Source: Halolamina litorea
GTDB lineage: Archaea > Halobacteriota > Halobacteria > Halobacteriales > Haloferacaceae
DNA: 64,000 nucleotides
Assembly: GCF_026616205.1 (NCBI RefSeq)
Contig: NZ_JANHGR010000002.1
Coordinates: forward strand, 124,001 to 188,000
Reading direction: 5' to 3'
Positions 1-64,000 of the stretch are shown piece after piece; the first letter of the stretch is position 1, and each line of letters begins with the position of its first letter. The position numbers were made by a program, and so were the translations under genes. The notes below the pieces were generated by a model, which saw nothing but the letters and a program-made list of their open reading frames with translations, was not told the origin of the DNA and did no database searches.

Positions 1-567
1 TGTGACCACCTCACCGGCGACGGCCGCTGTCGCTACGCACTCGACCACGCGGGCGCCGACCCCGGGTTCGCGGCCGAGCGCCGCGCCGACGACTACACCT
101 GCGTCGTCGCCGACACCGACGCGGCGGCAGTCGAGGGCGAGGACCCCGACTGGTCAGCCTGTCCACACTACCGCTCGACTACCGACGCCAAGAAGTGCGT
201 TCGGTGTGGGTTGGAGGAGGTCCGGATCGCCCACGACCCCGACGCCCGGCCGTTGATCGAGGAGCACCACCTCTCGTACGCCGGTGCTGGCGGCGACGGT
301 CAGTCGGGGGACGACGTTGGTGCTGGCGGCGACGGTCGGCCGGCAGACGACGCCAGCGGGGGTTCGCGGGCGGACGGCCACGAGCCCTCTCACGAGATTA
401 CGGTGGGGCTCTGTCGCTGGTGTCACACCAAGGTCCACCGCTCGTTCGCCCGGATCGACGACGACGCGAGCCCCGACCCGGAGGCGCTCGCGGCCCGCGA
501 GAGCCGCCGCGGCGAGGAACTCTCCGAGATGGGGTTCCGGTCCGCGAACGACCGTCGCGAGGACTGA
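1..567 (+). CDS. HNH-nuclease-like zinc protein, 5' end outside window
   Basis: The reading frame is open from the first base of the window and ends at a TGA at 567, so the N-terminus is missing. The visible ~188 residues contain Cys pairs (CPHYRS..., then KKCVRCG) and an HNH-like metal-binding arrangement: EEHHLSY followed later by LCRWCHTKVH, the CxxCHxxxH part of the fold. A Gly/Asp-rich insert containing two copies of a GAGGDG stretch separates the two halves. HNH-fold proteins are often DNA nucleases, but haloarchaeal small zinc proteins of this kind are uncharacterised, so nuclease activity is inferred only. The gene runs in the same direction as the VOC gene 59 bp downstream. Confidence 0.75.
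   Translation, partial: CDHLTGDGRCRYALDHAGADPGFAAERRADDYTCVVADTDAAAVEGEDPDWSACPHYRSTTDAKKCVRCGLEEVRIAHDPDARPLIEEHHLSYAGAGGDGQSGDDVGAGGDGRPADDASGGSRADGHEPSHEITVGLCRWCHTKVHRSFARIDDDASPDPEALAARESRRGEELSEMGFRSANDRRED
283..337 (+). repeat. Two 19-bp direct repeats inside the HNH-like gene
   Basis: Identical 19-bp copies lie at 283-301 and 319-337, 36 bp apart (a whole number of codons). They encode the duplicated GAGGDG stretch that lengthens the loop between the two HNH half-motifs. This looks like an in-frame slippage duplication. Confidence 0.8.
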
Positions 568-626
568 CGCCGGTAGTCGGCGCCGGCGACGAAAACTATT
601 CCGTAGCCAACGGCCTCAATCCCTCT

Positions 627-1067
627 ATGCCGTCCCACCTCGGACACGTCCACCTGAAAGTCACCGACGCCGACCGCGCCGTCGAGTTCTACCGGGATGT
701 CCTCGGCCTCGACGTGACCGAGCGGGTCGGCCGCTACGCCTTCCTCTCCTTCGGCGAGCACCACCACGACCTCGCGCTACAGGGGACTGGCGGGGCCGGG
801 GACGACGCCCCCGACCCCCGCGAGGCTCGGACCGGTCTCTATCACTCCGCGTGGGAGGTCGACGACGCCGCGGCACTCCGGGCGGTCGCCGAACGGTTGG
901 CGGCCCGCGGCGTCGCCGTCTCGCCGGTCGATCACGGCATCAGCAAGGCGCTCTACTTCGATGACCCCGACGGGAACGGCGTGGAGGTGTACCTCGACAC
1001 CCGCGCGGAACGCGACGTCGAGGCGTGGGACGGCCGGAACGAGCGGTTCGACCCGTTCTCGTTGTGA
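627..1067 (+). CDS. VOC (glyoxalase/dioxygenase fold) family protein
   Basis: A 146-residue protein. The ATG at 627 is chosen because the product then opens with the typical VOC beta strand GHVHLKVTDADRAVEFYRDV. The second beta-alpha-beta half contains YHSAWEV and ends with the metal-ligand strand GNGVEVYLD. The His near residue 9, the His of YHSAWEV and the Glu of GVEVY are the expected metal ligands, so this looks like a single-module glyoxalase or catechol-dioxygenase-like enzyme. The substrate cannot be deduced. A longer in-frame extension back to 195 is rejected because its upstream part is a shadow of the preceding gene. Confidence 0.85.
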   Translation: MPSHLGHVHLKVTDADRAVEFYRDVLGLDVTERVGRYAFLSFGEHHHDLALQGTGGAGDDAPDPREARTGLYHSAWEVDDAAALRAVAERLAARGVAVSPVDHGISKALYFDDPDGNGVEVYLDTRAERDVEAWDGRNERFDPFSL

Positions 1068-1175
1068 ACTCCCCTTCCGTGGACGGCCCGGCACCGCCCG
1101 CGGGTCTGATGCACGGACGTGCGTATCTCCGCCCCGTTCCGAGGTGTTTTTGAGCCTCGTCGGCCAACTCCGGAC

Positions 1176-1730
1176 ATGACCCGAATCGTCGTCATCGACA
1201 ACCACGGACAGTTCACCCACCTGGAGGGGCGCGCCCTCCGGGACATCGGCGTCGATACCGAGATCCTCGACAACGACGTCGATCCCGACGAGATCGACGC
1301 CGACGGGATCGTCCTCTCGGGCGGCCCGTCGATGGACCGCGTCGGCCGCTGTGCTGAGTACCTCGACCTCGACGTGCCCGTTCTGGGCATCTGTCTGGGG
1401 ATGCAGTTCCTGGCCGAGGAACTCGGCGGCACCACCCGAAGCGGCGACTACGGCGGCTACGCCGACGTGACCGTCGAGATCCTCGAGGAGGACGACCCGC
1501 TGATCGGCTCGCTCGCCCCGGAAACCCGCGTCTGGGCCAGCCACGCCGACGAGGTCGACGACGTGCCCGAGGGGTTCACCCGAACCGCCCGCAGCGACGT
1601 GTGTGAAGTCGAGGCCATGAGCGACACCGAGCGGGACTTCTACGGCGTCCAGTGGCACCCCGAGGTCGCCCACACCGCGGAGGGGGAGGCGGTGTTCGAG
1701 GCGTTCCGCGACATCTGCGAGTCCCGGTAG
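1176..1730 (+). CDS. guaA: GMP synthase glutamine amidotransferase subunit (subunit A)
   Basis: A 184-residue class I glutamine amidotransferase. It would release ammonia from glutamine for XMP amination by a separate ATP-pyrophosphatase subunit, the usual two-subunit archaeal arrangement; that subunit is not in this window. The nucleophile Cys73 sits in GICLGMQ, and the triad His161 and Glu163 in VQWHPEV. The ATG at 1176 gives the canonical start MTRIVVIDNHGQFTH, and a TATA-like TGTTTTTGAG centred about 27 nt upstream (1145-1154) suggests a leaderless mRNA. The length matches the family. Confidence 0.93.
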   Translation: MTRIVVIDNHGQFTHLEGRALRDIGVDTEILDNDVDPDEIDADGIVLSGGPSMDRVGRCAEYLDLDVPVLGICLGMQFLAEELGGTTRSGDYGGYADVTVEILEEDDPLIGSLAPETRVWASHADEVDDVPEGFTRTARSDVCEVEAMSDTERDFYGVQWHPEVAHTAEGEAVFEAFRDICESR

Positions 1731-1790
1731 GGCGTCGCCACGCGGGTGGATGTCCCGGGTTTTAGGCCGTCCGGGCCAGAGTCCGTAGCG

Positions 1791-3701
1791 ATGACGGCGT
1801 CCCAGAGCAACCTCGCGGGGCTCTCGCGGTTCATCTTCCGCGCCCCGAACTGGTACACCAGCCTCGCGTTCGCCCTCCTGGTGGCCGCCATCGCGGGCAT
1901 CGGCGCCTTCGACAGCGGCGAGGCGAACGCGGTGTTCCGCGGCATCCTCTTCATCGGGCAGGACGCCTGGGAGGGGATCTTCTTCATCGGCATCCCGACG
2001 GTCGTGGCGGGCTTCGCCACGCCGTGGGTCGATCGCTACACCGGCGGCCGACTCACCTACAACCGCGCGTCGCTGCTCGCGCTGATCTGTGAACTCGTGA
2101 TCGTCGCCGTCGTGAGCGTCGCCGCCCTGATCGCGTACCTCTCGCCGCGACTCGGCCAGCCGTTCGTCTTCGACTCGCTGATGTTCGCGCTGGCGTCGAT
2201 CTTCGCGTTCAGACTGCTCGTGGTGATGGCGGTCTCGCGGTCCTCGCTCCCGATGGCGGTGCTGCCCGCGGGCATCCAGACCGGCGTCGCGGCGGCGCTG
2301 CTGTTCGTCTACAGCGGGGCCATCCGCTACCTCGCCGACGGCGGGTCGGCCCTCGAGGCGTTCCTCACGCCGTTCCTCCACGAGTCCGCCGAGGCACCGG
2401 GCGTCCTGAGTACGATCTCGCCCGTCCAGTTCGGCCTGCTGGGCGTGCTCTGTGTGATCTACGCGCTCGCGGTCTACGTGTTCCTCGTCGCCGTCGACCG
2501 ACCGTGGCGCCGCTCGATGGGCGTCTCGATGCTCGATTTCCTCCGGGGGTTCATCGGCCACGTCGCCGAGGGGACCCGCGAACTGGAGGACTTCTTCGAA
2601 CAGCTGGGCGAGAAGGCCGTCGTCCCGGTCACGGTGCTGGCGTTCCGCGACCCCGACGGCGGCGGGGAGAAGGCGCGGTTCGTGCTACCGATGATCCACC
2701 CCGGGCCGATGGGCGAAATCGGTGGCGGGAACCTCCCCGAGCGCGTCGCCGAGACCACCGAGGGGCTGGCGTTCCCGCCCCACGCGACCGCCGGACACGA
2801 CTTCAACCTCGTCACCGAACGCGAGGTCGACCGGCTGATCGACGCCGCCGACCGCGCCCACCGCCGCATCGACTACGCCGAGGAGGCCACCCGGAGCGAC
2901 CGCGTTCGGGACGGCGACGCCAAGATGCTCGGGCAGGCTTTCGGTGGCGACGGCCTGCTGGTCAACACGTTCTCGCCGGGGTTCGCCGACGACGTGGAGT
3001 ACGGGGTCGGCCTCGCGGCAACGACCGAAGCCCGCACGCACGGCCTCGATGACGTGTTGCTCGTCGACGCCCACAACTGCAACAACGGGCTCGACGGCCC
3101 GGATCTGGGCCACGTCACGCCCGGCAGCTCCCGCTCGTTCGACATGATCAACGCGGCCAGCCGCACCGGCGAACGGCTCGGGAGTGCGGCCGAGGCGCCC
3201 CTCTCGCTCGGGACTGCGTGGGAGGAGACCGAGTGGGAACCCAACGAGGGGATCGGCCCGCTGGGTATCCGGGTCGCGGTGACGGCCGTCGACGGGCAGG
3301 AAACCGCCTACGTGCTCGTCGACGGCAACAACATGGAGCCGTGGCTGCGCGACCGGACCGTCGACGCCCTCGCGGGCGCCGGCTTCGACAACGCCGAGGT
3401 GATGACGACGGACACGCACATCGTCAACACCGTCGAGGCGGACAACCAGATCGGTGCCGAGATCGAACACAGCGCGTTCATCGACGCGGTGACCGACATC
3501 GCCGAACGGGCCCGCGCGGACACCGAACCGGTCGAAGCCGGGATGGCGACCGAGCGCGTCGAGGTGACGGTGTTCGGCAACGACCGCACCGAGACGCTCG
3601 CCTCCCACGCCAACGCGGTGGTCTCGCTGGGCGGGGCGTTCGCGCTCGCGGTGATCATCGCGGTGATCACCATCAGCGTGCTGCTGTTTTTCGTCACCTG
3701 A
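1791..3701 (+). CDS. DUF2070 family integral membrane protein
   Basis: A 636-residue protein. About seven hydrophobic segments fill residues 10-230; a large soluble region follows, with conserved-looking stretches MIHPGPMGEIGGGN, DAHNCNNG and THIVNTVEADNQIG; one final membrane helix lies at residues 612-636. This architecture matches the archaeal DUF2070 family. Function is unknown. The HPGP..GG and D-x-H clusters could bind metal (inference). The ATG at 1791 lies 28 nt after a TTTTAG element at 1760-1765, which favours it over the in-frame ATG at 1746. The last 8 bp overlap the 3' end of the convergent phosphotransferase-like gene. Confidence 0.85.
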   Translation: MTASQSNLAGLSRFIFRAPNWYTSLAFALLVAAIAGIGAFDSGEANAVFRGILFIGQDAWEGIFFIGIPTVVAGFATPWVDRYTGGRLTYNRASLLALICELVIVAVVSVAALIAYLSPRLGQPFVFDSLMFALASIFAFRLLVVMAVSRSSLPMAVLPAGIQTGVAAALLFVYSGAIRYLADGGSALEAFLTPFLHESAEAPGVLSTISPVQFGLLGVLCVIYALAVYVFLVAVDRPWRRSMGVSMLDFLRGFIGHVAEGTRELEDFFEQLGEKAVVPVTVLAFRDPDGGGEKARFVLPMIHPGPMGEIGGGNLPERVAETTEGLAFPPHATAGHDFNLVTEREVDRLIDAADRAHRRIDYAEEATRSDRVRDGDAKMLGQAFGGDGLLVNTFSPGFADDVEYGVGLAATTEARTHGLDDVLLVDAHNCNNGLDGPDLGHVTPGSSRSFDMINAASRTGERLGSAAEAPLSLGTAWEETEWEPNEGIGPLGIRVAVTAVDGQETAYVLVDGNNMEPWLRDRTVDALAGAGFDNAEVMTTDTHIVNTVEADNQIGAEIEHSAFIDAVTDIAERARADTEPVEAGMATERVEVTVFGNDRTETLASHANAVVSLGGAFALAVIIAVITISVLLFFVT

Positions 3702-4770
3702 GCGTGTCCACGAGCGAGTCCACCTGCTCGCGGAACCGGATGGCTGCGTCGTAGGCGTCGTGCTCGCGGGTCACGCGGTAGGGAGCACCCAGCCTCGAGA
3801 GCAGACGCGCTCGGGCCAGTAGGAGGTACGCCGCGTAGCGCTCGCCGAACGGGGTTGGGACGCCGCGCTCGGCGACGTAGGACTCCCTGAGCGTCGCCGT
3901 CAGCTCCTGTGCCCGGTCGGTGTCGCCCAGCGGGAGGCTGATCAGCGCGTCCTCCGCGACCGCGAGGTCGAGCAGGCCGTCGCCAGTGCTCGCGTTCTCG
4001 AACCCGCGGAGCGTGCGGACGACGGTGCCCCCTCGCTGGGCGTGGGACGGCCACGTGATCCCCGGCTCGAACTCGATGTTCGCGGGCCGGTAGCCAAGGT
4101 GGAGCGCCGCGGCGGCCGGGCGCTCGGGGAGGCCGGCCGCGGCGACCCCCGCCCCGATCGGTCCGACGAGGTCCGTGAACTCCCCGCCCTGGAGTCCGCC
4201 GAGGGCGCGGTCGGTCAGCCGCTCGACGCGGTCGGGCCAGCGGGCGTGTGCGGGGCGGACCTCCTCGTCGCCGCCGTCGACGACGACCAGCGGCGAGTCG
4301 GGGTGGCAGTTCGGCACCCGAAGGTCGCCGTACGCGCCGCCGTTCTCTGTCGTGTAGGCGCCGACGCTCGCGTTGTGCAGCGCCGCGAGGTGCGCCCCTG
4401 CCTCCCGAACCAGCCGTTCGTGGGCCGGTTCGGGGAGGTCGAGTACGTCGTCGAGACGCTGGCCGCGGTTCACGTCGACGATACAGAAGGCGGCATCGAA
4501 GGGGCTCGTCTCGGGCCCGACCGCCGCCAACAGCTCCGGCGCGGGGACGTCGGTGTCGCGTAGCGCGTCGAGTAAACAGGGTTCGACGAGGCGCTCGTCG
4601 TCGCCACAGCGGGCTGCAAGCCGGAGCGTCGCGGTCCGGCCGCTCTCGAGTTCGAGTTCGTAACTCTCGTCAGCCCGTTGGTCGACGGCGGCGACCCGGC
4701 GACCGAGTGCCGCGACCGCCGCGTCACGGACGGGGGCAGACCCGGAACGTACCGGCCGAGTTCGCGGCAT
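3694..4770 (-). CDS. Phosphotransferase (APH-like kinase fold) with degenerate catalytic motifs
   Basis: A 358-residue protein with the layout of the aminoglycoside/choline kinase-like family: N-lobe with RVAAVDQ...YELELESGR, hinge-type IVDVNRGQRLDDVLDL, AHLAALHNA helix, then the catalytic region. The usual HGDxHxxN motif reads LHLGYRPANIEF here, so the catalytic Asp is absent although the Asn remains. The following IDxE-type magnesium motif reads RGFENASTGDGLLDLA and also lacks the Asp. It may therefore be a pseudokinase or a regulator; transferase activity is doubtful. It is transcribed convergently with the DUF2070 gene, with an 8-bp overlap. Confidence 0.75.
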   Translation of the reverse strand: MPRTRPVRSGSAPVRDAAVAALGRRVAAVDQRADESYELELESGRTATLRLAARCGDDERLVEPCLLDALRDTDVPAPELLAAVGPETSPFDAAFCIVDVNRGQRLDDVLDLPEPAHERLVREAGAHLAALHNASVGAYTTENGGAYGDLRVPNCHPDSPLVVVDGGDEEVRPAHARWPDRVERLTDRALGGLQGGEFTDLVGPIGAGVAAAGLPERPAAAALHLGYRPANIEFEPGITWPSHAQRGGTVVRTLRGFENASTGDGLLDLAVAEDALISLPLGDTDRAQELTATLRESYVAERGVPTPFGERYAAYLLLARARLLSRLGAPYRVTREHDAYDAAIRFREQVDSLVDTLR

Positions 4771-4841
4771 ACTCGACCGTCACAAGCCTCGGTGGAAAAC
4801 GTTCGCCCCGGAAACCCGGGGCGGGAACTACCGCCCGCCCG

Positions 4842-5096
4842 TCAGGCGTCGGCGAACAGTTCGTCGACGGCGTCCTGTGCCGCCATCGCCGCCGCCTCGG
4901 CGACCTCCTCCGCGTCGGGTTCGGCGCCCTCGGGGGGGTTGACGTACACGTCGACGTCGAGCACGCCGTCCTCGAACGTGACCGTCACGTCGAGGTCCGT
5001 CAGCTCGGACTGCTTGTAGCGATCCAGCACGACGCCCTCCGCGGCCGCGCTGGCGGTTTCGACGACCTCCTCGTCGGTCGGCTCCTGACTGCTCAT
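4842..5096 (-). CDS. DUF3194 family small protein
   Basis: An 84-residue acidic protein (MSSQEPTDEEVVETAS...). Its ATG follows the stop codon of the prefoldin beta gene with no spacer (stop at 5097-5099, ATG at 5094-5096), so the two are translationally coupled. DUF3194 proteins are found next to prefoldin beta in archaea, and this position is the main reason for the call. A beta strand-rich centre (LDVTVTFEDGVLDVDVYV) is flanked by Ala-rich helices. Function is unknown; a role in chaperone assembly is a guess from context. Confidence 0.8.
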   Translation of the reverse strand: MSSQEPTDEEVVETASAAAEGVVLDRYKQSELTDLDVTVTFEDGVLDVDVYVNPPEGAEPDAEEVAEAAAMAAQDAVDELFADA

Positions 5097-5489
5097 TTAC
5101 GCGCCGGCGCCGGGGCCGCCGGGGCCCATCGGACCGCCGCCCTCGCCGCCCTGCAGGAGCTGCTGCAGCTCCTCCTGGAGCTCCTCGAACTGCTCCTGGG
5201 TCTTCTCCTCGCGCTTCTGGAGCTGCTCGACGCGGACTTCGAGGCTATCGACCTTCTCCTCGAGGTCCTCCTGTGCGCTCTCGTAGTCGGTGTGGACCAG
5301 CAGCTCGCCGATCTCTCGGTACATCGTCGCGTCCTCGTCGATGTCATCGAGAGCTTCGAGTGCGGTCTGGGCCTCGTTGAGCGAGGTCTCGGCCTGCGTC
5401 TTCTGGGCCGCCAGCTGCTCGGTGGTCTCCTGAAGGTCCTGTAGCTCCTCGATCTTCTCTTGTGCCTCGGGCGGCAGACTACCCTGCAT
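5097..5489 (-). CDS. pfdB: Prefoldin subunit beta
   Basis: A 130-residue protein with two long heptad-rich coiled-coil helices (residues about 8-45 and 72-113) joined by a short beta hairpin region ([19 protein letters not shown]), the prefoldin beta design. The C-terminal tail is a Gly/Pro/Met-rich run ([12 protein letters not shown]), as in other haloarchaeal prefoldins. It would assemble with prefoldin alpha into a hexameric jellyfish-shaped chaperone that passes nascent proteins to the thermosome. It forms an operon with the DUF3194 gene immediately downstream. Confidence 0.92.
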
Positions 5490-5789
5490 ACCCGGGTCGA
5501 GGGTCTTCGGCCTGAAAAAGACCCGTATTTGCCGACGGCGCGGGCCTGCGGCGCGTCGACGGCACCGCGCCGGCGCCGACGGCGACGTCGTCCCGCGGTA
5601 TCGGCTGTCACAATCGTCTCGACGGCCTCACAGTTGACGGTCAGCCACGCCGTCCGGCCGGCTCGCCGTTGCTGGCCGGCCCTTCGTCCCGCCCGGTCGA
5701 CCACCACCGGTCAGCCCTTCGTCCCGCCCGGTTCGCCGTTGCCGGCCGGACCCACGGCACTTACGGCCTCCCCCACCGACGGTCCGCCC
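5490..5789. other. 300-bp divergent intergenic region
   Basis: It separates prefoldin beta (minus) from carS (plus). Short ORFs here have no recognisable product. The right half contains the imperfect repeats listed separately. I see no convincing TATA close to the carS start; the carS promoter may lie within the repeats. Confidence 0.6.
5638..5749 (+). repeat. Imperfect tandem repeat upstream of carS
   Basis: Several short words recur. CGGTCAGCC begins at 5638 and 5708 (70 bp apart). TCGCCGTTGCYGGCCGG occurs at 5663-5679 and 5733-5749 (70 bp apart, one mismatch). CCCTTCGTCCCGCCCGGT is identical at 5680-5697 and 5715-5732 (35 bp apart). The pattern fits a roughly 35-bp unit that was duplicated and rearranged. 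Confidence 0.75.
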
Positions 5790-6329
5790 ATGCTCGAACT
5801 GATCGCCGGCGCCCTCTGGGCGATGCTGCCGGCGTACGTCCCGAACAACGCGGCCGTCCTCGCGGGCGGGGGCCGCCCCATCGACGGCGGCCGGACGATG
5901 AACGGCAAGCGCCTGCTCGGCGACGGCAAGACGTGGCGCGGCACCGCCGTCGGTACCGCCGTCGGCGTCGCGCTGGCACTCCTACTTGACGCCGCCGCCC
6001 CCGCGGCCGGCGACGCGCTCGGGATCACGCTCCCGGGGTTCCCGATCAACGCCGCCGTCGGCCTCGCGCTGGGGGCGATGCTGGGCGACATCGGCGCCTC
6101 GTTCATCAAACGCCGCAGCGGCCGCGAGCGCGGCGCCGCCTTCCCCGGCCTCGACCAACTCGACTTCGTCGTCGGCGCACTGGTGCTGGCGCTGCTGTTC
6201 GCGCCCGACTGGACGCTCGAAACGTTCACTCTCGGCCGAGTCGCCGTCGTCGCCGTCGTCACGCCGCTGCTCCACGTCGGAACGAACGTGATCGCCTACT
6301 GGCTCGGCGTGAAAGACGAGCCCTGGTGA
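5790..6329 (+). CDS. carS: CDP-archaeol synthase (CTP:2,3-di-O-geranylgeranylglycerol phosphate cytidyltransferase)
   Basis: A 179-residue membrane enzyme with about five hydrophobic segments. It would activate digeranylgeranylglyceryl phosphate with CTP to form CDP-archaeol, the precursor of archaeal polar lipids. Diagnostic stretches are YVPNNAAVL near the N-terminus, the loop [20 protein letters not shown] (residues 33-52), [21 protein letters not shown] and [11 protein letters not shown], all typical of the CarS/DUF46 family. The ATG at 5790 gives the standard start [16 protein letters not shown]. Active site and product release are expected at the cytoplasmic membrane face. Confidence 0.93.
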
Positions 6330-6399
6330 GCGTCGGCGACTCTCGCCCGCGCGCTCGGACCAGCGATGCCGTTACTGCCTCGTAGCACCACGACTCCTC

Positions 6400-6849
6400 A
6401 TGGATACTGACCCGTCGTTCGCCGAGCAGCAACGCTTCCGTCAGTGGTGGATCTGGGCGCTGCTTGGTGGCGTCGCGCTCCTCATGCTGTTGGCGGGACC
6501 GGTGACGTGGCCCGGGCTCGCCGTACTGGGCGCGATCGCCCTGTTCATCTACTCCCTCCGGCTCAGAACCGAGGTCAGGAGCGATGGGGTCTACTACCGA
6601 CTCTGGCCGCTCCACCGCTCGTTCCGCCGGATCGGGTGGGCAGAGATCGAGACCTACGAGGCCGAGACGTACCGGCCGATCCGTGAGTTCGGCGGCTGGG
6701 GCATCCGCTGGGCGCCGGGGAAGATCGCCTACTCCGTCAGCGGGAACCGGGGCGTCCGGATCGAGCGCGCGGGCGAGCCTACGGTCCTCCTCGGCTCGCA
6801 GCGCCCCGAAGCGTTCGCCGCAGCCATCGAGGCAGCCAGCCGTCCCTGA
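6400..6849 (+). CDS. Small membrane protein with PH-like C-terminal region
   Basis: A 149-residue protein. After [11 protein letters not shown] come two hydrophobic helices (about residues 17-33 and 36-52), then a soluble beta-rich region with [32 protein letters not shown] and [24 protein letters not shown]. This order resembles the DUF6141 and bacterial PH-domain membrane proteins. Function is unknown. It lies between carS and pyrE on the same strand with no clear operon link. Confidence 0.8.
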
Positions 6850-6893
6850 CCCAAGCCGACCCGTTTTTCCCGACCCCCTCCTCACCCACGCCC

Positions 6894-7412
6894 ATGACCG
6901 ACGACCTGATCCAGGCGCTGCGGGACGCCGACGCGGTCCAGTACGGGGAGTTCGAACTCGCCCACGGCGGCACGAGCGACTACTACGTCGACAAGTACCT
7001 CTTCGAGACGGACCCGCGCTGCCTCCGACTCATCGCCGAGGCGTTCGCCGAGAAACTGGACGGCGAGAAGCTCGGCGGCGTCGCCCTCGGCGGCGTCCCG
7101 CTGGCGGCGGCGACGAGCATCACCGCCGACGTGCCCTACGTCATCGCCCGCAAGCAGCAGAAGGAGTACGGCACCGCGAACCTGATCGAGGGCCGGCTCG
7201 ACGAGGGCGAGGAGATCGTCGTCGTCGAGGACATCGCTACCACCGGGCAGTCGGCCGTCGACGCCGTCGAGTCGCTGCGCGAGGCCGGCGCCGAAGTGAA
7301 CCGCGCGCTGCTGGTCGTCGACCGCGAGGAGGGCGGCCGCGAGAACCTCGAAGACCACGGCGTCGAGATGGAGGCGCTCGTCACCGCCTCCGACCTGCTC
7401 GCCGATCGGTAA
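6894..7412 (+). CDS. pyrE: Orotate phosphoribosyltransferase
   Basis: A 172-residue type I phosphoribosyltransferase that would convert orotate and PRPP to OMP in pyrimidine synthesis. The start [20 protein letters not shown], the flexible-loop stretch [16 protein letters not shown] and the PRPP-binding motif [12 protein letters not shown] (about residues 109-120) are canonical. The ATG at 6894 follows a T-rich stretch (GTTTTTCCC) about 30 nt upstream that could serve as the TATA element. It is followed by the HTH-phosphoribosyltransferase gene 71 bp downstream. Confidence 0.93.
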
Positions 7413-7459
7413 CACACCACGCTGCCCTTTTCGGCCGCGAACGGCTTCGACGTGTTCAT

Positions 7460-7471
7460 GGTTGTGCAACC
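7460..7471. promoter_or_regulatory. Inverted repeat just upstream of the HTH-phosphoribosyltransferase gene
   Basis: GGTTG-TG-CAACC, 5-bp arms around a TG spacer, ends 12 nt before the ATG at 7484. The core TTGTGCAA is nearly repeated (TTGTGCAT) at 8299-8306 upstream of the purine permease gene. It is a candidate operator for the adjacent HTH protein; this is inference. Confidence 0.35.
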
Positions 7472-7483
7472 GTGAGGGGACGC

Positions 7484-8203
7484 ATGAATCGCGCAGAGAA
7501 GGCGGCCCTGCAACTGCGGGCCGTCGCCGTCCTACGGACGCTGAAGCGCAGCCGAACGTACGACGAGCTGGCGGAGCTGACCGGCCTCCCGGCGGGCGAC
7601 CTGAACCGCTACGTCAACGGCCACGTCCTTCCCGGCGTCGAGCGGGCTCGCGAAACCGTCGAGAGCGTCGGCCGCGACGCGCTCGCCGAGGAGTTGGAGT
7701 CCCGCATCGCTGTCGACGACGAGGGCTACGTCGACAACAGCGCCGTCGTCTTCGACCAGTCCTTCCTGGACCTCGCGGCGCCCGTCGCCGCCGAGTCCTT
7801 CGCGTTCGAGCGCCCGGACGTGGTGTTGACCGCCGCCACCGACGGCATCACGCTCGGCGCCGCGATGGCCTCCTACTTCGACGCCGACATCGCCTACGCC
7901 AAGAAGCGCAAGGAGACCGCCGTCGAGGAGTTCGTCGAGTCCCGCCAGCGCCTGGCCTCCGGTATCGAACTCACCTACTACCTGCCCGCTGACGCCGTCT
8001 CGGCCGGCGACACGGTCCTCGTCGTCGACGACCTGATCCGCTCGGGCGAGACCCAAGAGCTACTGCTCGACATCGTCGCCCAATCCGACGCCACCGTCGG
8101 CGGCGTGTTCACCCTCATCGCCGTTGGCGACGAGGGGATGGACCGCGCCCGCGAGATCACCGACGCCCCCGTCGGCGCGCTCACGACCTACGAGAGCCGG
8201 TAA
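7484..8203 (+). CDS. HTH-phosphoribosyltransferase fusion, PurR-like regulator or purine salvage enzyme
   Basis: A 239-residue protein. Residues about 8-60 form a helix-turn-helix-like N-terminus (RTYDELAELTGLPAGDLNRY). The rest is a type I phosphoribosyltransferase domain: VVLTAATDGITLGAAMASYF, then KKRKETAVEEFVESRQR, and the PRPP loop VLVVDDLIRSGETQ (about residues 177-190). Bacterial PurR has the same HTH plus PRTase design and senses PRPP, and the next gene downstream is a purine permease. I therefore favour a purine-responsive regulator, with salvage activity an alternative. The archaeal regulator GfcR has a similar plan but a different N-terminus. Confidence 0.75.
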   Translation: MNRAEKAALQLRAVAVLRTLKRSRTYDELAELTGLPAGDLNRYVNGHVLPGVERARETVESVGRDALAEELESRIAVDDEGYVDNSAVVFDQSFLDLAAPVAAESFAFERPDVVLTAATDGITLGAAMASYFDADIAYAKKRKETAVEEFVESRQRLASGIELTYYLPADAVSAGDTVLVVDDLIRSGETQELLLDIVAQSDATVGGVFTLIAVGDEGMDRAREITDAPVGALTTYESR

Positions 8204-8357
8204 CCCCCCGTCCCGCTGCGGCCGACTCCCCACGTTCTTGCATATCTCTGCGGGTTCCCCCGCCGAATAACCCACTCAGCCGGCACTTCTAGACGCGTTT
8301 GTGCATACTGGAGGGAAACGCTCAAGTAGTCGTTAGGCACGATGTGCACCTATACGG

Positions 8358-9785
8358 ATGGGACTCACAGAGACGCTGGCGGATTACTTCGATATCCACC
8401 GCCGCGACACCACCGTTCGGACCGAACTGCTCGCCGGGTTGACCACGTTCTTGACCATGAGTTACATCGTGGTCGTCAACCCTGCAATCCTCTCACAAGC
8501 AATCGACATCGAGGGGATCGGCGACGGCCGCCTGTACGCGATGCTTGCCGTCGTGACGATCATCTCCGCGGCCGTTGCAACGCTGGTGATGGCGTTATAC
8601 GCCGATCGCCCGTTCGCGCAGGCTCCCGGCATGGGGCTGAACGCCTTCTTTGCGTTCACCGTCGTGTTCGGAATGGGTGTCCATTGGACGACGGCGCTCG
8701 CGGCCGTCTTTGTCGAAGGGGTACTGTTCATCGTACTCACCGCTGTCGGGGCGCGTGAGTACATCATCAGGCTGTTCCCCGAACCCGTGAAGCTCGCCGT
8801 CGGCTCCGGGATCGGCCTGTTTCTCGCACTGATCGGCTTCGAGTCGATGCGCGTCGTCGCTTCTGACGCCGCGACGTTCGTCACTTTCTCGCCGGTGTTC
8901 GCGAAGGACCCGGTTGCGATCATCTCCATGATCGGCCTGCTGGGCACGCTCGCGCTCTACGCTCGAGGCGTCCGTGGCTCGATCATCATCGGTATCATCG
9001 GCACCTCGGTGGTCGGCTACGCCGCGTCGGCGATGGGCTTCACCGCGTTCGACCCCGCCAACGTCCCGCAGGGGTCGGCGATTGCGACGGACATCTACCT
9101 CACCGGCTCCACGGCGACGTACGACCTCGCAGCCTACGACATCCGACCGCTTGCAGGCGCGTTCCTCGATGGGTTCGGCAGGGTTGAGCCGTTCACGTTC
9201 GCCCTGATCGTGTTCACGTTTTTCTTCGTCGACTTCTTCGACACCGCCGGCACACTGGTCGGCGTTGGCCAGTCGGCTGGGTTCCTTGACGAGGACGGAA
9301 ATCTCCCCGACATCGACAAGCCCCTGATGGCTGACGCCATCGGCACCACCGTCGGTGGGATGCTCGGCACTTCAACGGTCACCACGTACATCGAATCCGC
9401 AAGCGGCGTCGAGGAAGGTGGCCGAACCGGCCTGACGGCGCTGACCGTCGCCGGCCTGTTCATCCTCTCGCTCGCGTTCGTTCCGCTGGCAGCCGCGATC
9501 CCGATGTACGCCTCCCACATCGCGCTCGTGGTCATCGGGATCGTGATGCTCGGCAACGCCGTCGCGGTCGCGTGGGATGACCTGACCTACGCGATTCCGG
9601 CCGGACTGACGATCATGGTCATGCCGTTTACGTTCTCCATCGCCTACGGGATCGCTGCAGGGATCATCTCCTACCCAGTAGTCAAACTCGCTGCCGGCGA
9701 ATCCGAGGACCTCCACATCGGTCAGTGGGTGCTCGCGGGCGCGTTCGTCGTCTACTTCGCGGTGCGGACCAGCGGCGTGATGTAA
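8358..9785 (+). CDS. NCS2/AzgA-type purine (guanine/hypoxanthine/adenine) permease
   Basis: A 475-residue polytopic protein with about 12-14 membrane helices. The N-terminus (LADYFDIHRRDTTVRTELLAG, then FLTMSYIVVVNPAIL) and the motifs APGMGLNAFFAF, DFFDTAGTLVGV and GTSTVTTYIESASGVEEGGRTG are hallmarks of the AzgA/PbuG branch of NCS2 transporters, which take up purine bases by proton symport. It lies 154 bp downstream of the HTH-phosphoribosyltransferase gene, linking uptake to purine control. The ATG at 8358 is preceded by CCTATACGG, too close for a normal TATA box, so a short leader is possible. Confidence 0.9.
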   Translation: MGLTETLADYFDIHRRDTTVRTELLAGLTTFLTMSYIVVVNPAILSQAIDIEGIGDGRLYAMLAVVTIISAAVATLVMALYADRPFAQAPGMGLNAFFAFTVVFGMGVHWTTALAAVFVEGVLFIVLTAVGAREYIIRLFPEPVKLAVGSGIGLFLALIGFESMRVVASDAATFVTFSPVFAKDPVAIISMIGLLGTLALYARGVRGSIIIGIIGTSVVGYAASAMGFTAFDPANVPQGSAIATDIYLTGSTATYDLAAYDIRPLAGAFLDGFGRVEPFTFALIVFTFFFVDFFDTAGTLVGVGQSAGFLDEDGNLPDIDKPLMADAIGTTVGGMLGTSTVTTYIESASGVEEGGRTGLTALTVAGLFILSLAFVPLAAAIPMYASHIALVVIGIVMLGNAVAVAWDDLTYAIPAGLTIMVMPFTFSIAYGIAAGIISYPVVKLAAGESEDLHIGQWVLAGAFVVYFAVRTSGVM

Positions 9786-9834
9786 CCTCGCTGCCGACCG
9801 CAACACCTTCGGCTATCCCCCTGCTTGCCCGACT

Positions 9835-11235
9835 ATGCAACGCAGTCTCCCACCCCGAACCTGGCTCGTTCGTGGGGTGGCGCTTCTCCTCGTCGTTTCG
9901 CTGTTAGCGCCCGCTGCGGGGGCCGCCCTCGGCGTCGGTAGCGACGAAGATGGCTCGCTCTCGGAGCTCGAAGCCGGCACGATGACCGAGCCAGCGAACG
10001 GCTCCACGGTCATCGGGATTCAGGGCTATCACTTCCAAGGGCAGGGCAACCGCAAGAAGCCCGCCCGCGTCGTCTCGACCGACGGCAACGGCTCCACCGA
10101 GTGGAGCTACACCGACGCCCTCGGCGCGACGTGGTTCTACGACGTTGATCCGCTCCCGAACGGCAATCTCCTCGTCGTCTCGACCAGCCCCGACGGCACG
10201 AAAGTGTACGAGATGGACCCCGAGAGCAAGGAACGCGTCTGGCAAGAGACGCTGTCGTTCCACGACACCCACGACATCGACGTGTACAACGAGACGCATC
10301 TCGCGATCGCGAACATGCGTAACTGGAACGACTCCTGTGACTGCTCGAACGATCGAGTGGTGCTCTACGATCGAACCGATGGCGAGGTCGACTGGGAGTG
10401 GCGATTCCGCGATCACTACCCAAACAGCACTGACGGCGGCTTCTCGGAAGACTGGACTCACGTCAACGACGTGGAGGTCATCCGGAACGGCACCGAACTG
10501 CTGCTCTCGCCCCGGAACTTCGATCAGGTGATCGCCGTCAACATCGAGTCCGGCGAGATCACGGAGCGACTGGGCACTGACGGCGACCACTCGACGCTGT
10601 ACGAACAGCACAACCCCGACTGGCTCACCACCGACGACGGTGATCCGACGATTCTCGTCGCCGACAGCGAGAACGACCGAGTGATCGAGTACACCAAGAA
10701 CGACGCTGGCGAGTGGGAGGAAGTCTGGAGTGTCGGCTCCTCGGCGTCGCTCTCGTGGCCCCGGGACGCCGACCGACTCCCCAACGGCAACACGCTCATC
10801 GTCGACTCGATGAACCACCGCGTCATCGAGGTGACGCCGCAGGGCGAGATCGTCTGGGAGTACTTCGCCACGTGGGGCCCCTACGACGCCGAGCGCGTCC
10901 AGACCGGCGACGAGTCCGGCGGGCCGACGATGCGGGACATGGGCGTGAGCGGGAACAAGGTGATCTACGGCTCGGCCGGCGGGCTCTCGGCGACGTTCTC
11001 CTCGTGGCTCGCGGCCACCGCACAGGGCACGGTCGTCGAGGCGCCTGTCCTCGAGTTCGCCGGCTTCTGGGGTCGGCTCGCACCGTGGTTCCAACCGGCG
11101 TGGATGGACTCCTGGGAGTTCGCCGGCGTCGCCGCCGCCTTCCTGGTCCTCGCTGGCTGGGGGCTCGCGGAAGTGATCCGCAACCGCGAGCGGATCGCCG
11201 ACGGCCTCGGGTCGCTCCGGGAGCGCGCGACCTGA
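9835..11235 (+). CDS. Membrane-anchored arylsulfotransferase-family beta-propeller protein
   Basis: A 466-residue protein. An N-terminal signal or anchor (residues 12-31) is followed by a beta-propeller made of repeated blades such as YDVDPLPNGNLLVVST, HDTHDIDV, WTHVNDVEVI, ADSENDRVIEY and ADRLPNGNTLIVDSMNHRVIEV, the layout of the arylsulfate sulfotransferase (ASST) family. A C-terminal hydrophobic helix (about residues 425-447) and a basic tail would anchor it with the propeller outside the cell. SCDCSND could form a disulfide. Donor and acceptor are unknown, and archaeal members are mostly untested, so sulfotransferase activity is inferred from fold. Confidence 0.8.
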   Translation: MQRSLPPRTWLVRGVALLLVVSLLAPAAGAALGVGSDEDGSLSELEAGTMTEPANGSTVIGIQGYHFQGQGNRKKPARVVSTDGNGSTEWSYTDALGATWFYDVDPLPNGNLLVVSTSPDGTKVYEMDPESKERVWQETLSFHDTHDIDVYNETHLAIANMRNWNDSCDCSNDRVVLYDRTDGEVDWEWRFRDHYPNSTDGGFSEDWTHVNDVEVIRNGTELLLSPRNFDQVIAVNIESGEITERLGTDGDHSTLYEQHNPDWLTTDDGDPTILVADSENDRVIEYTKNDAGEWEEVWSVGSSASLSWPRDADRLPNGNTLIVDSMNHRVIEVTPQGEIVWEYFATWGPYDAERVQTGDESGGPTMRDMGVSGNKVIYGSAGGLSATFSSWLAATAQGTVVEAPVLEFAGFWGRLAPWFQPAWMDSWEFAGVAAAFLVLAGWGLAEVIRNRERIADGLGSLRERAT

Positions 11236-11302
11236 TCCGAGATAGCCGGCGCCCTCGCCGCCGCCGCGGCCCTTTTGAGTAGTTGGACCCTATCCGCCCG
11301 TG

Positions 11303-11560
11303 ATGGCGACCATCACGCTCTACGAACTGCCGGGCTGTCCGTTCTGTCGAAAAGTGGTCGACAAACTGGACGAACTGGGTCTGGAGTACGACACCATCGA
11401 AGTTCCCGCCAGCCACGGCAAACGCACCGAAGTGAAGGACGTCTCGGGCCAGACCGGCGTCCCCGTGCTCGTCGACGAGGAGCACGACGTGGACGGGATG
11501 CCCGAGAGCGACGACATCATCGCCTTCCTCGAGACGACCTACGGCGAACGAGCGGCCTAA
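11303..11560 (+). CDS. Glutaredoxin-like thiol-disulfide protein
   Basis: An 85-residue thioredoxin-fold protein with the redox motif CPFC at residues 12-15 (ELPGCPFCRKVV) and the cis-Pro segment TGVPVLVDEE, as in glutaredoxins and GST N-terminal domains. It ends with the helix DDIIAFLETTYG. Haloarchaea use gamma-glutamylcysteine rather than glutathione, so the partner thiol is probably that (established for the group, inferred here). The ATG at 11303 is preferred over the overlapping GTG at 11300; CCTTTTGAG 28 nt upstream is a plausible TATA element. Confidence 0.88.
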   Translation: MATITLYELPGCPFCRKVVDKLDELGLEYDTIEVPASHGKRTEVKDVSGQTGVPVLVDEEHDVDGMPESDDIIAFLETTYGERAA

Positions 11561-11591
11561 CGCGGCCGAGAATCAGCGGTACCGGCCGGCG

Positions 11592-12572
11592 TCAGGCTTC
11601 GCCGGGTTCGGCGGCCCGCTCGCGGATCAGTTCACGAACGGCTTCCGGGTCGTTCGTGTCGGCCAACTCCTCACACGACACCAGCGCGGTACCCTTCACC
11701 GACTCCCGTTTCGCACCCTCCTCGACGAAGTAGACCGAACGGGTCCGGGTGACTTCGCCGAGCGAGGACATGATCCGGGCGCGTTTCTCCGCGCTCGGGG
11801 TGAACGCCGAGTGGCCGGTCAGTAGCTTCGCGCCGTCCCGGCCGCGGCGTTCCTCGTCCTCGGAGACGCTGTTGAACGGCGCCCGCGTCGTCGGGTGGAC
11901 GGTAAAGCCCGCCCGGGTCAGCAGGCCAACGACGTGCTCGTCGTCCGGGTCGGCCTCTGGGGCCTCGGGCGTCGGCTCGGCGTCCCGGACCGCCTCGGCG
12001 CCGTCCATCACGTCCATCGGCGCCGTGAAGGGTCGGTCGAACACTTCCTCCAGTTTGACGGCCACGTCGATGGAGGCGTTCATGCCGTCCTCGTACTTCG
12101 AGACGGTGCGGCGGGAGACGCCGAGTTCGGAGGCCAGTTTGCCCAGACTCAGGTCCTCGCGCTCGCGGGTTTCCGCCAGCAGGTCGCCGTCGATGTTGAC
12201 GTATAGCCCGCCCGGCGCCGCGTAGATCAGCGGCGGCACGTCCTCGACGAACAGGTCGAAGGCCGTGTCGGGGTGGAGCGCCGGCACGCCGTGGCGGAAG
12301 TACACCACCTCCGGCTTGAGTTCCTCGTCGCGGGTGCGCATCCCCACGACCATCGGCGTCGCCGAGAGGTACTCGCCGAGTCGGCGCATCTCCTGACCGG
12401 TCGCGGCGTCGAAGGCGTCGACGTTCCCGAGCACCTTCAGCAGGACCAGTTCCTCCCCGCGGCGAGCGGCCACGTCGAAGCTCTTGGGCCGGATCGCACA
12501 GCGCTCGCTGACGAGGAACCCCGCGTCCCGCATCATGGCCGTGACGTTCTCGATAAGCGCTGTACGGCTCAT
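11592..12572 (-). CDS. Archaeal HTH-type transcriptional regulator (Xre-like HTH with N-terminal nuclease-like domain)
   Basis: A 326-residue protein of the family commonly annotated as putative HTH-type transcriptional regulatory protein in archaea. The N-terminal ~120 residues ([19 protein letters not shown]...) resemble a restriction-endonuclease-like fold. Residues about 138-170 hold the HTH ([23 protein letters not shown]). The C-terminal half includes [16 protein letters not shown]. It is divergent from tiaS across 115 bp, with a TTTTATA box 27 nt upstream of its ATG, so it is leaderless. Regulatory targets are unknown. Confidence 0.88.
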
Positions 12573-12595
12573 ACTCCGGGGTAGACGATTCCCAG

Positions 12596-12602
12596 TATAA
12601 AA
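12596..12602 (-). promoter_or_regulatory. TATA box of the HTH regulator gene
   Basis: TATAAAA on the plus strand reads TTTTATA on the minus strand. It is centred 27 nt upstream of the ATG of the HTH regulator (start 12572), the spacing expected for leaderless haloarchaeal transcripts. tiaS on the other strand starts 86 nt away, so the box might also serve tiaS with a leader. Confidence 0.65.
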
Positions 12603-12687
12603 CCGTTGTGCAAAACTACTTTCCGACTGTCACGTCCCGCCGCGCCGACGCGAAACCCCCTTGCACGGCGGCCTCCTCCCGCCGAAC

Positions 12688-13983
12688 GTGACCGTCATCG
12701 GCGTCGACGACACCGACTCCCGCGAGCGCGGGATGTGCACGACCTACCTCGCGGCCCGCGTCGCCGAGCGGATCGAGGCCGCCGGCGGGACCGTCGCCGA
12801 GCGCCTGCTGGTCCGCCTCAACCCCGCCGTCGAGCGGAAGACGCGGGGGAACGCCGCGCTCGCCATCCACACCGACCTCGACGCCGACGCCGCCGCCGAC
12901 ATCGTCCGTGACGAACTCGAACCGCTCGCGGAGACCGACGACCCGCGAACCTCGCCCGGTCTCGTCGTCGCCGACTGCGACCCCGAGGCGGTGCCCGATC
13001 CAGTCGCCGAGTTCGCTCGGGAGGCCGTCCGGTCGTTCCACGACCTCGACCACGCGCTCGCGCTGGCCGACGACGCCGGCTTCACGACGGAGGGCTGGGC
13101 CGGCGGCCACGGCCGGATCGGCGCTCTCGCGGCCGTCGGCGCCGCTCGCGCCTTCCCCGAGTGGACCTACGAACTGATCGTTTACCGCCGGCTCGAGCGC
13201 TGTGGCACCCCCCGGGAGGTCGACGAACCGAGCCTGTTCGACGCCGCCGAGGCCGCCTATCCCGAGGCGTGGGACACCGTCGACCGCGGGGAGGGGGAGG
13301 CGGTCTGTGTCCCCAGCGCGCCCGGACCGATCCTCTACGGTATCCGCGGCGACGATCCCGACGCGCTCCGGGAGGTTGCGGCGGGAACCGACTCGGAGGC
13401 GGTCGAGCGAACCGCGCTGTTCCGAACCAACCAGGGAACCGATGCTCACCTCCGCGACGCCGACACCGACGACCTCGGCGACCTCCGTGACGGCCGCGCG
13501 TACCGCGTCGACTGCGTCGTCGATGGCGAACCCGAGACCCGCCGCGGCGGCCACGTCTTCGTCCCGATCCGGGCCGTCGACGGCGGCGAGCCGTCGGGGT
13601 CGACCGTCGACGCGGCGGCCTTCGAGCCGACCAAACGCTTCCGGGATCGCGTGCGAGCGCTCCGCGCGGGCGACGAACTCACCGTCTGTGGGGAGGTAAG
13701 CGACGGCAGCCTCAAACTGGAGAAGTTCGCGGTCAGGACGCTGAACCGCGTCGAGGAGCGCAACCCCCGCTGTCCCGACTGCGGGAACAGCATGGGTTCG
13801 GCCGGTCGGAACCAAGGGTACCGCTGCCGGGACTGCGGGACCAGCGCCCCCGGAAAAGTCGAGGCCGAGGTCGGGCGCGACCTCGAACCGGGCTGGTACG
13901 AGGTGCCGCCGTGTGCCCGCCGGCACATCGCCAAGCCGCTGGTCCGGGGCGGCTTCGACGGACCGACGCATACCGAGCGGTAG
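12688..13983 (+). CDS. tiaS: tRNA(Ile2) 2-agmatinylcytidine synthetase
   Basis: A 431-residue enzyme. It modifies C34 of tRNA-Ile2 with agmatine so that the anticodon reads AUA only. The GTG at 12688 is chosen because the product then begins MTVIGVDDTDSRERG, the canonical TiaS kinase-domain start; an in-frame extension to 12661 adds no family sequence. Other family features are VRLNPAVERKTRGNAA, GWAGGHGRIGALAA, an OB-fold region near residues 285-355 and a C-terminal zinc ribbon (CPDCGN...YRCRDCG). It lies divergent from the HTH regulator gene. Confidence 0.93.
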   Translation: MTVIGVDDTDSRERGMCTTYLAARVAERIEAAGGTVAERLLVRLNPAVERKTRGNAALAIHTDLDADAAADIVRDELEPLAETDDPRTSPGLVVADCDPEAVPDPVAEFAREAVRSFHDLDHALALADDAGFTTEGWAGGHGRIGALAAVGAARAFPEWTYELIVYRRLERCGTPREVDEPSLFDAAEAAYPEAWDTVDRGEGEAVCVPSAPGPILYGIRGDDPDALREVAAGTDSEAVERTALFRTNQGTDAHLRDADTDDLGDLRDGRAYRVDCVVDGEPETRRGGHVFVPIRAVDGGEPSGSTVDAAAFEPTKRFRDRVRALRAGDELTVCGEVSDGSLKLEKFAVRTLNRVEERNPRCPDCGNSMGSAGRNQGYRCRDCGTSAPGKVEAEVGRDLEPGWYEVPPCARRHIAKPLVRGGFDGPTHTER

Positions 13984-14054
13984 CGCCCGTTACGGGCCCA
14001 ATCGGCCGAAATATTGCCCCACAGTTATGTATCCGATGGCTAACGTCTCCAGTA

Positions 14055-15005
14055 GTGATACGTTCGGGGCGCGGCCAGTCCGCCGTCATCGGCGCCGTAC
14101 TTCTCGTGGACGTCGTGGCCGTGATGGCGGGCACGGTCATGGTCTACGGCGGCACCCTCGGGAGTGCGCTCGCAGAGCCAGCTCAGGTCAGCCTCGAGGC
14201 CGAACAGGCCGCGGGCGCCAGCCAGTACGAGTCCAGCGCGGCGCTCCGTATCTCCCACGAGGGTGGCCCGGCGGTGGCTCCGGCCGACCTCGCTGTCGTC
14301 GTCGACGGGGAACGCGTCGCCAACCGCTCGAACCTCACGCTCAGCTACTCGGCATCGACGTTCGGCGTCGGCGAACACCTCGTCGTCGAGCAGACCAGCC
14401 CGGCCGGCCTGACCGGCGGCGAAGAGGTACTGTTGTTGCAGGACACCGGCGACTCGGCGTTCCGGCTTCGCTCCTTCACCGTCGAAGGCGGGGGACCGGG
14501 AGCCGGGCCCTCGGTGTTCGGCTTCGAGGCGTCGGTGGTCGGCGAGTCGCCGGCCGACCCGTGGGCGGCAGCGAGTACGTGGCCCGACGGCACCACCGAG
14601 GTGCGGGCGGACCCCGCTCGAAGCGGGGAGCGAGCGCTGTACCTCTCGACTGCCAGCGATAGCTGTGACAACGACGGCTGTGACGTTTCGACGGCGACTG
14701 CGACGGTCCGGGTGAACCTCACGGGCGTCGCGGAGATCCGTGTCGACTACTACGACCAGAACGACGCCCAGATTCGCGTCGACGGGACGAGTCGGACCGG
14801 CGGCTACGGTGACTCCTTCGCCGGCGGTCGGGAGGCGTGGAACACCATTTCGATCGACACGTCGAGCGATACGGGCATCGTCGACCTCACGTTAGCCAAC
14901 CGAGAGCAGACCCGGGACTCCGGCAGTGCACAGGTCTACTTCGACGACATCCGGTTCTACGACGCCGATGGCGATCGGATCGCCGCCGAGGACGTGCTCC
15001 CTTAG
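14055..15005 (+). CDS. Type IV pilin-like secreted protein with large extracellular domain
   Basis: A 316-residue protein. The GTG at 14055 gives a short basic leader and hydrophobic helix ([20 protein letters not shown]), the class III signal of archaeal pilins processed by PibD; AVIG...L resembles the usual SPVIG core. The roughly 285 exported residues are Ser/Gly/Asp-rich with beta-rich segments, a CDNDGCD cluster and a C-terminal jelly-roll-like part ([19 protein letters not shown]). It is much longer than typical pilins, so it may be a minor pilin with an adhesive domain. An AT-rich GAAATATT about 48 nt upstream may be the TATA element. Confidence 0.7.
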
Positions 15006-15511
15006 ATCCGGTCGATCGCGGTTTCGAGCACGCCCGGGTCGTGGACCGTCTCCCGCCCTTCGTACCCCGACACCGTCAGGAACGCGGCCTCGGCGGCGTC
15101 GGTGCCGGCATCGAGGTCGCCAGTCGTCGCCTCGCGGTCGACGGCGAAGAACACCACCGCGTGGGTGCGCTCCCCGCCGGTCGCCAGCCGCGTGCCGGCG
15201 ACTTCGAGGTCGGCGGCGGCGACGGCCAGCCCCGTCTCCTCTTCGAGTTCCCGCGCGGCGGCCTCGGGCAGGGGTTCGTCGTACTCGGCGTGCCCGCCCG
15301 GGAGCGCCCACGCACCCTCCGATGGCGGCTGGCCGCGTCGGATGCAACAGACCGTCCCGTTCTCCACCACCGCGACCGAAGCGCCCGGGACGGCGTTGCG
15401 CCAGAGCACCCGCTCACAGTCGGGGCAGTAGGCGCGTCGGCGGCCGTCGATCTCGCGGTGTTCGACCGCGGCGCCACAGAGCGGGCAGTAGTCGGCGTCG
15501 ACGGCGATCAC
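15002..15511 (-). CDS. NUDIX hydrolase with N-terminal zinc ribbon
   Basis: A 169-residue protein. CPLCG...YCPDC near residues 9-32 form a zinc ribbon like that of NADH pyrophosphatase and related enzymes. A full NUDIX box follows ([20 protein letters not shown] and then ETGL, about residues 72-95), with all Glu ligands kept. It hydrolyses some nucleoside diphosphate-X compound. The start is a GTG at 15511. It overlaps the pilin-like gene by 4 bp in convergent orientation. Confidence 0.9.
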
Positions 15512-15617
15512 GGTCGAGGGTTCGGGGGCGCGCGGAAAACGGTTCGGTCCTACTCCGCCGCCGACGGGTGGGACACCGAACGCTCGCAGTTCGGACCGTC
15601 CGACGGCGGAACGTCGG

Positions 15618-16697
15618 TCATCCCTTGAGGCCGCTTCCGGTCAGCGGGACGACGACGTCCTCGTCAGCGTCGATTTCGCCACGCTCGCGCAGTTCCGCGA
15701 GCGCCGCGGGCGCGACTGCACACGTGGGTTCGGTGTAGAACCCCGCCCGGTGGAGTCGGTCGAGTTCCTCAGCGACCGGTTCCTCCCCGAGTGCGATGGC
15801 ATCGCCGCCGGTCGCGTCGATGGCGTCGAGGATCGCCTCCTGCTGGACGGGATCGCGGATCTGGATGCCGTCGGCCACGTCGTTCGATCCGGCGGCGTCG
15901 CCGTGGAGTTCGGCGGCGATCGGCGCGTAGCCGGCGGCTTGCGCGCCGTAGAGCCGGGGGATCTCGTCGATCCAGCCGGCCTCGGCGAGCGCGCGGAACC
16001 CGCGGTAGGCGCCGAGGAACAGCGTGCCGTGCCCCAGCGGCGTCACGACGGCGTCGGGTGCCTCCCAGTCCCGTTGGAGGGCGATCTCGTAGGCGACCGT
16101 CGCCGTCCCGGCGAAGAAGGCGGGGTTCCACGCGTGGGAGGCGTACCACGCGCTTCCACCGACGGCCTCCTCGACGCAGGCGTCGGTCACGTCCCCCCGG
16201 CTCCCCTCGACGCGGATCGGCGTCGCGCCGGCGGCCTCGATCGCCTCGATCTTGCTCGCTTTGACGCTGGCCGGGACGTAGATCTCGGCGTCGATACCGG
16301 CCCGGGCGGCGTAGGTGGCGATCGCCGCGCCCGCGTTGCCCGAGGAGTCCTCGACGACTTTCCCGACGCCGAGTTCGACCGCTCGCGAGAGTGTCGTCGT
16401 CGCGCCGCGGTCCTTGAAGCTCCCGGTGGGGAACACGTACTCCAGTTTGAACTGGGCGTCCCACTCCGGAGCGTCCTCCAGCGGCGTCATCCCTTCGCCG
16501 AGGCTGACGTGCTGCTCGACGGGCAGGAACTCTGCGAAGGCCCACAGCCCCTCGCGCGTGTCGAAGCTCGCGGGCTCCGGCGCGGGACCCTCGGGGAGCG
16601 GCTGCCGGGCGAACTCCAGGGGGTAGCCACACTCACAGCGCCAGCGGTCGGCGTACTCGGCGCCGCAGTCCGGACAGACGAGAGCGGTCGCAGTCAT
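15618..16697 (-). CDS. thrC: Threonine synthase (PLP-dependent beta family)
   Basis: A 359-residue fold-type II PLP enzyme that would convert O-phosphohomoserine to threonine. The N-terminal metal-ribbon-like [20 protein letters not shown] is usual in archaeal threonine synthases. The PLP lysine is K95 in [10 protein letters not shown]. The phosphate-binding loop region includes [17 protein letters not shown], and the C-terminus has [11 protein letters not shown]. Related PLP enzymes such as cysteate or diaminopropionate synthases cannot be excluded by sequence alone. It has a 106-bp gap before the divergent lipoprotein gene. Confidence 0.82.
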
Positions 16698-16803
16698 GGT
16701 TCCCGGGTTGGGCGCCGGTGGCCAGTAGCTGTCGGTCGGTCAGCCAGCATGATCTCTGTCTAACTAGGGCGGAATTTATGGGAGATAGCGAGGAACGATC
16801 GAT

Positions 16804-17820
16804 GTGGAACACACGAGACGCCGACTGCTCGGTAGTGTGGCTGCGGCCGTATCGCTCGCTGGCTGTGCTGGGAACGATCCGACGACGGAGACGACTCCTG
16901 ACGCGTCGACGGCTACTGAGACGCCGACGGACTCCCCGACGCAGTCGCCCACAGCTACGGAAGCTGCCACCGAGACCCAGCAGCCGACCGAAACCGAGAC
17001 CGAGGAACCCACCGAGACGCCGGATGACCCGTCCGTCAGACTCTGGCCCAACGCCGTCACGACGGTCTTCTCCGGCGACGTGGAAGCTGAGGCCGTGACA
17101 GATGCGCTCGGCCGGGAGCCCCAGTCGTCGAAGCACTACGGCGGCCAACGGGAGGGGGAGACGGTGACGTACTTCGTCTCGATGACCTCGTCGTTCTCGG
17201 TTTCGGACGCCGAAGACGCCTTCGAGGGGAGTGACCTCTCCGTCGAGACGCTCTACCGTGGTGTCGGTCCCGACTATCTCGCCGAGTACGAGTCGGCTAT
17301 CGGGGAGCAGGCCGCCGCGCTCGCAGACGTGGAGCCGTCGTCGGTCACGCTCTCTACGGGTCGCTTGGGCCGTCACCAGTACCTCGACATCGCGGCACCC
17401 ACCGACACCTCGGCGCTCGTCCCGGTGCTCCCGGACGCGGAGATCAACCGTGCCGGGGACGGCGAGAACTCCCGTGTCGTTGGTCCGGATGGGTTCTCGA
17501 CCGGCGAGGGGCTCACAATCACCGCCCAGTCCGGCCTCTGGCTCGACCTCTCGCTCGACGACTCGGGGATCGAGCAGTTCGCCGACGCCGTCGCCGACGC
17601 GAGCAGCGCGGAACTGAGAGGTGATTTCTTCCGCTTCACCGTCGACGGCGACGACTTCGATACGTTCGGGATATCTCAGCGGTTTGAGGCGTCCGTCGAG
17701 GACGGGGAGTGGAACGGGGAGTTCGGGTTCAGGCTCGCCGAAGGCACGGCCGAGAAGACCCGCATCCGCGAACTCACCGGACTCCCACCGGTGCCGTTCG
17801 ACTGTGAACCCCTCGACTGA
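16804..17820 (+). CDS. Tat-exported lipoprotein, function unknown
   Basis: A 338-residue protein. The signal TRRRLLGSVAAAVSLAGC has twin arginines at residues 5-7 and a lipobox Cys at 21, so it should be folded inside, exported by Tat and lipid-anchored. A Thr/Glu/Pro-rich stalk (residues 24-72) follows, then a globular domain with two related halves (VSDAEDAFEGSDLSVETLYRG and the segment around DSGIEQFADAVADAS). No known family is recognised. The GTG at 16804 is 27 nt after TTTATG (16775-16780), a leaderless arrangement; an overlapping ATG at 16802 is out of frame. Confidence 0.82.
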   Translation: MEHTRRRLLGSVAAAVSLAGCAGNDPTTETTPDASTATETPTDSPTQSPTATEAATETQQPTETETEEPTETPDDPSVRLWPNAVTTVFSGDVEAEAVTDALGREPQSSKHYGGQREGETVTYFVSMTSSFSVSDAEDAFEGSDLSVETLYRGVGPDYLAEYESAIGEQAAALADVEPSSVTLSTGRLGRHQYLDIAAPTDTSALVPVLPDAEINRAGDGENSRVVGPDGFSTGEGLTITAQSGLWLDLSLDDSGIEQFADAVADASSAELRGDFFRFTVDGDDFDTFGISQRFEASVEDGEWNGEFGFRLAEGTAEKTRIRELTGLPPVPFDCEPLD

Positions 17821-18780
17821 TCAGAACGAGTCGATGCCCGTCGCCACCGAGCAGACGTACTCGCCGGTCGCGACCTGCGGGAGCCGACGGGAGCGCCAGA
17901 AGATGCCGTCGCCGTCGGCGGTCACCCGGCTCGCCAGTTGGCCGAATGCGTCGGTCACCTCGAACAGCGTGTCGCCGCGGACGACCTCGTCGCCGAGTTC
18001 GGCACGGAAGCGGACCAGCCCACCAGACGGCGAGCGGTACTGATCGAACCCCGCCGCGCGGGTCTGGGTCGTCGTCTCGACATCGCCCTCGAGGAAACCG
18101 TAGTGTTTGAGGACGTTGAAGACGCCCTCGACGCCGTACTGGATGCTCTCCTCGTCCCAGCCCACACAGCCGCCGAGTTCGGGGTCGATGGTGGGGATCC
18201 CCTCGTCGGGCGCCGCGCGGGCGAGCTGCCCGTCGGGACCCTTCTGGTCGAGGACGTAGCCCGTGCCGAAGGCTTTCGCCAGTTCGAGGCAGTCACGGTG
18301 CATCCGGTGGTGGCGGCCACAACGGACCCGCGCCTCGTTGAGCATCCGCGAGGTCGAGCCCTGGTGGAGGTCGAGGACGTAGTCGGCGCGGCTGGCGGCG
18401 TCGAAGGTGGCCGCCGCGATGCGTTCGGAGTTGGTGCCGCTCTCGTTGCCGGGGTACGCCCGGTTCATCTTCGTGTCGTCGATGGGGTTGCGGTGCTCGG
18501 CGATCTGGAAGGCGTGGTGGTTGACGATGCCGACGATCAGCACCGCCCCGGAGAGTTCCGCGGGGTCGAGGCGGGGAACCACTCGCGTCAGCACGCCGAG
18601 GCCGTTGAGCTCGTCGCCGTCCGAGACCGCCTGCATATAGAGCGTCTCGCCGTCGTCGGCACCGTTGACCACACAGACCGGCAGGGAAACGGGGCTGCCG
18701 TCGCGGCTCTCGCCGACCCGCAGCCGCCCGGTGTCGGTCTCGCCAGGGGCCGCGCTCGCGTCTCCGAGCGTGAGACTCAT
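17821..18780 (-). CDS. AstE/aspartoacylase-family protein with altered zinc ligand
   Basis: A 319-residue member of the succinylglutamate desuccinylase/aspartoacylase family. The usual HG(D/N)E zinc motif reads AVSDGDELNG, so the first His is Asp; the Glu and the later His (VLDLHQGS) are kept, as is the substrate segment KMNRAYPGN. The C-terminal ~80 residues form a lipoyl-like or swivel beta domain (FRAELGDEVVRGDTLFEVTD). The ATG at 18780 is preferred over a weak upstream extension because family similarity begins there. It is on the same strand as the M24 gene, 134 bp downstream of it. Substrate is unknown; N-acyl amino acid deacylation is the family chemistry. Confidence 0.8.
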   Translation of the reverse strand: MSLTLGDASAAPGETDTGRLRVGESRDGSPVSLPVCVVNGADDGETLYMQAVSDGDELNGLGVLTRVVPRLDPAELSGAVLIVGIVNHHAFQIAEHRNPIDDTKMNRAYPGNESGTNSERIAAATFDAASRADYVLDLHQGSTSRMLNEARVRCGRHHRMHRDCLELAKAFGTGYVLDQKGPDGQLARAAPDEGIPTIDPELGGCVGWDEESIQYGVEGVFNVLKHYGFLEGDVETTTQTRAAGFDQYRSPSGGLVRFRAELGDEVVRGDTLFEVTDAFGQLASRVTADGDGIFWRSRRLPQVATGEYVCSVATGIDSF

Positions 18781-18914
18781 TACGCGTTCGTCGTCCGTTC
18801 CTGCCTTAGTGGGTTCGATACCGGGTGGGAACGCCGATACTGGGGCCACGCGGTCGGTGACCGTGTGTCGACCCGGTCGAACCTCGCAAAAACGACCCGC
18901 CGCGATACGCCCGC

Positions 18915-20102
18915 TTACTCCGTGATGACGTTCGAGTCCAGGTCGCGCGGGTAGTAGGTCAGCCACTCGGTTCCGTCCTCAGTGATGGCGATGGTGTCGG
19001 AGTGGCGGTAGCCCTCGGTCTCGGTGTAGAGGCCGGGCTCGATGGTGTAGACCTGCCCCGGCTGCATCTCGGCGTCGTCGTCGTCGACGTGGTCGTAGTC
19101 GCCCCAGCCCTTGTCGATGTACGGCGGCTCGTGGCCGCCGAGGCCGATGTTGTGGCCGACGTGGTGTTGGGCGAGGTCGGTGATTCCCTGCTCCTCGTAG
19201 AACTCCCAGACCTGCTCGTCGACGTAGGACAGCGGCACGCCCGGCCCGAGCGCGTCGATGGCGATGGTCTGGGCTTCGAGCATCAGTTCGAAGTAGTGTT
19301 CCTGCTCGTCGCTGACCTCGCCGACGAACATCGTCCGCTCCAGTTCGGAGCCGTAGCCGTCGACGTTCGCGGAGGCGCCGGTCACGAGCACGTCGCCGCG
19401 CTCCAGTCGCTGGTTCGGCGTGTGGCCGTGGGGCAGCGCGGTCTCGTCGGCGGAGATGTAGCCCGCGAAGGCGGGGCCGTTCGCCCGGACGTTCTCGACG
19501 AAGCGGTCCCCGAGCGTGTCGAGCATCGCCCGCGAGGCCTCCATCGACGCCTTCTGGGAGACGGTCGCCGGGTGCGCGCCCGGCTCGGTGAAGTCCGCGA
19601 GGTACTGGTGGGCGAGGTTCGCCCACTCCGCGGACTCCCGGATCAGGTCGATCTCGGCGTCGGTCTTCTCCCAGCGCATCCGCGAGACCCACGACTGGGT
19701 CTCCACGTCGACGAACTCCGAGAGCGCGGGGCCCTCGTAGCCCATCACGCCCGGCGCGCCGTCGGCGTCGGCGGCGACGGTTTCGGCGCCGAGGCCGTCG
19801 AGCATCTCGGCGACGAGCTGGATCGGGCGCCCCTGGGGGTAGTCGAAGTAGTGGTGGACGGCGTCGATCCGGTCGACGGTCTCGACGCGTTCGACCTCCA
19901 GTCGAGGCACGACGATCTCGATGCGGTCCTGCGTGACCGCGAGCGCGACCGGCCGCTCGGTCTGGACGTGCTCGAAGCCGGAGACGTAGTGGATGCTCGT
20001 CGCGGAGAACCAGACGGCGGCGTCGGCGTCGGTGTTCGCGAGCTTCCCGCGGACTTCGCGGAGTCGGGATCGGTACTCGGCGTCGGGTAGGACTGCCGGC
20101 AT
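18915..20102 (-). CDS. M24-family (Xaa-Pro peptidase/creatinase fold) protein with degenerate metal site
   Basis: A 395-residue protein with the two-domain M24 plan: N-terminal creatinase-N domain to about residue 140, then the pita-bread catalytic domain. Aligned by eye to PepP, the five metal ligands D, D, H, E, E read G (VTGASA), E (GSELERT), H (HNIGLGGHE), E (YTIEPGLY) and S (YRHSDT). Two ligands are gone and one is changed, as in the metal-independent creatinase branch. The substrate may be a non-peptide C-N bond. It lies 54 bp after the giant surface-protein gene on the same strand and precedes the aspartoacylase-family gene. Confidence 0.82.
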   Translation of the reverse strand: MPAVLPDAEYRSRLREVRGKLANTDADAAVWFSATSIHYVSGFEHVQTERPVALAVTQDRIEIVVPRLEVERVETVDRIDAVHHYFDYPQGRPIQLVAEMLDGLGAETVAADADGAPGVMGYEGPALSEFVDVETQSWVSRMRWEKTDAEIDLIRESAEWANLAHQYLADFTEPGAHPATVSQKASMEASRAMLDTLGDRFVENVRANGPAFAGYISADETALPHGHTPNQRLERGDVLVTGASANVDGYGSELERTMFVGEVSDEQEHYFELMLEAQTIAIDALGPGVPLSYVDEQVWEFYEEQGITDLAQHHVGHNIGLGGHEPPYIDKGWGDYDHVDDDDAEMQPGQVYTIEPGLYTETEGYRHSDTIAITEDGTEWLTYYPRDLDSNVITE

Positions 20103-20156
20103 GGTTGTGGGTGTTACCCAGGGAGCAAAAGCCTCCGGGTGGACCCCGCTCCCTGC

Positions 20157-23100
20157 CTACTCCCGCCGAGCGAGCAGCGCGGCGCCCGCGAGCGCGACCA
20201 GCAGCGTCGCCAGCGCGAACGGCGAGTCGGCCTCGGTGCTCGTGCTGTCGGCGTTCTCGAACGTGATCGTCGGCGTCTGTCGCTCGTCGGCCGGCGGGAT
20301 CGTTCCCGCGTCGACGCCGTCGGCCTCGATCAGGATCGGCCCCTCCTGCTCGATACCGGAGGCGTTCGCACTGATCTGGACGGTTCGCGTGCTGTTGGCG
20401 TCGACCCGGACGGTTCGCTGGGCGACCAGTTCGTTCGCGGCGGTGACGTTCACCGTGTGGTTGCCCGCGACGGGGCCGGTGTTCCGGAGCGTCACGTTCG
20501 TCCGCGCGTCGAACAGCGTGACGTTGGTCGCCACCCCGGAGGCGTTGGCCGCCGGCAGCGAAGCGTCGACGACCGAGACGTTCGCGCCCGAGAGCGCGAC
20601 CGCGAACCGTTCCGCGTCGGTGTCGACCCGGAAGCCGTGTTTGTCGACGGCCTCACCGATGTAGGTCGCGTTCAGTTCGGTCCCGTCGGCGGTGAACACC
20701 CGAACTGTGTCGGGGTCACGGTCGCCGAGTCGGCTATCGGTTACCCGGACCGTGTAGGCTGTCTCCGTGACGGCGCCGGTGCCGGCCTCGTAGGCCACTA
20801 CTGGGTCGACGCTCTCCGGAAGCGCGTCGAACGCCCCCGAGCGGCCGGCTTGGACCGTCAGCGTCGCCGTCCCGTTGGTCGTCGCCGTGAGCTCGACGTC
20901 CGAGAGCGAGACGCCGATGGCCCGCTCGGTCTCGCTCGGCGTCAGGTGGGCGGCCACCGACGCGCCCCTCCGGGCGTTCTCGACGACGACTTCGCGACCG
21001 TCCTCGATCGAGACCACCCGGACCGAGAGCGGGGCGCCGTCGCTGCTGTTGTCGACCCGGGTGACCTCCTCGGTCGGCTCGGGTTCGGGTTCCGGCTCAG
21101 GGGCGGGCTGCTGGCCACCCTGTTGGCCGCCACCAGTCTCGACCCGGTAGGTCACCGAGTCGTTCTGCCCCGCGGCGCCATCGTTGCCGGCGTTGTCGAC
21201 CGCGGCGGTCAGTTCGGCGCCGAACTCGCCCTCGCGGCCGTCGGCGAGCGTCGTGGTGTAGGCGATCGTGTCGCCGGTCCGGGTGGCGTCGAAGTCCGCG
21301 CGCGTGAGGTTGCCGCCGGTTGCGACCGAGAGCGCCACCCGCAGGGTTTCGAGGCGCTCGTTCGAGCGCATCGCCAGTTCGATCGTCGAACCGTTCCGCG
21401 ACACGTCGAACGCGGTGACCGTGGGCACCGTGTCGACGACGGTGACGTTCTCGGTCAGGCTCGCGTTCGACCCGTCCGAGTCGTTGACGACGGCGTCGAG
21501 GGTCACGTTCGCTCCTTCGAGCGAGCCGTTGTAGAACGCCGTCGTGTTCACCGTCAGCGTGAGGTTCTCGGTCCCCAGCGCGTCGGTCGTGTTTAGCCCG
21601 ACCGTGACGCTCTCGTTGAACCCATCGGCGTTCGCGTCGGTGACGTTCGTCACCGTCGCCGTCGTGTTTGCGTCGTCGACGCTCGCGTTGGCGCCGAACA
21701 CGTCGGTGCCGTTGCTGAAGGTGAGCGTCGCCGTGTCGTTGAGTCCATCCGAGTTCAGGTCGCTGACGTTCAGCACCGTCGTCTGGTCGACCGTTCGGTT
21801 CGGCCGGACGTCGGTGGGCGTGACGTTCACCGGACCGACCGTGACGTTCTCGGTGTCGACGACGAGCGAGTCGTTCTGGCCGACGGTGACGTTGTTGCCG
21901 TACGGGTCGGTCGCGTTCGTCAGCGTCGCGGTGAAGTTGCCGTCGACCCCGTCGCTGACGTTCGTCTCGTAGGTGTAGTTGCCGTCGACGGGGGTTTCGG
22001 TGAAGTTCCCGTGGGTGAGCGTCTCGTTCAGGTCGCCGCCCAGGCTGACGTTCAGCGTTTCGAGGCTCTCGTTGCTCGTGACGGTGAGGTTGATCAGCTG
22101 TTCGTCAGCAGTGAGGTTGAACGCCGTGACCGTCGGCACGGTGTCGTTGACCGCGACGGTCGTGTTCACCGGGCCGGCGGTCTCGTTCAGCGAGTCGTTG
22201 ACGAGGGTGGTGACGTTGAACGTCTCCCCTTCGGTGCTGTTGGCGTAGGTCGCGGTGAGGTTCGTCGTCAGCGTGACGTTCGCGCTGCCGGTCGCGTTGC
22301 CGGTGCTGAGGTTGACCAGGATCGCCGTCCCGTTGTCGGTCACGATCGCGCTCGCGTTCGCCCCCTCCGCGGTGACGTTCCGCAGCTCGACCGCGCTCTC
22401 GTTGGCGAACTCGTAGGTCACCGTCTCGTTGATCCCGTCCTGACTCAGGCCGGTGACGTTCGTCGTGAGCGTCTGGTTCGTGCGCTCGCCGGGCCACAGC
22501 GTCTTCGGGCTGATCCGGATCTGCTGGATCTTCGGCCCGACCTCGTTCACGCGCACGCTGTCGGTCTCGCCGTCGGCGCCGTCGTTGCCGAATCGATCGA
22601 CTGCGCTCGACAGCGTCGCGGTGAAGTAGCCGTCCTGCCCGTCGCTGACGTTCGCGGTGTAGGCCCAGTCGTCCTCGGCGATCTGGGCCCCGTTCAGGTC
22701 CGTGAGCGTCTCGTTCAGGTCGCCGCCGAGGTCGACCTCGCTGGCCGAGAGCTGTTCGCTGGCGTTGAACGACACGTCCACGTCCTGGCCGGTCGCGTTC
22801 AGGCCGAAGTTCGTGACCGTCGGCGGCACGCCCTCGACGCTGACGTTCGCCAGCGCGGCCGCCGCGTCCTCGTCGCCGTCGGAGTCGGTCGCGCTGGCGT
22901 CGACGGCGAGCGTCGCACCCTCGGTGCCCCCGGGGTACGCGACGGTCGCGTTCAGGGCTGCGGTCACGTCCGTGGTACCGCCGCCGTCGCCGGTGTCGAG
23001 ACTGATCCGGATTCGCTCGTACTCGCCGTCGCCGTCGGGATCGAGTCGCTCGGTGCCGCTCACCGTCGACTCGCCGGCTGTCACCGTCCCGCCACCGAGC

Positions 23101-26100
23101 GCGGTGACGTTCAGCGACTCGTTCAGCGTGAGCGTCAGCGTGTCCGTCCCGCCGTCCTGGCCGAAGTGATCCGCGCTGACGGTGAGGTTCTGCTCGACGG
23201 TCGATTCGGGCGTGACCGAACCGGGCGTGACCGACGCCGCGGTGAGGGTCACCGACCGCGTGTTGACGGTGAGCGCTGCCGTGTGACTCGCGTTGTTGCC
23301 GTTGTCGGCGTTGTCGAGGGCGGCCCCTTCGGCGAGGCTCGCATCGAACGTCCCGTCGACCCCGTCGCTGACGTTGGCTTCGTAGGTGTAGTTCCCGTCG
23401 ACGAGCGTCTCGGTGAAGCTCCCGCGTGTCAGCGTCGCCTGCGGGGAGTCGCCGGTCGTTTCGACGGTGATCGTCTCCAGCGCCTCCGTCGAGTTGAACG
23501 AGAGGTTCACGTCGCGGCTCTCGTTGCTCAGCGTGAAGTTCGTGATCACGGGATGCGTGTCCCGAACGCTGACGTTCGTCAGTTCGGTCTCCTCGTCGCT
23601 GTCGCCGTCGGAGTCGGTAGCGCTGGCGTCGACGGCCAGCGTCTCGCCCTCCAGTTCGTCGCCGTACGTCGCGGTGACGTTGATCGTCAGCGTGAGGTCC
23701 GTGACGCCGCCACCGGAACCGGTGGCGACCTCGACGGTGAGGGTCCCGGCGTCGGTCAGGCTCGCGCCCCCGACCGTGCTGCTGACGTTCGTCGCCGTCA
23801 CGTCGACGGAGTCGTTGAACGTCACGTCGACCGTGTCGGTCTCGCCGTCGAGGCTACCGTTGTGGACGTCGACAACGACCTGCTGGGCGACAGTCGACTG
23901 CGGGTCGACCGGGTCGTTCGTCACGTTCGCAGCGACCACGTCGATCGGGTTGTTGTCGACGACGACGCCGGCGGAGTGGGTCTCCGGGTTCGCGTTGTCG
24001 TCGGAGTCGAAGGCCGCTCCCGCGTCGAGGGTGGCGTTGTACGTGCCGTCCTGACTGACGAGGCTCTCGTTCGTGTAGGTCCAGTTGCCGTCGGCGTACG
24101 TCTGGACGAAGTCGCCTTCGTCGAGCGTCCGGTTCGCGTCGAGGTCGCCCGTGAGGCCGACGGTGAACCGGACGAGTTGCTCGTTCGCGTCGAACGTCAG
24201 GTCGACGCCGTCTGCGGTCTCGTTCACGGTGAAGTTCGAGATCACCGGCTGCGTGTCGACGACGCGTGCCGACGTTTCGTTCGTCGTCGCGTTCTGGGCG
24301 CCGTCGGAGTCGATCGCGGTGACGTTCAGCGGCACCGTCTCGCCCTCCAGTTGGCCGCCGTAGTCGACCTCGGCGTCGAACTCGACGGTGACGTTCGCGG
24401 TCCCGAGGCCGTCGCCGCTGTCCACGTCGATGAGGATCGAACGGTTCGTCGTGCCGGCGACGTTGCCGCCGTTCGCGCCGTTCACGCTCCCCCACCGCGC
24501 GGAGCGGACCCGGGCGTTCTCGGGGAGGGTGACTCGGACGCGGTCGGCGTTCCCGTCGCGGCTGAGGCCGTCGACGGTCGCAGTGAGGTTCTGCGTGACT
24601 GTCTCGTTCGGCCGCAACTCGGCCGGGTCGACGGTCGCGTCGACGACTACCGGGTCGGTCTCGTTCACCCGGAGCGTCGCGTCGAGGTCGCCCTCGGCCG
24701 CGTTCCCGTACAGGTCCGTCGCCGAGAGGGTGGCGTCGAACTGACCGTCCTCGCCGTCGCTGACGTTGGCCTCGTAGACGTACGTCCCGTCGACGGCCTC
24801 GACGAGCGTGACGTTCCCGGCGAGGGTCCGGCGCTCGCCGTCGAGGTCGTTCTGGAAGCTCGCTTCGGCGGTACCCAGCTCCTCGCTCGCGTTGAACCGC
24901 AGGTCGACGTCTTGTGGCCCCTCGGCGGTGAACAGCGTGAAGTTCGAAATCGTCGGCGGCACGTCGCGGACCGAGACGTTGGTCACCGCCGTCGCGGTGT
25001 CACTGTCGCCGTCGGAGTCGAACGCCGAGGCGTTTACCGGGAGGGTCTGACCCTCCAGAGTCTCGTCGTAGGTGGCGTTCACGTCGAAAGTCACCTGCAC
25101 GTCGGTCACCCCGCCACCGTTGCCGGGGTTGAGAGTGGCGTTGAACGCCTGCCCGCCATCGACGGTCGTCGCCGCGCCGGCGGTCGCGTTCTCGACGCCG
25201 TTCAGTTGGACGTTCTCGGCCTCGCTCGGGAGCACGACCCGGACGGTGTCGGTGCCGCCGTCGAGGCTCACGTCGGCCACGTCGACGGTGATCCGCTGAT
25301 CGGCCGTCTCGCCGGGGCCGACGGTGCTGTTGGTGGCGTTCGCCTCGACGACGACGATGGCGTCCTCGTTGACGGTCATCGAGTCGTCGTGGGAGTTCCG
25401 GTTCCTGTTCGGACTGTCGGCGGTGTCGACGACGTAGTAGGAGCCGTCCGCGCCCGTGACGTTCGCGCCGAACTCGCCGTCGATCCCGTCGCTCACGTCG
25501 AACGTGTAGGTCCAGTTGCCGTTGCTCGACTGCTCGCCCGCGTTCCTCACGTCAAGCGTCCCGCCGGCGTCGCCGGTGAGGTTCACCGTGCCGCCGCCGA
25601 GTTGCTCGTCGGCGACCAGTTCGAGGTCCACGTCCTGTGCCCCGCCGGGCCCGCGGACCAGTGTGAAGTTCGTGATCACCGGCGGCGTCACGTCCTTGAC
25701 GTCGACGGCCGCGATCTGCTGGCTGTCCTGCGCGTTGTCGCTGTCGATTGCTTCGGCGTCGATCGCTTCGATCCGCGCCCCCTCGCCCACGTAGGTGGCG
25801 TCGATGTCGAAGCCGACCGTGTAGGCGGCCGTGCCGCCGCCGCTCCCGCTGTCGACGGCGACGCTGACGGTGCCGTTGTCGACCGTGGCCGTGCTACTCA
25901 CGCTCGCGCTCCCCTCGACGACCGACGCCGAGGCGTTCTCGACGACGACGCTGTCGTTGACGGTGAACGAGACCGTCTCGCTGCCGCCGTAGGCGCTGGC
26001 ACCGGAAACGGAGACGTTGGCGGTCTGGGAGACGGTTTCACCGCCGCCGACCGCGGCGGGCGTGACGTTGCCCGAGTCGACGCTGATCCGCGTCGCGTCG

Positions 26101-26933
26101 ACCGTCGCGCTGTCGCTCGCGCTCGGGTTCGACTCGGTGTTGCCCGCGTAGTCGGTCGCCCCGTCGACGGTCGCGGTGTACTCGTCGTCCTGTACGCTCA
26201 GGGCGCTCGCGGCGTAGGTCCAGTCGCCGCTGCTCTCGTTGAAGTCACTCAGCGTCAGCGAGCGGGCCACCGTCCCGTCGGAGCCGTCGATGGTGACGTT
26301 GAGCGCCGAGAGTTCCTCGTTCGAGTCGACGACGGCGTCGAGGTTGCCCTCCCCGTCGGCGGTGAGGCTGATACCCACGTCGGGCGGGGTGGTGTCCTCG
26401 ATCCGGATACTCCCCGACTCGGGGGAATCGACCGACTGCGGGTTGAGGTCACCGACGATGTTGTAACTCCCCTCACGCGGGGGGTTCACGACGTTCGAGA
26501 ACTTGACGACGACGTAGTCTCCCCCCGTGAGGTCTTCGTTCCCGCCCAGATCGATGACCAACTTCGTTCCGTTTTCCTCGGTCGTGACCCCGTTCACGTC
26601 GTAGTGCGCACTGGAGTCGATACTGCCGGCTGTTCCCCCAGTCCCGATCGCTTTGATCGTGTCGTTGCTGACTCCTGTGAGGTCGAACGACGCCCCAGTC
26701 GAGTCGTTCGCGTAGTCGATGATCACCCTACTGAGCGACCCACCGGCCTCGTTCGAGGACGAGTCGTCGACCGGGATTGAGACGTTGTGGGTCGTCTGTG
26801 CCCCCGCTTCGGGGTTCTCGGGGCTGATGACGACTGTCTCGCTCGCCGCACCGACACCACCCACGAACACTCCGCCGACCGCACTGAACAGCAACACGGC
26901 CACGAGGCCGACGGCGACGCCCCGTGCGTTCAT
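20157..26933 (-). CDS. Giant repeat-containing surface protein with archaeosortase-type C-terminus
   Basis: About 2258 residues, preceded by a Sec signal (MNARGVAVGLVAVLLFSAVG, ends near GVGAASE). Eight repeats of 230-245 residues follow. Each opens with an element like PVITNFTL and has a D-V-N/D-L strand, a YTYEANVSDGVDG turn, a DNAGN-like loop, then a second beta sandwich ending DSDGD...TNVSV. The opening elements fall near 26380, 25670, 24950, 24235, 23540, 22815, 22125 and 21415. N-glycosylation sequons are dense. After a Gln/Pro/Glu hinge comes a PGF-pre-PGF-like region, then SPFALATLLVALAGAALL ending ARRE, an ArtA-type sorting signal with SPF instead of PGF. Likely an S-layer-associated adhesin or structural protein. 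The long upstream extension to 27203 is rejected because the signal peptide marks the start. Confidence 0.9.
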   Translation of the reverse strand: MNARGVAVGLVAVLLFSAVGGVFVGGVGAASETVVISPENPEAGAQTTHNVSIPVDDSSSNEAGGSLSRVIIDYANDSTGASFDLTGVSNDTIKAIGTGGTAGSIDSSAHYDVNGVTTEENGTKLVIDLGGNEDLTGGDYVVVKFSNVVNPPREGSYNIVGDLNPQSVDSPESGSIRIEDTTPPDVGISLTADGEGNLDAVVDSNEELSALNVTIDGSDGTVARSLTLSDFNESSGDWTYAASALSVQDDEYTATVDGATDYAGNTESNPSASDSATVDATRISVDSGNVTPAAVGGGETVSQTANVSVSGASAYGGSETVSFTVNDSVVVENASASVVEGSASVSSTATVDNGTVSVAVDSGSGGGTAAYTVGFDIDATYVGEGARIEAIDAEAIDSDNAQDSQQIAAVDVKDVTPPVITNFTLVRGPGGAQDVDLELVADEQLGGGTVNLTGDAGGTLDVRNAGEQSSNGNWTYTFDVSDGIDGEFGANVTGADGSYYVVDTADSPNRNRNSHDDSMTVNEDAIVVVEANATNSTVGPGETADQRITVDVADVSLDGGTDTVRVVLPSEAENVQLNGVENATAGAATTVDGGQAFNATLNPGNGGGVTDVQVTFDVNATYDETLEGQTLPVNASAFDSDGDSDTATAVTNVSVRDVPPTISNFTLFTAEGPQDVDLRFNASEELGTAEASFQNDLDGERRTLAGNVTLVEAVDGTYVYEANVSDGEDGQFDATLSATDLYGNAAEGDLDATLRVNETDPVVVDATVDPAELRPNETVTQNLTATVDGLSRDGNADRVRVTLPENARVRSARWGSVNGANGGNVAGTTNRSILIDVDSGDGLGTANVTVEFDAEVDYGGQLEGETVPLNVTAIDSDGAQNATTNETSARVVDTQPVISNFTVNETADGVDLTFDANEQLVRFTVGLTGDLDANRTLDEGDFVQTYADGNWTYTNESLVSQDGTYNATLDAGAAFDSDDNANPETHSAGVVVDNNPIDVVAANVTNDPVDPQSTVAQQVVVDVHNGSLDGETDTVDVTFNDSVDVTATNVSSTVGGASLTDAGTLTVEVATGSGGGVTDLTLTINVTATYGDELEGETLAVDASATDSDGDSDEETELTNVSVRDTHPVITNFTLSNESRDVNLSFNSTEALETITVETTGDSPQATLTRGSFTETLVDGNYTYEANVSDGVDGTFDASLAEGAALDNADNGNNASHTAALTVNTRSVTLTAASVTPGSVTPESTVEQNLTVSADHFGQDGGTDTLTLTLNESLNVTALGGGTVTAGESTVSGTERLDPDGDGEYERIRISLDTGDGGGTTDVTAALNATVAYPGGTEGATLAVDASATDSDGDEDAAAALANVSVEGVPPTVTNFGLNATGQDVDVSFNASEQLSASEVDLGGDLNETLTDLNGAQIAEDDWAYTANVSDGQDGYFTATLSSAVDRFGNDGADGETDSVRVNEVGPKIQQIRISPKTLWPGERTNQTLTTNVTGLSQDGINETVTYEFANESAVELRNVTAEGANASAIVTDNGTAILVNLSTGNATGSANVTLTTNLTATYANSTEGETFNVTTLVNDSLNETAGPVNTTVAVNDTVPTVTAFNLTADEQLINLTVTSNESLETLNVSLGGDLNETLTHGNFTETPVDGNYTYETNVSDGVDGNFTATLTNATDPYGNNVTVGQNDSLVVDTENVTVGPVNVTPTDVRPNRTVDQTTVLNVSDLNSDGLNDTATLTFSNGTDVFGANASVDDANTTATVTNVTDANADGFNESVTVGLNTTDALGTENLTLTVNTTAFYNGSLEGANVTLDAVVNDSDGSNASLTENVTVVDTVPTVTAFDVSRNGSTIELAMRSNERLETLRVALSVATGGNLTRADFDATRTGDTIAYTTTLADGREGEFGAELTAAVDNAGNDGAAGQNDSVTYRVETGGGQQGGQQPAPEPEPEPEPTEEVTRVDNSSDGAPLSVRVVSIEDGREVVVENARRGASVAAHLTPSETERAIGVSLSDVELTATTNGTATLTVQAGRSGAFDALPESVDPVVAYEAGTGAVTETAYTVRVTDSRLGDRDPDTVRVFTADGTELNATYIGEAVDKHGFRVDTDAERFAVALSGANVSVVDASLPAANASGVATNVTLFDARTNVTLRNTGPVAGNHTVNVTAANELVAQRTVRVDANSTRTVQISANASGIEQEGPILIEADGVDAGTIPPADERQTPTITFENADSTSTEADSPFALATLLVALAGAALLARRE

Positions 26934-27375
26934 TTCGTTTCCCCCCGTTCGGTTTCCGAGCCCCACCTCGGTCCCCGTTCGCGCTCTCCCACGCGCGAAC
27001 GAGATACTCCGCAGTCTGTCAGCGACATGGCCCCGAAACTCAATCGACCGGGTTAAAGTCAGGGGGCTGACCGACGAAACGGCCGGCCACGACCCCCGGC
27101 TCAGTACCCCCAACTCCCCCTCAGTCAGCGCTCGGAACATGCCTGCGAGGACGGCCAAGTCTGTGACGGCAGCACGTGACCATCTGCTGGAACTGTCTCT
27201 CAAACACTAGGTTGTAGGTTATGGTCTCTTTAGCCGTTGTGAACGGTCTAACCGATTCTGAGGCCTTCGTGAAACGTCGGCCGCGCCGCCGATGGTCCCG
27301 TAAAACGGCCCGAACCGTGGGGTACGAACGTCCCGTTATACGTGGTCGCCGCTCTCAGGGTAGGGTAGACCAACC
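26934..27375. other. 442-bp divergent intergenic region
   Basis: It separates the giant surface-protein gene (minus) from a small membrane-protein gene (plus). On the minus strand CTTTAACC at 27051-27058 resembles a BRE/TATA element, which would give the surface-protein mRNA a leader of about 95 nt. On the plus strand GTTATACG at 27335-27342 lies 38 nt before the ATG at 27376. The segment 27200-27300 is less G+C-rich and holds no supported gene. Confidence 0.5.
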
Positions 27376-27630
27376 ATGTCCACGTCCGAACCCTCCACGT
27401 CGGCGCCGGTCGGCGCCGATGCCCTCCCAAGCCCCGTCGCGACGCTCGCGGCGACGGTGTTGACTCCCGTCCGTGCGGCGGCGTTCTGGACCGCGGTGGC
27501 GCTCCCGCTGGTCGCCCTCCCGCTGGTGGCGACCGGCGCCGTCTGGGACCGACCGCTGGCGTTCTGCTTCCTGATCGCGCTGAACGCCGTTGCGTTCCTC
27601 GTCGGCCACGGCTACGACCCCGACGCCTGA
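27376..27630 (+). CDS. Small two-helix membrane protein
   Basis: 84 residues. A Ser/Pro/Ala-rich N-terminus is followed by hydrophobic helices at about residues 35-55 (AAFWTAVALPLVALPLVATG) and 58-77 (RPLAFCFLIALNAVAFLVGH). It ends in DPDA. Not a recognised family. It stands 209 bp upstream of cdrS on the same strand with its own TATA-like element. Confidence 0.65.
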   Translation: MSTSEPSTSAPVGADALPSPVATLAATVLTPVRAAAFWTAVALPLVALPLVATGAVWDRPLAFCFLIALNAVAFLVGHGYDPDA

Positions 27631-27839
27631 GCAACCACCGGCCGACGACACGGTCCCCGTCGTCGCTGCCGGGCGTTCCCACCCCCAACTCTCGACTCCC
27701 TGACGGGTACCCCCCTGCTTTCTTCGGTCTCTGGTGTGTCGGTAGTGGTACCTAAGACGGCTGACCTCCCGAGTAGACGGGGCGGGGACCCCGTCCGCTC
27801 GGACCCGGGCACGGGTCGAGTCCGTCTTTCGGGGGACCT

Positions 27840-27989
27840 ATGGAACGAGTCACACTCCGCATTCCGCGACAGCAGGTAGCGAGCGTCGAACAGTTGGTCG
27901 AGACCGGCGAGTATCCGAACCGGAGCGAAGCGATCCGCTCTGCGGTCCGATCGCTCGTCGACGAGCGTCGAACCGAGGTGGACGCCTGA
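27840..27989 (+). CDS. cdrS: CdrS-like ribbon-helix-helix regulator
   Basis: A 49-residue CopG/RHH protein: beta strand MERVTLRIP followed by two helices ([29 protein letters not shown]). It binds DNA as a dimer through the N-terminal strands. In haloarchaea a short RHH protein, CdrS, is co-transcribed with ftsZ2 and controls cell-division genes; the one-base overlap of its TGA with the ftsZ2 ATG (27987-27991) matches that operon. It is too short for automated calling and easily missed. I see no clear TATA within 35 nt, so the operon probably has a leader. Confidence 0.88.
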
Positions 27990-29173
27990 TGCAGGATCTC
28001 GTACAGGACGCCCTCGAGAACGCCGAGGAGGAGCAGTCGATGCAGGACGTCGACACCGGGGAAGACGAGGAGTTCGGCAGCCCCCGGATCGTCATCATCG
28101 GCGCCGGCGGGGCCGGCAACAACACGATCAACCGACTCTACAACATCGGCGTCGAGGGCGCCGACACCGTCGCCATCAACACCGACAAACAGCACCTGAA
28201 GATGATCGAGGCCGACACCAAGATCCTCGTCGGCAAGTCCCTCACCGAGGGGCTGGGTGCTGGTGGCGACCCCGAGATGGGCGAGCGTGCCACCGAGATG
28301 GCTCAGGGGACGATCCAGGACGCCATCGGCGACGCGGACCTCGTGTTCGTGACCGCCGGAATGGGCGGTGGGACGGGGACCGGCGCCGCGCCGGTCGTCG
28401 CCAACATCGCCAAGGAACGGGGCGCCATCGTCGTCGGGATGGTCTCGACGCCGTTCAACGTCGAGCGTGCCCGCACGGTCAAAGCCGAGGAGGGCCTCGA
28501 CAAACTCGAGGACGAGGCGGACTCGATCATCGTGCTGGACAACAACCGCCTGCTCGACTACGTCCCGAACCTCCCGATCGGGAAAGCGTTCTCGGTGATG
28601 GATCAGATCATCGCCGAAACGGTCAAGGGAATCTCCGAGACCATCACTCAGCCGTCGCTGATCAACCTGGACTACGCGGACATGTCCACGATCATGAATC
28701 AGGGCGGCGTCGCGGTGATGCTCGTCGGCGAGACGCAGGCCTCCGACAAGGAGGAAGTCGTCGACGACGCGATGAACCACCCGCTGCTCGACGTGGACTA
28801 CCGTGGCGCGACCGGCGGACTGGTCCACATCACGGGCGGCCCCGACCTCACGCTCAAAGAGGCCGAGGGCATCGCCGACGACATCACCGAGCGCCTCGGC
28901 GCCTCCGCGAACGTCATGTGGGGCGCGCGGATTCAGGAGCAGTACAAAGGGAAGGTGCGAGTCATGGCCATCATGACCGGCGTCGAAGGTGGCGACGTGA
29001 TGGACGCCGCCACGAAGAAGCAGGCCAACAAGGCCCGTCAGGCGATGGGCGAGGACGCCCCCGGCGGCGCCGAGGTCGAAGTCGGTGACCTCGGCGACGG
29101 CGCGGCCGGCCAGCAGGCCGACGCCTCCGGCGGCATCGACGACAGCGATACGGACCTCGACGTCGTCCGATAG
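27989..29173 (+). CDS. ftsZ2: Cell division protein FtsZ2
   Basis: A 394-residue tubulin-family GTPase. [12 protein letters not shown] and the GTP signature [10 protein letters not shown] (about residue 127) are intact, as is the T7 loop NLDYADM. The N-terminal extension [20 protein letters not shown] and the sequence [20 protein letters not shown] match haloarchaeal FtsZ2, the paralogue needed for constriction, rather than FtsZ1 or CetZ. The C-terminal tail ([11 protein letters not shown]... LDVVR) is a short acidic linker ending in a conserved-looking LDV-R peptide that probably binds SepF (inference). It is coupled to cdrS. Confidence 0.95.
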
Positions 29174-29183
29174 CCCGCCACGC

Positions 29184-29200
29184 CGTTTTCGCCGTTTCTC
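29184..29200 (+). terminator. T-rich candidate terminator after ftsZ2
   Basis: Two short T runs (GTTTTCGCCGTTTCTCC) begin 11 nt after the ftsZ2 stop codon. Archaeal intrinsic termination uses T tracts without a stem, so this is a reasonable stop site, but the tracts are short. Confidence 0.35.
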
Positions 29201-29300
29201 CGTTCGTCGTTCCCGGTAGCCACGGCGCCGTCCCGTACGCCGCGTCGTCGACGGCCACCCGGGGGACAGCCCACCCCGACGGGACCGGCGTGACGGCTCC

Positions 29301-30320
29301 TTACGGCCGCTCGGGCATCGTTCCCGACCGCTCGCGCTCGTAGGCGCGCCGTGTCGGTTCGTCGAGTTCCACGAGGTGGATCAGCGGGTTCCCCGGGTAC
29401 ACCACCGGGTTCTCCAGTTTCCCGACGAGCAGCCCCGTGAACGGGGCCTCGACCTCGACGACGTCGTCCTTGAACGGGTTCGAGATGCGACAGACGGGGT
29501 CGCCCTCGTGGACCAACTCGCCGCTGTCGTAGTGCATCTCCACGATGCCCCCGGCGTCGGCCCGAATCCACGTCTTCTGATCGCTGGTCACGATCGTTCG
29601 CCAGCCCGGTCGGTGCACGGCGTCCGCCGGGTGGACGCCGTACTCCGCGAGCACGCTCGCGACGCCGTCCAGCGCCTGATCGATCAGCAGCCGCTGGAAC
29701 CGGTGAGCTTCCCCCATCTCGACGGTGACGGTCGGAACGCCGGCGCTCGTCGCCTCGTGGCGCAGCGTCCCCGACGCCCCTTCGCTGTCGATGATGACGT
29801 TCGAGCCGAACGCCCGCGCGAGCCGTGGGACGTCGTCGACCGCCATGTCTCCGCGCGCATGGAGCATGTTCGTGCGGCCGCGCGTGGAGGTGTGGAAGTC
29901 GAGCCCGAAATCGCACGGGCGGATGAAGTTCCGGAATATCTCGTCGGCCATCCGCTTTGCGCTCGTCGAGCCGGCGTTCCCCGGGAACGATCGGTTCAGG
30001 TCGCGGTCGTAGACGGGCAGGTAGCGCTGTTGGGTAACGAACCCGGGGACGTTCAGCACGGGCAGGCAGACCAGCGTGCCGTGGAGGTTCGTGTGTGACC
30101 ACTCGTGGGCCACCTCGCGCACGACCTCGATACCGTTCAGTTCGTCGCCGTGAGAGGCCGCGGAGAGGAACACGGTCGGCCCGTCGTGCTCGCCGTTGAT
30201 GATGGAGACCGGGATGCGGACGGGGTCGCCGAGATACGTCTCACTGATGCTGTACCGGATGTCCGCACGGGCCCCCGGGTCGACCCGCCCACCGTTGTAC
30301 GTGAACGCTTCGTCGGTCAT
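29301..30320 (-). CDS. Succinylglutamate desuccinylase/aspartoacylase-family hydrolase
   Basis: A 339-residue zinc hydrolase. The ligands are intact: AASHGDELNG (His and Glu) and GLDFHTSTRG (His); DRDLNRSFPGN is the conserved substrate-binding stretch. A C-terminal beta domain (GIVEMHYDSGELVHEGDPV) is shared with its paralogue at 17821-18780. It is divergent from the RimK fusion gene across 114 bp, and each gene has a TATA-like element 27-28 nt from its start. ATP-grasp RimK proteins and this hydrolase family are often neighbours, which suggests removal of an amino-acyl or peptide modification. The substrate is unknown. Confidence 0.88.
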   Translation of the reverse strand: MTDEAFTYNGGRVDPGARADIRYSISETYLGDPVRIPVSIINGEHDGPTVFLSAASHGDELNGIEVVREVAHEWSHTNLHGTLVCLPVLNVPGFVTQQRYLPVYDRDLNRSFPGNAGSTSAKRMADEIFRNFIRPCDFGLDFHTSTRGRTNMLHARGDMAVDDVPRLARAFGSNVIIDSEGASGTLRHEATSAGVPTVTVEMGEAHRFQRLLIDQALDGVASVLAEYGVHPADAVHRPGWRTIVTSDQKTWIRADAGGIVEMHYDSGELVHEGDPVCRISNPFKDDVVEVEAPFTGLLVGKLENPVVYPGNPLIHLVELDEPTRRAYERERSGTMPERP

Positions 30321-30434
30321 TACGGCGTGCTTGGTGGGCGGTACGTAAAGCTGGGTTGCCCGGGCGAGCGCAACCGTGTCACGCCGCCGGTCCCATCGGC
30401 ACCGTTTAGTCGCTTTCGGCGCAATTCCGCCGTA

Positions 30435-31757
30435 ATGGACGACTCAGTCTCGGTCGGCGTACTCAGCCTCCACAACAGCAAGGAGACGAAGGCCATCCTG
30501 AACGCGGTGGAAGCGCTCGGCCACACGGGTGTCTGGCTGCGCGAGGAGAACCTCTGTGTCGATCTCGAGGACGGGACGGCGACGATGGACCCCAACGTCG
30601 ACGTGATCGCCAACCGACTCCTGCTCTCGAAGACCGAACACCCCGCGGAACTGCTCGGGCTCGCCCTCTCGCTCAGCGAACTGCGGCCGATGCTGAACCG
30701 ACCGCGGAACGTCCTCACGGCGTTCCACAAGTTCGCGACCGCGACCACGCTCGCCGACTCGGACGTCCAGCTCCCCGACGCCACGCTCGCCCTCGACGCC
30801 GACCGGCTGAACGCCGAGAAGTCGAAGTACGGCGACGAAGTCGTCTACAAGACGGCGATCGGCACCCACGGCGGCGGCACGTGGAAGATCAGCGCCGACG
30901 AGCAGGTCAACCCCCGAATCGGCGAGCGGTACGCGTTCCTCCAGCAACTCATCGAGCGCGACAGCGAGCGCCACCAGGACCTCCGCATCTACGTCGTCGA
31001 CGGCGAGATCGTCGGGACGATGCGGCGGTTCGCGCCGGAGAACGACTGGCGGACGAACGTCGCTCTCGGGGGCGCCGTCGAGGGCGTCGAGGACCTCCCC
31101 GACGCGGCCGCGGAGATGGCGGTGGACGCCGCCGACACCATCGGGCTGGACTACGCGGGCGTCGACCTCGTCGAGGGCGCGAACGGCTGGCACCTGCTGG
31201 AGGTCAACCCGACCGCCGGGTTCAAGGGGCTGTTCAAGGCGACCGGCGTGAGCCCAGCGCCGTACGTGGCGAAACTCGCCATCGAGACGGCCGGCGCCGA
31301 GGTCGACGACGAGCGGGTCGCCGAACTCGCGGGCACCCTCGACGACTCGATGCCCGAGACCGTGATCACCGAACCCGAGCGCCAGACCGACGAGACCACC
31401 ACCATCGGCTACACGGAAGACGTGCTCGTCTCCGGGACCAGCGGAACCGAACGCGTCTCCGCGAAGTCCGACACGGGCGCCGCACGGACGAGCATCGACA
31501 CCCGCCTCGCGGCCGAGATCGGTGCCGGCCCGATCAAGTCGATGACGAAAGTCCGCTCGGGCAGCGTCAAGTCCGGGCAGTCCCGCCCCGTCGTCGACAT
31601 CGTCGTCGGCGTCGGCGGGGACCGCCACACGGTCGCCGCGTCGCTCGAGGACCGCAGTCACATGAACTATCAACTGTTGCTCGGCCGGGACATCCTCCAA
31701 CACTACCAGGTCGACGTTCGGCGACGCTCGGACGTCGAACAGTCGGGCGAGGAGTAA
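30435..31757 (+). CDS. RimK-type ATP-grasp ligase fused to a retropepsin-like protease domain
   Basis: 440 residues. Residues 1-290 are a RimK/LysX-type ATP-grasp glutamate ligase: SKYGDEVVYKTAIGTHGGGT (ATP loop), LRIYVVDGEIVGTMRR and LEVNPTAGFKGL (metal ligands). Residues about 330-440 contain AKSDTGAARTSIDT and NYQLLLGRDIL, the DTGA motif of the RimB-type aspartyl protease family (older name: ATP-dependent zinc protease). A ligase and a cleaving enzyme in one chain suggests addition and trimming of a Glu-type tag. The ATG at 30435 follows GTTTAG by 28 nt; the longer ORF upstream is a shadow. Confidence 0.88.
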   Translation: MDDSVSVGVLSLHNSKETKAILNAVEALGHTGVWLREENLCVDLEDGTATMDPNVDVIANRLLLSKTEHPAELLGLALSLSELRPMLNRPRNVLTAFHKFATATTLADSDVQLPDATLALDADRLNAEKSKYGDEVVYKTAIGTHGGGTWKISADEQVNPRIGERYAFLQQLIERDSERHQDLRIYVVDGEIVGTMRRFAPENDWRTNVALGGAVEGVEDLPDAAAEMAVDAADTIGLDYAGVDLVEGANGWHLLEVNPTAGFKGLFKATGVSPAPYVAKLAIETAGAEVDDERVAELAGTLDDSMPETVITEPERQTDETTTIGYTEDVLVSGTSGTERVSAKSDTGAARTSIDTRLAAEIGAGPIKSMTKVRSGSVKSGQSRPVVDIVVGVGGDRHTVAASLEDRSHMNYQLLLGRDILQHYQVDVRRRSDVEQSGEE

Positions 31758-31793
31758 CACCGTTTCGGGGCTGACTTTCCAGCCCTTTCGGCC

Positions 31794-32363
31794 CTACTCC
31801 GCGAGTTCTCCGTCGAGGCCCCACTCCGCGGCCCGTTTTTCGGCCTCCGCGCGTGCCTCCTCTTGGATCGCCTCGATCCGTGCGTCGTCCTCCAGAAACG
31901 ACTCCAGCGCGCTCGCATCGGTCTCCGCGGCGTCGTCCGGCGCCCGCGCTCTCGTCCGCTCGGCGAGTTCGGGGTCGTCGGCCAACTCCTCGGCGGGTGC
32001 CGCCGGCGGCACCGAGAACGCCGACGCCTCGTGGACCGCCGTCAGCCTCTCTGCCGGCAGTTCGTACAGTTCGACCGTGCACGGCCCCGGACCGGCGAGC
32101 GCCGCGAGGGCCTCGACGCCACGGCTGTCGGCGCGCCCGTCGTCGGCGCCGCCGTCGCCGCGTTCGCAGTAGGCGGCGACGGGAACGCCCTCTTCCAGCG
32201 TGAGCACGCCGGGCTCGCTGTCGGCCAGCAGCGAGTCGGGCTCGATCCGGGCGTAGCCCGTCAACTCCCGGGCGAGTGCGGCGTCGAGGGCGCCGCCGAC
32301 CCCCACCCGCGAGCGAACGAGCGTCCCGCGGGGGATATCCAGCTCCGGCGTTGAGCCGCTCAT
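31794..32363 (-). CDS. MinD-associated hypothetical protein
   Basis: A 189-residue acidic protein. Its ATG overlaps the last 4 bases of the upstream MinD-type gene, so it is translationally coupled. The N-terminal half looks beta-rich (RGTLVRSRVG, GYARIEPDSLL, GVLTLEEGVPVAAYC, GPCTVELYELP) and resembles a small effector or DUF4388-like domain. The C-terminal half is an Ala/Glu-rich helix (DARIEAIQEEARAEAEKRAA). I recall that Haloferax minD2 also has a downstream overlapping gene of unknown function, which fits. A partner or regulator role for the ATPase is likely but unproven. Confidence 0.8.
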   Translation of the reverse strand: MSGSTPELDIPRGTLVRSRVGVGGALDAALARELTGYARIEPDSLLADSEPGVLTLEEGVPVAAYCERGDGGADDGRADSRGVEALAALAGPGPCTVELYELPAERLTAVHEASAFSVPPAAPAEELADDPELAERTRARAPDDAAETDASALESFLEDDARIEAIQEEARAEAEKRAAEWGLDGELAE

Positions 32364-33133
32364 GGCGACTCGGGGATCACCGCCGAGCGGAAGCGGTCCG
32401 CGACGGCGTCCTCGTCGCCGTCGTGGATCTCCAGCCGATCCGCTGCACGGCGGTAGGCGGCGGCGGCGGCGGAGTCGGGCGCGTACGCGAGGAGGGGTTC
32501 GCCCGCCCGGCGGGCCGCACGCGCGGCGTCGCTCTCGGGGACCGTCGCCAGCGTCGGCCCGCCGAAGTACTGCGCTGCCTGCTCGGCGACGCGGTCGATG
32601 GCCTCGTCGTCCTGCACGCGGTTGAACAGCACCCCCGCGGTCTCGGTGCCGTAGGAGCGGGCGTACTCCTGTACCTTCAGGCCGTCCGAGAGCGAGGGGA
32701 TCGTCGGCTGGAGCACCACCACGGTCCGGTCGGCGAGAACGAGCGGGAGGATCGCCGACTGCGACCCGAGGGCGGCGGCGGAGTCGAGCAGCAGCACGTC
32801 CGTGTCGGCCGCCAGTTCGGCGACGACCTCCCGCAAGCGGGTCGGGTCGGCCTCGCGGAACGCCGCCAGCGAGGTACCACAGGGAACCAGCGAGAGACCG
32901 AACCGCTCGTAGACGGCGTCCTCGACGGCGGCGTCGGCATCGGCGAGCAAGAGGTCCTGCAGGGTGGTGTCGGCGTCGGCGAGCCCGGTGTGGAAACAGA
33001 GGTTCGCCATCCCGGTGTCGGCGTCGACGACGGTCACGTCGTACTCGTCGGCGAGGGCCATCCCCAGCGCGAGCGTGCTGGTGGTCTTCCCGACCCCGCC
33101 CTTGCCGCTCGCGACCGTCAGCGCTTCGACCAT
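32360..33133 (-). CDS. minD2: MinD/ParA-family ATPase (probable MinD2)
   Basis: A 257-residue deviant Walker ATPase. KGGVGKTT lies at residues 11-18 with both lysines; switch I and the DADTGMANL segment, VLLLDSAA and LFNRVQDD are in the expected order. A C-terminal amphipathic helix is weak (YRRAADRLEIHDGDEDAVADRF). Proximity to ftsZ2 and the overlapping downstream gene point to the MinD2 type, which affects cell shape and motility rather than FtsZ placement. TTAAAAATT is centred 28 nt upstream of the ATG, so it is leaderless. The exact paralogue number needs a tree. Confidence 0.82.
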   Translation of the reverse strand: MVEALTVASGKGGVGKTTSTLALGMALADEYDVTVVDADTGMANLCFHTGLADADTTLQDLLLADADAAVEDAVYERFGLSLVPCGTSLAAFREADPTRLREVVAELAADTDVLLLDSAAALGSQSAILPLVLADRTVVVLQPTIPSLSDGLKVQEYARSYGTETAGVLFNRVQDDEAIDRVAEQAAQYFGGPTLATVPESDAARAARRAGEPLLAYAPDSAAAAAYRRAADRLEIHDGDEDAVADRFRSAVIPESP

Positions 33134-33242
33134 ACCCTCGTTGTGGCTCGTTCCGGGTTAAAAATTTCACTCTCAGACCGTGTTCCTCCCCGCCACCGGT
33201 TGGTCCGGCGGGGTTCATGGTGTTGGGTAACCTACGTAACGT

Positions 33243-33926
33243 ATGGTTTCACGCAAAACGCTCGCCGCCGGCACCCTCGCTCTCGCCGGTGTCGCGTTCG
33301 TCGGTCGACGCTACCTGCAGGACCGGACGACCCCCGAGGTCGACTACGAGACGGTCGCACGGGTCGACGGCGTCGAGATCCGACGCTACCCCCCGACCGT
33401 CGTGGTCGAGACCGTCGCGCCCTCCCAGAACCAAGCGTTCAGGCGCCTGTTCGAGTACATCTCGGGAGCGAACCGCGGCGCGACCGAGGTGTCGATGACC
33501 GCACCCGTCGAGAGCGAGGCGGGACGCGACGGCGGCGAATCGGTGTCGATGACGGCCCCGGTCGAGTCCGAGTCCGTCTCGATGACCGCACCCGTCGAGT
33601 CCGACCGGGAGGGTGACGGCGTCCGGATGGCGTTTTTCCTCCCGGCGGAGTACGACTACGACACCGCGCCGCGACCGACCGACGAGTCCGTCCGCCTCGT
33701 GGAACGACCGGGTCGGACCGTCGCCGTCCTCGCGTTCTCGTGGTGGGCGACCGACGGCCGCGTCGAACGCAAGACTGAGGCGCTTCGTTCGGCACTCGCC
33801 GGTGCCGACGAACCCATCGAACCGATCGGCGACCCGTTCCTCATGCGCTACGAGGGGCCGTTGGTGCCCCCGTTCCTGCGGACCAACGAGGTGGCAGTGG
33901 AAGTACGGCGGACCAGTTCGACCTGA
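33243..33926 (+). CDS. SOUL-family heme-binding protein with triplicated motif
   Basis: A 227-residue protein. It starts with a membrane helix (TLAAGTLALAGVAFVG), then the SOUL/HBP domain: VDYETVARVDGVEIRRYPP, FRRLFEYISGAN, the hallmark SMTAPV, and C-terminal VAVLAFSWWATD, FLMRYEGPLVPPFLRTNEV. The hallmark occurs three times (residues about 83, 101 and 112) instead of once, in an inserted loop. SOUL proteins bind heme or tetrapyrroles; the role in archaea is unknown. No clear TATA element lies at the leaderless distance. Confidence 0.88.
   Translation: MVSRKTLAAGTLALAGVAFVGRRYLQDRTTPEVDYETVARVDGVEIRRYPPTVVVETVAPSQNQAFRRLFEYISGANRGATEVSMTAPVESEAGRDGGESVSMTAPVESESVSMTAPVESDREGDGVRMAFFLPAEYDYDTAPRPTDESVRLVERPGRTVAVLAFSWWATDGRVERKTEALRSALAGADEPIEPIGDPFLMRYEGPLVPPFLRTNEVAVEVRRTSST
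33489..33602 (+). repeat. Three copies of a 27-bp coding repeat in the SOUL gene
   Basis: Copies at 33489-33515, 33543-33569 and 33576-33602 each encode VSMTAPVES in the same frame. The spacers are 27 bp and 6 bp. Third-position differences between copies show the duplication is not brand new. Confidence 0.9.
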
Positions 33927-33930
33927 CTAG

Positions 33931-33991
33931 CTACTCCCACAACTCCGCCAGCACCCGCCGCCAGTTTCCGGACGCGATGGCTTCTCGATCG
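33931..33991 (-). pseudogene. Remnant of the 3' end of the dipeptidase gene
   Basis: Positions 33935-33991 match 34445-34501, the last codons of the dipeptidase gene, at 50 of 57 bases by eye. The frame is kept (DREAIASGNWRRVLAELWE, then TAG, versus DREAIAYGNWRRVLEEWWD). No further dipeptidase sequence precedes it, so it is a detached 3' fragment 510 bp from the intact copy. Confidence 0.75.
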
Positions 33992-34072
33992 AACCGGGAC
34001 TTCCCACCAGCCGAGTACACGACGATGTCGCGGATACGGCACTCTCGGGGACGCCCGGACGGGGTCGCTGAC

Positions 34073-34363
34073 CTACTCGCTGTCGAGTCTGTATTTCGTG
34101 GTAGTTCCACGACTTTTCTCGACGATTCCCTGTTTCTGGAGTATCGAGAGGCAGTCACGCCACGCCCGCGGTGGCATCTCGCTCTGTGCGTCTTTCACGT
34201 CGAGATCTGCCAGTCCCGTATACGCCTCTTCGTCCAGCGCCGCAAGGAACGTGTAGAAATCCCGTATGAGCGGGACTGCATACTGGTTTCCCTCCCGAAC
34301 GATGTCGTGTGAGAGCTGTTTGATCTCTTCGTTCGCTGGAAGCTCGACGGAGGACTCGGCCAT
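34073..34363 (-). CDS. Small winged-helix DNA-binding protein
   Basis: 96 residues. The N-terminal half is helical (NEEIKQLSHDIVREGNQYAV, LIRDFYTFLAALDEEAY). The C-terminal half fits a winged helix: RAWRDCLSILQKQGIVEKS as recognition region and the wing RGTTTKYRLDSE. No family name is recognised. The gene and its flanks are less G+C-rich than their surroundings and sit between two copies of a dipeptidase 3' end, suggesting acquisition. CATTTATT on the minus strand, centred 28 nt upstream, makes it leaderless. Confidence 0.75.
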   Translation of the reverse strand: MAESSVELPANEEIKQLSHDIVREGNQYAVPLIRDFYTFLAALDEEAYTGLADLDVKDAQSEMPPRAWRDCLSILQKQGIVEKSRGTTTKYRLDSE

Positions 34364-34387
34364 AGTTCTCTCGTTAGCTACTCACAC

Positions 34388-34395
34388 AATAAATG
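34388..34395 (-). promoter_or_regulatory. TATA box of the small winged-helix gene
   Basis: CATTTATT (minus strand) is centred 28 nt upstream of the ATG at 34363 in an AT-rich patch, a good match to archaeal TATA elements. Confidence 0.65.
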
Positions 34396-34440
34396 TTTCT
34401 ACGCAATCAAGAACCCCCGAACCCGAACGTGCTCGGTCGC

Positions 34441-35457
34441 TCAGTCCCACCACTCCTCCAGCACCCGTCGCCAGTTCCCGTACGCGATCGCTTCCCGATC
34501 GTCTCGCGTGAAGCCACGAGCTTCCAGCCCATCGAGTACGTCCCGGAGCCCCGTCACGTCGCCGACGTCTTCCGGGACGAAGGCGCCGTCGAAGTCCGAC
34601 CCGAGCGCGACGTGTTCGACGCCCATCCGGTCGGCGAAGTGTTCGACGTGATCGAGTAGCGTCGAGAGCGGGGCGTCCTTCCCGCGTTGGCCGTCAGGTC
34701 GCAGGTGTGCCGTCCCGAACGTACAGCCCACCAGCCCGCCGCTTGCGGCGACAGCGTCCAACTGCTCGTCGGTGAGGTTCCGCGAGGCGGGCGCAATCGC
34801 GTGCGCGCCGGCGTGGGAGACCACCAGCGGCGCGTCGACGGTCCCCGCCACGTCCCAGAACCCCGCGGCGTTCAGGTGTGCGAGGTCGACGACGATGCCG
34901 CGCTCCTCGCAGGCCGCCACGAGGCTGAACCCGGCCTCGGTCAGCCCCGGCCCGATGTCCGGCGTGGCGTCGTGCTCGAAGGGGACGCCGTGTGCGAAGG
35001 CGTTCGGGCGGGACCAGACGAGTCCGAGCGATCTGAGCCCCGTTTCGTATAGCGATTCGAGGTTTACGAGGTCCGGCTCGACGGCGCTGGCCCCCTCGAT
35101 GTGGGGCACCCCGCCTACCGCGTCGCCGTCGAGACAGGCGTCGAGGTCGTCGATATCGCCGATCACGCGGAAGCGGTCGGTCGCGTCGGCCCACTCGTGG
35201 AGGGTGCGGAACTGCTCGTCGACGATCCGCGCGGCGCGCTCCTGTTCGACCGCCGGTGGGAGGTCGCTCCAGTTCTCGGGTTGGGACTCGTTCGGGACGA
35301 ACGCCGCGAAGATCCCGGCCGCGAGGCCCGCCTCCTCTGCTCGGCGGAGGTCGAGATCCCCGTCCGGCTGCTCGGCGTCCGCGAGGAACGCCCCGCCCGG
35401 GCGGTCGCTCGTGGCCGCGAGCAGGGTGTCGTTGTGGCCGTCGATGATGGGTGTCAC
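34441..35457 (-). CDS. Membrane dipeptidase (renal dipeptidase family, M19)
   Basis: A 338-residue binuclear zinc amidohydrolase-fold enzyme. Metal-site motifs are DGHND (residues 6-10), PHIEGA, VDLAHLN, VVSHAGAHA and ALGSDFDGA, in the canonical M19 order, so it should cleave dipeptides, probably including those with D-residues. It starts at a GTG (35457) giving MTPIIDGHND. Its 3' end is the parental copy of the remnant at 33931-33991. No signal peptide is seen, so it is probably cytoplasmic. Confidence 0.92.
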   Translation of the reverse strand: MTPIIDGHNDTLLAATSDRPGGAFLADAEQPDGDLDLRRAEEAGLAAGIFAAFVPNESQPENWSDLPPAVEQERAARIVDEQFRTLHEWADATDRFRVIGDIDDLDACLDGDAVGGVPHIEGASAVEPDLVNLESLYETGLRSLGLVWSRPNAFAHGVPFEHDATPDIGPGLTEAGFSLVAACEERGIVVDLAHLNAAGFWDVAGTVDAPLVVSHAGAHAIAPASRNLTDEQLDAVAASGGLVGCTFGTAHLRPDGQRGKDAPLSTLLDHVEHFADRMGVEHVALGSDFDGAFVPEDVGDVTGLRDVLDGLEARGFTRDDREAIAYGNWRRVLEEWWD

Positions 35458-35539
35458 AATCTCTCACAGATTCCCCGCCGACTCGAAGCTTCCGGGCCGA
35501 AGCGCCACCCTTCAAGCCCGTCGGCGTCCCCGTTGGGGT

Positions 35540-36136
35540 ATGAACGCGAGCGACGGCCTCTGTGTGGAGTCCTGCGAGCGCTGCCCGGCGCTCGTCGAGT
35601 CCCGGAGCCGCATCGTCAACGGCGTCGGCCCCGCGGACGCCGACCTGCTCTTTCTCGGCGAGGCGCCGGGGAAACACGAGGACGAGGGCGGCGAGCCGTT
35701 CGTCGGCCGCTCGGGCGACGTGCTCGACGAGGCGCTGCGCGACGCCGGACTCGCGCGCTCGGACGTGCGGATCACCAACTGCGTGCGCTGCCGGCCGCCG
35801 GACAACCGCGACCCCCACAAGGAGGAGCTCTCGAACTGCCGGGGCTACCTCGAGAGCGAGATCGCCGCCGTCGAGCCGGAACTGGTGGTCACGATGGGGA
35901 AAGTCCCGAGCGAGCACCTGCTCGACCGCTCGGTTGCCGTGACGAAGGAGGCCGGCGAGGTCCACGACGCCCGCATCGGCGAGCGCTCCCAGCGCGTGCT
36001 GCTCTCGGTTCACCCCGCCGCGACACTGTACGACGCCTCCCAACGCGACACGTTCTCGGACGCCATCGCCCGCGCGGCGGAGCTCGCAGGGGTTGCGGAG
36101 GGTGAGAGCGGGCAGTCACGGCTCGGCGACTACTGA
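35540..36136 (+). CDS. udg: Type-4 uracil-DNA glycosylase (iron-sulfur)
   Basis: A 198-residue DNA repair enzyme that removes uracil from DNA. The 4Fe-4S cysteines fit C12, C15, C84 and C100 (SCERC; NCVRCRPPDNR; ELSNC). Active-site motifs are GEAPGKHEDEGGEPFVGRSG and LLSVHPAA. The ATG at 35540 is chosen since family sequence starts there; the upstream open frame is a shadow of the dipeptidase gene. It is convergent with the methyltransferase gene, with a 7-bp overlap. Confidence 0.92.
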   Translation: MNASDGLCVESCERCPALVESRSRIVNGVGPADADLLFLGEAPGKHEDEGGEPFVGRSGDVLDEALRDAGLARSDVRITNCVRCRPPDNRDPHKEELSNCRGYLESEIAAVEPELVVTMGKVPSEHLLDRSVAVTKEAGEVHDARIGERSQRVLLSVHPAATLYDASQRDTFSDAIARAAELAGVAEGESGQSRLGDY

Positions 36137-36849
36137 CGTTTCTCCAACAGCGCCCGCCACATCACCCCGTCGCCGTCGTCGTCGTGTGGCCCCTCGATGG
36201 CGTCGATGACCGCCCACGGTGTGCCGACGGTCGCCGCTTCGAGCCGGTCGACGCCGAACAGGCGGAACAGCAGCGTCCGGCCCACGTCACCTTCGTACTC
36301 GCAGTGGAACACGCGGTGAGCCAACCCCGGGTCGGGGTCATCCCGAACGGCGAACACCCCCGCCTCGACGGCTCGTCCGGGGTCGTAGCCGTCGACCATC
36401 GCCGTCGCGTCGTCGGTGGTGACGAACGCGAGGTCCGCGAGGAACTGCCGGAGCGCGTGGTCGGTGGTGGCCAGTTGGAGCTGTGACCCGATCGAGAGCG
36501 CGGCGTCGAAGCGGTCGCGGTCGAACTGCTCCCGGAGCGCGAACATGTCGCCGACCCGGGCGTCGTCGACGCCGCGGTCGCGCATCGTCTCGACGAGGTG
36601 CTCGCTGGGGTCGATGGCCACGGTCTCCACCCGGTCTTGGAAGTAGAGCGCGTCACGGCCGGCGCCGGCACCCATGTCCAGCAGCGCCCCGTCGACCCGC
36701 GGTTCGAACCACGACTCGGGGGTGCGCTCGCCGAAGTAGTACTCCTCGACCGCGTGCTCGCGGGTCTCGTCGCCGTCCCGGTCGAGTAAGGGCTCGGTCT
36801 GCTCGCCGCGGTGGAAGTCACGGATCGCCCGACCGTGGGGGTCGCTCAT
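36130..36849 (-). CDS. SAM-dependent methyltransferase
   Basis: A 239-residue class I methyltransferase: motif I LLDMGAGAGRDALYF, acidic residue in VAIDPSEHLVETM, then VGDMFALREQFDRDRFDAALSIGSQ and the C-terminal beta strands. The N-terminal cap contains HAVEEYYFGERTPESWF. The ATG at 36849 is preferred over a Pro-rich extension to 36900. The methyl acceptor is unknown. Confidence 0.85.
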   Translation of the reverse strand: MSDPHGRAIRDFHRGEQTEPLLDRDGDETREHAVEEYYFGERTPESWFEPRVDGALLDMGAGAGRDALYFQDRVETVAIDPSEHLVETMRDRGVDDARVGDMFALREQFDRDRFDAALSIGSQLQLATTDHALRQFLADLAFVTTDDATAMVDGYDPGRAVEAGVFAVRDDPDPGLAHRVFHCEYEGDVGRTLLFRLFGVDRLEAATVGTPWAVIDAIEGPHDDDGDGVMWRALLEKRQ

Positions 36850-37021
36850 GGCTCGGGGTGGGGGCGGCTGGCTCCTCAACGTTGTGCGAGACTGTGACAC
36901 TATGACGAGGTCGGCGCGGTTCGCCCCGGTGGAAAGCGGGGATAGTTGAGCGACCGATTCCCCCGAAACCTCCGGCTTCCGGCGGCGAGAAGGTCAGAAA
37001 CCCCACACCACTGGCGCTGGG

Positions 37022-37029
37022 TTTATATA
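37022..37029 (+). promoter_or_regulatory. TATA box of the peptide-ABC operon
   Basis: TTTATATA is centred about 28 nt before the ATG at 37053, an excellent archaeal TATA at leaderless spacing. A 4-codon ORF (37039-37053) overlaps the start codon by one base, but transcription should begin near or after its end. Confidence 0.75.
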
Positions 37030-37052
37030 GGTCGAATCATGAGAGGTAGCTA

Positions 37053-38714
37053 ATGAGTCGTGATAACGACCCACACGAAATCGACCGGAGACCGTTCGGG
37101 CGCCGACGGTTCATCGCGACCACTGGGGTCGGCGTTGCGGGGGTCGGCCTCGCAGGCTGTACCGGCGGTGGCGGCGGTGACGGCGACGGCGACACCACCG
37201 ACGACCAGCCCGAGGAGACGTACACCACCTCCGATCCCGGCGAGGTAACCGAGGGCGGGCGGCTGGTTTGGGCCCACTCCGAGCAGATGATCGACAACGA
37301 CATCCATCTCACCTCGGGGGAGTCCTCCTACCGCGTGCTCTCGAACGTCCACGAGCCGCTGATCGGCCTGAACCGTGACCTCGAACTCACCACGGACCCC
37401 GACGCCGCACAGGCGGGCCTTGCCAGCGACTGGGAGGCCAGCGACGACCTGCTGACGTACACCTTCACGCTCCGCGAGGGGATCATGGCCCACAACGGGA
37501 CCGAACTCACCGCCGCGGACGTGAAGTACAGCTTCGACCGCATCCGCGACCCCGAGAACGGGGCGAACAACCAGTTCATCTTCAAGAAGGTCGCGAGCAC
37601 CGAGGCCGTCGACGACTACACGTTCCGGTTCACGCTGGGCGAGCGCTTCCGTCGGTTCATCGCCTACCTCGCGTTCTACTCCTCGGCGATCATCCCTGAG
37701 GGGACCGGTCCGGACCAGGAGGCGAACCCGATCGGCTACGGCCCGTTCCAGTGGGAATCGCGCTCGGTCGGCGAGAGCGTCATCATGAACGCGTTCGACG
37801 ACTACTGGAACGACGGCCCGTACGTCGACACGCTGGAACAGCGGACGGCGACCGACCCCAACGCCCGCCTCACGAGCGTCCAGACCGGCGACGCCGACAT
37901 CACCAACGACGTGCCGCTGCCACAGATCTCCGAGGTGGTGGGCAACGACGGTGACGAGATCAACACCAAGACCTGGAACCCGCTCTGTGTGGGGTTCATC
38001 CTGTTCAACAACGCCGAACCGCCGTTCGACGACCAGAACTTCCGACAGGCGATCGACTTCGCCATCGACAAACAGGAGATCGTCGACGGCGCGCTTTACG
38101 GCCACGGCGTGCCCACGGAGTCGGGTATCCTCCCGCCGAGCAAGTTCCGCAACGAGGACCTCGAACGCCGCGGCCCCGACGTGGAGGCGGCACAGGAGCG
38201 CTTCGAGGCCTCCCAGTACGACCCCGCGGAGTTCGAACTGGACTTCATGGTCAGCCCGAACTACCCGTGGCACGTCGACGCCGCCCAGATCATGCAGCAG
38301 ATGCTGTCGCAGGCGGGGCTGACGGTCAACATCGAGCAGGTCCAGTGGAACGAGTGGTTCAACCGCGCGTTCGGCGGCGACTACACCATCACCTTCGTCA
38401 ACTGGTTCGAGGGGTGGGACCCCTCCTACTGGCTGCGCAACGTGATGTACTCCGATGGGGCGTACAACATGCTGAACTACGCCAGCGACGACTTCGACGC
38501 GGCGCTCGACAACGCGGCCACCGCCGACACCGAGGAGCAGGCCGTCGAGTTCTACAAGGAGGCTCAGGCGATCCGCCACGAGGAGTCGCCCATCGTCCCG
38601 GTCTGGTTCCGTGAGGGCGCGCTCGCGGCCAAGCAGAACGTCCGCGGCCTGGCGTCGTTGCCCAACCCCGACAACTCCCTGTTCCGGTTCGAGGAAGTCT
38701 GGCTGAACGACTGA
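37053..38714 (+). CDS. Peptide/nickel-type ABC transporter substrate-binding lipoprotein
   Basis: A 553-residue SBP family 5 protein. GRRRFIATTGVGVAGVGLAGC is a Tat signal with lipobox Cys36, followed by a Gly/Asp-rich linker and the binding lobes: LVWAHSEQMIDNDIHLTSGE, TYTFTLREGIMAHNGTELTA, NPIGYGPFQW, FRQAIDFAIDKQEIVDGALYG and IVPVWF. It would capture peptides or similar solutes on the outer face and deliver them to the permeases encoded next. TGA and the next ATG share one base (ATGATG-type junction at 38714). Substrate is not predictable. Confidence 0.92.
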   Translation: MSRDNDPHEIDRRPFGRRRFIATTGVGVAGVGLAGCTGGGGGDGDGDTTDDQPEETYTTSDPGEVTEGGRLVWAHSEQMIDNDIHLTSGESSYRVLSNVHEPLIGLNRDLELTTDPDAAQAGLASDWEASDDLLTYTFTLREGIMAHNGTELTAADVKYSFDRIRDPENGANNQFIFKKVASTEAVDDYTFRFTLGERFRRFIAYLAFYSSAIIPEGTGPDQEANPIGYGPFQWESRSVGESVIMNAFDDYWNDGPYVDTLEQRTATDPNARLTSVQTGDADITNDVPLPQISEVVGNDGDEINTKTWNPLCVGFILFNNAEPPFDDQNFRQAIDFAIDKQEIVDGALYGHGVPTESGILPPSKFRNEDLERRGPDVEAAQERFEASQYDPAEFELDFMVSPNYPWHVDAAQIMQQMLSQAGLTVNIEQVQWNEWFNRAFGGDYTITFVNWFEGWDPSYWLRNVMYSDGAYNMLNYASDDFDAALDNAATADTEEQAVEFYKEAQAIRHEESPIVPVWFREGALAAKQNVRGLASLPNPDNSLFRFEEVWLND

Positions 38715-39679
38715 TGCTGCGGAGACTGTCCCAGGTGGCCGCCCGGCGGCTGGCGCTGATGGCGCTGTCGTTGACGGCCGTCTCGATCATCACGTTCGCC
38801 GCGATCAACGTCCTGCCGGGCGACGTGGCGTTGATGATCCTCGGCCAGCAGGCAAGCGAGGAGCGACTGATGTTCGTCCGGGAACAGCTCGGGCTCAACC
38901 GACCGCTGTGGGTGCGCTACCTCGACTGGGCCGGCAGCATGCTGACCGGCGACTTGGGCGCGTCGTACTACTACACCGAGTCGGTACAGGCCCTGATCAC
39001 TCAGCGGCTGCCCAAGACGGCGTTCTTGGCGTTCTCGGCCATCGCTATCGCGGTCAGCCTGTCCATCCCGCTGGGTATCCTCGCCGCGCTCCACGAGAAC
39101 GAGCGCATCGACCTGTTCGCCAGCCTCACCGCGTTCGCCGGGCTGTCGCTGCCCAACTTCTTCTGGGGGATGGTGCTCATTCTGGTGTTCGCCCAATACC
39201 TCGACATCTTCCCGCCATCCGGCTACACCAGCCCGTTGGTCGATCCGATCGGCGCGGTGGCGAGCGTCGTGCTCCCCGCGTCGGCGCTCGCGTTCGGGCT
39301 GATGGCCCACATCATGCGGATGACTCGCTCCTCGCTGCTGGAGGAACTCCGGGCGGGCTACGTCCAACTCGGCCGGATGAAGGGGATGTCAGAGCGCGCC
39401 ATCGTCTTCCGCCACGCGCTGCGGAACGCCTTCCTCCCGGTGCTGACCGTGATCGGCTTCCAACTCGCGTACCTGTTCGGCGGCGTCGTCATCATCGAGG
39501 AGGTGTTCTCCTACCCCGGTCTGGGTCGACTGCTGTTCAACGCCGTGCTCCAGCGGGACGTGCCGGTGTTACAGACGGTCGTGTTGATCTTCGCGGCCAT
39601 CACGATGCTGAGCAACCTCACCGTCGACCTGCTGTACGCGGTGTTCGACCCGCGGATCGGGAGCGGGGGTGGTGACTGA
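38714..39679 (+). CDS. Peptide-type ABC transporter permease (DppB class)
   Basis: A 321-residue permease with six membrane helices. The start LRRLSQVAARRLALMALSLT and INVLPGD are typical of DppB/OppB. The cytoplasmic coupling loop EAA motif is in YVQLGRMKGMSERAIVFRHALRNAFLP. The C-terminus has EEVFSYPGLGRLLFNAVLQRD. It overlaps the upstream SBP gene and the downstream permease gene by one base each, which indicates a single translationally coupled operon. Confidence 0.92.
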   Translation: MLRRLSQVAARRLALMALSLTAVSIITFAAINVLPGDVALMILGQQASEERLMFVREQLGLNRPLWVRYLDWAGSMLTGDLGASYYYTESVQALITQRLPKTAFLAFSAIAIAVSLSIPLGILAALHENERIDLFASLTAFAGLSLPNFFWGMVLILVFAQYLDIFPPSGYTSPLVDPIGAVASVVLPASALAFGLMAHIMRMTRSSLLEELRAGYVQLGRMKGMSERAIVFRHALRNAFLPVLTVIGFQLAYLFGGVVIIEEVFSYPGLGRLLFNAVLQRDVPVLQTVVLIFAAITMLSNLTVDLLYAVFDPRIGSGGGD

Positions 39680-40578
39680 TGGCCGCTGAAACCGCCGACG
39701 GCCGCGACGGCTTCATCAGCGAGCCCCGCCGCCGCCAACTCGCGGACCTGTTCAAGCGCTACCGGGCCAACACCAAGGCGGTGCTTGGCTCGGCTATCGT
39801 CGCCGCGCTCGTGTTGACGGCGGCGTTCGGCCCGGTGTTCGTCTCCCGGGAGGCGGCGATCCAGATCACGGTGACCGAGCGCTTCCTCGCGCCGTCGCTG
39901 GCCCACCCGATGGGGACGGACAACCTCGGCCGGGACATGTTCATGCGGGTCATCCTCGGCGCACAGACGAGCCTCTACATCGGCGTCCTCAGCGTCGGCA
40001 TCGCGCTCGCGCTGGGCGTGCCGCTGGGCGCCATCGCCGGCTACGACACGGGCTACCTCGACGACGCCATCATGCGGGTGATGGACATCCTGATGAGCTA
40101 CCCACCGCTCGTGTTCGCGCTGATGATCACCGCCGTGATCGGCGGCAGCCTCACCAACGCGCTGATCGCGCTGGGCATCGTCTACACGCCCTCCTTCGCC
40201 CGCGTCACCCGGAGCGAGGTGGTCTCCGTGGTCGAGGAGGACTTCGTCGAGGCCGCGAAGGCCATCGGCGAGCGCGACAGCTACATCGTGTTCTCCGAGG
40301 TGCTCCCCAACGCCCTCGCGCCGGTGATCGTACAGGCCACGATCACGATGGCGTACGCCATCCTGACGGCGGCCGGCCTCTCGTTCCTGGGGCTGGGCGT
40401 CCAGCCGCCCACGCCCGCGTGGGGGCTGATGATCAGCGGGGCGCGACAGTACCTCGTGCAGGCGCCGTGGATGGCGGTGTTCCCGGGTATCGCCATCGCG
40501 ATCACCGTACTCGGCTTCAACCTCTTCGGGGACGGTCTCCGCGACGTGCTCGATCCGACTCTCAAAAATGACCGATAG
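39679..40578 (+). CDS. Peptide-type ABC transporter permease (DppC class)
   Basis: A 299-residue permease. A cytoplasmic N-terminus (PRRRQLADLFKRYRANTKAV) precedes six helices; HPMGTDNLGRDMFMRVILGA, the EAA loop region FVEAAKAIGERDSYIVFSEVLPNALAP and GLSFLGLGVQPPTPAWGLMI are DppC/OppC signatures. It forms the heterodimeric channel with the preceding permease. It overlaps the ATPase gene by 11 bp. Confidence 0.93.
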   Translation: MAAETADGRDGFISEPRRRQLADLFKRYRANTKAVLGSAIVAALVLTAAFGPVFVSREAAIQITVTERFLAPSLAHPMGTDNLGRDMFMRVILGAQTSLYIGVLSVGIALALGVPLGAIAGYDTGYLDDAIMRVMDILMSYPPLVFALMITAVIGGSLTNALIALGIVYTPSFARVTRSEVVSVVEEDFVEAAKAIGERDSYIVFSEVLPNALAPVIVQATITMAYAILTAAGLSFLGLGVQPPTPAWGLMISGARQYLVQAPWMAVFPGIAIAITVLGFNLFGDGLRDVLDPTLKNDR

Positions 40579-42736
40579 TTCAACCGACGCGACAGGACCG
40601 GCGACCGCGCGAGCGGGCAACACCCACGGAGCGACCGACTCGGTCGACGACGAGGCGACGGCGGTCGAGGGGCGGGGCGATCGGCTGCTCACCGTCCGCG
40701 ACCTCACCACCGAGTTCCGGGCCGAGGAGGGCATCGTCCGCGCCGTCGACGGCGTCGACTTCCACATCGACGCGGGCGAGATCGTCGGCCTCGTCGGCGA
40801 GTCCGGCGCGGGCAAGAGCGCGACCGCACGGAGCGTGCTCCGTCTGATCGAGTCGCCCGGCGAGATCGTCGACGGCGAGGTGCGCTTCGACGGCGAGGAC
40901 GTCCTCGAGATGTCCGAGAGCGAACTCAGGGCGTTCCGGGGCTCGCGAACCGGGATGGTGTTTCAGGACCCCTCGTCGACGTTGAACCCCACCATGCGCA
41001 TCGGCCGGCAGGTCGCGGAGGCGGTCGCCGAGTACCGCGACGCCAGCGCGGGGGAGGTCCGTGAGGAGGCGGTCGGCCTGCTCGATCGGGTCGGCATCCC
41101 GAACGCCGCGGCGCGGTTCGACGACTACCCCCACGAGTTCTCGGGCGGACAGAAACAGCGCATCGTCATCGCCATCGCCATCGCGTGTCAGCCGGACCTG
41201 CTGGTGGCCGACGAGCCGACGACCGCCCTCGACGTGACGATCCAGGCCCAGATCCTCGAACTGCTCCAGGAACTCGGCCGGGACCTCGGGATGAGCGTGC
41301 TGTTCATCACCCACGACCTCGGGGTGGTTCGGGAGCTGTGTGACCGTGTGGCCATCATGTACGCCGGCAGCATCATCGAGACCGGGGCGGTCGAGCCGCT
41401 GTTCACCGACCCGCGTCACCCCTACACCAAGGGGCTGCTCCAGAGCATCCCCGCCATCGACGCCGCCGACGGGGACCGGCTTCGGTCCATCGAGGGGTCG
41501 ATGCCGGACCTCACCGAGGGGTTCCAGGGCTGTAAGTACGCGCCGCGGTGTCCCGCCGCGACGGATGCGTGCTTGGAGGCCCACCCGCCGCTCGAACCGA
41601 TCCACGACGGGCGGGAGGTCGCCTGCATCCACCACGACCGGACCGCCGAGCTCGATTACCGTACCGAGACCGAGGTGGCCTCGCTCTCTTGGACCGCGGA
41701 CGCCCGATCGACTGACGACGGCGAGGAGGCGCTGATGGCGGTCTCCGACCTGAAGAAACACTTCGACACCGGCGGGCTGCTCGACTCGGTTTTCGGGGAA
41801 ACGGAGCCGGTCCGTGCCGTCGACGGCATCGACCTCTCCGTCGCCGCCGGCGAGACGGTCGGGCTGGTCGGCGAGTCGGGCTGTGGGAAATCGACGGCCG
41901 CGCGGTCGATGCTCCGGCTGCTCGAACCCACCTCGGGCCGGATCGTCTACCGCGGCAGCGACCTCACGACGCTGTCGGACGCGGAGATGCGGTCGCTCCG
42001 GCGGAACCTCCAGATCGTGTTTCAGGACCCGACCTCGAGTTTGAACCCCCGACGGACGGTTCGGCGCATCATCGAACGGCCGATCGAACTCCACGACCTC
42101 GCCCCCGAGGGCGAACGGGCCGAACGGGTGCGCGAACTCATCCGCGCGGTCGGCCTCGAGGAGCGCCACCTCGACCGCTACCCCCACGAACTCTCGGGCG
42201 GCCAGCAACAGCGCATCGGGATCGCCCGGGCGCTCGCAGTCAACCCCGAGGTGATCGTGCTCGACGAACCGGTCAGCGGCCTCGACGTGTCCGTACAGGC
42301 CCAGATCCTGAACCTCCTGACCGACCTGCAGGACGAACTGGGGCTGGGCTACGTGCTGATCAGCCACGACCTCTCGGTCGTCAGGCACGTCTGTGACCGG
42401 ATCGCGGTGATGTACCTGGGCGAGATCGCCGAACACGGCTCGACCGAGACGGTGTTCTCGGACCCCTACCACCCCTACACCGAGGCGCTGCTCTCCTCGG
42501 TGCCGGGCCGGACAGAAACGGGGCTGGCCGACCGCATCGTCCTCGAAGGGGACGTGCCGGACCCGTCGAACGTCCCCAGCGGCTGCCGGTTCCACCCGCG
42601 CTGTCCCCGGAAGATCGGCGAGGTGTGTGAGACCCGCACTCCCGAGGCCCACGAGAACGGCGACGGCGCCATCGCCTGTCACCTCATGGAGGAGGAGTAC
42701 GCCGACGAAGTCGACTGGGACGGCGGCGCGCCCTGA
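40568..42736 (+). CDS. Fused dipeptide-type ABC ATPase (DppD-DppF in one chain)
   Basis: 722 residues containing two complete nucleotide-binding domains. First: Walker A GESGAGKS, signature FSGGQKQR, Walker [13 protein letters not shown], and the oligopeptide C-terminal region with the CxxxxxCP cysteines ([15 protein letters not shown]). Second: [28 protein letters not shown] and a second cysteine cluster ([15 protein letters not shown]). The fusion guarantees a 1:1 ratio of the two ATPases that drive the importer. The N-terminal ~35 residues are a disordered Asp/Thr/Ala-rich tail. Confidence 0.93.
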
Positions 42737-42901
42737 CCGACGGTTCACGGTCGCCGCGGCCCGGACCCACCCCATCGCCGACCGCCGCGGACCCGCCACG
42801 GCGTCACCGTGGCGATAGCCGCAGCACCGCTACAACGACGCCTCGTGTTCTCTACCGCCCGGCTGCGAACGTTTAAGCAGGTGCATGGTAAGGGGTAGCA
42901 C

Positions 42902-44395
42902 ATGCGAACCGACGATACCGAACCCCCCGACGCGGACGACATCCACACGCTCGCGGAGTCCCACCCCTTCGCCCTCGACGAGGCGACGGCCGAGGCGTTC
43001 GCCGACGAGTTCGCGGCCCAGAACGAACAGCTGACCGACCTGGAGGCGTTCGCGGAGGGCGACCCGCCCGAGCGCGACTACCGCTGGGCCGACGACGACG
43101 AGGACCCGCTGGGCGGCTTCATCTCCTTTACGGAGCTCTCGACCGACGATTCCGGCCTCCTCGACGGGATCGAGCTGGCCGTCAAGGACAACATCGCGGT
43201 CGCGGGCGTGCCGATGACTTGCGGGTCGAAAGTGCTCGAGTCCTACCGGCCCTCGCGGGACGCGACGGCCGTCACACGGCTGCTCGAGGCCGGCGGGACC
43301 ATCGTCGGGAAGGCGAACATGGACGAGTTCGCGTTCGGCGGCGACGAGTCGACGATGCCCTACCGCCTCGCTCGCAACCCCCGGAACCCCGACCACCAGC
43401 CCGGCGGCTCGTCGGCGGGCAGCGGCGTCGCCGTGGCCAACGGCGACGTCGACGCGGCGCTTGGCTCCGACACGGGCGGGTCGGTCCGGTTCCCGGCCGC
43501 CTGGTGTGGCGTCGTCGGGATCAAGCCAACCCGCGGGCTGGTCTCGCTCGACGGCTTCGGACAGTTCTCCAAGACCCTGGACACTATCGGCCCGCTCGCG
43601 CGGGACACCGAGACCGCCGCGCGGGTGCTGCAGTCGATGGCCGGCCCGGACCCGGCGGACGAACAGACCCGTCACGCCCGGGTCGGCGACTACGTCGAGA
43701 GCGTTGACGCGGGCCGCTCGGCGGACCTCTCGGGGCTCACGATCGGCGTCGTCGACGACCTGATGGGGAAAGCCGAGGCCATCGACGACCACTCGCGGGC
43801 GGCCATCGAGGAACTCGAAGCCCACGGCGCGACCGTGACCTCGGTCTCGATCCCGAGCTACGACGCCGCGCTCCCGGCGTGGCTGGCGGTCGCGTTCACG
43901 GAGATCGGGGCCTACATGCGCGCACGCGGCCAGAACTACTGGTTCGACGGGGGAGCCCACCCGTCGTTCGTCGCCGCGCTGGACGCGGGGCTGCGCGAGC
44001 GCGGCGAGGAACTCGGCCCGACGGTCCGCTCGACCCTGCTGTACGCAGACTACCTCACCACGGTCCTCGGCGACGAGTACTACGCGCTGGCCACCCGGGC
44101 CCGCCACGCCCTCACCGAGGAGGTGTCGGCGCTGTTCGACGACGTGGACGTGCTGGCCTCGACCGGCGTTCCCGCACTCCCGCCCGAGTGGGGGAAGGGC
44201 CACGAACTGGACGTGCTGACGGCGATGTCGAACACGAGCCCGTTCAACCTCACCGGCCACCCCGCGGCCAGCCTCCCGTGTGGGACCGTCGAGGAGCTGC
44301 CGGTCAGCCTCCAACTGGTCGCTCCGAAGTTCGAGGAGGAACGGCTGTTCCACGTCGCGTCGGCGTGGGAAGCGATCTACGGCGGCTTCGAGTAG
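42902..44395 (+). CDS. Amidase signature family hydrolase
   Basis: A 497-residue enzyme. The Ser-Ser-Lys triad is intact: Lys in LAVKDNIAVAG, Ser in the PGGSSAGSG run and Ser in SDTGGSVRFPA. GatA-like order is seen, but the Gat-specific context is absent, so it is probably a standalone amidase for small amides. TTTAAG at 42872-42877 sits 28 nt upstream of the ATG, so it has its own promoter although it follows the ABC operon by 165 bp. A role in processing imported amides is possible, unproven. Confidence 0.88.
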   Translation: MRTDDTEPPDADDIHTLAESHPFALDEATAEAFADEFAAQNEQLTDLEAFAEGDPPERDYRWADDDEDPLGGFISFTELSTDDSGLLDGIELAVKDNIAVAGVPMTCGSKVLESYRPSRDATAVTRLLEAGGTIVGKANMDEFAFGGDESTMPYRLARNPRNPDHQPGGSSAGSGVAVANGDVDAALGSDTGGSVRFPAAWCGVVGIKPTRGLVSLDGFGQFSKTLDTIGPLARDTETAARVLQSMAGPDPADEQTRHARVGDYVESVDAGRSADLSGLTIGVVDDLMGKAEAIDDHSRAAIEELEAHGATVTSVSIPSYDAALPAWLAVAFTEIGAYMRARGQNYWFDGGAHPSFVAALDAGLRERGEELGPTVRSTLLYADYLTTVLGDEYYALATRARHALTEEVSALFDDVDVLASTGVPALPPEWGKGHELDVLTAMSNTSPFNLTGHPAASLPCGTVEELPVSLQLVAPKFEEERLFHVASAWEAIYGGFE

Positions 44396-44490
44396 GCGAT
44401 CCCCGGGGAACGGCGGCGCCGTCGGCCCCCGCTCGCCGCGGTGGTGGTGGGCGCATAAACGTCGTGTGAATCCGTGGCACCATACTGCTC

Positions 44491-44910
44491 TTACTCGGCT
44501 GTCTCGGTCACCCGCTCGACCGCTTCCGGCCGGAACAGACAGAGCGCCCCGAGCATCCCGACCATGACGGCGCCGGCCAGCGAGCGGCCGCCGGCACCGA
44601 CGAACGGCGTCAGCCCCAGCGCGGCCATCCCGGCGGCGACGACCAGCGCCAGCGCGCCGAAGGCTCGCGTCGACACGGAGACGTAGCTCCCGACGACCTG
44701 CGCGGCGCCGAACAGTGCCAGCATCGCGAGCGGAACGAGCACCTCGGCATCGAGTGGTTCGGGACCGACCACGGCGAGGAGCGCCCCACCCCCGACGGCG
44801 ACGACGAGGGTCAGCAGGCCCGACGGGCGCTCGTCCAGTCGACGGTCGAGCAGCCGGTAGCCGACCAGCGCGCCGATCAGTCCCAGCAGCGCGAGCAGTC
44901 CCGGCTCCAT
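44491..44910 (-). CDS. Hypothetical membrane protein
   Basis: 139 residues, mostly hydrophobic, with four to five helices (LLALLGLIGALVGYRLL, LLTLVVAVGGGALLAVV, VLVPLAMLALFGAAQVVG, AFGALALVVAAGMAALGL, LAGAVMVGMLGALCLF). The start MEPGLLALLG is chosen as the first residue of the hydrophobic region; the longer open frame upstream is a shadow of hisH. No family is recognised. Confidence 0.7.
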   Translation of the reverse strand: MEPGLLALLGLIGALVGYRLLDRRLDERPSGLLTLVVAVGGGALLAVVGPEPLDAEVLVPLAMLALFGAAQVVGSYVSVSTRAFGALALVVAAGMAALGLTPFVGAGGRSLAGAVMVGMLGALCLFRPEAVERVTETAE

Positions 44911-44997
44911 CGCCCCGACGTTCACCCATCGGCGGCTTGAGGGTTCCGCGTCGCCGCGACGGAAAGTCACTTGAGCGCCGGAACCGCACCCACGCAC

Positions 44998-45651
44998 ATG
45001 GACACACTCGCCGAGGTAGTCGTCGTCGACTACGGGCTCGGCAACCTCCGCAGCGTCACCAAGGGGCTCGAACGCGCGGGGGCGTCGGTCACCATCACCG
45101 ACGACCCCGACCGCTTCGCCGACGCCGACGGCGTCGTGCTCCCCGGCGTCGGCGCGTTCCGCGAGGGGATGGAGAACGCCGACCCCTACCGCGAGGCGCT
45201 CGCCGACGTGGCCGCATCCGACACGCCGCTGTTCGGCATCTGTCTCGGCATGCAGATGCTCCTCTCCGGTAGCGAGGAGGCCGAACACGCCGGTCAGGGG
45301 GCCGTCGAGGGGCTGGACCTGATCCCCGGCACGAACGTCCGCTTCCGCGGCGACCAGAAGGTGCCCCACATGGGCTGGAACGAACTCCGAGTCACCCGGA
45401 AACACCCGCTCGTGACCGGCGTCGAAGGGGGCCGCGGCGGCTCCGTCGACGGCGAGCACGCCTACTTCGTCCACTCCTACTACGCCGACCCCGACGACGC
45501 CGGCGCCGTCGTCGCTGAAACCGAGTACGGCGCCACCTTCCCCGCCGTCATCGCAAACGAGGACGGCACCGTCTTCGGCACGCAGTTCCACCCCGAGAAG
45601 AGCGGCGAGACCGGCCTGACGATCCTGAAGAACTTCGTTGACCTCTGCTGA
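44998..45651 (+). CDS. hisH: Imidazole glycerol phosphate synthase glutaminase subunit HisH
   Basis: A 217-residue class I amidotransferase. It supplies ammonia to HisF for imidazole ring closure in histidine synthesis. Start VVVDYGLGNLRSVTKGLERA; nucleophile Cys in FGICLGMQML; KVPHMGWNEL and FVHSYYADP are HisH-specific; triad His and Glu in TQFHPEKSG. The ATG at 44998 is preferred to one 27 nt upstream. No other his gene is in the window, so the pathway is scattered. Confidence 0.95.
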   Translation: MDTLAEVVVVDYGLGNLRSVTKGLERAGASVTITDDPDRFADADGVVLPGVGAFREGMENADPYREALADVAASDTPLFGICLGMQMLLSGSEEAEHAGQGAVEGLDLIPGTNVRFRGDQKVPHMGWNELRVTRKHPLVTGVEGGRGGSVDGEHAYFVHSYYADPDDAGAVVAETEYGATFPAVIANEDGTVFGTQFHPEKSGETGLTILKNFVDLC

Positions 45652-45677
45652 GCGCCGGGCCGGGTCCGGCGCCGGTG

Positions 45678-46514
45678 TCAGTTCAGGTCCGCCCGAGTGA
45701 ACAGCGCCGTCCCGACTACCAGCGGCACCACCGTCCACACCACCAGTAGCGCGGCGAACACCCACGGCTGGACGTAGACTGGAGCGGGCGGGCTGACGGT
45801 TGCCGCGATCCCCGGGTAGTCGGCGTTCGTCGCGTGGATCGTCTCCATGACGAGCGCGCTGTAGGCGCCCGAGGGGCTGAGCCCCTGCAGGAACACGAAC
45901 CACGCCGGCATCGACTCACCCGGCGGCGCGCCGACGACCACGAGGTGGAGTCCCTGCGGAACGAGGTCCCAGAGCAGCGTCAGCCCGAGGTACGCCGTGA
46001 TCCCGACGGTCATCGCCCGCGACCGGCTGGCCGTCGCCGCCGAGATGCCGACGGCGATGCCGACGAACGCGACCCCCAGTACGGCTGTCAGGGCGGTCAC
46101 GCCGAGGAACGGCGCCAGAGGGAGGCCGCCGTAGAGCACCCACCCCACGACGCCGGCCACCAGGAAGCCAGCGACAACCCCCACCGCGACGACGGCCGCA
46201 CGGCCGAGGAACTTCCCGGCGACGACCGTCCGGCGGTTCGGCTCCAGTCCGAGCAGGAGCCGCAGGCTCCCGGACTCGCGCTCGCCGGCGAGTGCGAGGT
46301 AGGCGGCGACCAGCGCGACGATCGGGACCAGGATCGCCGCGAACTCGCTGGCGGCCCCGAGCCCTTGCAGGGGGTCGCCGCCGAGCATCGGCACCAGCAG
46401 CGGTACGCCCATCGTGGCGGCGACGAGGGCGGAGACGAAGGCGATCAGCACCCAGAGGAGCCGGGAGCGCCGGGCGTCGTCGAACTCCTTCCGGGCGACG
46501 ACGAGTGCGTTCAT
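45678..46514 (-). CDS. ABC-2 type transporter permease (NosY-like)
   Basis: A 278-residue protein with six membrane helices. The N-terminal VVARKEFDDARRSRLLWVLI and LAGERESGSLRLLLGLEPNRRTVVAGKFLGR are typical of ABC-2 permeases of the NosY group. The extracellular loop after helix 5 is long (YSALVMETIHATNADYPG...). Its ATG overlaps the last four bases of the ATPase gene, so the two form one exporter unit. Cargo is unknown. Confidence 0.9.
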   Translation of the reverse strand: MNALVVARKEFDDARRSRLLWVLIAFVSALVAATMGVPLLVPMLGGDPLQGLGAASEFAAILVPIVALVAAYLALAGERESGSLRLLLGLEPNRRTVVAGKFLGRAAVVAVGVVAGFLVAGVVGWVLYGGLPLAPFLGVTALTAVLGVAFVGIAVGISAATASRSRAMTVGITAYLGLTLLWDLVPQGLHLVVVGAPPGESMPAWFVFLQGLSPSGAYSALVMETIHATNADYPGIAATVSPPAPVYVQPWVFAALLVVWTVVPLVVGTALFTRADLN

Positions 46515-47446
46515 CGGGGCACCTCCGTGGCCCCGTCGGCTTCGGGGTGGACGTACGCCCGGAACAGGTCCTCGAGGGACGCCTGACGCGCCTCGAAGTC
46601 GAGCAGTTCGCTCTCGCTCTCCCGAATCGCGTCGAGGACTCGGAGCTTCGCCGCGGGCACGGTACAGGTAGCGGTGATCTCGTTCCCGTCGACGGCGACG
46701 GCGGAGACGCCGTCGATCGAACGCAGGTCCACGTCGGCGGGCGGCGCGTCGACGGTGACGGTGACCGTCGCGCCGGTCCCGAGGGCGTCGCGGAGGCCGT
46801 CGATGGTGTCGGTGGCGACCAGCCGACCGCGGCTGAGGATGCCGACCCGGTCACAGACCGCCTCGACCTGACTCAGCACGTGGCTGGAGAAGAACACGGT
46901 GCCGCCCGCCGCGGCGTGGTCCCGGGTGATCTCACGGATGTCCCGGATCCCGTCGGGATCGAGGCCCGACGAGGGCTCGTCGAGAATCAACAGCTCCGGG
47001 TCGCCCACCAGGGCCATCCCGAGGGCGAGGCGCTGGCTCATCCCCTTCGAGTAGCCCCCGGCCCGCCGCTCGGCGGCCGTCGAGTCGAGGCCCACGCGCC
47101 GGAGCAGGTCGTCCGGGTCGTCGTCGGCGCCCTTCAACTCGATGGCGTACTGGAGGTGTTCGCGTCCGGTGAGTCGGTCGTAGAGGCTGTAGCCGTCGGG
47201 GAGCACGCCGACCCGATCGTGGACCGCGTCGGCCTCGCTCTGGGCGTCGTAGCCCAACACCGTCGCCGTCCCAGCCGTCGGGCGCACGTAGTCGAGCAAC
47301 ACGTCGATGGTCGTCGACTTCCCGGCGCCGTTGGGGCCGAGGAAGCCGAACACCTCGCCCGCCTCGACGGTCAGGTCGAGGTCGTCGACAGCGTACACGT
47401 CGTGCCCGTAGCGCTTGGTCAGTCCCTCGACCTCGATAGCGGCCAT
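46511..47446 (-). CDS. ABC-2 transporter ATP-binding protein
   Basis: A 311-residue ATPase: Walker A GPNGAGKST, signature YSKGMSQRLALGMAL, Walker B LLILDEPSSGLDP, switch His in VFFSSHVLSQ. The C-terminal ~85 residues are the DUF4162-like domain of drug/lipid exporters. The ATG at 47446 (MAAIEVEGLTKRYG) is preferred over an extension to 47485. Upstream, 47505-47532 is AT-rich with several TATA-like words and may hold a promoter with a leader. Confidence 0.92.
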   Translation of the reverse strand: MAAIEVEGLTKRYGHDVYAVDDLDLTVEAGEVFGFLGPNGAGKSTTIDVLLDYVRPTAGTATVLGYDAQSEADAVHDRVGVLPDGYSLYDRLTGREHLQYAIELKGADDDPDDLLRRVGLDSTAAERRAGGYSKGMSQRLALGMALVGDPELLILDEPSSGLDPDGIRDIREITRDHAAAGGTVFFSSHVLSQVEAVCDRVGILSRGRLVATDTIDGLRDALGTGATVTVTVDAPPADVDLRSIDGVSAVAVDGNEITATCTVPAAKLRVLDAIRESESELLDFEARQASLEDLFRAYVHPEADGATEVPR

Positions 47447-47540
47447 TACCCACCACCTCGCGTCGCTCTCCGGTCCATACCTCACGGCTGGCCCGCGACG
47501 GGAAATAGCTTATCAATATTCTTATATTTTGACAGTGACG

Positions 47541-48392
47541 TTACTCAAAATCCGTTGAGTAGGCGTCCGGGAGCGAGACCGTGCCGTCGTCGTCGATCCT
47601 CGCGGTCAGTGTCCCGCCGTCGTGGTGGAGCGTGATCTTCAGGGCGAGCGGATCGCGCTCGACGACGTGCCGCTCGGCGTCGCCGATGAACGCCGGGAGT
47701 CGCCAGAGCGGGAGGTCCGTCACGTCGATACCTCGCTCCCAGTAGAACGCGATCACCGCCGGGTGGCCGAACAGCGCGAGTTCGACCGGGCCGTACACGC
47801 GGAGTTCACAGCGGTCACACGTCGCTACACACGCGTACTCCCCGTCCGGGCCGGCGTCGATGGTGGCCGTCGTCGTGCCGCTACAGGTCGGGCAGGTCCC
47901 GGCGACCGCCGTGTCGTACTCCCGAAGCACCCGGCGGTTGCACGAGCGCAGCGTCTCCATCGACGACCGCCCCTCGGCTTCGGCGGGCAGCAGGTCGTAG
48001 GTCACGACGGTCGTTCCACAGTCCGCACAGGCGACCGAGAGGTGGCGCTCCCGGTACGCGGCCGAGAGCGTCGTCTCCCCACACTCGGGGCAGTGGCCGT
48101 CGACGGTCGTCGGCTCGAAGGAGGGCTCCTCGGCGTAGATGCCGGACCTGATCGCCCGGACGACGCGCTCGCCGGCGCTCGTCGGGGCGTACTCGCCGTC
48201 GGACTCCGTGACGAACACGTCGGCCAGTTCCTCGAGGTGGTAGGAAAACTGGGAGCTACTGTCGATCGCCGTCCGATCGTGGAGTTCGGTAAAGGAGAGC
48301 CCGGGCTCGTCGTTCTCGACGGCCTCGACGAGCACCCGGAGGATCTCGATCCGGTGTTCGCTGCCGAGTGCGGTGAACGCGGTCCCTGTCAC
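47541..48392 (-). CDS. ArsR-like HTH regulator with multiple zinc-ribbon motifs
   Basis: 283 residues. Residues 1-85 form a winged helix (FTALGSEHRIEILRVLVEAV, LHDRTAIDSSSQFSYHLEEL). Then come four Cys pairs (CPECG, CADCG, CPTCS, CDRC) and a C-terminal domain with VELALFGHPAVIAFYWERG, a haloarchaea-specific regulator architecture. The start is a GTG at 48392. It lies immediately upstream of the ABC exporter genes on the same strand (94-bp gap) and probably controls them. The inducer is unknown; the zinc pairs are probably structural. Confidence 0.85.
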   Translation of the reverse strand: MTGTAFTALGSEHRIEILRVLVEAVENDEPGLSFTELHDRTAIDSSSQFSYHLEELADVFVTESDGEYAPTSAGERVVRAIRSGIYAEEPSFEPTTVDGHCPECGETTLSAAYRERHLSVACADCGTTVVTYDLLPAEAEGRSSMETLRSCNRRVLREYDTAVAGTCPTCSGTTTATIDAGPDGEYACVATCDRCELRVYGPVELALFGHPAVIAFYWERGIDVTDLPLWRLPAFIGDAERHVVERDPLALKITLHHDGGTLTARIDDDGTVSLPDAYSTDFE

Positions 48393-48450
48393 GGTCGCTT
48401 GTGGGTTCGTCGGCCCGCGGTTAAACGGCGCGGTGGGGCCGCGGCCCGAC

Positions 48451-49515
48451 TCAGTCCTCGCCCGAACGTAGCGCCTCGGCGTCGATCTCGCCGGCGTCGA
48501 GTTCGGCTTCGATCTCGCGGGCCGCTTGGACCATGTTCGCCGTCTTCCCGTAGGCGACCTCGCGGGGCAGCAGCTTCAGGCCGCAGTCGGGGCTGACGGT
48601 GAGTCGTTCCGGGGGCACGACCTTCAGCCCCTGCTTGATGTTCTCCTTGATCTCCTCGACGGACTCGACCTCGGCGACGTGGGCGTCGGTGACGCCGAGT
48701 GCGAGGTCGGGCTCGAACTCGGGGTCGGTGAACACGTCGATCTGTTCGTAGTCGCCGTTGGCGAGCTCCACGTCGAACTCGTCGATGGGGAAGTCGTTGA
48801 CCTCCGGATAGATCCGGGAGTAGTCGCCGTAACAGACGTGGAGCCCCACTCGCACGTCCTCGGGGATGTCCGCGACGATCCGTTCCAGACACTCCCCGAC
48901 GACGGCGTGGTCGTCGGGCGTCGTCGCCAGCGCGGGCTCGTCGATCTGGATGTAGCGGGCGCCCGCCTCGACCAGTTTCGTGACCTCCTCGTTGACCAAC
49001 TCCGCGAGGTCGTAGGCGAGTTCGGCCTCGTCGCCGTAGGCCTCGTCGAAGCTCCACGACGCCAGCGTGTAGGGCCCGGTGATCGGCACCTTCACGGGCC
49101 GGTTGGCGACGCCGGCGGTGAACTCGTACTCGTCGACCAGCCACGGCTCGTCGTACTCGAGTTCCTCGACGACGCTCGGCTTGTCGAAGTAGTTGTGGCC
49201 CCACACCTTCACCGGGCCGTTGAACTCGTAGCCCTCGATGCGTTCGGCGAAGAACTCCACCATCTCCTCGCGGCGCATCTCGCCGTCGACGACGGCGTCC
49301 AGCCCCGCACGCTCGTGTTCGTGGGTGATGAGTCGGCTGGCGTCGTCGGCGGCCTCCGCCCAGTCGTCGTCGTCGAAGTCGTGGTCGTGGTCCGCGTGGA
49401 GGTCGCTCGCGCGGTTCAGCCACGTCGGCTTCGGGTAGGAGCCGACGACAGTCGTGAGCAGGAAGTGTTCGTTCTCGTGGTCGTCGGGCTGGAACTGCGA
49501 GCGCGTGTCGGTCAT
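48451..49515 (-). CDS. metE: Methionine synthase, cobalamin-independent (MetE catalytic half)
   Basis: A 354-residue protein corresponding to the C-terminal catalytic barrel of MetE. VVGSYPKPTWLNRA at the start, QIDEPALATT, and zinc ligands in LHVCYGDY (His and Cys) and SPDCGLKLLP (Cys) are present. It transfers a methyl group from a methylated pterin to homocysteine. The start is ATG at 49515, which overlaps the end of the upstream MetE-like gene by four bases. Short archaeal MetE proteins may use a methyl donor other than polyglutamyl methyl-folate. Confidence 0.9.
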   Translation of the reverse strand: MTDTRSQFQPDDHENEHFLLTTVVGSYPKPTWLNRASDLHADHDHDFDDDDWAEAADDASRLITHEHERAGLDAVVDGEMRREEMVEFFAERIEGYEFNGPVKVWGHNYFDKPSVVEELEYDEPWLVDEYEFTAGVANRPVKVPITGPYTLASWSFDEAYGDEAELAYDLAELVNEEVTKLVEAGARYIQIDEPALATTPDDHAVVGECLERIVADIPEDVRVGLHVCYGDYSRIYPEVNDFPIDEFDVELANGDYEQIDVFTDPEFEPDLALGVTDAHVAEVESVEEIKENIKQGLKVVPPERLTVSPDCGLKLLPREVAYGKTANMVQAAREIEAELDAGEIDAEALRSGED

Positions 49516-50501
49516 CGCGCCACCTCCGGGTCCGCGGCGGTCGCAAGCGTCCGCAGTTTGGCCACGCACTTGTTCACCGGCAGGTGGAACAGCTCCGTGT
49601 TCGGCGTGAGGTAGGCCGCGTCGATCCCGCTGCTGGCCGCCTCGCGGAACGCCTCGACCCGGTCCCCGACGGCCGCGGGCTCCTCGACCCGCGTGTTCTG
49701 GCCGTCGACGACGCCCAGGGAGACCCGGTCGGTCGTCCCGTGCTCGCGGACGAGGTCCGTCGCCGCTTCCTCGGCGGTGACGAGGTCGTAGCCGAGCGCG
49801 TCGGCGTCCGTGTCGAGCAAGTGGCCGTGGAGCGCCTCGTCGAACGTGCCCCAGTAGCCCTGCACCACGACCTCGGCGTCAACGGCGCCGACGACGGCGT
49901 CGATGGCGTCGCGCACCCGCTCGTGCTCGCCGCTCTCGGGGGCGTCGGTCACGAGACTCGGCTCCAACAGGTACAGCGTCTCGACGGCGTCGGGGAACGC
50001 CGCGGCCTCGCCGGCGAGGAACTCGGCGACGGCGTCGAGGAACGTCGCCCGGTCGCCGTAGTACTCGTCGGTCGCGAGCGCCGACAGCGAGTAGGGACCG
50101 GGCAGCACCGCCTGCAGGTCGTCGGTCAGCCCCGCCGCCTTCCGGAGGTCCGCGGCCACGTCGCCGCTCTCGGTCAGTTCGTCGGTCACCACCGGCTCGC
50201 GGTAGAAGTTGTTGTTGTCGTAGTAGCGGACGATGCCCTCCGTCCGGACGCTCTCGTGGACACAGAGCGGATGGGCGAGGAAGTCGTCCCAGCGTGCCTG
50301 TCCTTCGACGACGCGGTCGAGGCCGGCGTCGTGCTGGTCGTCGATCAGCCGTTCGCGGGCGGCGTCGTACGTCTCGGTCAGTTCCGGGGGCTCCTCGCCG
50401 CCGATCAGGTCCTCCTTCTGGTGGCCCTTCAGGTCCGCGAGCCGATCCCGCTGGGCGTCGGGCAGCGGAAAGAGGCCGAGCGTCGACGCGATTCGTTGCA
50501 T
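49512..50501 (-). CDS. MetE-like protein lacking zinc ligands (partner of catalytic MetE)
   Basis: A 329-residue barrel related to MetE (STLGLFPLP, AVLPGPYSLSALATDEYYGDR, YLLEPSLVTDAPE, VSLGVVDGQNTRVEEP). The positions of zinc ligands read VVVQGYWGTFDE and TPNTELFHLP, without the His-Cys and Cys ligands of its neighbour. It resembles the N-terminal half of bacterial MetE, a duplicated barrel that has lost zinc but helps bind the pterin. The 4-bp overlap implies equal production and a two-subunit enzyme (inference). Confidence 0.82.
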   Translation of the reverse strand: MQRIASTLGLFPLPDAQRDRLADLKGHQKEDLIGGEEPPELTETYDAARERLIDDQHDAGLDRVVEGQARWDDFLAHPLCVHESVRTEGIVRYYDNNNFYREPVVTDELTESGDVAADLRKAAGLTDDLQAVLPGPYSLSALATDEYYGDRATFLDAVAEFLAGEAAAFPDAVETLYLLEPSLVTDAPESGEHERVRDAIDAVVGAVDAEVVVQGYWGTFDEALHGHLLDTDADALGYDLVTAEEAATDLVREHGTTDRVSLGVVDGQNTRVEEPAAVGDRVEAFREAASSGIDAAYLTPNTELFHLPVNKCVAKLRTLATAADPEVAR

Positions 50502-50678
50502 GTGGTCGAAAGGCAGGGAACGACTCGTAATAATATTTGCCTTCGCCCGTATTCTCCTCGGTTATCCTATATCGGAGGGCTAAACCCTCTCGTTGGGGCT
50601 TGTAAGTGGCTAAAACAGCGTATACTGGGGAAATCCTCCGAACCGTGGTTTGAAGTCCTCACGGTGGAGTGTGTCGGT
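50502..50678. promoter_or_regulatory. Divergent promoter region between metE and mer operons
   Basis: 177 bp serving both directions. For the metE pair CAAATATTATTA (minus strand, 50528-50539) lies about 32 nt upstream of the start. For mer, TATACT at 50621-50626 or TAAAAC at 50611-50616 would give a 30-40 nt leader. An inverted repeat GAGGG-CTAAA-CCCTC at 50575-50589 sits between the two promoters and could be an operator for joint control. Confidence 0.5.
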
Positions 50679-51677
50679 ATGGACGAGAGCGACGACGGCA
50701 CGATCGGCGTCGAGTTGACCCCCGAGATGCCGGTTCGGTCGGTGGCGGACCTCGCGGTGCGTGCGGAGGAGGTCGGCTTCGACACCGTGTTCGTCTCCGC
50801 ACACTACAACAACCGCGACCCGTTTCTCGCGCTCTCGCGGGTGGCGTCGGCGACGGAGTCGGTGCGGTTGGGGCCGGGCGTCGTCAACCCCTACGAGACC
50901 CACCCCGTATCGCTTGCTTCGAACGTCGCGACGCTCGACGAACTCGCCGACGGGCGGGCGGTGTTCGGTATCGGCGCGGGCGACCCCTCGACGCTCGCCA
51001 ACCTCGGCATCGAACGGGAGCGCCCGCTCCGGCGCGTGTTGGAGACGGTCCGCGTCTCGAAACGGCTCTGGCGCGGCGAGCGCGTCGACCACGACGGCAC
51101 GTTCACGGCGGTCGACGCCGGCCTCAACTACGAGGTCGGCCCCATCCCGGCCTACGTCGGTGGACAGGGCCCGCACATGATCCGGATGGCGGCGAAACAC
51201 GCCGACGGCGTTTTGGTAAACGCCTCCCACCCGGACGACTTCGCGTGGGCCGCCGAGCAGGTCGAGACAGGCCTCGCCGACCGCCCCGACGACCACGGCC
51301 CCTTCGACTTCGCGGCGTTCGCCAGCGTGAGCGTCGCCGCCGACGCCGACGCGGCCCGCGAGGCCGCCCGGCCGCCCGTCGCGTTCGTCACTGCGGGGGC
51401 GGCCCCGCCGGTACTGGACCGACACGGGATCGACCACGACCGCGCCGAGGCCGTCGGCGACGCCATCACCGCCGGGGAGTTCTCGACGGCGTTCGACGCC
51501 GTGACCCCCGCCATGATCGACGCGTTCTGTGTCGCCGGCACGCCCGACACCGTCGCCGAGCGCATCGAGGCGGTGCTCGACTACGCCGACAGCTTCGTCG
51601 CCGGCTCGCCGCTAGGGCCCGACCGCGAGGCGGCCATCGAGATGCTCGGCTCGGTGTTCGACCGGGTGCGGGCATGA
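50679..51677 (+). CDS. mer: 5,10-methylenetetrahydromethanopterin reductase-like F420-dependent enzyme
   Basis: A 332-residue bacterial-luciferase-like (LLM) F420 enzyme. GVELTPEMPVRSVADLAVRAE, FDTVFVSAHYNNRDPFLALS, VRLGPGVVNPYETHPV, VFGIGAGD and PAYVGGQGPHMIRMAAKHAD follow the Mer pattern. Mer reduces methylene to methyl on a tetrahydropterin using reduced F420. The assignment is strengthened by the downstream methanopterin genes and the divergent metE pair. Its TGA overlaps the next ATG (ATGA), so the operon is coupled. Another LLM oxidoreductase is the alternative. Confidence 0.85.
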   Translation: MDESDDGTIGVELTPEMPVRSVADLAVRAEEVGFDTVFVSAHYNNRDPFLALSRVASATESVRLGPGVVNPYETHPVSLASNVATLDELADGRAVFGIGAGDPSTLANLGIERERPLRRVLETVRVSKRLWRGERVDHDGTFTAVDAGLNYEVGPIPAYVGGQGPHMIRMAAKHADGVLVNASHPDDFAWAAEQVETGLADRPDDHGPFDFAAFASVSVAADADAAREAARPPVAFVTAGAAPPVLDRHGIDHDRAEAVGDAITAGEFSTAFDAVTPAMIDAFCVAGTPDTVAERIEAVLDYADSFVAGSPLGPDREAAIEMLGSVFDRVRA

Positions 51678-52513
51678 GCCGTCCGCCCGGCGCGAACGCC
51701 GAACTGGCGCTCCTGCTCGAACTCTCGGGGACGCCCAAACCGGGGAACGTCGACCGCCAGCGGGAGTACGCCGACCTCACGTTCGAGCAGTTCCTCGCCG
51801 GCGCGGTCGGGGCCCGCGCGGGTCTCGACGACGCGGCCGACGGCGCGGCCGTCGGCGACGCCTTCGAGACGGCGGTCGCAGGGATGGCCCGACAGGACGG
51901 TGGGAACACCCAGTTCGGCGCGTTGTTGCTGCTGACGCCGCTGGTCCGGGCGGCCGCGACCGACCGCCTCACGCCCGACGGCGCGGCCGCGGTGGTGGAC
52001 GAAACGACCGTCGACGACGCCGCGGGGTTCTACCGCGCGTTCGACCACGTGGACGTGTTCGTCGACGAGCCACCGGACTCGATGGACGACCTCGACGTTC
52101 GCCGGGGGAGCGACGCGGTCCCCGCCCTCCGCGAGCGGGGGCTCACGCTCGCCGACGTGATGGCCGCGAGCGCGCCGGCCGACGGCGTCGCCGCCGAGTG
52201 GACGGCGGGCTTCGAGCGGACGTTCGCCGCCGCGGCGTCGCTCCTCGACGCCGACGGGCCCCTCAGCGAGCGGGTACCGACGGTCTTTCTCGACCTGCTC
52301 GCGGCCGAACCGGACAGCCTGATCGCCAAACGGCACGGGGAGAGCGTGGCCGCCGAGGTCACCGAGCGCGCCGCCGAACTCCAGGGGGCCGACCCCGAGG
52401 CCGTCACCGAGTGGGCCGACGAACTCGTCGCCGACGGTATCAACCCCGGCACCACGGCCGACGTGACTGCCGCGGCGCTGTTCGTCGCACTCGAACGAGG
52501 GCTGGCGGTATGA
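51674..52513 (+). CDS. Triphosphoribosyl-dephospho-CoA synthase (CitG/MdcB)-like protein
   Basis: A 279-residue all-helical protein: LLLELSGTPKPGNVDRQREYADLTFEQFLAG, QDGGNTQFGALLLLTPLVRA, DTLIAKRHG-like segment DSLIAKRHGE and DGINPGTTADVTAAALFVALE are CitG-family signatures. In bacteria CitG joins ATP-derived ribose to dephospho-CoA. No citrate or malonate lyase is present here; instead it is embedded in a methanopterin operon, so a ribosyl-phosphate transfer onto the pterin side chain is a reasonable hypothesis. It is coupled by ATGA overlaps on both sides. Confidence 0.85.
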   Translation: MSRPPGANAELALLLELSGTPKPGNVDRQREYADLTFEQFLAGAVGARAGLDDAADGAAVGDAFETAVAGMARQDGGNTQFGALLLLTPLVRAAATDRLTPDGAAAVVDETTVDDAAGFYRAFDHVDVFVDEPPDSMDDLDVRRGSDAVPALRERGLTLADVMAASAPADGVAAEWTAGFERTFAAAASLLDADGPLSERVPTVFLDLLAAEPDSLIAKRHGESVAAEVTERAAELQGADPEAVTEWADELVADGINPGTTADVTAAALFVALERGLAV

Positions 52514-53082
52514 GCGCCGACTGGCCGGTCGAACTGCGCGGCGTCACCGAGAGCGTCGTCGCCACGCTCGGCCCGAACGGCCGCTGGAACGCCGCCGCGC
52601 TCGGCCTCCACGCCGGCTCACCGGTGACCGCGAAGACGTGGGGGAACACCCGGACCCGCAGGAACTTCCACCGACAGGGCGGCGGCGTCGTCCAGTTCAC
52701 GCGCGATCCGGAGCTGTTCACCGAGGCCGCACTCACCGTTCACGAGGGTGACGAGCCGGTGTTCGACGGCGTCGACGCCTGGGTCGAGGTCGACGTCGAG
52801 CGCGTCGCCGCCGGCGAAGAGGACGGAACGGAGTGGGAGGAGTGGCGGCTGACCCCCGTCGACGCCGGCGTCGAGCGACGGGTCGTCCCGACGACGAACC
52901 GCGGGTTCGCCGCGGTCGTCGAGGCGACCGTCGCGGCCTCGCGGCTCGGCGTCGAGGCCTTCGATCAGGCGGAACTCAGATCGCGCCTCGACTACTTCAC
53001 CGAGGTCGTGCGGACCTGTGGCGGCGAGGCGGAACGGGACGCCATTGACCGCGTGCTCGAACTCACGGAGGAGGCACGATGA
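52510..53082 (+). CDS. DUF447 family protein (flavin-reductase-like split barrel)
   Basis: A 190-residue protein. WPVELRGVTESVVATLGPNGRWNAAALGL, WGNTRTRRNFHRQGGGVVQFTRD, LFTEAAL and NRGFAAVVEATVAASRLGVE are typical of DUF447, which adopts an FMN-binding split-barrel fold. The family co-occurs with methanopterin biosynthesis genes in methanogens and methylotrophs, as here. The specific step is unknown. Its ATG overlaps the TGA of the upstream gene by four bases. Confidence 0.88.
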   Translation: MSADWPVELRGVTESVVATLGPNGRWNAAALGLHAGSPVTAKTWGNTRTRRNFHRQGGGVVQFTRDPELFTEAALTVHEGDEPVFDGVDAWVEVDVERVAAGEEDGTEWEEWRLTPVDAGVERRVVPTTNRGFAAVVEATVAASRLGVEAFDQAELRSRLDYFTEVVRTCGGEAERDAIDRVLELTEEAR

Positions 53083-53107
53083 CCACACCACCGCACCCGG
53101 GGCGCCG

Positions 53108-54076
53108 ATGACCGCCGTCACCGTCTCCGTCGGGGCGCGGCTCCACTTCGGGTTCACGAACCTCTCGCTGGCACACGAGCGCCTCTACGGGAGTCTCGGG
53201 GTCGCCCTGGAACGCCCCCGGGTCACGGTGACTGCACGACCGGCCGAGACGGTCGCGTGTTCGTACGACCCGGCACGACCAGCCGTGGCGCGGATCGTCG
53301 ACCTGTTGGACGTTCCCGGAGCCAGCGTCAGCGTCGAGGAGACGCTGCCACGCCACGTCGGCCTCGGGAGCGGCACCCAGACCGCGCTGGCGACGCTCTC
53401 GGCGGTCGCCCGCGCGTACGACCGTGACCCGGCCGTCCGTGAGCGCGCGCCGGCGCTGGATCGCGGGGGCCGCAGCGGCGTCGGCGTCGCGACGTTCGAA
53501 CGCGGGGGGTTCGTCCTCGACGGCGGCCACCCGACGGCGGCGTTCACCCCCACCCGCCCCGACCGCGGCGAGTGGTCGGTGCCGCCGATCACCAGCCAGC
53601 GGTCGATCCCCGACCACTGGCGGTTCCTGCTCGTGATCCCCGACGTTTCGCCCGGGACGAGCGGTGACGCTGAGGACACGAGCATGCGTGCGACGGTCGA
53701 ACGCGCCGATCCCGGTATCGCCGACCGCATCGCGGGGGTCGTCGTCCGACGTGTCCTCCCGGCGCTGGCTGACGGCGACGCGACGGGGTTCGGTGCCGCC
53801 GTCGACGAGGTCGGCCGACTGAACGGCGAGTGGTACGCCGACGAGCAGGGGGGTGTCTATCGGGCGTCGATCGGTGCCGTCGTCCGCGCGTTGCGGGACG
53901 CCGACGCCGTCGCTGGCGCGGGTCAGTCCTCGTGGGGGCCGACCGTCTACGGCGTCACTACCGCTGCAGAGGCGGGCGCCGCGCGGCGGGCGGGCCAGCG
54001 AGCCCTCGACGCGGCCGGCGTCGACGGCCGCGTCTCAGTCGTCCGCCCCCGGAACGCCGGGGCCACGGTGGAGTGA
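53108..54076 (+). CDS. mptG: Beta-ribofuranosylaminobenzene 5'-phosphate synthase
   Basis: A 322-residue GHMP-superfamily enzyme. VSVGARLHFGFTNLS at the N-terminus, LYGSLGVALERPRV, the glycine-rich PRHVGLGSGTQTALA (about residues 78-92), RGGRSGVGVATFERGGFVLDGG and VSPGTSG are the RFAP synthase pattern. It condenses p-aminobenzoate with PRPP, the first committed step of methanopterin synthesis. The ATG at 53108 is 25 nt after the DUF447 stop; an overlapping ATG at 53079 opens only a 10-codon frame. It is the last gene of the operon. Confidence 0.9.
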   Translation: MTAVTVSVGARLHFGFTNLSLAHERLYGSLGVALERPRVTVTARPAETVACSYDPARPAVARIVDLLDVPGASVSVEETLPRHVGLGSGTQTALATLSAVARAYDRDPAVRERAPALDRGGRSGVGVATFERGGFVLDGGHPTAAFTPTRPDRGEWSVPPITSQRSIPDHWRFLLVIPDVSPGTSGDAEDTSMRATVERADPGIADRIAGVVVRRVLPALADGDATGFGAAVDEVGRLNGEWYADEQGGVYRASIGAVVRALRDADAVAGAGQSSWGPTVYGVTTAAEAGAARRAGQRALDAAGVDGRVSVVRPRNAGATVE

Positions 54077-54199
54077 TCCAGGACGGCCTCGCGGCTGGAT
54101 CACGTATCGCCAGCCCCGATTCGGGGCGTCCGTTACGACGACGCCGTCGCTCGTGGGCGTGTGAAAACGGGTTGTCGCCTTCCGGCGACGGGAAAACCG

Positions 54200-54394
54200 T
54201 TAGTTGCGGACGACGTTCGTCGCGCGGGGGCCCTTGTCGGCCTGTTCAATGTCGAATTCTACCTCCTCACCCTCCTCCAGGTCGGGGCCACCGACGTCTT
54301 CCATGTGGAAGAACACGTCGTCGTCCGCGTCCTCAGTCGAGATGAAACCGTAGCCGCCTGTGTCGTTGAAGAAATCAACCGTACCGTTTGCCAT
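54200..54394 (-). CDS. cspA: Cold-shock domain protein
   Basis: A 64-residue OB-fold protein: GTVDFFNDTGGYGFIST (RNP1 region), DVFFHMEDV (RNP2) and the acidic end PRATNVVRN. The lysine usual in GTVKWF is Asp here, as in acidic halophilic versions. It binds single-stranded nucleic acid. The start MANGTVDFF is preferred over an ATG three codons upstream. GTTATCCC on the minus strand about 30 nt upstream may be the TATA element. Confidence 0.93.
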   Translation of the reverse strand: MANGTVDFFNDTGGYGFISTEDADDDVFFHMEDVGGPDLEEGEEVEFDIEQADKGPRATNVVRN

Positions 54395-54501
54395 TGCATA
54401 CAAACGTACAGCCTATCACGGGATAACGCTTGCGAGGGTCGTGGTACCACGGGGGTTCGTAGACGAATGTCCGCCCGTACCTCCGCACTCGGGCGATTCG
54501 C

Positions 54502-54942
54502 CTACGCGTCCTCGGCGTGAACCGTCAGGACGGGCACCGGACAGTTCTCGACGACTTCCTCGGCGACGCTCCCCAGTAGCCGGCGGGAGACACCCTCGCG
54601 TGCGTGGGTTCCCATCACGACGAGGTCGGCCGCCACGGCCTCGGCCTCGGCGATGATCTCGTCGCCGGGAGTTCCCTCGTGGAGGTCCGTCAGGAGTTCG
54701 ACGCCGTGGGCCGCGGCGCGCTCCTCGGCGTCGGCGAACGCGCGGGCCGCGGCGTCCTCACCGACCTGCCGGAGCGCGTCCCGGACCTCGTCCTTCGAGA
54801 CGACGAGCGGGTTCGTGGACGTGTCTACGACGTAGCAGACGTGGACGGTGGCGTCGTGGACCGACGCCAGTTCGAGTGCGTGTTCGAGCGCGGCGGTCGC
54901 GTGCTCGCCGCCGTCGGTCGGGACGAGGATTCGGTCGTACAT
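54502..54942 (-). CDS. UspA-family universal stress protein
   Basis: A 146-residue Rossmann-like protein: MYDRILVPTDGGEHATAALEHALEL at the N-terminus and the ATP-binding G-x2-G-x9-G(S/T) motif MGTHAREGVSRRLLGSVAEEV, with VPVLTVH at the end. Its ATG starts right after the stop of the transporter gene with no gap, so it is in the same operon and may sense or modulate transport (inference). Confidence 0.92.
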   Translation of the reverse strand: MYDRILVPTDGGEHATAALEHALELASVHDATVHVCYVVDTSTNPLVVSKDEVRDALRQVGEDAAARAFADAEERAAAHGVELLTDLHEGTPGDEIIAEAEAVAADLVVMGTHAREGVSRRLLGSVAEEVVENCPVPVLTVHAEDA

Positions 54943-56244
54943 TCAGCCCAACACCCCGAAGCCGTACTGCGTGTACGGCCAGAAGTAGTGCAGGCCGACG
55001 CCGACGAGGATCGCGGGGATCGTCGTGTAGATGCTGGCGACGATGGCCGCCTTGAGGTCGATGGCCATCAGCGGGAACAGCGCGTCGCCGTCCTGGCTGA
55101 TCGCGTTCGCCGCTAACGCGGAGAACGGGAACGCCTGCTCGACCGCGTAGAGTTGGGCGAAGACGATGTGGGCCGCACAGCCGGGGATCAGCCCGAACAG
55201 GGCGCCGAGCACCGGCGTCATCACGCCCGCCGACTGGGCGAGCGCCTGAATGTCGAGGGCGAAGATCGCCATCCCGTACTCGTAGACCAGGTAGCCGGCG
55301 ATGACCCAGACGGTGACCATCGAGGTCTCCATCGCGGTGTGCTGGAACGTCTTGTAGAGGCTCGCGAAGCCGTCCCGAACCCGGCCGGCGTCGCCGTCGC
55401 CGATGTAGTGTCGCCCCACGAAGTAGAGGTAGAACGACAGCGTGGTGCCAAGCAGGCCGGCGACGGTGAACAGCCCGTCGTAGGTGAGCGCGACCTCCCA
55501 GATCGGCTCGGCTTCGTCCAAGCCGATCGACGCACCCTGCGAGAGGTACATGATCCCGGCGATCAGCGCACCCGTCAGCATCACCCACCAGAGGACGTGG
55601 ATCCCGTGGCTGACGCGCTCCATCAGTGCCGATTCCGGCAGGTAGCTCGGCAGCCTGCTGCCGCCGTGGTCGTGGCTGTGGTCGTGGCCGTCCGGGCTCT
55701 CGTACTCGGGGACGCTCGGACCGCCTTTCGCGACGCTGGTCGTACTGAAGCCGCCGTCGGTCATCGGCCGGCTGAGCCGGGCGACGGCGCTGTCGACGCG
55801 GCCGACGCCGAGGCCCCAGAGGTCGATCGAGTAGCCGAACGCCACCGAGGCGACGAACGCGAGGCCGTAGGCGTAGACCGCGGCCTCCGGCGCCAGCGCG
55901 AGAATGATGAACGCGGAGTCGCCCGCGGTCGCCCCGAGCGCGGCGACGACGGTGCCGAAGCTGACGGTGCCACGGATGTACAGCGGCATCGCGATGATGG
56001 CGCCGCCACAGCCCGGCGTCAGCCCGAGCAGCCCGCCGACCAGCGGCTGGGCGCGTTCGTGTTCCTCGAGCAACTGCGTGAGCTTCCCGTCGAAGCGGTA
56101 CTGGACCAGACTGAACAGCAGGATGGTCGCGCCGACGAACCCCGAGACCTGTACGAACCCCTCGCGCCAGGAACCGATCAGGATGTTAAGCGCCTCCTGG
56201 ACGACCGGGCCGAACGTCCCCGCCGGGAGCTGGAGCGGTATCAC
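54943..56244 (-). CDS. Ten-TM putative heavy-metal/manganese exporter (ArsP_2-like)
   Basis: About 433 residues with around ten helices in two related halves. Both halves carry a GLxPGC motif: GLLGLTPGCGGAIIAMPLY and ALFGLIPGCAAHIVFAQLY. A His/Asp-rich loop (GHDHSHDHGG) separates the halves. This matches the putative manganese transporter/ArsP_2 group. The GTG at 56244 (MIPLQLPAG) is preferred over a TTG at 56277. It is divergent from the ModE-TOBE regulator and followed by uspA. Exported ion is unknown; the regulator hints at an oxyanion. Confidence 0.82.
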   Translation of the reverse strand: MIPLQLPAGTFGPVVQEALNILIGSWREGFVQVSGFVGATILLFSLVQYRFDGKLTQLLEEHERAQPLVGGLLGLTPGCGGAIIAMPLYIRGTVSFGTVVAALGATAGDSAFIILALAPEAAVYAYGLAFVASVAFGYSIDLWGLGVGRVDSAVARLSRPMTDGGFSTTSVAKGGPSVPEYESPDGHDHSHDHGGSRLPSYLPESALMERVSHGIHVLWWVMLTGALIAGIMYLSQGASIGLDEAEPIWEVALTYDGLFTVAGLLGTTLSFYLYFVGRHYIGDGDAGRVRDGFASLYKTFQHTAMETSMVTVWVIAGYLVYEYGMAIFALDIQALAQSAGVMTPVLGALFGLIPGCAAHIVFAQLYAVEQAFPFSALAANAISQDGDALFPLMAIDLKAAIVASIYTTIPAILVGVGLHYFWPYTQYGFGVLG

Positions 56245-56436
56245 AGCGAACCACCGTCGTTCCGGTTCAGCGCACAACAGCGCGCTGACCGCATGTGTCC
56301 GTTACGCATGGTGTTGTCTATCGTAGCCTGTGGACCCGAACCATATAGTTGTTCTCTTCGCACTCTATTTTTAGACGCATCAAATTCTTTCCCCCTCGTG
56401 GGGAACTGTTTAGGCGGCGCTCGTCCCAGCGAGGGT
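56245..56436. promoter_or_regulatory. Divergent promoter region between transporter and ModE-like gene
   Basis: 192 bp. Minus strand: AACTATATGG around 56342-56351 could serve the transporter operon with a leader of about 75 nt. Plus strand: the AT-rich CTATTTTTAGACGC near 56363-56376 could serve the regulator with a leader near 40 nt. An A+T-rich core between the two is a natural place for regulator binding. Confidence 0.45.
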
Positions 56437-57117
56437 ATGGACGCAGGGTTCGACGCGACGCTTCGGGCCGACGGGGTGGCGTTCAGTCAGCGCGACGCCG
56501 AGTTGCTCCGGACCGTCGACGACGCGGGGTCGCTCAACGCCGCCGCCGAGGAGTTGGGCCGGTCCTACTCCCGGGCCCACGACCGACTCACCGAACTTGA
56601 GGGTGCGTTCGGCTCGCTCGTCGAGCGTCGCCGGGGTGGCAGCGGCGGCGGCGGCAGCACGCTGACCGACCGCGCTCACGAGCTGTTGGCGGCGTTCGAC
56701 CGCCTGCGGACGGGCTACAGCGCCATCGCCGAGACCGGTGAAACGGTGCTCGAGGGCGTCGTCGTCGGCCGCGACGGTGAACTCGGAACCGTCGAAACTG
56801 CCGCCGGCACCGTCCGGGCGCTCGTCCCGGGCGACGCAGAAACCGTCGAGGTGGTGCTCCGCACCGACGCCGTGACGCTCCACGACCCCGCGGACGCGCC
56901 GGCGGGCAGCGAGACCAGCGCACGGAACCGGTTCTCGGGCGAGGTCGTCGATATCGACCGCGGCGAATCGGTCTGTCTGGTCTCGGTCGCGGTCGGCGCC
57001 GAGGAGCCGCTCTCGGCGCTGGTGACCGAGGAGAGCCGGGAACGGCTCGGCCTCGAACCCGGCCGCGAGGTGGTGGCGTCGTTCAAGGCGACGGCGACAC
57101 GCGCGACACCACGGTAA
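56437..57117 (+). CDS. ModE-like regulator with LysR-type HTH and TOBE domain
   Basis: 226 residues. Residues 15-75 form a ModE/LysR-type winged helix (FSQRDAELLRTVDDAGSLNAAAEELGRSYSRAHDRL, broken by the family turn). After a Gly-rich SGGGGS loop, the C-terminus has a TOBE/Mop domain: SARNRFSGEVVDIDRGESVC and ALVTEESRERLGLEPGREVV with the FKATATRA end, which binds molybdate or tungstate in known proteins. It is divergent from the 10-TM transporter gene. Its last codons lie in the first unit of the 36-bp hairpin repeat. Confidence 0.85.
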   Translation: MDAGFDATLRADGVAFSQRDAELLRTVDDAGSLNAAAEELGRSYSRAHDRLTELEGAFGSLVERRRGGSGGGGSTLTDRAHELLAAFDRLRTGYSAIAETGETVLEGVVVGRDGELGTVETAAGTVRALVPGDAETVEVVLRTDAVTLHDPADAPAGSETSARNRFSGEVVDIDRGESVCLVSVAVGAEEPLSALVTEESRERLGLEPGREVVASFKATATRATPR

Positions 57118-57212
57118 CGAGCAACCGTGGTGGTGTAAGCGACACCACGGTAACGACCAACCGTGGTGGTGTAAGCGACACCACGGTGAGGGGCAACCGT
57201 GGTGGTGCAAGC
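57105..57212 (+). repeat. Three tandem 36-bp hairpin-forming units
   Basis: Units at 57105-57140, 57141-57176 and 57177-57212 are almost identical. Each has an inverted repeat: CACCACGGT, 8-nt loop, ACCGTGGTG. The third unit has changes mainly in the loop (GAGGGGCA) so the stem is conserved. The first unit holds the TAA of the ModE-like gene. No spacers, so not a CRISPR array. Confidence 0.93.
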
Positions 57213-57322
57213 GCTTCTCGACGGGCGACACGGCGCTACACGCGACCCGACGGTCTCCGTTTGTCTCCCCTTACTCCGAGTAGTCCCGTCTGAACAATAC
57301 GGCCGGCCGCCGTGGTCCGTTC

Positions 57323-58102
57323 ATGTCCAGCCGAGCGATCCTTACCGTCGGAATCGCCGCGGTCGTCCTCCTCAGCAGCAGCGTCGTCGTCGCCACCATC
57401 GCCGGCCCGGCGGCGGGTGAACCGAACCCACAGACACAGATGAACGCCCAGGAACAGCCCACCGACCCGCTGTCGAGCGGCACCATCGAGGTCACGGCGA
57501 GCGCCGAGCGCACGGCGTCGCCCGACGCCGCCACGATCAGACTGGCCGTGATTGCCCGGGCTGAGTCCGCCGACGCCGCCCGGGAGGGCGTCGCGGAGAA
57601 CGCCTCCCGGATGCGGGCGGCGCTCCGTGAGGCCGGCGTCGATGACGACGCCGTCCGGACCACCTACTACGACCTCGGGGAGGAGTACGAGCGGACCGAG
57701 AACGGCTCCCGGGTCGCCGGCTACCGGGCCGCACAGGGCTTCGCCGTCGAGGTCGTCGCCGACGACCTCGGCAACCGGACCGGGGCGATCCTCGACGCCG
57801 CGGTGGGCAACGGCGCTACCCGCGTCGACGGCGTCCAGTTCACGCTGAGCGAGGAGACCAGACGCGACCTCAGACAGGAGGCGCTCGGGGCCGCGATGGC
57901 CAACGCCGACCGGGACGCGAGCACGCTCGCCGACGCGGCCAACCGTACGATCGCGGGGGTCTACTCCGTCTCGACGATGGATGCCGACGTACGGCCGGTT
58001 CGGGCGGACGTTCAGTTCGAGGCCGCCACGGAGGGGACCAGCTTCGAGCCCGGCCCCGTCACCGTCTCGGCGACCGTTTCGGTGACCTACCGACTCGACT
58101 GA
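57323..58102 (+). CDS. Secreted SIMPL-domain (DUF541) protein
   Basis: 259 residues. A signal helix (ILTVGIAAVVLLSSSVVVATIAG) is followed by a Gln/Pro linker and a SIMPL domain: GTIEVTASAERTASPDAATIRLAV, AREGVAENASRMRAALREAGV, RTTYYDLGEEYE, GYRAAQGFAVEV, VDGVQFTLSEETRRDLRQEAL and VSATVSVTYRLD. SIMPL proteins are envelope proteins of unclear function, some linked to oxidative stress. A possible promoter lies after the hairpin repeats. Confidence 0.9.
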   Translation: MSSRAILTVGIAAVVLLSSSVVVATIAGPAAGEPNPQTQMNAQEQPTDPLSSGTIEVTASAERTASPDAATIRLAVIARAESADAAREGVAENASRMRAALREAGVDDDAVRTTYYDLGEEYERTENGSRVAGYRAAQGFAVEVVADDLGNRTGAILDAAVGNGATRVDGVQFTLSEETRRDLRQEALGAAMANADRDASTLADAANRTIAGVYSVSTMDADVRPVRADVQFEAATEGTSFEPGPVTVSATVSVTYRLD

Positions 58103-58143
58103 TCCCCGACGCGTTTTTCCCCGCCCCTCGCAACGGGTGGAGT

Positions 58144-58965
58144 ATGCAGGTCGTCACGCTCGGGCCAGCCGGGACCTACTCGCACCGTGCCGCGAGTTCG
58201 ATTGCCGCCGACGGCCCGGTGGTGTTCCGGGAGTCGGTGACGGAGATCGTCGCGGCCGTCGCCGACGGGGAGTTCGAGCGGGGCGTCGTCCCCGTCGAGA
58301 ACAGCATCGAGGGCTCGGTCGACGAGAGCCTCGACGCGCTGGCGGACCGCGAGGTCAGCGTCGTGCAGGAGATCGTCTCGCCGATCCGGCACGCGCTGCT
58401 GGCACAGGGCCCGGAGTTCGAGGTCGTCGCCTCCCACCCGCAGGCGCTGGCACAGTGCCGTGAGTACCTGACCGAACACTATCCCGACGTGGCCCAGGAG
58501 GCCGTGGCGTCGACGGCCCGCGGGGTCGAACGCGCCCGCGAGGATCCCTCGGTGGCGGCGATCGGGCACCCGGCCAACGCCAACGACGACGGCGACACGC
58601 TCCAGCGCATCGCCGAGAACATTCAGGACCGGGACTCGAACGCCACGCGCTTCCTCGTCGTCGCCCCCGAGAGCGAGCGCTCGACGGCGGGCGGGAAGAC
58701 CAGTCTCGTCGTCTATCCCGGCGCGAACTACCCCGGCCTCCTGCTCGAACTGCTGGAGGCCTTTGCCACCCGGGACATCAACCTCTCGCGGGTGGAGTCC
58801 CGCCCGAGCGGTCGCCGACTCGGGGACTACTGCTTCCACTTCGACATCGAGGCCGGCCTCTACGAGGCCCGGACCGAGGAGGCCCTGAGCGAGATCGAAG
58901 CCGTCTGTGCCGACGGCTGGGTCCGACGGCTCGGCTCCTACGACACCCGCCACGTCGTCGAGTGA
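58144..58965 (+). CDS. pheA: Prephenate dehydratase
   Basis: A 273-residue enzyme that makes phenylpyruvate for phenylalanine synthesis. LGPAGTYSHRAA, VPVENSIEGSVDESLDAL, the catalytic TRF in SNATRFLVV, and a C-terminal ACT domain (GLLLELLEAFATRDINLSRVESRP split by the ESRP motif, then YCFHFDIE) for feedback by phenylalanine. It is a monofunctional form without chorismate mutase. The ATG at 58144 is immediately upstream of the MQVVTLGPAGTYS start. Confidence 0.94.
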   Translation: MQVVTLGPAGTYSHRAASSIAADGPVVFRESVTEIVAAVADGEFERGVVPVENSIEGSVDESLDALADREVSVVQEIVSPIRHALLAQGPEFEVVASHPQALAQCREYLTEHYPDVAQEAVASTARGVERAREDPSVAAIGHPANANDDGDTLQRIAENIQDRDSNATRFLVVAPESERSTAGGKTSLVVYPGANYPGLLLELLEAFATRDINLSRVESRPSGRRLGDYCFHFDIEAGLYEARTEEALSEIEAVCADGWVRRLGSYDTRHVVE

Positions 58966-59067
58966 TCGGCCCGCCGTCGACGCCCGCTCGTCGGCGATCC
59001 CGGTCCCCTCGGCGGATCTCTCGACGTGGCAACAATCCTTAACAGCTCGGCGACCCTCCGTTCGAAC

Positions 59068-59517
59068 ATGACTGATCGACGAGACCCGTTCAAGGAGATC
59101 GAGGAGCTGTTCGAACAGCTGAACGACGGCTTCGCGGACATGAGCCGGGAGTTCGGTGAGGAGTTCGGCGACGACCTCGCCGCGAACGTCGGCGGCCGAG
59201 CGATCCACGTCGACGTGGCCGACGCCGGCGACGAGATCGTCGTCGTCGCCGACGTGCCCGGCTTCGACGTCGAGGACATCGATGTCTCTGTCACCGACCG
59301 CCAACTCAGTATCGCGGCCGAGCACAGCGAGACGACCGAGGACGAGGAGACGGAGTACTACCGCCGCGAGCGCAGCCAGCGGGCGGTCAGTCGGACCGTC
59401 CCACTCCCCACCGACGTGGAGGAGCGCGAGGCAAACGCGAGCTACGAGAACGGCGTCCTCACGGTCACGCTCCCGAAGGCCGACGAGGACGGCGGCATCG
59501 ATATCGAAGTCAGCTAA
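59068..59517 (+). CDS. Small heat-shock protein (Hsp20)
   Basis: 149 residues with an alpha-crystallin domain (residues about 45-145): VVVADVPGFDVEDIDVSV, YYRRERSQRAVSRTVPLP and the ENGVLTVTLPK strand. The N-terminal EIEELFEQLNDGF segment drives assembly. It lacks a C-terminal I-x-I but ends IDIEV. CCTTAACA 27 nt upstream acts as TATA, so it is leaderless. It is followed by a second Hsp20 gene. Confidence 0.92.
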   Translation: MTDRRDPFKEIEELFEQLNDGFADMSREFGEEFGDDLAANVGGRAIHVDVADAGDEIVVVADVPGFDVEDIDVSVTDRQLSIAAEHSETTEDEETEYYRRERSQRAVSRTVPLPTDVEEREANASYENGVLTVTLPKADEDGGIDIEVS

Positions 59518-59590
59518 CGGCGACGGGATAGCACGGCTCAGTACGTCTTTATGCCCTCAGCGAGCGTCTCTGTCTTCTGGTGAAGAACTA

Positions 59591-60004
59591 ATGCGTACTG
59601 ACACCTTCGACGACATCGACCGCCTCTTCGACCGAATGCAGCGCGTCGCCGGCTTCGAGCAGTCCGGGGGCTGGCACGGGGACGGGTCGATGCGGGTGGA
59701 TCTCTCGGAGCACGACGACGACCTCGTGGTCGTCGCCGACCTCCCCGGGTTCGACCGTGAGGAGATCGACCTCTCCGTCGACGACGACCGCCTGGTCATC
59801 GGCGCCAGCCACGACGAGATGGCCGACGACGAGGGCGAGAGCTACCTCCGGCGGGAGCGCCGGTCCAGCGCCATCCGGCGCACCATCGCCCTCCCCACGA
59901 CCGTCGACGCCGAGGCGGCGCACGCCAGCTACACCAACGGTGTGCTGACGGTCACGCTGCCCAAGAAGATGGCCGACGACGGCCACCGGATCGACATCGA
60001 CTGA
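59591..60004 (+). CDS. Small heat-shock protein (Hsp20), second copy
   Basis: 137 residues, homologous to the gene 73 bp upstream: VVVADLPGFDREEIDLSVDD, YLRRERRSSAIRRTIALP, TNGVLTVTLPKK and a C-terminal IDID. The N-terminal region differs (FDDIDRLFDRMQRVAGF). The ATG at 59591 is the first in the family region; the longer open frame is a shadow of the first copy. The two probably form mixed oligomers or respond to different stress. Confidence 0.92.
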   Translation: MRTDTFDDIDRLFDRMQRVAGFEQSGGWHGDGSMRVDLSEHDDDLVVVADLPGFDREEIDLSVDDDRLVIGASHDEMADDEGESYLRRERRSSAIRRTIALPTTVDAEAAHASYTNGVLTVTLPKKMADDGHRIDID

Positions 60005-60060
60005 CGCGGTCCGCCTCTGACAGCCCCTTGGCCCCGCCCTTCCTCACCCCTCCTCGCTGA

Positions 60061-60246
60061 TCAGTTGTCGGTGAACCGCGCGACGGCGTAGTCGCTGGCG
60101 ATCGAGAAGGCGAAGAAGAGCACCGGCACCGAGAGCGTCACGAACGGGTCGACGCCGTCCGTCGCGGCGCCGTAGACGAGCAACACCACCAACACCGCGA
60201 ACGCGCGAAGCAGACGGGTCTGGAGCGGTTTCCCGACGATATCCAT
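60061..60246 (-). CDS. Small membrane protein
   Basis: 61 residues with two helices: FAVLVVLLVYGAAT and VTLSVPVLFFAFSIASDYAV. Starts MDIVGKPLQTRLLR, ends ARFTDN. This type of two-helix protein is common in haloarchaea, with no assigned role. Confidence 0.65.
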   Translation of the reverse strand: MDIVGKPLQTRLLRAFAVLVVLLVYGAATDGVDPFVTLSVPVLFFAFSIASDYAVARFTDN

Positions 60247-60321
60247 ACCGGTCCCTCGTTCCTCGCGCCGAAGAACCCCGCGGTCGGTATCGTTTTGTCG
60301 CCCATCGCCGAAGGCCGGGCC

Positions 60322-60858
60322 GTGTCAGTTCCACTCACTCGGCGTGTGGTCGCGGCCGCGTTCGGAGCGGTCGCGGTCTGGCGCGCGCTGAGCGGCGTCG
60401 CCGCCATCGTCCGGTGGCTCTGGGTGGGTGAGTTCCTCGGCAACGGCTCGATGTCGCTGCTGTTGATCACGGTGCTCGTCGGCCCCATCGTCGGCGCCGT
60501 CGCGGGCGACGCCGCCCTCCGACGGGGGTTCTGGTCGCGCTCCCGGGCGGCGAACCGCCGACGGACCGCGGCGCTGGTCGGCCTCCTCCTCGGGCCGTTC
60601 GCCGCGACCACGGCGGTTCGGTGGCTCCTCGACGGAACCACGTCGCTGCCGCTCCACGGTCTCGTGACGCTCTCGGTGACGGCGTTCGTGCTGCTCGCGG
60701 CGTTCGGTTCAGGCCGCGACCAGCGAGAAGACGGCGACGGCAGCCCCGACAGCCAGCGCCGGGACGGCGGCGCCGATGGGGAGGTAGCCCGCGAGCGCAC
60801 CCAGCGTGACGGGCACCATCGCCAGCAGACAGACGAGCCCAAGCCCGAACGCCAGTAG
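60322..60858 (+). CDS. Hypothetical membrane protein
   Basis: 178 residues from a GTG at 60322; three to four helices (VVAAAFGAVAVWRALSGVAAIV, LLLITVLVGPIVGAVAGDAAL, AALVGLLLGPFAATTAVRWLL, LVTLSVTAFVLLAAFG). The last ~50 residues are hydrophilic (DQREDGDGSPDS...) and lie over a minus-strand gene, so the true end could be a frameshift or this may be a natural antisense overlap. The TTG at 60295 is less likely as start. Confidence 0.6.
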   Translation: MSVPLTRRVVAAAFGAVAVWRALSGVAAIVRWLWVGEFLGNGSMSLLLITVLVGPIVGAVAGDAALRRGFWSRSRAANRRRTAALVGLLLGPFAATTAVRWLLDGTTSLPLHGLVTLSVTAFVLLAAFGSGRDQREDGDGSPDSQRRDGGADGEVARERTQRDGHHRQQTDEPKPERQ

Positions 60859-60915
60859 GGGGGCACCGTCACGGACGGTTTCTGACACCTCGGGGGAGCC
60901 GCTTGCGCTGGCCAT
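60709..60915 (-). CDS. Small two-helix membrane protein
   Basis: 68 residues: MASASGSPEVSETVRDG then helices PLLAFGLGLVCLLAMVPVTL and PIGAAVPALAVGAAVAVFSLVA. ATG at 60915. It overlaps the 3' end of the plus-strand gene by 150 bp. The protein has clear membrane character, so it is probably real. Confidence 0.65.
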   Translation of the reverse strand: MASASGSPEVSETVRDGAPLLAFGLGLVCLLAMVPVTLGALAGYLPIGAAVPALAVGAAVAVFSLVAA

Positions 60916-61046
60916 ACTTGTGAGAGTAGCGGACGGTTCGGTGCAAAAGGGCTTCGGTCGGGTGGTCCCCGTGCCAATGCGGGCCACGGAGTCCGAACGG
61001 CCGCTGATCGCCGTCGTTGCCGGCCGCGCCAGTCAGAACTGATGGG

Positions 61047-61055
61047 TATTTTTAC
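61047..61055 (+). promoter_or_regulatory. TATA box of leuS
   Basis: TATTTTTAC is centred 27 nt upstream of the ATG at 61078, the leaderless spacing seen at many genes in this window. Confidence 0.65.
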
Positions 61056-61077
61056 GGCGGGACCGGCACTCACGGGT

Positions 61078-63945
61078 ATGGACTACGACCCGCAGGAGAT
61101 CGAGGAGCGCTGGCGGCAGCGCTGGCGGGAGAGCGGCCGCTACGAGGCCGATCCCGTGCCGGAGGAAGAGGGTGAGGACGCCACCTTCGTCACCGTCCCC
61201 TACCCCTACCCCAGCGGTGGGATGCACATCGGCCACGCCCGCACGTACACGGTGCCGGACGCCTACGCGCGCTACCGACGCCAGCAGGGCGACAACGTCC
61301 TGTTCCCGATGGCGTGGCACGTCACTGGCACGCCGATCATCGGCGCCGTCGAGCGCCTGAAGAAGGGCGAGGAGGAACAGCTCTCGGTGCTGCAGGACAC
61401 CTACAACGTCCCCGACGAGGACCTGAGCGACCTCGAGACGCCGATGGGGTTTGCGGAGTACTTCATCGAGGAACACTACAAGAAGGGGATGCAGTCGCTG
61501 GGGCTCTCCGTCGACTGGCGCCGGGAGTTCACCACGAACGACGAGCGCTACTCGCAGTTCATCAGCTGGCAGTACCAGACGCTCAAGGAGCGGGGGCTGG
61601 TCGAGAAGGGGCTCCACCCGGTTAACTACTGCACCGAGGAGGAACAGCCAGTCACCACCCACGACCTGCTGGAGGGTGAGGACGCCGAGTTCCAGGAGTA
61701 CACGCTGGTCCGCTTCCGCGGTGACAGCCCCGACGACGGCGAGGCCGTGTTCCCGATGGCCACCCTCCGCCCCGAGACGGTTCGGGGCGTGACAAACGCC
61801 TACGTCAATCCCGAGGCGACGTACGTCCGCGCGAGCGTCGACGGCGAGACGTGGGTCATCTCGGCCGACGCCGCCGAGAAGTTCGACCTGCAGGACCGCG
61901 AGGTCGAGATCGAGGCCGAGTTCGCCGGCAGCGATATCGTCGGCACGAGCGTCGAGAACCCCATCACGGGCGAGGACGTGCTGGTCCTGCCCGCCGGCTT
62001 CGTCGACGCCGACAACGCCACGGGCGTCGTGATGTCCGTCCCGGCGCACTCGCCGGACGACTACGTCGCGCTGGGGGAACTCAAAGAGCGCGCCGACGAC
62101 CTGACGGAGTACGGGATCGACCCCGACGCCGTCCGGGCCATCGAGCCGATCCCGATCCTCTCCGTCGAGGGCTACGGCGAGGTGCCGGCCCGCGACGCCG
62201 TCGACTCCCGCGGGATCACGTCGAGCGACGACCCCGAACTGGAGGAGGCGACGAACGACCTCTACAACGCCGAGTTCCACTCCGGCGTGATGAACGACGA
62301 GTACGGCGAGTTCGCCGGCGAAGTCGTCGAGGACGTGCGCGAGCGCTTCCGCGAGGCCCACGCCGGCGACGCCTTCGACACGATGCAGGAGTTCTCCGAG
62401 GAGGTCGTCTGTCGCTGTGGCGGCGACGTGGAGGTGGCCTATCAGGACACCTGGTTCCTGCGCTACAACGACGAGGACTGGATGGCCAAGACCCGGAAGG
62501 CCATCGCCAACCTCGACGCCATCCCCGAGAACACCCGCGGCGAGTACGAACACACCGTCGGCTGGCTGAACGAGTGGCCCTGCATCCGGAACTACGGACT
62601 GGGCACGCGCCTGCCGTGGGACACGGACTTCGTCATCGAGCCGCTGTCGGACTCGACGCTGTACATGTCCTACTACACGGTCGCCCCGCACATTCAGGAC
62701 GTGCCCGTCGAGGACCTGGACAAGGAGTTCTTCGACGCGATGTTCTACGGCGCCGAGGCCGTCGACGACGCCGACGAGCGCGCGCTGGAACTGGGTGAGG
62801 AGTGGGACTACTGGTACCCCGTCGACTACCGGTTCTCGGGCAACGACCTGATCACGAACCACTTGACGTTCTACCTCTACCACCACGCCGAGTTCTTCCC
62901 CGAGCCGAAGTGGCCACAGGGCATCGTCGTCATGGGGATGGGCCTGCTGGAGGGCCAGAAGATGTCCTCCTCGAAGGGCCACGTCGTGCTGCCCGGTGAA
63001 GCCATCTCCGAGTTCGGCGCCGACACGGTGCGGTTCTTCCTGCTGAACGCCTCCGAGCCGTGGCAGGACTACGACTGGCGCGAGGACGCCGTCGAGAGCA
63101 CGCACAACCAACTGCGGCGGTTCTACAACCGCAGCCAGGAGCTGATCGAGGGGCCCGCCGGCGACGAGGAGGCCACGAACGACGTGGACCGCTGGCTGCT
63201 CTCGAAGCTCCAGTCAACCATCGAGACGGCGACCGAGGCGATGGAGGGCTCGGAGACCCGGACCGCCACGCAGGCGGCGTTCTACGGCTTCGACGAGCAC
63301 CTGAAGTGGTACCGTCGCCGCGCCGACCTCGACCGGCCGGGCGCCCGCTGGACGCTCCGGCACGTCCTCGAAACCCGACTGCGCCTGCTGGCGCCGTTCA
63401 CGCCGTTCCTGGCGAACGAACTCCACGAGGAGCTGACGGGTACGGCCGCCGAGGACGCGCCGTGGCCCGAGGTCGACGAGGGCCTGCAGGCCCCCGACCT
63501 GGAACTGCAGGAGGCTCGTGTCCAGACGCTCGTCGACGACATCAACGAGGTCGCCGACGTGACCGACACCGACCCCGAGGTCGTCCGCATCTACGCCGCC
63601 GCCGACTGGAAGCGGCAGGTGTTCGACGCCGTCCGCGAGGTCGGCGCCGACGTGGGTGCGGTGATGAGCGAGGTCATGAGCGACCCCGACCTGCGCGAGC
63701 GCGGGAACGAGGTCAACCAGATCGCACAGGACGCCGTCGAGTTCGCCCGCGACTACGACGAGGAGGAACTCGCGGACCTGCTCGCGATGGACGAGCGTGC
63801 CGCCTACGAGAACGCCGCGCCGTTCCTCGGCCGCGAGTTCGGCGCCGAGGTCGAAGTGTACGCGGAGGACGACGAGGACGTGGTCGACCCCGCGGACCGC
63901 GCGGGCAACGCCATCCCGTTCCGGCCGGCGATCCACCTCGAGTAA
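61078..63945 (+). CDS. leuS: Leucyl-tRNA synthetase, archaeal type
   Basis: A 955-residue class Ia synthetase. HIGH lies at residues 50-53 (GGMHIGHARTY) and KMSSS near residue 627 (EGQKMSSSKGHVVLP). The CP1 editing domain (about residues 200-390) includes MATLRPETVRGVTNAY and VVMSVPAHSPDDY, placed as in archaeal/eukaryal LeuRS. The anticodon-binding and C-terminal domains are complete. The ATG at 61078 (MDYDPQEIEERW) is preferred over an extension to 61042. Confidence 0.96.
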   Translation: MDYDPQEIEERWRQRWRESGRYEADPVPEEEGEDATFVTVPYPYPSGGMHIGHARTYTVPDAYARYRRQQGDNVLFPMAWHVTGTPIIGAVERLKKGEEEQLSVLQDTYNVPDEDLSDLETPMGFAEYFIEEHYKKGMQSLGLSVDWRREFTTNDERYSQFISWQYQTLKERGLVEKGLHPVNYCTEEEQPVTTHDLLEGEDAEFQEYTLVRFRGDSPDDGEAVFPMATLRPETVRGVTNAYVNPEATYVRASVDGETWVISADAAEKFDLQDREVEIEAEFAGSDIVGTSVENPITGEDVLVLPAGFVDADNATGVVMSVPAHSPDDYVALGELKERADDLTEYGIDPDAVRAIEPIPILSVEGYGEVPARDAVDSRGITSSDDPELEEATNDLYNAEFHSGVMNDEYGEFAGEVVEDVRERFREAHAGDAFDTMQEFSEEVVCRCGGDVEVAYQDTWFLRYNDEDWMAKTRKAIANLDAIPENTRGEYEHTVGWLNEWPCIRNYGLGTRLPWDTDFVIEPLSDSTLYMSYYTVAPHIQDVPVEDLDKEFFDAMFYGAEAVDDADERALELGEEWDYWYPVDYRFSGNDLITNHLTFYLYHHAEFFPEPKWPQGIVVMGMGLLEGQKMSSSKGHVVLPGEAISEFGADTVRFFLLNASEPWQDYDWREDAVESTHNQLRRFYNRSQELIEGPAGDEEATNDVDRWLLSKLQSTIETATEAMEGSETRTATQAAFYGFDEHLKWYRRRADLDRPGARWTLRHVLETRLRLLAPFTPFLANELHEELTGTAAEDAPWPEVDEGLQAPDLELQEARVQTLVDDINEVADVTDTDPEVVRIYAAADWKRQVFDAVREVGADVGAVMSEVMSDPDLRERGNEVNQIAQDAVEFARDYDEEELADLLAMDERAAYENAAPFLGREFGAEVEVYAEDDEDVVDPADRAGNAIPFRPAIHLE

Positions 63946-63960
63946 ACCGCCGCGGCGCCG

Positions 63961-63976
63961 CTTTTTCCGTTCTTTC
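63961..63976 (+). terminator. T-rich candidate terminator after leuS
   Basis: CTTTTTCCGTTCTTTC begins 15 nt after the stop codon; two T tracts fit archaeal intrinsic termination. Confidence 0.45.
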
Positions 63977-64000
63977 GACGCTTCCCACTACCCGCCAGCC

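Follow-up and report, generated by a model that had tools for sequence, protein, structure and literature searches.

Gene Content of the Locus

The locus consists of two gene groups that diverge from a short intergenic region: a split MetE pair on the minus strand, and mer, a CitG-like gene, a DUF447 gene, and an mptG homologue on the plus strand. It lies within the window, i.e., the whole 64,000-nucleotide stretch of Halolamina litorea DNA that was analyzed, and shows the following features:

47541..48392, minus strand: winged-helix regulator with DUF7347/DUF7351; native left flank, outside the cassette
48414..54139, no strand: inserted cassette of 5.7 kb, xenologous as judged by comparison; in a same-genus genome its flanks are separated by 45 bp
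48451..49515, minus strand: catalytic subunit of split MetE, 354 aa; NF003317 profile, 539 bits (cut-off 406)
49512..50501, minus strand: N-terminal (methyl-pterin-binding) subunit of split MetE; ATGA overlap with the catalytic gene
50502..50678, no strand: divergent intergenic region of 177 bp between the metE pair and mer
50679..51677, plus strand: mer, F420-dependent methylene-pterin reductase, 332 aa; NF002619 profile
51674..52513, plus strand: CitG-like protein of archaeal type (triphosphoribosyl-dephospho-CoA synthase superfamily), 279 aa; PF01874, PDB 3h9p
52510..53082, plus strand: DUF447 protein, 190 aa; profile matches, kin to the solved structures 2iml, 2ptf, and 2nr4
53079..53111, plus strand: mini-ORF of 10 codons, spanning from the DUF447 stop to the mptG start, with ATGA at either end
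53108..54076, plus strand: mptG homologue (beta-RFAP/RHP synthase family, GHMP fold), 322 aa; TIGR00144 profile and residues

Every gene name in the block is backed by profile matches, at family level. The Mer protein gave 474 bits with NF002619 (PRK02271), above the cut-off of 276, and 326 bits with TIGR03555, slightly below the cut-off of 349. The CitG-like protein matched PF01874 over its whole length with 220 bits (cut-off 27), and the DUF447 protein scored 74 and 55 bits with two profiles (cut-offs 24 and 24.8, respectively). The N-terminal and catalytic halves of MetE are adjacent, and the Zn ligands HxC, E, and C were found in the catalytic half, the combination that defines a split MetE. 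ATGA overlaps join the two metE genes, mer to citG, and citG to DUF447; the mini-ORF bridges DUF447 and mptG, and only a putative function may be ascribed to it. The open reading frames and profile matches confirmed the gene content, the 177-bp divergence, and the overlaps in mer-citG-DUF447 that had been reported in a preliminary description of this DNA.

The haloarchaeal metE promoter element GCAAATATTA was found in the 177-bp gap, about 40 bp upstream of the metE start. This element is also conserved at metE of other genomes, and it was absent when looked for upstream of mer in those genomes. The earlier suggestion that carrier supply and use are controlled together is therefore unsupported, and joint control beyond the window genome is not supported either. 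A search for flanking or operator repeats turned up nothing but GC-rich codon noise.

The CitG-like protein shares its Pfam family (PF01874), over the whole length, with the CitG/MdcB triphosphoribosyl-dephospho-CoA synthases, which transfer a ribosyl unit from ATP. It scored 24/282 bits with the MdcB equivalog and 23/272 with the CitG equivalog, placing it outside the lyase type, and no citrate/malonate lyase partner genes were found within the cassette. Regarding MetE, the arrangement of catalytic and N-terminal halves as two adjacent genes is that of the archaeal split MetE, reported to be the only methionine synthase in most halophilic archaea, with methyl-THF or another methyl pterin as its predicted substrate (PMC7857596). 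Unlike that system, here it is part of one cassette with the reductase and the presumed carrier genes.

Co-Inheritance of the Genes among Halobacteria

Each of mptG, citG, DUF447, mer, and canonical split metE was present in 94 out of 97 Halobacteria genomes, and the 94 were identical in all cases. The same three genomes lacked them all: G001 and G007, which belong to one genus, and G018, from another. The chance that one further family matches this pattern is 7e-6 when genomes are treated as independent, and 1e-3 if the calculation is restricted to two loss lineages in 44 genera, the absences resting on 3/97 genomes, i.e., about two events. Gene order gave a different result. The preliminary description had proposed that the order mer-citG-DUF447-mptG-metE should be conserved across Halobacteria and that lack of conserved linkage would speak against its interpretation; that order was not found in the 94 genomes, where citG-DUF447 was the sole pair that was always adjacent, on the same strand in 94/94. 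The complete six-gene block occurred in 1/94, the window genome, and these genes are scattered in almost all relatives. Thus, linkage failed as gene order and held as co-inheritance. Two other candidates for membership were discarded: Mch, because it is present in 97/97 genomes, including the three without the set, and the Dus-like protein g7 (TIGR00736), as it is kept in all three set-less genomes and missing from two set-bearing ones.

In G018, 84 bp were found where about 2.3 kb with citG-DUF447 stood in a congener, and G007 showed another deletion edge at the same cofD-g7-citG-DUF447 operon; cofD and g7 were retained in both. The different edges indicated that the two losses were independent. 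G001 and G007 instead contained a MetF-type fusion protein with a cysteine-rich C-terminus, along with a lone divergent MetE catalytic half. In G018, neither MetF nor canonical MetE was detected, and this organism is probably a methionine auxotroph. The FolCP-type DHPS was found in 23/23 genomes tested, the three set-less ones included. The set is thus dispensable only where the Mer/split-MetE route has been lost, whereas folate and Mch persist in these genomes.

Replacement of the Native Genes by a Cassette

Window positions 45677-48414 and 54139-54451 aligned to stretches of a congener (G042) that are 45 bp apart, indicating that about 5.7 kb with just these six genes had been inserted. Synteny showed that the native sites of the window genome are empty, with 17 bp left at the mer site and 29 bp at the citG-DUF447 site. 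At the native mptG site, 404 bp replaced 1.5 kb, and at the metE site the catalytic half was lost and a shortened metE-N orphan remains. The cassette proteins were 59-66% identical to the orthologues of congeners (78-81% for metE-C), and these orthologues are 79-93% identical among themselves. In a concatenated tree, the cassette grouped with a genome of another family (support 95), and its grouping with the own genus was rejected (AU p=0.003); for the metE catalytic half by itself, the own-genus grouping was not rejected (AU p=0.21). As judged from these alignments and trees, the cassette is of foreign, other-family origin and has replaced the native scattered copies, nearly all of which are lost. 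Base composition at third positions was unremarkable, and a search of the 97 genomes and another 80 named loci yielded no donor with the same block.

The mptG Homologue and Its Relatives

The window mptG homologue scored 139 bits with the TIGR00144 family profile (cut-off 113.5), a cut-off passed by 93/97 haloarchaea, and 167/328 bits with the NF040726 equivalog, so that beta-RFAP synthase is to be read as a family-level name. A relative within a clear methanopterin operon likewise failed NF040726, with 200 bits. To compare residues, we used as references ForT, solved as a PRPP complex (PMC8183095), and the mutants of the M. thermautotrophicus enzyme, abbreviated MTH (PMC6787355). The PRPP-site residues R11, H83, T90, R119, and S123 (ForT R19, H99, T106, R135, and S139) are kept in the window protein, as is the aromatic-acid arginine R25 (MTH R26). 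These residues are conserved in all sequences compared, 30/30 from haloarchaea and 25/25 from methanogens, with T90 being S in 2 methanogens. At the position of MTH D19, the window protein and 28/30 haloarchaeal sequences have N, and 2 have S; in the M. thermautotrophicus enzyme, D19N lowered the activity and did not abolish it (PMC6787355). Residues specific to haloarchaea were found near the active site (N18, Y27, and the loop 236-243). Y27 and R122 are unlike those of methanogens; in relatives within methanopterin operons R122 recurs and Y27 is changed to F.

The haloarchaeal homologues form their own clade (support 99), and the nearest relative outside of it is that of a Synergistaceae MAG, L262 (37%). 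There, the gene lies in the operon FwdB-FwdA-MptA/HPPK-DHPS-DUF447-MptG-FTR-FwdC-Mch-MptN, with DUF447 and MptG overlapping, and in Bathyarchaeota the order is DUF447-MptG-DHPS. These orders indicated that DUF447 directly before mptG, as observed in the window, is a recurrent methanopterin arrangement, and CitG adjoining DUF447 also occurs among methanopterin users. The bacterial methanofuran/methanopterin-linked operon of L262 resembles the haloarchaeal set in having DUF447 and mptG together, and includes Mch, but no Mer or MetE was found in the operon as retrieved; there, the carrier is used for formyl transfer, together with FTR and formylmethanofuran dehydrogenase, both absent from the window cassette.

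The haloarchaeal set resembles the tetrahydromethanopterin biosynthesis of methanogens and methylotrophs in the MptG family, with the PRPP residues R, H, T, R, and S and the aromatic-acid R kept, and differs from it in the separate MptG clade, the mostly N at MTH D19, the extra loop, and the sub-equivalog score. It also differs in coexisting with folate synthesis and in that no methanopterin-type DHPS was recognized: a PF00809 search of 23 haloarchaeal genomes gave hits of the FolCP and FolP2 types only, and none of the DUF6513 type that occurs in methanopterin operons. The kept residues and the relative in a methanopterin operon argue, at the level of sequence, against the published statement that haloarchaea have no methanopterin-specific enzymes. 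The structural work names the product of the family otherwise, as an RHP synthase yielding a hydroxybenzene product (PMC8183095), so the earlier claim that this enzyme commits p-aminobenzoate to methanopterin is itself uncertain.

Proposed Function and Alternatives

With a high degree of confidence, the six genes form one functional unit, and their products would act as follows. MptG would join PRPP to an aromatic acid, the CitG-like protein would add a ribosyl-phosphate unit, DUF447 would perform a further step, perhaps flavin-linked, and the pterin would be attached by a DHPS encoded outside the cassette; MptG, the CitG-like protein, and DUF447 would in this way produce or complete a pterin of the methanopterin type. 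Mer would convert the methylene to the methyl form of this carrier with F420H2, and split MetE would pass the methyl group from the carrier to homocysteine. Other one-carbon needs may be covered by folate (FolCP) and Mch, and the block would be a complete, self-sufficient one-carbon module for methionine. From the sequences, a methanopterin-type product is slightly more probable than not, and the assignment of ribosyl-phosphate transfer to the CitG-like protein, proposed from family chemistry and context, is tentative and somewhat doubtful. Our overall explanation, a methionine one-carbon module with a methanopterin-type carrier beside folate, swapped in the window genome, is the one we moderately favor.

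These data suggest a second one-carbon carrier beside folate for methionine in haloarchaea, and folate synthesis in every genome tested favors two carriers over one. A more specific form of the proposal is finely balanced, leaning slightly to doubt: folate would be the general carrier, and Mer and split MetE alone would use a so far undescribed "halopterin" of the methanopterin type, the product of MptG, CitG-like, and DUF447, with the genes for its synthesis and use portable between lineages as a cassette and with the archaeal CitG-like and DUF447 proteins as the missing enzymes of the methanopterin side chain. The preliminary description had put forward a methanopterin-like carrier serving mainly methionine synthesis, contrary to published curation (PMC8305020). 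Its link of the set to Mer and MetE was upheld by the same presence and absence in 97 genomes and the joint replacement, and the survival of Mch and folate synthesis after loss of the set supports a use mainly for methionine; a methanopterin-like nature of the carrier is less certain. A Haloferax transposon screen with 0 methionine auxotrophs among 16 mutants is uninformative either way (PMC4300041).

According to the published view, folate is the only carrier and methyl-THF the substrate of Mer and MetE, with the mptG homologue, CitG-like, and DUF447 proteins having some unrelated role. Haloarchaea have been described as using tetrahydrofolate, with methanopterin-specific enzymes absent (PMC8305020, citing earlier analyses), and the same authors regard the Haloferax homologue HVO_2628 as probably not an RFAP maker (PMC8305020). 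In line with this, FolCP is present in all genomes tested and Mch in genomes without mptG, where it is presumably folate-using. Nevertheless, this leaves unexplained the joint loss of the three genes with mer and canonical metE, their joint replacement as a single cassette, and the retained active site, and we regard it as unlikely.

Equally improbable in our opinion is that the set makes a modified folate (e.g., a ribosylated or decorated pteroate) or other cofactor for Mer and/or MetE, rather than a methanopterin-type skeleton. The same co-loss and co-replacement would be accounted for, and the haloarchaea-specific N18, Y27, and loop 236-243 near the active site would fit, but every PRPP and aromatic-acid residue is kept and close relatives are within ordinary methanopterin operons. 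FolP2, the second DHPS, is found in most genomes and is missing from G001/G007, consistent with this alternative; as the pterin-joining DHPS it fits only partly, being missing from G021 as well, yet kept in G018.

A role of the CitG-like and DUF447 proteins in coenzyme F420 synthesis is very unlikely. Outside the window genome, citG-DUF447 is mostly downstream of cofD-g7, giving the operon cofD-g7-citG-DUF447 in most haloarchaea, and native mer is downstream of cofE in the congeners examined. This role was rejected because cofD is kept where citG-DUF447 was lost; moreover, the pair in the window genome lies away from cofD, g7, and cofE, all three of which remained in place. The shared operon is better explained by the need of Mer for F420. 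That the block represents relocated native genes, or an artefact of assembly or contamination, has hardly any likelihood: it was seen in a single genome, a 4-contig draft, with no integrase or flanking repeats around it, but the two flanks lie on one contig and each matches the congener, the proteins are far from those of congeners and placed with another family by the tree, and each gene is single-copy with the native sites empty.

With a methionine module using a methanopterin-type carrier as the favored reading, the co-loss and the cassette replacement are direct comparative evidence against an unrelated function of mptG, citG, and DUF447. Among the listed open annotation issues are the genes for the one-carbon carrier of haloarchaea and the HVO_2628-type proteins, and curation currently assigns them all to folate. 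A pathway is also proposed for two uncharacterized families, the archaeal CitG-like and DUF447 proteins; in the literature searched, no publication connected CitG or DUF447 with methanopterin. The replacement of a scattered pathway by one foreign cassette is also an instructive case of operon or module spread. In most methanogen loci examined, the citG-DUF447 pair was likewise adjacent, often with g7, and within the archaeal phylum the CitG-like gene is a near-universal single gene (150/157 genomes), paired with DUF447.

Genes of the Cassette

Comparison of the divergent gap of the window (50502-50678) with 33 metE upstream regions (loci L044-L305) showed that one element, ATAACT ... GCAAATATTAAGCGTCGGCATT, is strongly conserved among the metE promoters of haloarchaea and lies about 40 bp 5' of the start. 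This element was not seen upstream of mer. Further into the cassette, a short reading frame was found:

53079-53111, mini-ORF of 10 codons (MTTPPHPGRR), between DUF447 and mptG

It has an ATGA overlap at each end and would couple DUF447 to mptG. In one compared genome (G068), mer was present twice, both as full copies (C1:308799 and 1297111).

Some methanogen-side genomes (G168, G136, G160 and G184; loci L146-L149) have no canonical mptG; their sole mptG-like match was distant (69-80 bits) and without the aromatic-acid arginine of the active site. The citG-like gene was retained in these genomes, and so was DUF447 where checked.

Methionine Genes Elsewhere

At the native metE site of the window genome, a shortened metE N-terminal gene with an open frame (290 aa) was observed:

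L173:13585-14457, orphan metE N-terminal gene, chromosome contig C1

This gene stayed behind when the catalytic half was lost, and may be decaying or have taken on a new role.

A haloarchaeal genus without mer (G007, and likewise G001) encodes a MetF-type protein of 518 aa whose C-terminal part is rich in cysteine, together with a divergent, solitary MetE catalytic subunit with no adjoining N-half (sites in G007, L058:4942-6498 and L060:5619-6704). Also encoded are a corrinoid methyltransferase (285 aa) and a second, short MetF that adjoins FolD and an MtgA/MtrH-like gene (L059, L367).

In-frame TAG codons were observed within MetE matches of three haloarchaeal genomes:

G069:C1:18508-19515, MetE match with TAG
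G049:C26:40659-41669, MetE match with TAG
G021:C16:32624-33604, MetE match with TAG

These codons could reflect frame ends, pseudogenes or stop recoding.
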